Assembly (NCBI GenBank): GCA_903930515.1
Contig: CAIYYW010000213.1
Span: 1 to 7,685 of the forward strand
Source of the DNA: an uncultured delta proteobacterium
Lineage (GTDB): Bacteria; RBG-13-61-14; DRUE01
Direction: 5' to 3'
Length of the DNA: 7,685 nucleotides
Part shown: one piece after another, positions 1 to 7,685 of the stretch
How positions within the stretch are numbered: position 1 is the first letter of the stretch
Layout of the letters: every line of letters begins with the position of its first letter
The notes under the pieces: model-generated
Seen by the model: only the letters and a program-made list of their open reading frames with translations
Databases searched by the model: none
What the model was told of the DNA's origin: nothing
Program-made: the position numbers and the translations under genes

Positions 1-737
1 TCAATCGGCGGGTGAAAAAGGCTTACGCCGATTTCGAGTTCCACTTGGTTTATCATCTGCTCAACAATTTCTGCGCGGTGGATTTGAGCGCGATCTATAT
101 TGACATTGTGCGCGACCGGCTCTATTGCGAGGACAAATCGGGCCAGGCGAGAAAGAGCGCCCAAAGCGCGATCTGGCTCGCGTTGGAGGAGATGCTGCGG
201 CTGTCCGCGCCGGTGTTGAGCTTCACCGCGGAAGAGGCCTATCGGGAAATGCCGGTTGCCGGGAAACGGGCGGAATCCGTTTTCCTGCTGGATTTTCCGG
301 AAGACCGGGAGGATTTCCTGGACGAACCATTGCTGGAGCGGGTGGAGCGGCTGTTTTCGGTCCGCACCGAGGTTTCCAAATTACTGGACCAGGCTCAAAA
401 GGACAAGAACTCCGGGGTCGGCCATCCGCTGGACGCGGAGATAAAAATCGTCGCGCCGGAGAAGCTGAAATCGCTCCTGGAAAAATTCAACGAGGTTGAG
501 GGGGGCGAGGAAAACCTGGCGCGTCTGTTTCTGGTGTCTTCGGTGGAATTTGTTTCGCAATTGGAAGATGCTTGCGCGAGCGGGGCGATGGAGGGACTTA
601 AGGTCAAGCTGCTCAAGGCCCCGGGCGAAAAATGCCGGAGATGTTGGACTTATTCAATGGAGCTGAGCGGCCAGGATGAAGAGTTTCCGGAAGTCTGTCC
701 GAGATGCCAAAAGGTTTTGGAGCGGATGCGGAAATGA
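1..737 (+). CDS. ileS: Isoleucyl-tRNA synthetase, C-terminal part (5' end outside window)
   Basis: Cytoplasmic class I aminoacyl-tRNA synthetase that charges tRNA-Ile with isoleucine. The frame is open from base 3 to the TGA at 735-737, and the GTG at base 12 is an internal codon, so the gene continues upstream. About 245 residues are visible of a family usually 900-1,050 long. They cover the anticodon-binding helical domain (EFHLVYHLLNNFCAVDLS, then DIVRDRLYC) and the C-terminal zinc knuckle. The knuckle has two CxxC pairs, KCRRCW and CPRC, about 17 residues apart (Cys at residues 208, 211, 229 and 232 counted from the GTG). This identifies IleS rather than ValRS or LeuRS. The catalytic HIGH and KMSKS motifs lie outside the window. 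The stop overlaps the leuD start as ATGA, which implies one mRNA with the leucine genes. Confidence 0.95.
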   Translation, partial: NRRVKKAYADFEFHLVYHLLNNFCAVDLSAIYIDIVRDRLYCEDKSGQARKSAQSAIWLALEEMLRLSAPVLSFTAEEAYREMPVAGKRAESVFLLDFPEDREDFLDEPLLERVERLFSVRTEVSKLLDQAQKDKNSGVGHPLDAEIKIVAPEKLKSLLEKFNEVEGGEENLARLFLVSSVEFVSQLEDACASGAMEGLKVKLLKAPGEKCRRCWTYSMELSGQDEEFPEVCPRCQKVLERMRK

Positions 738-1234
738 TGGTCAGGGGAAGGGCGCATAAATTCGGGGACGATCTAGACACGGATGTGATCATCCCGGCGC
801 GCTACCTGGTGACCACCGACCCGAAGGCCCTGGCCGAGCATTGTATGGAAGGGGTTGACCCGGAGTTCCCGGGCAAAGTCAAACCCGGGGACATCGTGGT
901 TGCGGGGAAAAATTTCGGGTCCGGGTCCAGCCGGGAGCACGCGGTGATCGCGCTCCAGGGGGCCGGGATCGGCCTGGTGATCGCGGGCAGCTTCGCGCGG
1001 ATTTTTTACCGCAACGCTTTCAACAGCGGTCTGCCCTTGCTGGAATGCGCGGAGGCCGCCTCCGAGAGCCGGGCCGGGGACTATTTGCAGGTTGAGTTGG
1101 AGAGCGGGAAGATTTTCAACCGGAGACTGGGCCGGGAGTTCCAGGCCGAGCCGATTCCGGGATTTATGCTGCAACTGATCAAGGAAGGCGGATTGGTGGA
1201 ACACCTGAAAAGATATTCGGGAGCAAAAAAATGA
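734..1234 (+). CDS. leuD: 3-isopropylmalate dehydratase small subunit (swivelling domain)
   Basis: Small subunit of isopropylmalate isomerase, which with the iron-sulfur subunit LeuC converts 2- to 3-isopropylmalate in leucine synthesis. The same family also serves citramalate and homoaconitate pathways. The 166-residue length matches the short archaeal/clostridial-type LeuD. Visible hallmarks are KFGDDLDTDVIIPARYL (residues 9-25), VVAGKNFGSGSSREHA (55-70) and SFARIFYRNAFNSGLPLLEC (86-105). I chose the ATG at 734, which overlaps the ileS stop and has GGAG at 719-722; a second ATG at 737 is equally possible. A start at 704 would lie deep inside ileS and add ten non-homologous residues. The specificity loop reads YLVT (24-27), neither the YLRT nor the YLVY reported for characterised archaeal isomerases. 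No leuC is in the window, so the large subunit must be encoded elsewhere. Confidence 0.93.
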   Translation: MMVRGRAHKFGDDLDTDVIIPARYLVTTDPKALAEHCMEGVDPEFPGKVKPGDIVVAGKNFGSGSSREHAVIALQGAGIGLVIAGSFARIFYRNAFNSGLPLLECAEAASESRAGDYLQVELESGKIFNRRLGREFQAEPIPGFMLQLIKEGGLVEHLKRYSGAKK

Positions 1235-2289
1235 AGTGCTACAGGATCGCGGCGGTTCCGGGAGACGGCACCGGCCCGGAGGTGATCCGGGAGGGCCGGA
1301 AGGTTCTGGATACGGCGGCGAAGAAATTCGGGTTCAAGATTGAGTGGACCGATTATGATTTGGGAGGGGCGCGCTACCTTAAGACCGGGGAGCTTCTGCC
1401 GGATTCAGCGCTGGCCGAGTTCCGGAAGCAGGACGCGATTTATTTAGGCGCGATCGGGGATCCGGGGGTTAAGCCGGGTATTTTGGAAAAGGGTATTTTG
1501 TTAAGGCTCCGGTTTGAGTTGGACCAATACATCAATCTCCGTCCAATCAAGCTCTATCCTGGGGTGGATTGTCCGTTCAAGGAAAGAGGCCCGGATGATA
1601 TTGACTTCGTGGTGGTGCGCGAGAACACCGAGGGCCTTTACACCGGCACGGGCGGTTTTCTGAAAAAGGGCACCCAAGACGAGGTGGCGATTCAGGTCTC
1701 CATCAATACCCGCAAAGGGGTGGAGCGGTGCATCCGATACGCTTTTGAGTATTGCCGGAAGCGGGACCGGAAGAAGCAGCTGACCCTGTGCGGCAAGACC
1801 AATGTGCTGACCTTTGCCTTTGACCTGTGGGAGCGGGCGTTTTACGAGGTTGCGAAGGAATACCCGGAGATCAAGACCGCTTACGCGCATGTGGACGCGA
1901 CCACGATGTGGATGGTGAAGAACCCGGAACAGTTTGATGTGATCGTGACCGACAATATGTTCGGGGACATCATCACCGATCTGGGCGCGATGCTCCAGGG
2001 CGGAATGGGGGTGGCGGCCGGGGGAAACCTCAACCCCGAGGGCGTGAGTATGTTCGAGCCGATCGGGGGGAGCGCCCCGAAATACACGGGCAGGAATGTG
2101 ATCAACCCGATGGCGGCGATCCTGGCGGGGATGATGATGCTGGATCATCTGGGGGAGACCAAGGCCGCGGGAGCGATTGAGGCCGCGGTGGTCAAGACCA
2201 TCCAGGAAGACCTGAAGTGTATGGACGCCGGGAAGATGGGATTGGGCACGACCGAGGTGGGGAATCGGGTGGCGAAGAATCTGGGGTAG
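1231..2289 (+). CDS. leuB: 3-isopropylmalate dehydrogenase-type beta-decarboxylating dehydrogenase
   Basis: Oxidises and decarboxylates 3-isopropylmalate (or a close analogue) to the 2-oxo acid; cytoplasmic, 352 residues, normal family length. The sequence shows GDGTGPEVI near the N-terminus (residues 11-19), LLRLR with Arg94 and INLRP with Arg104, VVRENTEGLYTG (128-139), Lys189 in CGKTN, and metal-binding Asp222, Asp246 and Asp250 in HVDATTMW and DNMFGDIITD. The Leu90-Leu91 pair sits where isopropylmalate dehydrogenases carry their hydrophobic substrate pocket; isocitrate dehydrogenases have Ser and Asn there. The nucleotide site reads GGSAPKYTG (279-287). Lys284-Tyr285 resembles NADP-dependent isocitrate dehydrogenase rather than the Asp-Ile of NAD-linked LeuB. 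The ATG overlaps the leuD stop (ATGA) and has GGAG at 1220-1223. Isocitrate, homoisocitrate or tartrate-type activity cannot be excluded; leucine or citramalate pathway use is most likely given leuD. Confidence 0.85.
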   Translation: MKCYRIAAVPGDGTGPEVIREGRKVLDTAAKKFGFKIEWTDYDLGGARYLKTGELLPDSALAEFRKQDAIYLGAIGDPGVKPGILEKGILLRLRFELDQYINLRPIKLYPGVDCPFKERGPDDIDFVVVRENTEGLYTGTGGFLKKGTQDEVAIQVSINTRKGVERCIRYAFEYCRKRDRKKQLTLCGKTNVLTFAFDLWERAFYEVAKEYPEIKTAYAHVDATTMWMVKNPEQFDVIVTDNMFGDIITDLGAMLQGGMGVAAGGNLNPEGVSMFEPIGGSAPKYTGRNVINPMAAILAGMMMLDHLGETKAAGAIEAAVVKTIQEDLKCMDAGKMGLGTTEVGNRVAKNLG

Positions 2290-2292
2290 CAA

Positions 2293-3771
2293 TTACCAGG
2301 CCGCGTTTTTGCCGGGCTTAAGCTCAAAAGTCATCAGCTTCTGCTCCTGAATAACCCGGGCCTTGACCAGGCCGTTTTTGTCGGGCGCAAGATCAATTTG
2401 CAGGTTTTCCGACGGAATTGACAAAGAAAGAATCAAGCCTTCAGCCGGCCCGGGCAGATTGGGATCAAGCGTCCAGCATTCCCCGTTTTTTCCCAAACCG
2501 AACAGGACTTCCATCACCAGGTTATCCACCAAGCCGGTCCAGCCGACAAAATCAGCGGTGGGCGCGTCTCCTCGGTCAAAATTGGTCCCCAGGTCCCCGG
2601 TCTTGCGGTGCAGTCCCTTGATCTCCAATTTTTCCGGATGATAAAACTCGTAATAGGTCCCGGTTTTTGACCAGACCTGAAAAACCCCGTCCACCAGTTT
2701 CCAGGTCAATTCCCCGGCTTCTTTCTTATAGCCGTAATCCTTTAGCCCGAGGATAACCAGATACGCGGTATTGATCCAGACCGGCCCGCGCCACATATCC
2801 AGTTGATAGGTCGGGTCATCGCGGCTGATTGACGGGAGCGGGATCAGGGTGTTGAACTCGGCCGGATTCATAATATGATCCCTCAGCCGCCTGGCCTGCG
2901 CCTGGTCCGGAATTCCCGCGAACAGGGGGATGAGCGAGGCAATACTCTTGACCCGGATGAACCGGTCCGAGGCAAAATCCCGGTCATAGTAAATCCCGTC
3001 CTTTTCATCCCAGAGGTTTTGATTGATCAGGATTTTCAAATCATCCGCTTTCTTCCGGAACGCTTCCGCGTCATCTTTCTTTCCCAGCGCTTCCGCCATC
3101 CTTGCCAAACTGAGGTTGTCCATCACCAGATAACTGCAAAGGTCAATGGCCGCGAACTTTTGCATCGGGATTACTTTGGTCGCGGAGCGGTTGGTGAACC
3201 TGGGCGAATTGTCCAGGCCGGACTCAAACCGGTTGTCCCAGAAGAACAGCCCGTTGCCCATCCGGCGCTCCCGGTAAAGCCAGTCGTTATAATCCCTGAG
3301 ATACGGATATACCTGCTCCAGCCAGGAGTGGTCCGGAGCAAACTGATACAGCCTCCAGATGGACCAGGCCAGGACCGGGGGCTGGGAATCCTTGATCTTT
3401 CCGCTCCGGTCAAGAATATGCGGGAGCATCCCGTTGCGGGCGGACTGGAAGAGCGGGAAGAAGATTTCGCGGGAGACCCCGAGGTCCCGCCATTTCCAGA
3501 CCTGGGCGATAAAGGCGGTGTCCCAGAGATAAATTTCCTTTTGAAACTTCGGCCCGGGAAGGACATAGCGGGTGGTAAAGGGAGCCTCGGGCTCGCGCAG
3601 ATTGGAAAGCAGGATCCGGTAAACATCGTCAAAAGCCCGGCCCCAGACCTGGTTTCTGGAAACGGTTAAGGCCGGGGCCGACTTGAGTTCCGGAGTCTGG
3701 GACGGGGTTGCGGAAAGCAAAGCAGTCAGCAGGGCCAAAAGCATCATTCCCCGACACTTTTTCCTTTTCAT
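2293..3771 (-). CDS. Secreted (alpha/alpha)6 glycoside hydrolase, GH63/GH37-like
   Basis: Probable exported glycosidase of the inverting GH63/GH37 (glucosidase/trehalase) fold. From the ATG at 3771 it has 492 residues and begins with a Sec-type signal peptide: basic MKRKKCR, hydrophobic MMLLALLTALLSA, likely cleavage near residue 21. There is no lipobox Cys. Family features are YLWDTAF (Asp84), ESGLDNSPR (Asp187, the usual general acid position), WRGPVWINTAY (327-337), YYEFYHP (Glu375, probable general base) and a terminal FVGWTGLVDN. A short beta-like tail follows (from about residue 445). The open frame extends 34 codons upstream to 3873, but that would bury the signal peptide and cross the candidate promoter. 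Substrate is unknown: mannosylglycerate, glucosylglycerate, trehalose or another short alpha-glucoside are all possible. The stop is 3 bases from the leuB stop, so the genes converge with no room for a terminator between them. Confidence 0.82.
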   Translation of the reverse strand: MKRKKCRGMMLLALLTALLSATPSQTPELKSAPALTVSRNQVWGRAFDDVYRILLSNLREPEAPFTTRYVLPGPKFQKEIYLWDTAFIAQVWKWRDLGVSREIFFPLFQSARNGMLPHILDRSGKIKDSQPPVLAWSIWRLYQFAPDHSWLEQVYPYLRDYNDWLYRERRMGNGLFFWDNRFESGLDNSPRFTNRSATKVIPMQKFAAIDLCSYLVMDNLSLARMAEALGKKDDAEAFRKKADDLKILINQNLWDEKDGIYYDRDFASDRFIRVKSIASLIPLFAGIPDQAQARRLRDHIMNPAEFNTLIPLPSISRDDPTYQLDMWRGPVWINTAYLVILGLKDYGYKKEAGELTWKLVDGVFQVWSKTGTYYEFYHPEKLEIKGLHRKTGDLGTNFDRGDAPTADFVGWTGLVDNLVMEVLFGLGKNGECWTLDPNLPGPAEGLILSLSIPSENLQIDLAPDKNGLVKARVIQEQKLMTFELKPGKNAAW

Positions 3772-3778
3772 ATCCGGC

Positions 3779-3807
3779 ATCATAGACAGGATTTGAATTT
3801 TGATCAA
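3779..3807 (-). promoter_or_regulatory. Candidate sigma-70 promoter of the glycosidase gene
   Basis: Read on the minus strand, TTGATC (3807-3802, 4 of 6 to TTGACA) and TATGAT (3784-3779, 5 of 6 to TATAAT) are separated by exactly 17 bases. Transcription would begin near 3772, immediately before the ATG at 3771, giving a leaderless or nearly leaderless mRNA. This fits the lack of any Shine-Dalgarno sequence before that ATG and the signal peptide starting there. Confidence 0.45.
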
Positions 3808-3809
3808 AA
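3798..3809. promoter_or_regulatory. Perfect 12-bp palindrome TTTTGATCAAAA over the glycosidase -35 box
   Basis: The sequence is its own reverse complement across all 12 bases and contains the -35 hexamer of the candidate glycosidase promoter. A protein bound here would block RNA polymerase, so it could be a repressor operator, for instance for a sugar-responsive regulator. AT-rich palindromes of this length also occur by chance, and no regulator gene is adjacent. Confidence 0.3.
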
Positions 3810-3960
3810 CTTTGGTCCCGATAATCTTGCGGAAAAGCCGGAAATAGGTCATAGTGAAAAATCCGATGAGCATAGTCGGGCCGGATGAAAGCGGGCTTGA
3901 TCGCCGGGCCGGAACCCGGAATTTGCGGGGGATGCCATAATTTTGATTATTTGGGCATCT

Positions 3961-3975
3961 AAGCGTTTTTCGCTT
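3961..3975. promoter_or_regulatory. Inverted repeat AAGCG-TTTTT-CGCTT at the M23 promoter
   Basis: A perfect 5-bp dyad with a 5-base spacer, whose right arm shares its last two bases with the TTGACA -35 box at 3974-3979. It could be an operator for the peptidase gene. It is too short and lacks the T-run placement expected of a terminator for either flanking gene, since neither gene ends here. Confidence 0.3.
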
Positions 3976-4009
3976 GACAATGGTTGAAAAACTATGTCAT
4001 ACTTATAAT
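3974..4009 (+). promoter_or_regulatory. Promoter of the M23 peptidase gene
   Basis: A consensus TTGACA (3974-3979) is followed 18 bases later by CATACT (3998-4003, 4 of 6), preceded by TGT as an extended -10. A perfect TATAAT lies at 4004-4009 but is 24 bases from TTGACA and 14 from the TTGAAA at 3984, both poor spacings. Either -10 puts the transcription start at about 4010-4016, only 3-9 bases before the ATG at 4019. The region is therefore likely untranslated promoter rather than coding sequence. Confidence 0.6.
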
Positions 4010-4018
4010 AGAGCGAAA

Positions 4019-4930
4019 ATGGGCTTATTTCGGTTAAAGGATTACACGATTCTACTAGTGCCGGATCACACCTCCCAGGTGCATCGGTTCCGGCTGACTT
4101 CTCGCAAAATCAAGGCCTTATTGATCGGCGGGGGCGTGCTTCTGGCGCTTTTGATATTCTTCGGGGTCTTCTATTTTATCACCCTGGGCCAGACCCGGTC
4201 GTTTACTATGCTCCAGGCCGAGAACCAGGACCTAAAAGTACAGTTCAAGGCCCTGACCCAGCAGATCAATAATGTCCAGAACCAGTTGAACCGTGTGAAC
4301 GAACTGGACCACCGGGTCCGGCTCGCGATCGGGATTGAGCAAAACTCCAACTCCGAAATCGGAGTGGGAGGCCCGGAATCCGATTCCCCGGCGATGAGCC
4401 AGCTCCTTCCCGCGGAAGAAGCCAACCGGATCAAAAAGATCGCGGCCAAGCTGAGCCAGGTTGGCCAAAGCCTGGACACCCAGGAGTTGAGCCTGGAAGA
4501 GTTGGACGGATACCTGGAGGATAATGAAGCGCTGATCACGGCCACCCCCAGCATCTGGCCGGCGCGGGGATGGGTCACCAGCGAATTCGGGGTCCGGGCC
4601 AGCCCCTTCCACGGCGAATACGCGCTTCACGAGGGGATAGACATCGCGGCTTCGGTCGGAACCTTGATCCGGGCACCGGCCAGCGGGATTATCATCCACG
4701 CCGGATGGGACCAGGGTTACGGGAACCTGGTGAGCATCGCCCACGGTTACGGATTGACCACCCGGTTCGGGCATTGCGCGGAAATAATGGTCAAGTCCGG
4801 AGAAGCGGTCAAGCGCGGCCAGGTCATTGCCGCGGTAGGCGCCACCGGGAGATCCACCGGCCCCCACCTCCATTACGAAGTCCGGATCCACGGCGTCCCG
4901 GTCAATCCGCGGCGATATATTTTTGAATAA
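4019..4930 (+). CDS. Membrane-anchored M23 family peptidoglycan metallo-endopeptidase
   Basis: Zinc endopeptidase predicted to cut peptide cross-links in murein from the periplasmic face of the inner membrane, in cell elongation, division or remodelling. The 303 residues show a basic cytoplasmic N-terminus (1-32), one transmembrane helix (about 33-56), a coiled-coil stalk rich in Gln, Asn and Leu (about 62-105), a flexible and helical linker to about 180, and a complete LytM domain (about 183-303). Zinc ligands His204 and Asp208 (HEGID) and His285 (HLH) are present, as are catalytic His252 (FGHC) and His283, so the enzyme should be active rather than a degenerate EnvC-like activator. I chose the ATG at 4019; TTG at 3974 and ATG at 3980 would make promoter sequence coding and add residues with no family counterpart. 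The metallophosphoesterase follows after 23 bases, probably on the same transcript. Confidence 0.9.
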   Translation: MGLFRLKDYTILLVPDHTSQVHRFRLTSRKIKALLIGGGVLLALLIFFGVFYFITLGQTRSFTMLQAENQDLKVQFKALTQQINNVQNQLNRVNELDHRVRLAIGIEQNSNSEIGVGGPESDSPAMSQLLPAEEANRIKKIAAKLSQVGQSLDTQELSLEELDGYLEDNEALITATPSIWPARGWVTSEFGVRASPFHGEYALHEGIDIAASVGTLIRAPASGIIIHAGWDQGYGNLVSIAHGYGLTTRFGHCAEIMVKSGEAVKRGQVIAAVGATGRSTGPHLHYEVRIHGVPVNPRRYIFE

Positions 4931-4953
4931 AAACTCGCTCTTCCAAGAGATTT

Positions 4954-5436
4954 ATGAAGATCGGCATTATCTCTGATTCCCACGATCATCTCCCCAATCT
5001 CCGAAAAGCCCTGGAAATATTTCAAAAGGAAAAGTGCGAAAAATTACTCCATTGCGGAGATTATTGCTCGCCCTTTGTGATCAAGGCCTTCAAGGAATTC
5101 GGCATCCCCTTTATCGGCGTGTTCGGGAATAATGACGGCGATTTGATCATTCTCTCCAAAATGGCTGAGGGCATTGGCGAGCTCAAGAAAGGACCGATGG
5201 AGCTGGAACTGGGGGGAAGAAAAATAGCTCTGATGCATGAGCCGGCTTATATCTCGGCGCTCAGAAGCTCCAAGCAGTTTGACCTGATCCTTTACGGACA
5301 TCTTCATCAAGCGCTCCTGGACCCGACTCCCCCGATCCTGGTCAATCCCGGGGAATCTTGCGGATACCTTTCGGGAAAGGCAACCATCGCGGTCTGCGAC
5401 CTCAAGGATCTGAGCGCGAAACTGATTGAGCTCTAA
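4954..5436 (+). CDS. YfcE/MJ0936-type metallophosphoesterase
   Basis: Small cytoplasmic calcineurin-like phosphodiesterase of 160 residues, the normal size for the YfcE group. All metal-site motifs are present: DSHD (Asp8, His10), CGD (Asp36), GNND (Asn59 or Asn60), MHEP (His95) and GHLH (His116, His118). Family members hydrolyse phosphodiesters such as bis-pNPP in a manganese-dependent way; physiological substrates are mostly unknown. The start ATG has AAGAGA at 4945-4950, close upstream. It lies 23 bases after the M23 gene in the same direction without an intervening promoter that I can see, so co-transcription is likely, but no functional link to peptidoglycan is demonstrated. Its plain lack of membrane segments or signal peptide fits a housekeeping role. 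Confidence 0.9.
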   Translation: MKIGIISDSHDHLPNLRKALEIFQKEKCEKLLHCGDYCSPFVIKAFKEFGIPFIGVFGNNDGDLIILSKMAEGIGELKKGPMELELGGRKIALMHEPAYISALRSSKQFDLILYGHLHQALLDPTPPILVNPGESCGYLSGKATIAVCDLKDLSAKLIEL

Positions 5437-5552
5437 ATGTGCGAGCGACTTCAGGCGCGATATAGTGGCGCAGACACTGCTGAGCGAATTTTTAGGGTCT
5501 CGCTTTCGGGGTCTGCCTTTTCAGCCGCTTTCCCTCTCCCTGGTTGGTTAAA
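5437..5552. other. Convergent intergenic region between phosphoesterase and glycosyltransferase
   Basis: This 116-bp gap lies between two converging genes, where terminators are expected. The only structure I see is a short hairpin-capable GCAG-ACA-CTGC in the first half, followed downstream by ATTTTT. The stem is just 4 bp and the T-run is separated from it, so this is a weak terminator candidate at best. An open frame beginning at 5437 is discounted because it runs antisense into the glycosyltransferase and resembles nothing I know. Confidence 0.4.
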
Positions 5553-6239
5553 TCAGCCGAACATAGAATACCGGAAAATACACCAGAGCGCCTTGAGCGC
5601 GTCCTTCCAGTTGATCTTCTTGCCCTCCGCATAGGTCCGGCCGTTATAGGAAATGGGGATTTCAAATACCCGCAGTTTCCGCCTCGCGATCTTGGCGGTG
5701 ATCTCCGGCTCAAACCCGAACCGGTCTTGCCTGATCTCAATGGACTGGATGATATCGCGGCGGAAAACCTTGTAGCAGGTTTCCATATCGGTCAGGTTGA
5801 GGTTGGTGAAGACATTGGAGACAAAGGTCAGGAACCGGTTGGCCATATAGTGATGGAAATATAACACCCGGTGCTTCCGTCCCAGGAATCTTGATCCGTA
5901 AACCACCTCGGCCCATCCCTGCTCAATCGGCTCCACCAGTTCCGGATACTCTTCCGGAAAATATTCCAGGTCCGCGTCCTGGATCAGGACAATATCCCCC
6001 CGGGCATTCTTGAACCCGGTGCGGAGCGCGGCTCCCTTGCCCCGGTTTTGTTGGTGATAAAAAACCCGGATCCCGGGCCGTCCCTCCAGGCCTTTTAAAA
6101 CCTCACGGGTGCCGTCCGAGCTGGCATCGTCAATGATCACGATTTCCTTGTCAATCGCAACCTTTTCCACCCGCTCCAGGACTTTCCGGATAGTGTCAGC
6201 CTCGTTATAAACCGGTATGATCACGCTTAGCTTTGGCAC
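5553..6239 (-). CDS. Family 2 glycosyltransferase, polyprenyl-phosphate sugar synthase-like
   Basis: GT-A fold, inverting transferase of 228 residues resembling the dolichol/polyprenyl-phosphate mannose synthase branch, which moves a sugar from a nucleotide donor to a lipid phosphate or glycan on the cytoplasmic face of the membrane. Visible motifs are [13 protein letters not shown] (residues 5-17), the nucleotide-binding [10 protein letters not shown] (35-44), [11 protein letters not shown] (65-75), the metal-binding QDADLEY (87-93, Asp88 and Asp90), YGSRF (114-118), [11 protein letters not shown] (150-160) and [12 protein letters not shown] (174-185). It ends without the C-terminal transmembrane pair seen in GtrB-type enzymes, so it should be soluble or peripheral. 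The start is GTG at 6239, supported by AGGA at 6250-6247 seven bases upstream. Donor and acceptor cannot be read from the sequence; roles in O-antigen, exopolysaccharide or protein glycosylation are all open. Confidence 0.9.
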
Positions 6240-6271
6240 TTTTATGTCCTTTCTTGAATTTACTCAAAGAT

Positions 6272-6300
6272 TTTATAGCATAATAAAGCGGTTTTGAAAA
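6272..6300 (-). promoter_or_regulatory. Promoter of the family 2 glycosyltransferase gene
   Basis: On the minus strand TTTTCA (6300-6295, 4 of 6) is followed by exactly 17 bases and then TATAAA (6277-6272, 5 of 6), preceded by TGC as an extended -10 element. Transcription would start near 6265, leaving a leader of about 25 bases that contains the AGGA ribosome-binding site at 6250-6247. It is the best-formed complete promoter in the window. A weaker plus-strand pair, TTGAAT (6254-6259) and CATAAT (6279-6284) with 19-base spacing, overlaps it and might serve the divergent gene at 6372. Confidence 0.6.
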
Positions 6301-6360
6301 GCGGCTGAGGGATGGCCGAAGAGAAGTTCCCGGATTTGTTTATCTGACGGAATCGTGCTA

Positions 6361-6367
6361 AAAGGAG
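6361..6367 (+). promoter_or_regulatory. Strong Shine-Dalgarno sequence fixing the MshEN gene start
   Basis: AAAGGAG ends four bases before the ATG at 6372. It shows that this genome uses canonical ribosome-binding sites, which makes their absence before the glycosidase and M23 peptidase starts more notable. Confidence 0.75.
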
Positions 6368-6371
6368 AGCG

Positions 6372-7685
6372 ATGAAGCAGGAACTGGGACAGATGCTGGT
6401 TGAGGACAAGCTGATCAGCGAGGTACAGTTGAAGGAAGCGATTTATAACCAGGTTATTTTCGGGGGCAAACTGGGGACCAATTTGTTGGAGCTGGGCTAC
6501 CTGGACGAGGAAACCCTGGCGCGATATTTGGCCCGGCAGCATCGGGTAAAGAGCATCAGACTGGAAGACCTGTCCAAGATCCATCCCTCCCTGACCAAGC
6601 TTCTGCCCAAGCGGATGGCGGAAAAATACCAGGCGGTTCCGGTCCGGCTGGAGGGCAAAAAATTATTCGTGGTGATGAGCAACCCGAGCGAGATGGGCGC
6701 TTTGAGCGAAATGAGTTTTGTCACCGGCAAGGTGATTGTGCCATTGGTGCTCCCGGAAGTCAGGGTTTTTGACCTGCTTAATATTTATTACAACATCGGA
6801 CGCGAGCTCAGATACATCAATGTCGCGATGATGGAATCGGAGCGCCGGAAAAAGATGGCCAAGCCGATCGGGAAGATCACTCCCAGGAAGGTGGAAAAGG
6901 CCAGACCCGAGGACGAGTTCAAGAAGAAGATTGTTTCGGAAGGCGGATTGGAACTGATCAGCGAAAAGGAATTTCGAGAACTCCAAACCGATCTGTCCCA
7001 ACCCCAGCCCCAGCCGGGAGCAACCCCTTCGGATCAGGCCCCGGTCCCGCCACCGGAGGTTGAATTCAGGAAGCCGGTTGCGGATACCCAGGCCGAGCCG
7101 GCTCCGGTTGCCAGGCCGGAACAGCCGGTCCGGGCGGTGGCTTACGCGCTTTACCGCGAGTTGGTCAAGGCCGAGGTCCCGGACCAGATCCCCGCGGCGC
7201 GGGTTCAGGATTTCCTCAAAAACTATGTCTCGGCCGAGCTTAAGGATTATATGCTCCCGCTCAAAAACCTGGTCACTTTTCTCAAAGCCGAGGGCGGGCT
7301 TGCGGACGACCGGATCAACCGGCTGGTGGAAAAGATCGTCAATCTGGAAAGCACGCTTAAGGTGATGATGCAGAAGCCCTCCGAGGAAATCTCGCTGGAA
7401 GACGAGGAGCCGGTGGAGTTGGAGGAGATGATTGAGCTGGAGCCGATGCCGGAGGAGCCGCAGGTTCAATATCTGGAGGAGCCGGAGCAGGTGCCGGAGG
7501 AGGCGGCCGAGGAACCCGAGCCGGAGATTCCTCAACTCAGCTTTGCCGACGCCACCCGGGAATTGATGGAAAAAACCAGGGACCGAGACGGATTGGCCCG
7601 GGCCGTGATCGGGTTTGCCAAAAGCGTTTTCAAACGCGCGGTCCTGTTCACCGTCCGCGGCGACCAGGTCTTCGGATGGTATGGA
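6372..7685 (+). CDS. MshEN (GspE N-terminal) domain protein with acidic linker and GAF-like start, 3' end outside window
   Basis: The frame is open for 438 codons to the end of the window with no stop. Residues 1 to about 140 form a GspE/PilB N-terminal (MshEN) domain. It has two tandem 24-residue motifs, residues 4-27 (starting ELGQMLVE, ending Q) and 33-56 (starting KLGTNLLE, ending Q), followed by the usual alpha/beta part (KLFVVMSNPSEM, then VTGKVIVPLVL). MshEN domains in MshE-type ATPases bind cyclic di-GMP. Next come a basic segment (about 155-190), a Pro/Gln/Ala-rich linker (205-255), a helical region (256-335), a Glu/Pro-rich acidic stretch (338-387), and from about 391 a segment (FADATRELMEK, then AVLFTVRGDQVFGW) resembling the GAF-like module in deltaproteobacterial GspE-N proteins. 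No Walker motif appears. It is more likely a regulatory or scaffold protein than the secretion ATPase, but an ATPase beyond the window cannot be excluded. The divergent neighbour is the glycosyltransferase. Confidence 0.8.
   Translation, partial: MKQELGQMLVEDKLISEVQLKEAIYNQVIFGGKLGTNLLELGYLDEETLARYLARQHRVKSIRLEDLSKIHPSLTKLLPKRMAEKYQAVPVRLEGKKLFVVMSNPSEMGALSEMSFVTGKVIVPLVLPEVRVFDLLNIYYNIGRELRYINVAMMESERRKKMAKPIGKITPRKVEKARPEDEFKKKIVSEGGLELISEKEFRELQTDLSQPQPQPGATPSDQAPVPPPEVEFRKPVADTQAEPAPVARPEQPVRAVAYALYRELVKAEVPDQIPAARVQDFLKNYVSAELKDYMLPLKNLVTFLKAEGGLADDRINRLVEKIVNLESTLKVMMQKPSEEISLEDEEPVELEEMIELEPMPEEPQVQYLEEPEQVPEEAAEEPEPEIPQLSFADATRELMEKTRDRDGLARAVIGFAKSVFKRAVLFTVRGDQVFGWYG
7383..7532 (+). 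repeat. Glu/Pro-rich low-complexity segment within the MshEN-domain gene
   Basis: Fifty codons (residues 338-387) encode 21 Glu, 1 Asp and 9 Pro with no Lys or Arg. At the DNA level there are irregular copies of CCGGAGGAG. It is probably a disordered, strongly negative spacer between the helical segment and the GAF-like domain, and a site prone to length variation by slippage. Confidence 0.7.

Follow-up and report, generated by a model that had tools for sequence, protein, structure and literature searches.

What does an MshEN domain do in a protein that carries no motor? The question is raised by the last gene of the window, the stretch of 7,685 nucleotides analysed here, which is the entire contig C213 (G000:C213:1-7685) of a 3.65 Mb draft genome in 401 contigs. 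MshEN has so far been studied mostly within pilus or secretion ATPases. The original prediction for this gene, an MshEN protein that stands alone, lacks an ATPase and carries a GAF domain at its C-terminus, was borne out: the 3' end of the gene, assigned to contig C398 in the same genome, ends with the GAF domain, as do all the complete homologues examined.

The gene and its 3' end

The open frame comprises 438 codons, begins with an ATG preceded by AGGAGAG and reaches the end of the contig without a stop codon; as the window is a whole contig, the gene has been cut by the assembly. The frame is backed by 68% identity to a full-length orthologue from the same genus over residues 1–250. An antisense open frame of 340 codons (6663..7685, −) lies opposite the gene; no homology support for it was seen, and it is likely to be an effect of codon composition.

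A search of the same genome with a profile of the C-terminal domain placed GAF positions 63–159 at the first base of C398, and the window copy breaks off at GAF position 48. The C398 frame runs for 107 codons to a stop. Only a handful of positions set it apart from the C-terminal end of P0001, which is orthologous to the window gene, and the tail was assigned to the window gene on this ground. This near-identity also led us to reject the MshEN gene on C217, likewise truncated at a contig end, as the owner of the tail. Approximately 14 residues (~42 bp) are apparently absent between C213 and C398, which have no overlap of at least 10 bases, and contiguity of the two contigs is inferred from orthology. 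With the C398 frame and the estimated gap the gene would encode approximately 559 residues, ending after the GAF domain. A GspE/PilB ATPase just beyond position 7685, named at the outset as the finding that would overturn the prediction, did not appear: C398 carries the rest of the GAF domain and then a stop.

Domain organization and predicted structure

The features of the window are given in Table 1. The predicted order of an MshEN domain, a linker, helices, an extreme Glu/Pro segment and the start of a GAF-like domain was found throughout the frame. The distance from MshEN to GAF had been put at more than 290 residues and is nearer to 245, as MshEN ends at approximately residue 145 and the GAF domain starts at approximately residue 392 (profile E = 2.6e-12). 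The MshEN family PF05157 was matched at 50.8 bits, against a gathering score of 23.1 (E = 1.7e-13), and the 53-residue tandem motif of NF053729 ('c-di-GMP_motif') at 55.4 bits, against an NCBIfam cut-off of 38. The acidic segment contains Glu or Asp at 22 of its 55 residues and no Lys or Arg. No ATPase, output enzyme or DNA-binding domain was detected in the MshEN-GAF protein.

Table 1. Position of the MshEN-GAF gene, its encoded segments and the adjoining glycosyltransferase gene in the window.
Feature	Position	Strand	Remarks
Divergent GT2 glycosyltransferase, neighbour	5553..6239	−	Arrangement kept in sister genome G001, not beyond
MshEN-linker-GAF protein gene	6372..7685	+	3' end missing; by orthology continues at C398:1-324, estimated gap ~42 bp
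MshEN domain, residues 1–145 (four-helix MshEN_N and MshEN_C)	6372..6806	+	PF05157; NF053729 above cut-off; orthologue model against 5htl, Z 16.8
c-di-GMP motif I, ELGQMLVEDKLISEVQLKEAIYNQ	6381..6452	+	L, G, L and Q kept; R1 to E, G10 to K, L21 to I
c-di-GMP motif II, KLGTNLLELGYLDEETLARYLARQ	6468..6539	+	Extended consensus matched except Y at position 11; terminal Gln kept
Charged helix, then Pro-rich linker, residues 146–252	6807..7127	+	
Helical segment, lineage-specific, residues 253–336	7128..7379	+	Orthologue pLDDT ~80
Acidic Glu/Pro segment, residues 337–391	7380..7544	+	Net charge −22, predicted disordered
GAF domain, first 47 residues	7545..7685	+	Remainder on C398

The 590-aa orthologue was modelled with AlphaFold using 39 sequences. 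The pLDDT was approximately 90 or above for most of residues 1–145 and 421–583 and approximately 80 for the middle helices, with disordered linkers. When the N-terminal part was compared with known structures using VIA-align, it matched MshE with c-di-GMP (5htl; Z 16.8, rmsd 3.4, 138 residues aligned). The C-terminal part matched 3ci6 (Z 15.9, rmsd 3.3, 150 aligned) and 3oov (Z 15.6, rmsd 2.7, 151 aligned), and many GAF structures gave Z values of 14–16 over orthologue residues 421–582. Modelled alone, the GAF domain reached a pLDDT of 94.6. The Pfam family GAF_2 was matched weakly, with E < 0.1 in 14 of 39 members. At the level of predicted models, structure prediction and structure search together confirm the MshEN and GAF assignments.

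One close comparison was 3oov, the GAF domain of a Geobacter methyl-accepting chemotaxis protein, which shares the fold with weak sequence similarity (profile E = 0.0013); unlike that protein, MshEN-GAF lacks a chemotaxis signalling domain. No Cys or His was conserved among 30 aligned GAF sequences, several of which contained neither residue; bilin, haem or redox chemistry is thus disfavoured. With no conserved ligand Cys or His, the domain falls outside the chromophore-, haem- or Cys-dependent GAF types (phytochrome, fRMsr).

The c-di-GMP motifs

The published consensus for c-di-GMP-binding MshEN is RLGxx(L/V/I)(L/V/I)xxG(L/V/I)(L/V/I)xxxxLxxxLxxQ, present twice with a 5-residue spacer (PMC5013675), and position 1 of the consensus has been widened to R/K/L (PMC11731258). 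The window protein retains the motif spacing, the leucine clusters with one conservative Leu to Ile exchange, and both terminal Gln residues. Position 10 of motif I is also a residue other than Gly in 15 of 24 MshEN-ATPases, so that the main deviation is the Glu at position 1, an Arg to Glu replacement shared by the window protein and its close relatives. The Arg at this position stacks on guanine.

The wider family departs from the consensus at the end of motif II, where 9 of 51 distinct family members have Gln, compared to 17 of 24 MshEN-ATPases (p = 1.4e-5, uncorrected for relatedness). In the 42 sequences that lack it at this site (window 6537-6539) the motif I Gln is kept and the replacements vary (L, K, Y, R, H). 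Relatives were recruited by patterns that contain the motif I Gln, so its conservation in 51/51 is not evidence; the motif II Gln lies outside those patterns. In GSPII-B of PilF the single Gln to Glu mutants bind c-di-GMP at 0.46–0.95 μM, and the double mutant alone abolishes binding (PMC11731258). Judged from its motifs, binding of c-di-GMP by the window protein is plausible. Binding across the MshEN-GAF family is uncertain: the motif II Gln is usually lost, and family-wide the ligand may be something other than c-di-GMP.

These departures would fit a degenerate MshEN that serves purely for protein docking, as the N1 domain of PilB docks PilZ in Xanthomonas, so that c-di-GMP would go unsensed and the signal would enter through the GAF domain. 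Both the loss of the terminal motif II Gln from most members and the Arg to Glu exchange that the window protein shares with its close relatives favour this reading, as does the binding of PilZ by the N-terminal domain of X. citri PilB (PMC11656802). However, the window protein retains both Gln residues and both leucine clusters and exceeds the NF053729 cut-off, and PilF single Gln mutants still bind at approximately 0.5–1 μM (PMC11731258). Pure docking is consequently considered unlikely, although it is the strongest of the rival readings.

The genome itself encodes two GGDEF proteins, whose GGDEF and GGEEF motifs are intact, and gave 14 PilZ matches; no EAL protein was found in it. A check for diguanylate cyclases and pil/gsp genes, proposed with the prediction, thus found both in this genome.

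Distribution and genomic neighbourhood

Full-length orthologues of 590 and 598 aa were found in the same genus and the same order, respectively, and the same plan recurred in approximately 45 more distant relatives from Desulfuromonadota, Anaeromyxobacter, Nitrospirota and Myxococcota. When named genomes were scanned, 49 loci were recovered, spread over Desulfuromonadota (Geobacter, Geotalea, Desulfuromonas), Anaeromyxobacter, other Myxococcota and Nitrospirota. Nearly all of these are complete frames of 320–600 aa that end after the GAF domain, with a few cut by a contig end or broken (e.g., L050, L084, L087). The T2SSE ATPase was not among the families matched by the 39 scanned members, and this domain (PF00437) was absent from the full-length proteins P0001–P0004. 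An N-terminal MshEN domain, a long and mostly disordered acidic arm and a C-terminal GAF domain form a plan conserved across several phyla; the helical segment and the length of the arm are special to the lineage of the window protein.

Titles and abstracts on MshEN with GAF or with Geobacter describe no such family, and no paper combining DUF4388 and GAF was found. The general principle of joining MshEN to other signalling domains is already known (PMC5013675). The MshEN-GAF plan itself is real, conserved and, as far as the titles, abstracts and main texts searched can tell, unstudied, with a mechanism that is inferred.

No general conserved operon was found, and the neighbours vary between clades. 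A common upstream and downstream gene occurs in the Desulfuromonadales group only (L053, L060, L072, L083 and similar). The upstream gene, on the same strand and resembling by eye an M23-type envelope peptidase, forms a cluster of 17 loci, 16 of them at position −1; the downstream gene resembles by eye an ACP phosphodiesterase (12 loci). An M23 peptidase gene is also located upstream within the window (3974-4930), with two genes in between. A phage origin was rejected; its one pointer was a weak match, 30% identical to the MshEN part, in the unannotated faecal phage record MT835655.1 (4555-4965), which may be a bacterial contig.

The divergent glycosyltransferase gene beside the MshEN-GAF gene had been put forward as its possible partner. 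This coupling was rejected, as only the sister genome, from the same genus, retains the neighbour, which is missing from the order-level relative and from relatives with listed neighbours. A broader form of the idea is a regulator of polysaccharide synthesis or export that depends on c-di-GMP and works with the nearby glycosyltransferase, WecB and flippase genes. The GT2 gene is divergent from the MshEN-GAF gene in both the window and G001, and WecB and a polysaccharide flippase are encoded on C398 approximately 2.6 kb past the 3' end of the gene. The downstream genes on C398 encode a HicB-like protein, an uncharacterized minus-strand protein, a UDP-GlcNAc 2-epimerase, the flippase and, by inspection, a methyltransferase-like protein. 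A precedent exists in E. coli, where MshEN regulates the glycosyltransferase NfrB (PMC8669469; NCBIfam entry NF008411). NfrB, a c-di-GMP-activated glycosyltransferase, likewise has an MshEN without a secretion ATPase, and its profile matches 39/39 scanned MshEN-GAF members, in the window protein across the MshEN part. However, the MshEN of NfrB is fused to its enzyme in the same chain, whereas that of the window protein is unfused and the glycosyltransferase merely adjoins it, in one genus. Moreover, the GT2 and MshEN-GAF genes share no operon, G002 no longer has the pairing, and the loci with listed neighbours show no recurrent glycosyltransferase directly next to the gene. A role in polysaccharide synthesis or export is therefore regarded as quite improbable.

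Association with type IV pili

The co-occurrence of MshEN-GAF with PilB, counted above the curated TIGR02538 cut-off, was examined in 192 genomes, 13 of which encode MshEN-GAF. PilB was present in 12/13 of these compared to 72/179 of the others (Fisher p = 2.5e-4, uncorrected for phylogeny), and when one genome was taken per family it was present in 9/9 MshEN-GAF genomes (p = 4e-4). When every architecture with the GAF subtype was counted, the values were 22/24 and 62/168 (p = 2.5e-7). The flagellar control FliG showed the opposite trend (1/13 compared to 75/179, p = 0.017); deeper phylogeny is ignored in all of these tests. GGDEF was too common to be informative as a control. No FliG was found in the genome of the window; its contig C107 carries pilB-pilT-pilC-pilS-pilR, and on C391 a GspE-like gene adjoins a GspF-like one.

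Genomic context gave an indirect link in Nitrospirota. At L085 the order is pilB-pilT-pilC-pilS-pilR-[MshEN-GAF] on one strand, with the MshEN-GAF gene last, 5 bp after pilR, and at L081 the gene lies among pilin-like genes. These are the only pil contexts among the 49 named loci, and no pil gene lies beside MshEN-GAF in the lineage of the window, so genomic context alone is weak.

A further connection is provided by the GAF subtype. The same genome encodes a 647-aa DUF4388-REC protein (G000:C366, L124:1480-3423, −) with the same GAF subtype at its C-terminus, and frames of similar length with this subtype were observed in G002 and G151. DUF4388 is presumably the PATAN domain. PATAN-REC proteins of Synechocystis bind the motor PilB1 (PMC9090330). 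Like MshEN-GAF, these cyanobacterial PilB regulators are soluble and free of an ATPase, and the DUF4388-REC protein found here ends in the same GAF subtype; the difference is that in MshEN-GAF the MshEN domain stands in place of DUF4388-REC, and contact with PilB is a proposal.

As the family occurs in genomes that produce type IV pili, it probably adjusts these pili, and the type IVa pilus is the best guess for its target, at about even chances. Of the predicted tie to a surface machine, the tie itself gained indirect support from PilB co-occurrence, the L085 operon and the shared GAF subtype, with the type IV pilus as the most likely machine.

Proposed role

It is about evenly balanced whether MshEN-GAF is a soluble cytoplasmic regulator that integrates signals and acts on the extension apparatus of the type IVa pilus. 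The MshEN domain would respond to c-di-GMP from the two GGDEF cyclases of the cell, and the GAF domain would sense a small ligand or mediate dimerization. Action would be exerted by protein contact with the extension apparatus, where the MshEN domain could imitate that of PilB or compete with it for PilZ-family proteins, stator proteins or other partners. The protein would thereby work in the manner of FimX or the PATAN-REC regulators and not as a motor. MshEN-GAF shares with MshE of V. cholerae and with PilB/PilF the N-terminal fold and the tandem pair of 24-residue motifs, but it differs from them in having the long acidic arm and GAF domain instead of an ATPase, in the Arg to Glu exchange of motif I and in the loss of the motif II Gln from most relatives. 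A more far-reaching version, which we consider a long shot, is that MshEN-GAF proteins form a widespread class of ATPase-free decoys, mimicking PilB in its N-terminal domain and gating the pilus motor by a second signal borne by the GAF domain, with the asymmetric loss of the motif II Gln giving most members a weaker or different nucleotide site in place of the c-di-GMP pocket.

The type II secretion system could take the place of the pilus as the machine concerned. The GspE-like gene with its GspF-like neighbour, the existence of several other ATPase-free MshEN proteins and the conserved envelope-type protein directly upstream in the Desulfuromonadales clade are in line with this; however, no gsp cluster was seen beside the family members examined, and this reading is very improbable. 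That the gene encodes an ordinary PilB/GspE ATPase whose linker is long and whose remainder was lost where the contig ends has practically no chance of being correct: such ATPases usually begin with MshEN, but the 3' half on C398 and the full-length homologues rule it out, ending after the GAF domain and, in the full-length orthologues, giving no match to ATPase models past the MshEN part.

A conserved family built in this way, its receptor freed from the motor and linked instead with a second sensor in several phyla, would reveal a separate route by which c-di-GMP, and another signal, reach the surface machines of Geobacter-like bacteria, Anaeromyxobacter and Nitrospirota. The family can be tested in its cultured members (Geotalea, Anaeromyxobacter).

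MshEN proteins outside ATPases

The expectation that MshEN is usually fused to an ATPase proved a weak premise in this genome, where 6 of 9 MshEN proteins have no detected ATPase, one of them cut by a contig end. The MshEN-GAF family also shows that it is unsafe to count MshEN domains as ATPases or as c-di-GMP binders. M. xanthus has been reported to contain 17 or 22 MshEN proteins (PMC8844925; PMC5013675). As far as the main text of Wang et al. (2016, PMC5013675) shows, MshEN is combined with REC, HD-GYP, CheA, CheX, cyclase and Ser/Thr kinase domains and, as in MshEN-GAF, serves generally as a regulatory module beyond ATPases; GAF is not mentioned in that main text. Besides the window protein, the MshEN proteins without a detected ATPase are encoded on C93, C22, C217, C55 and C136, of which the one on C217 is cut. 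The C93 protein is another MshEN-GAF, of 392 aa, and G001 and G002 have relatives of equal length.
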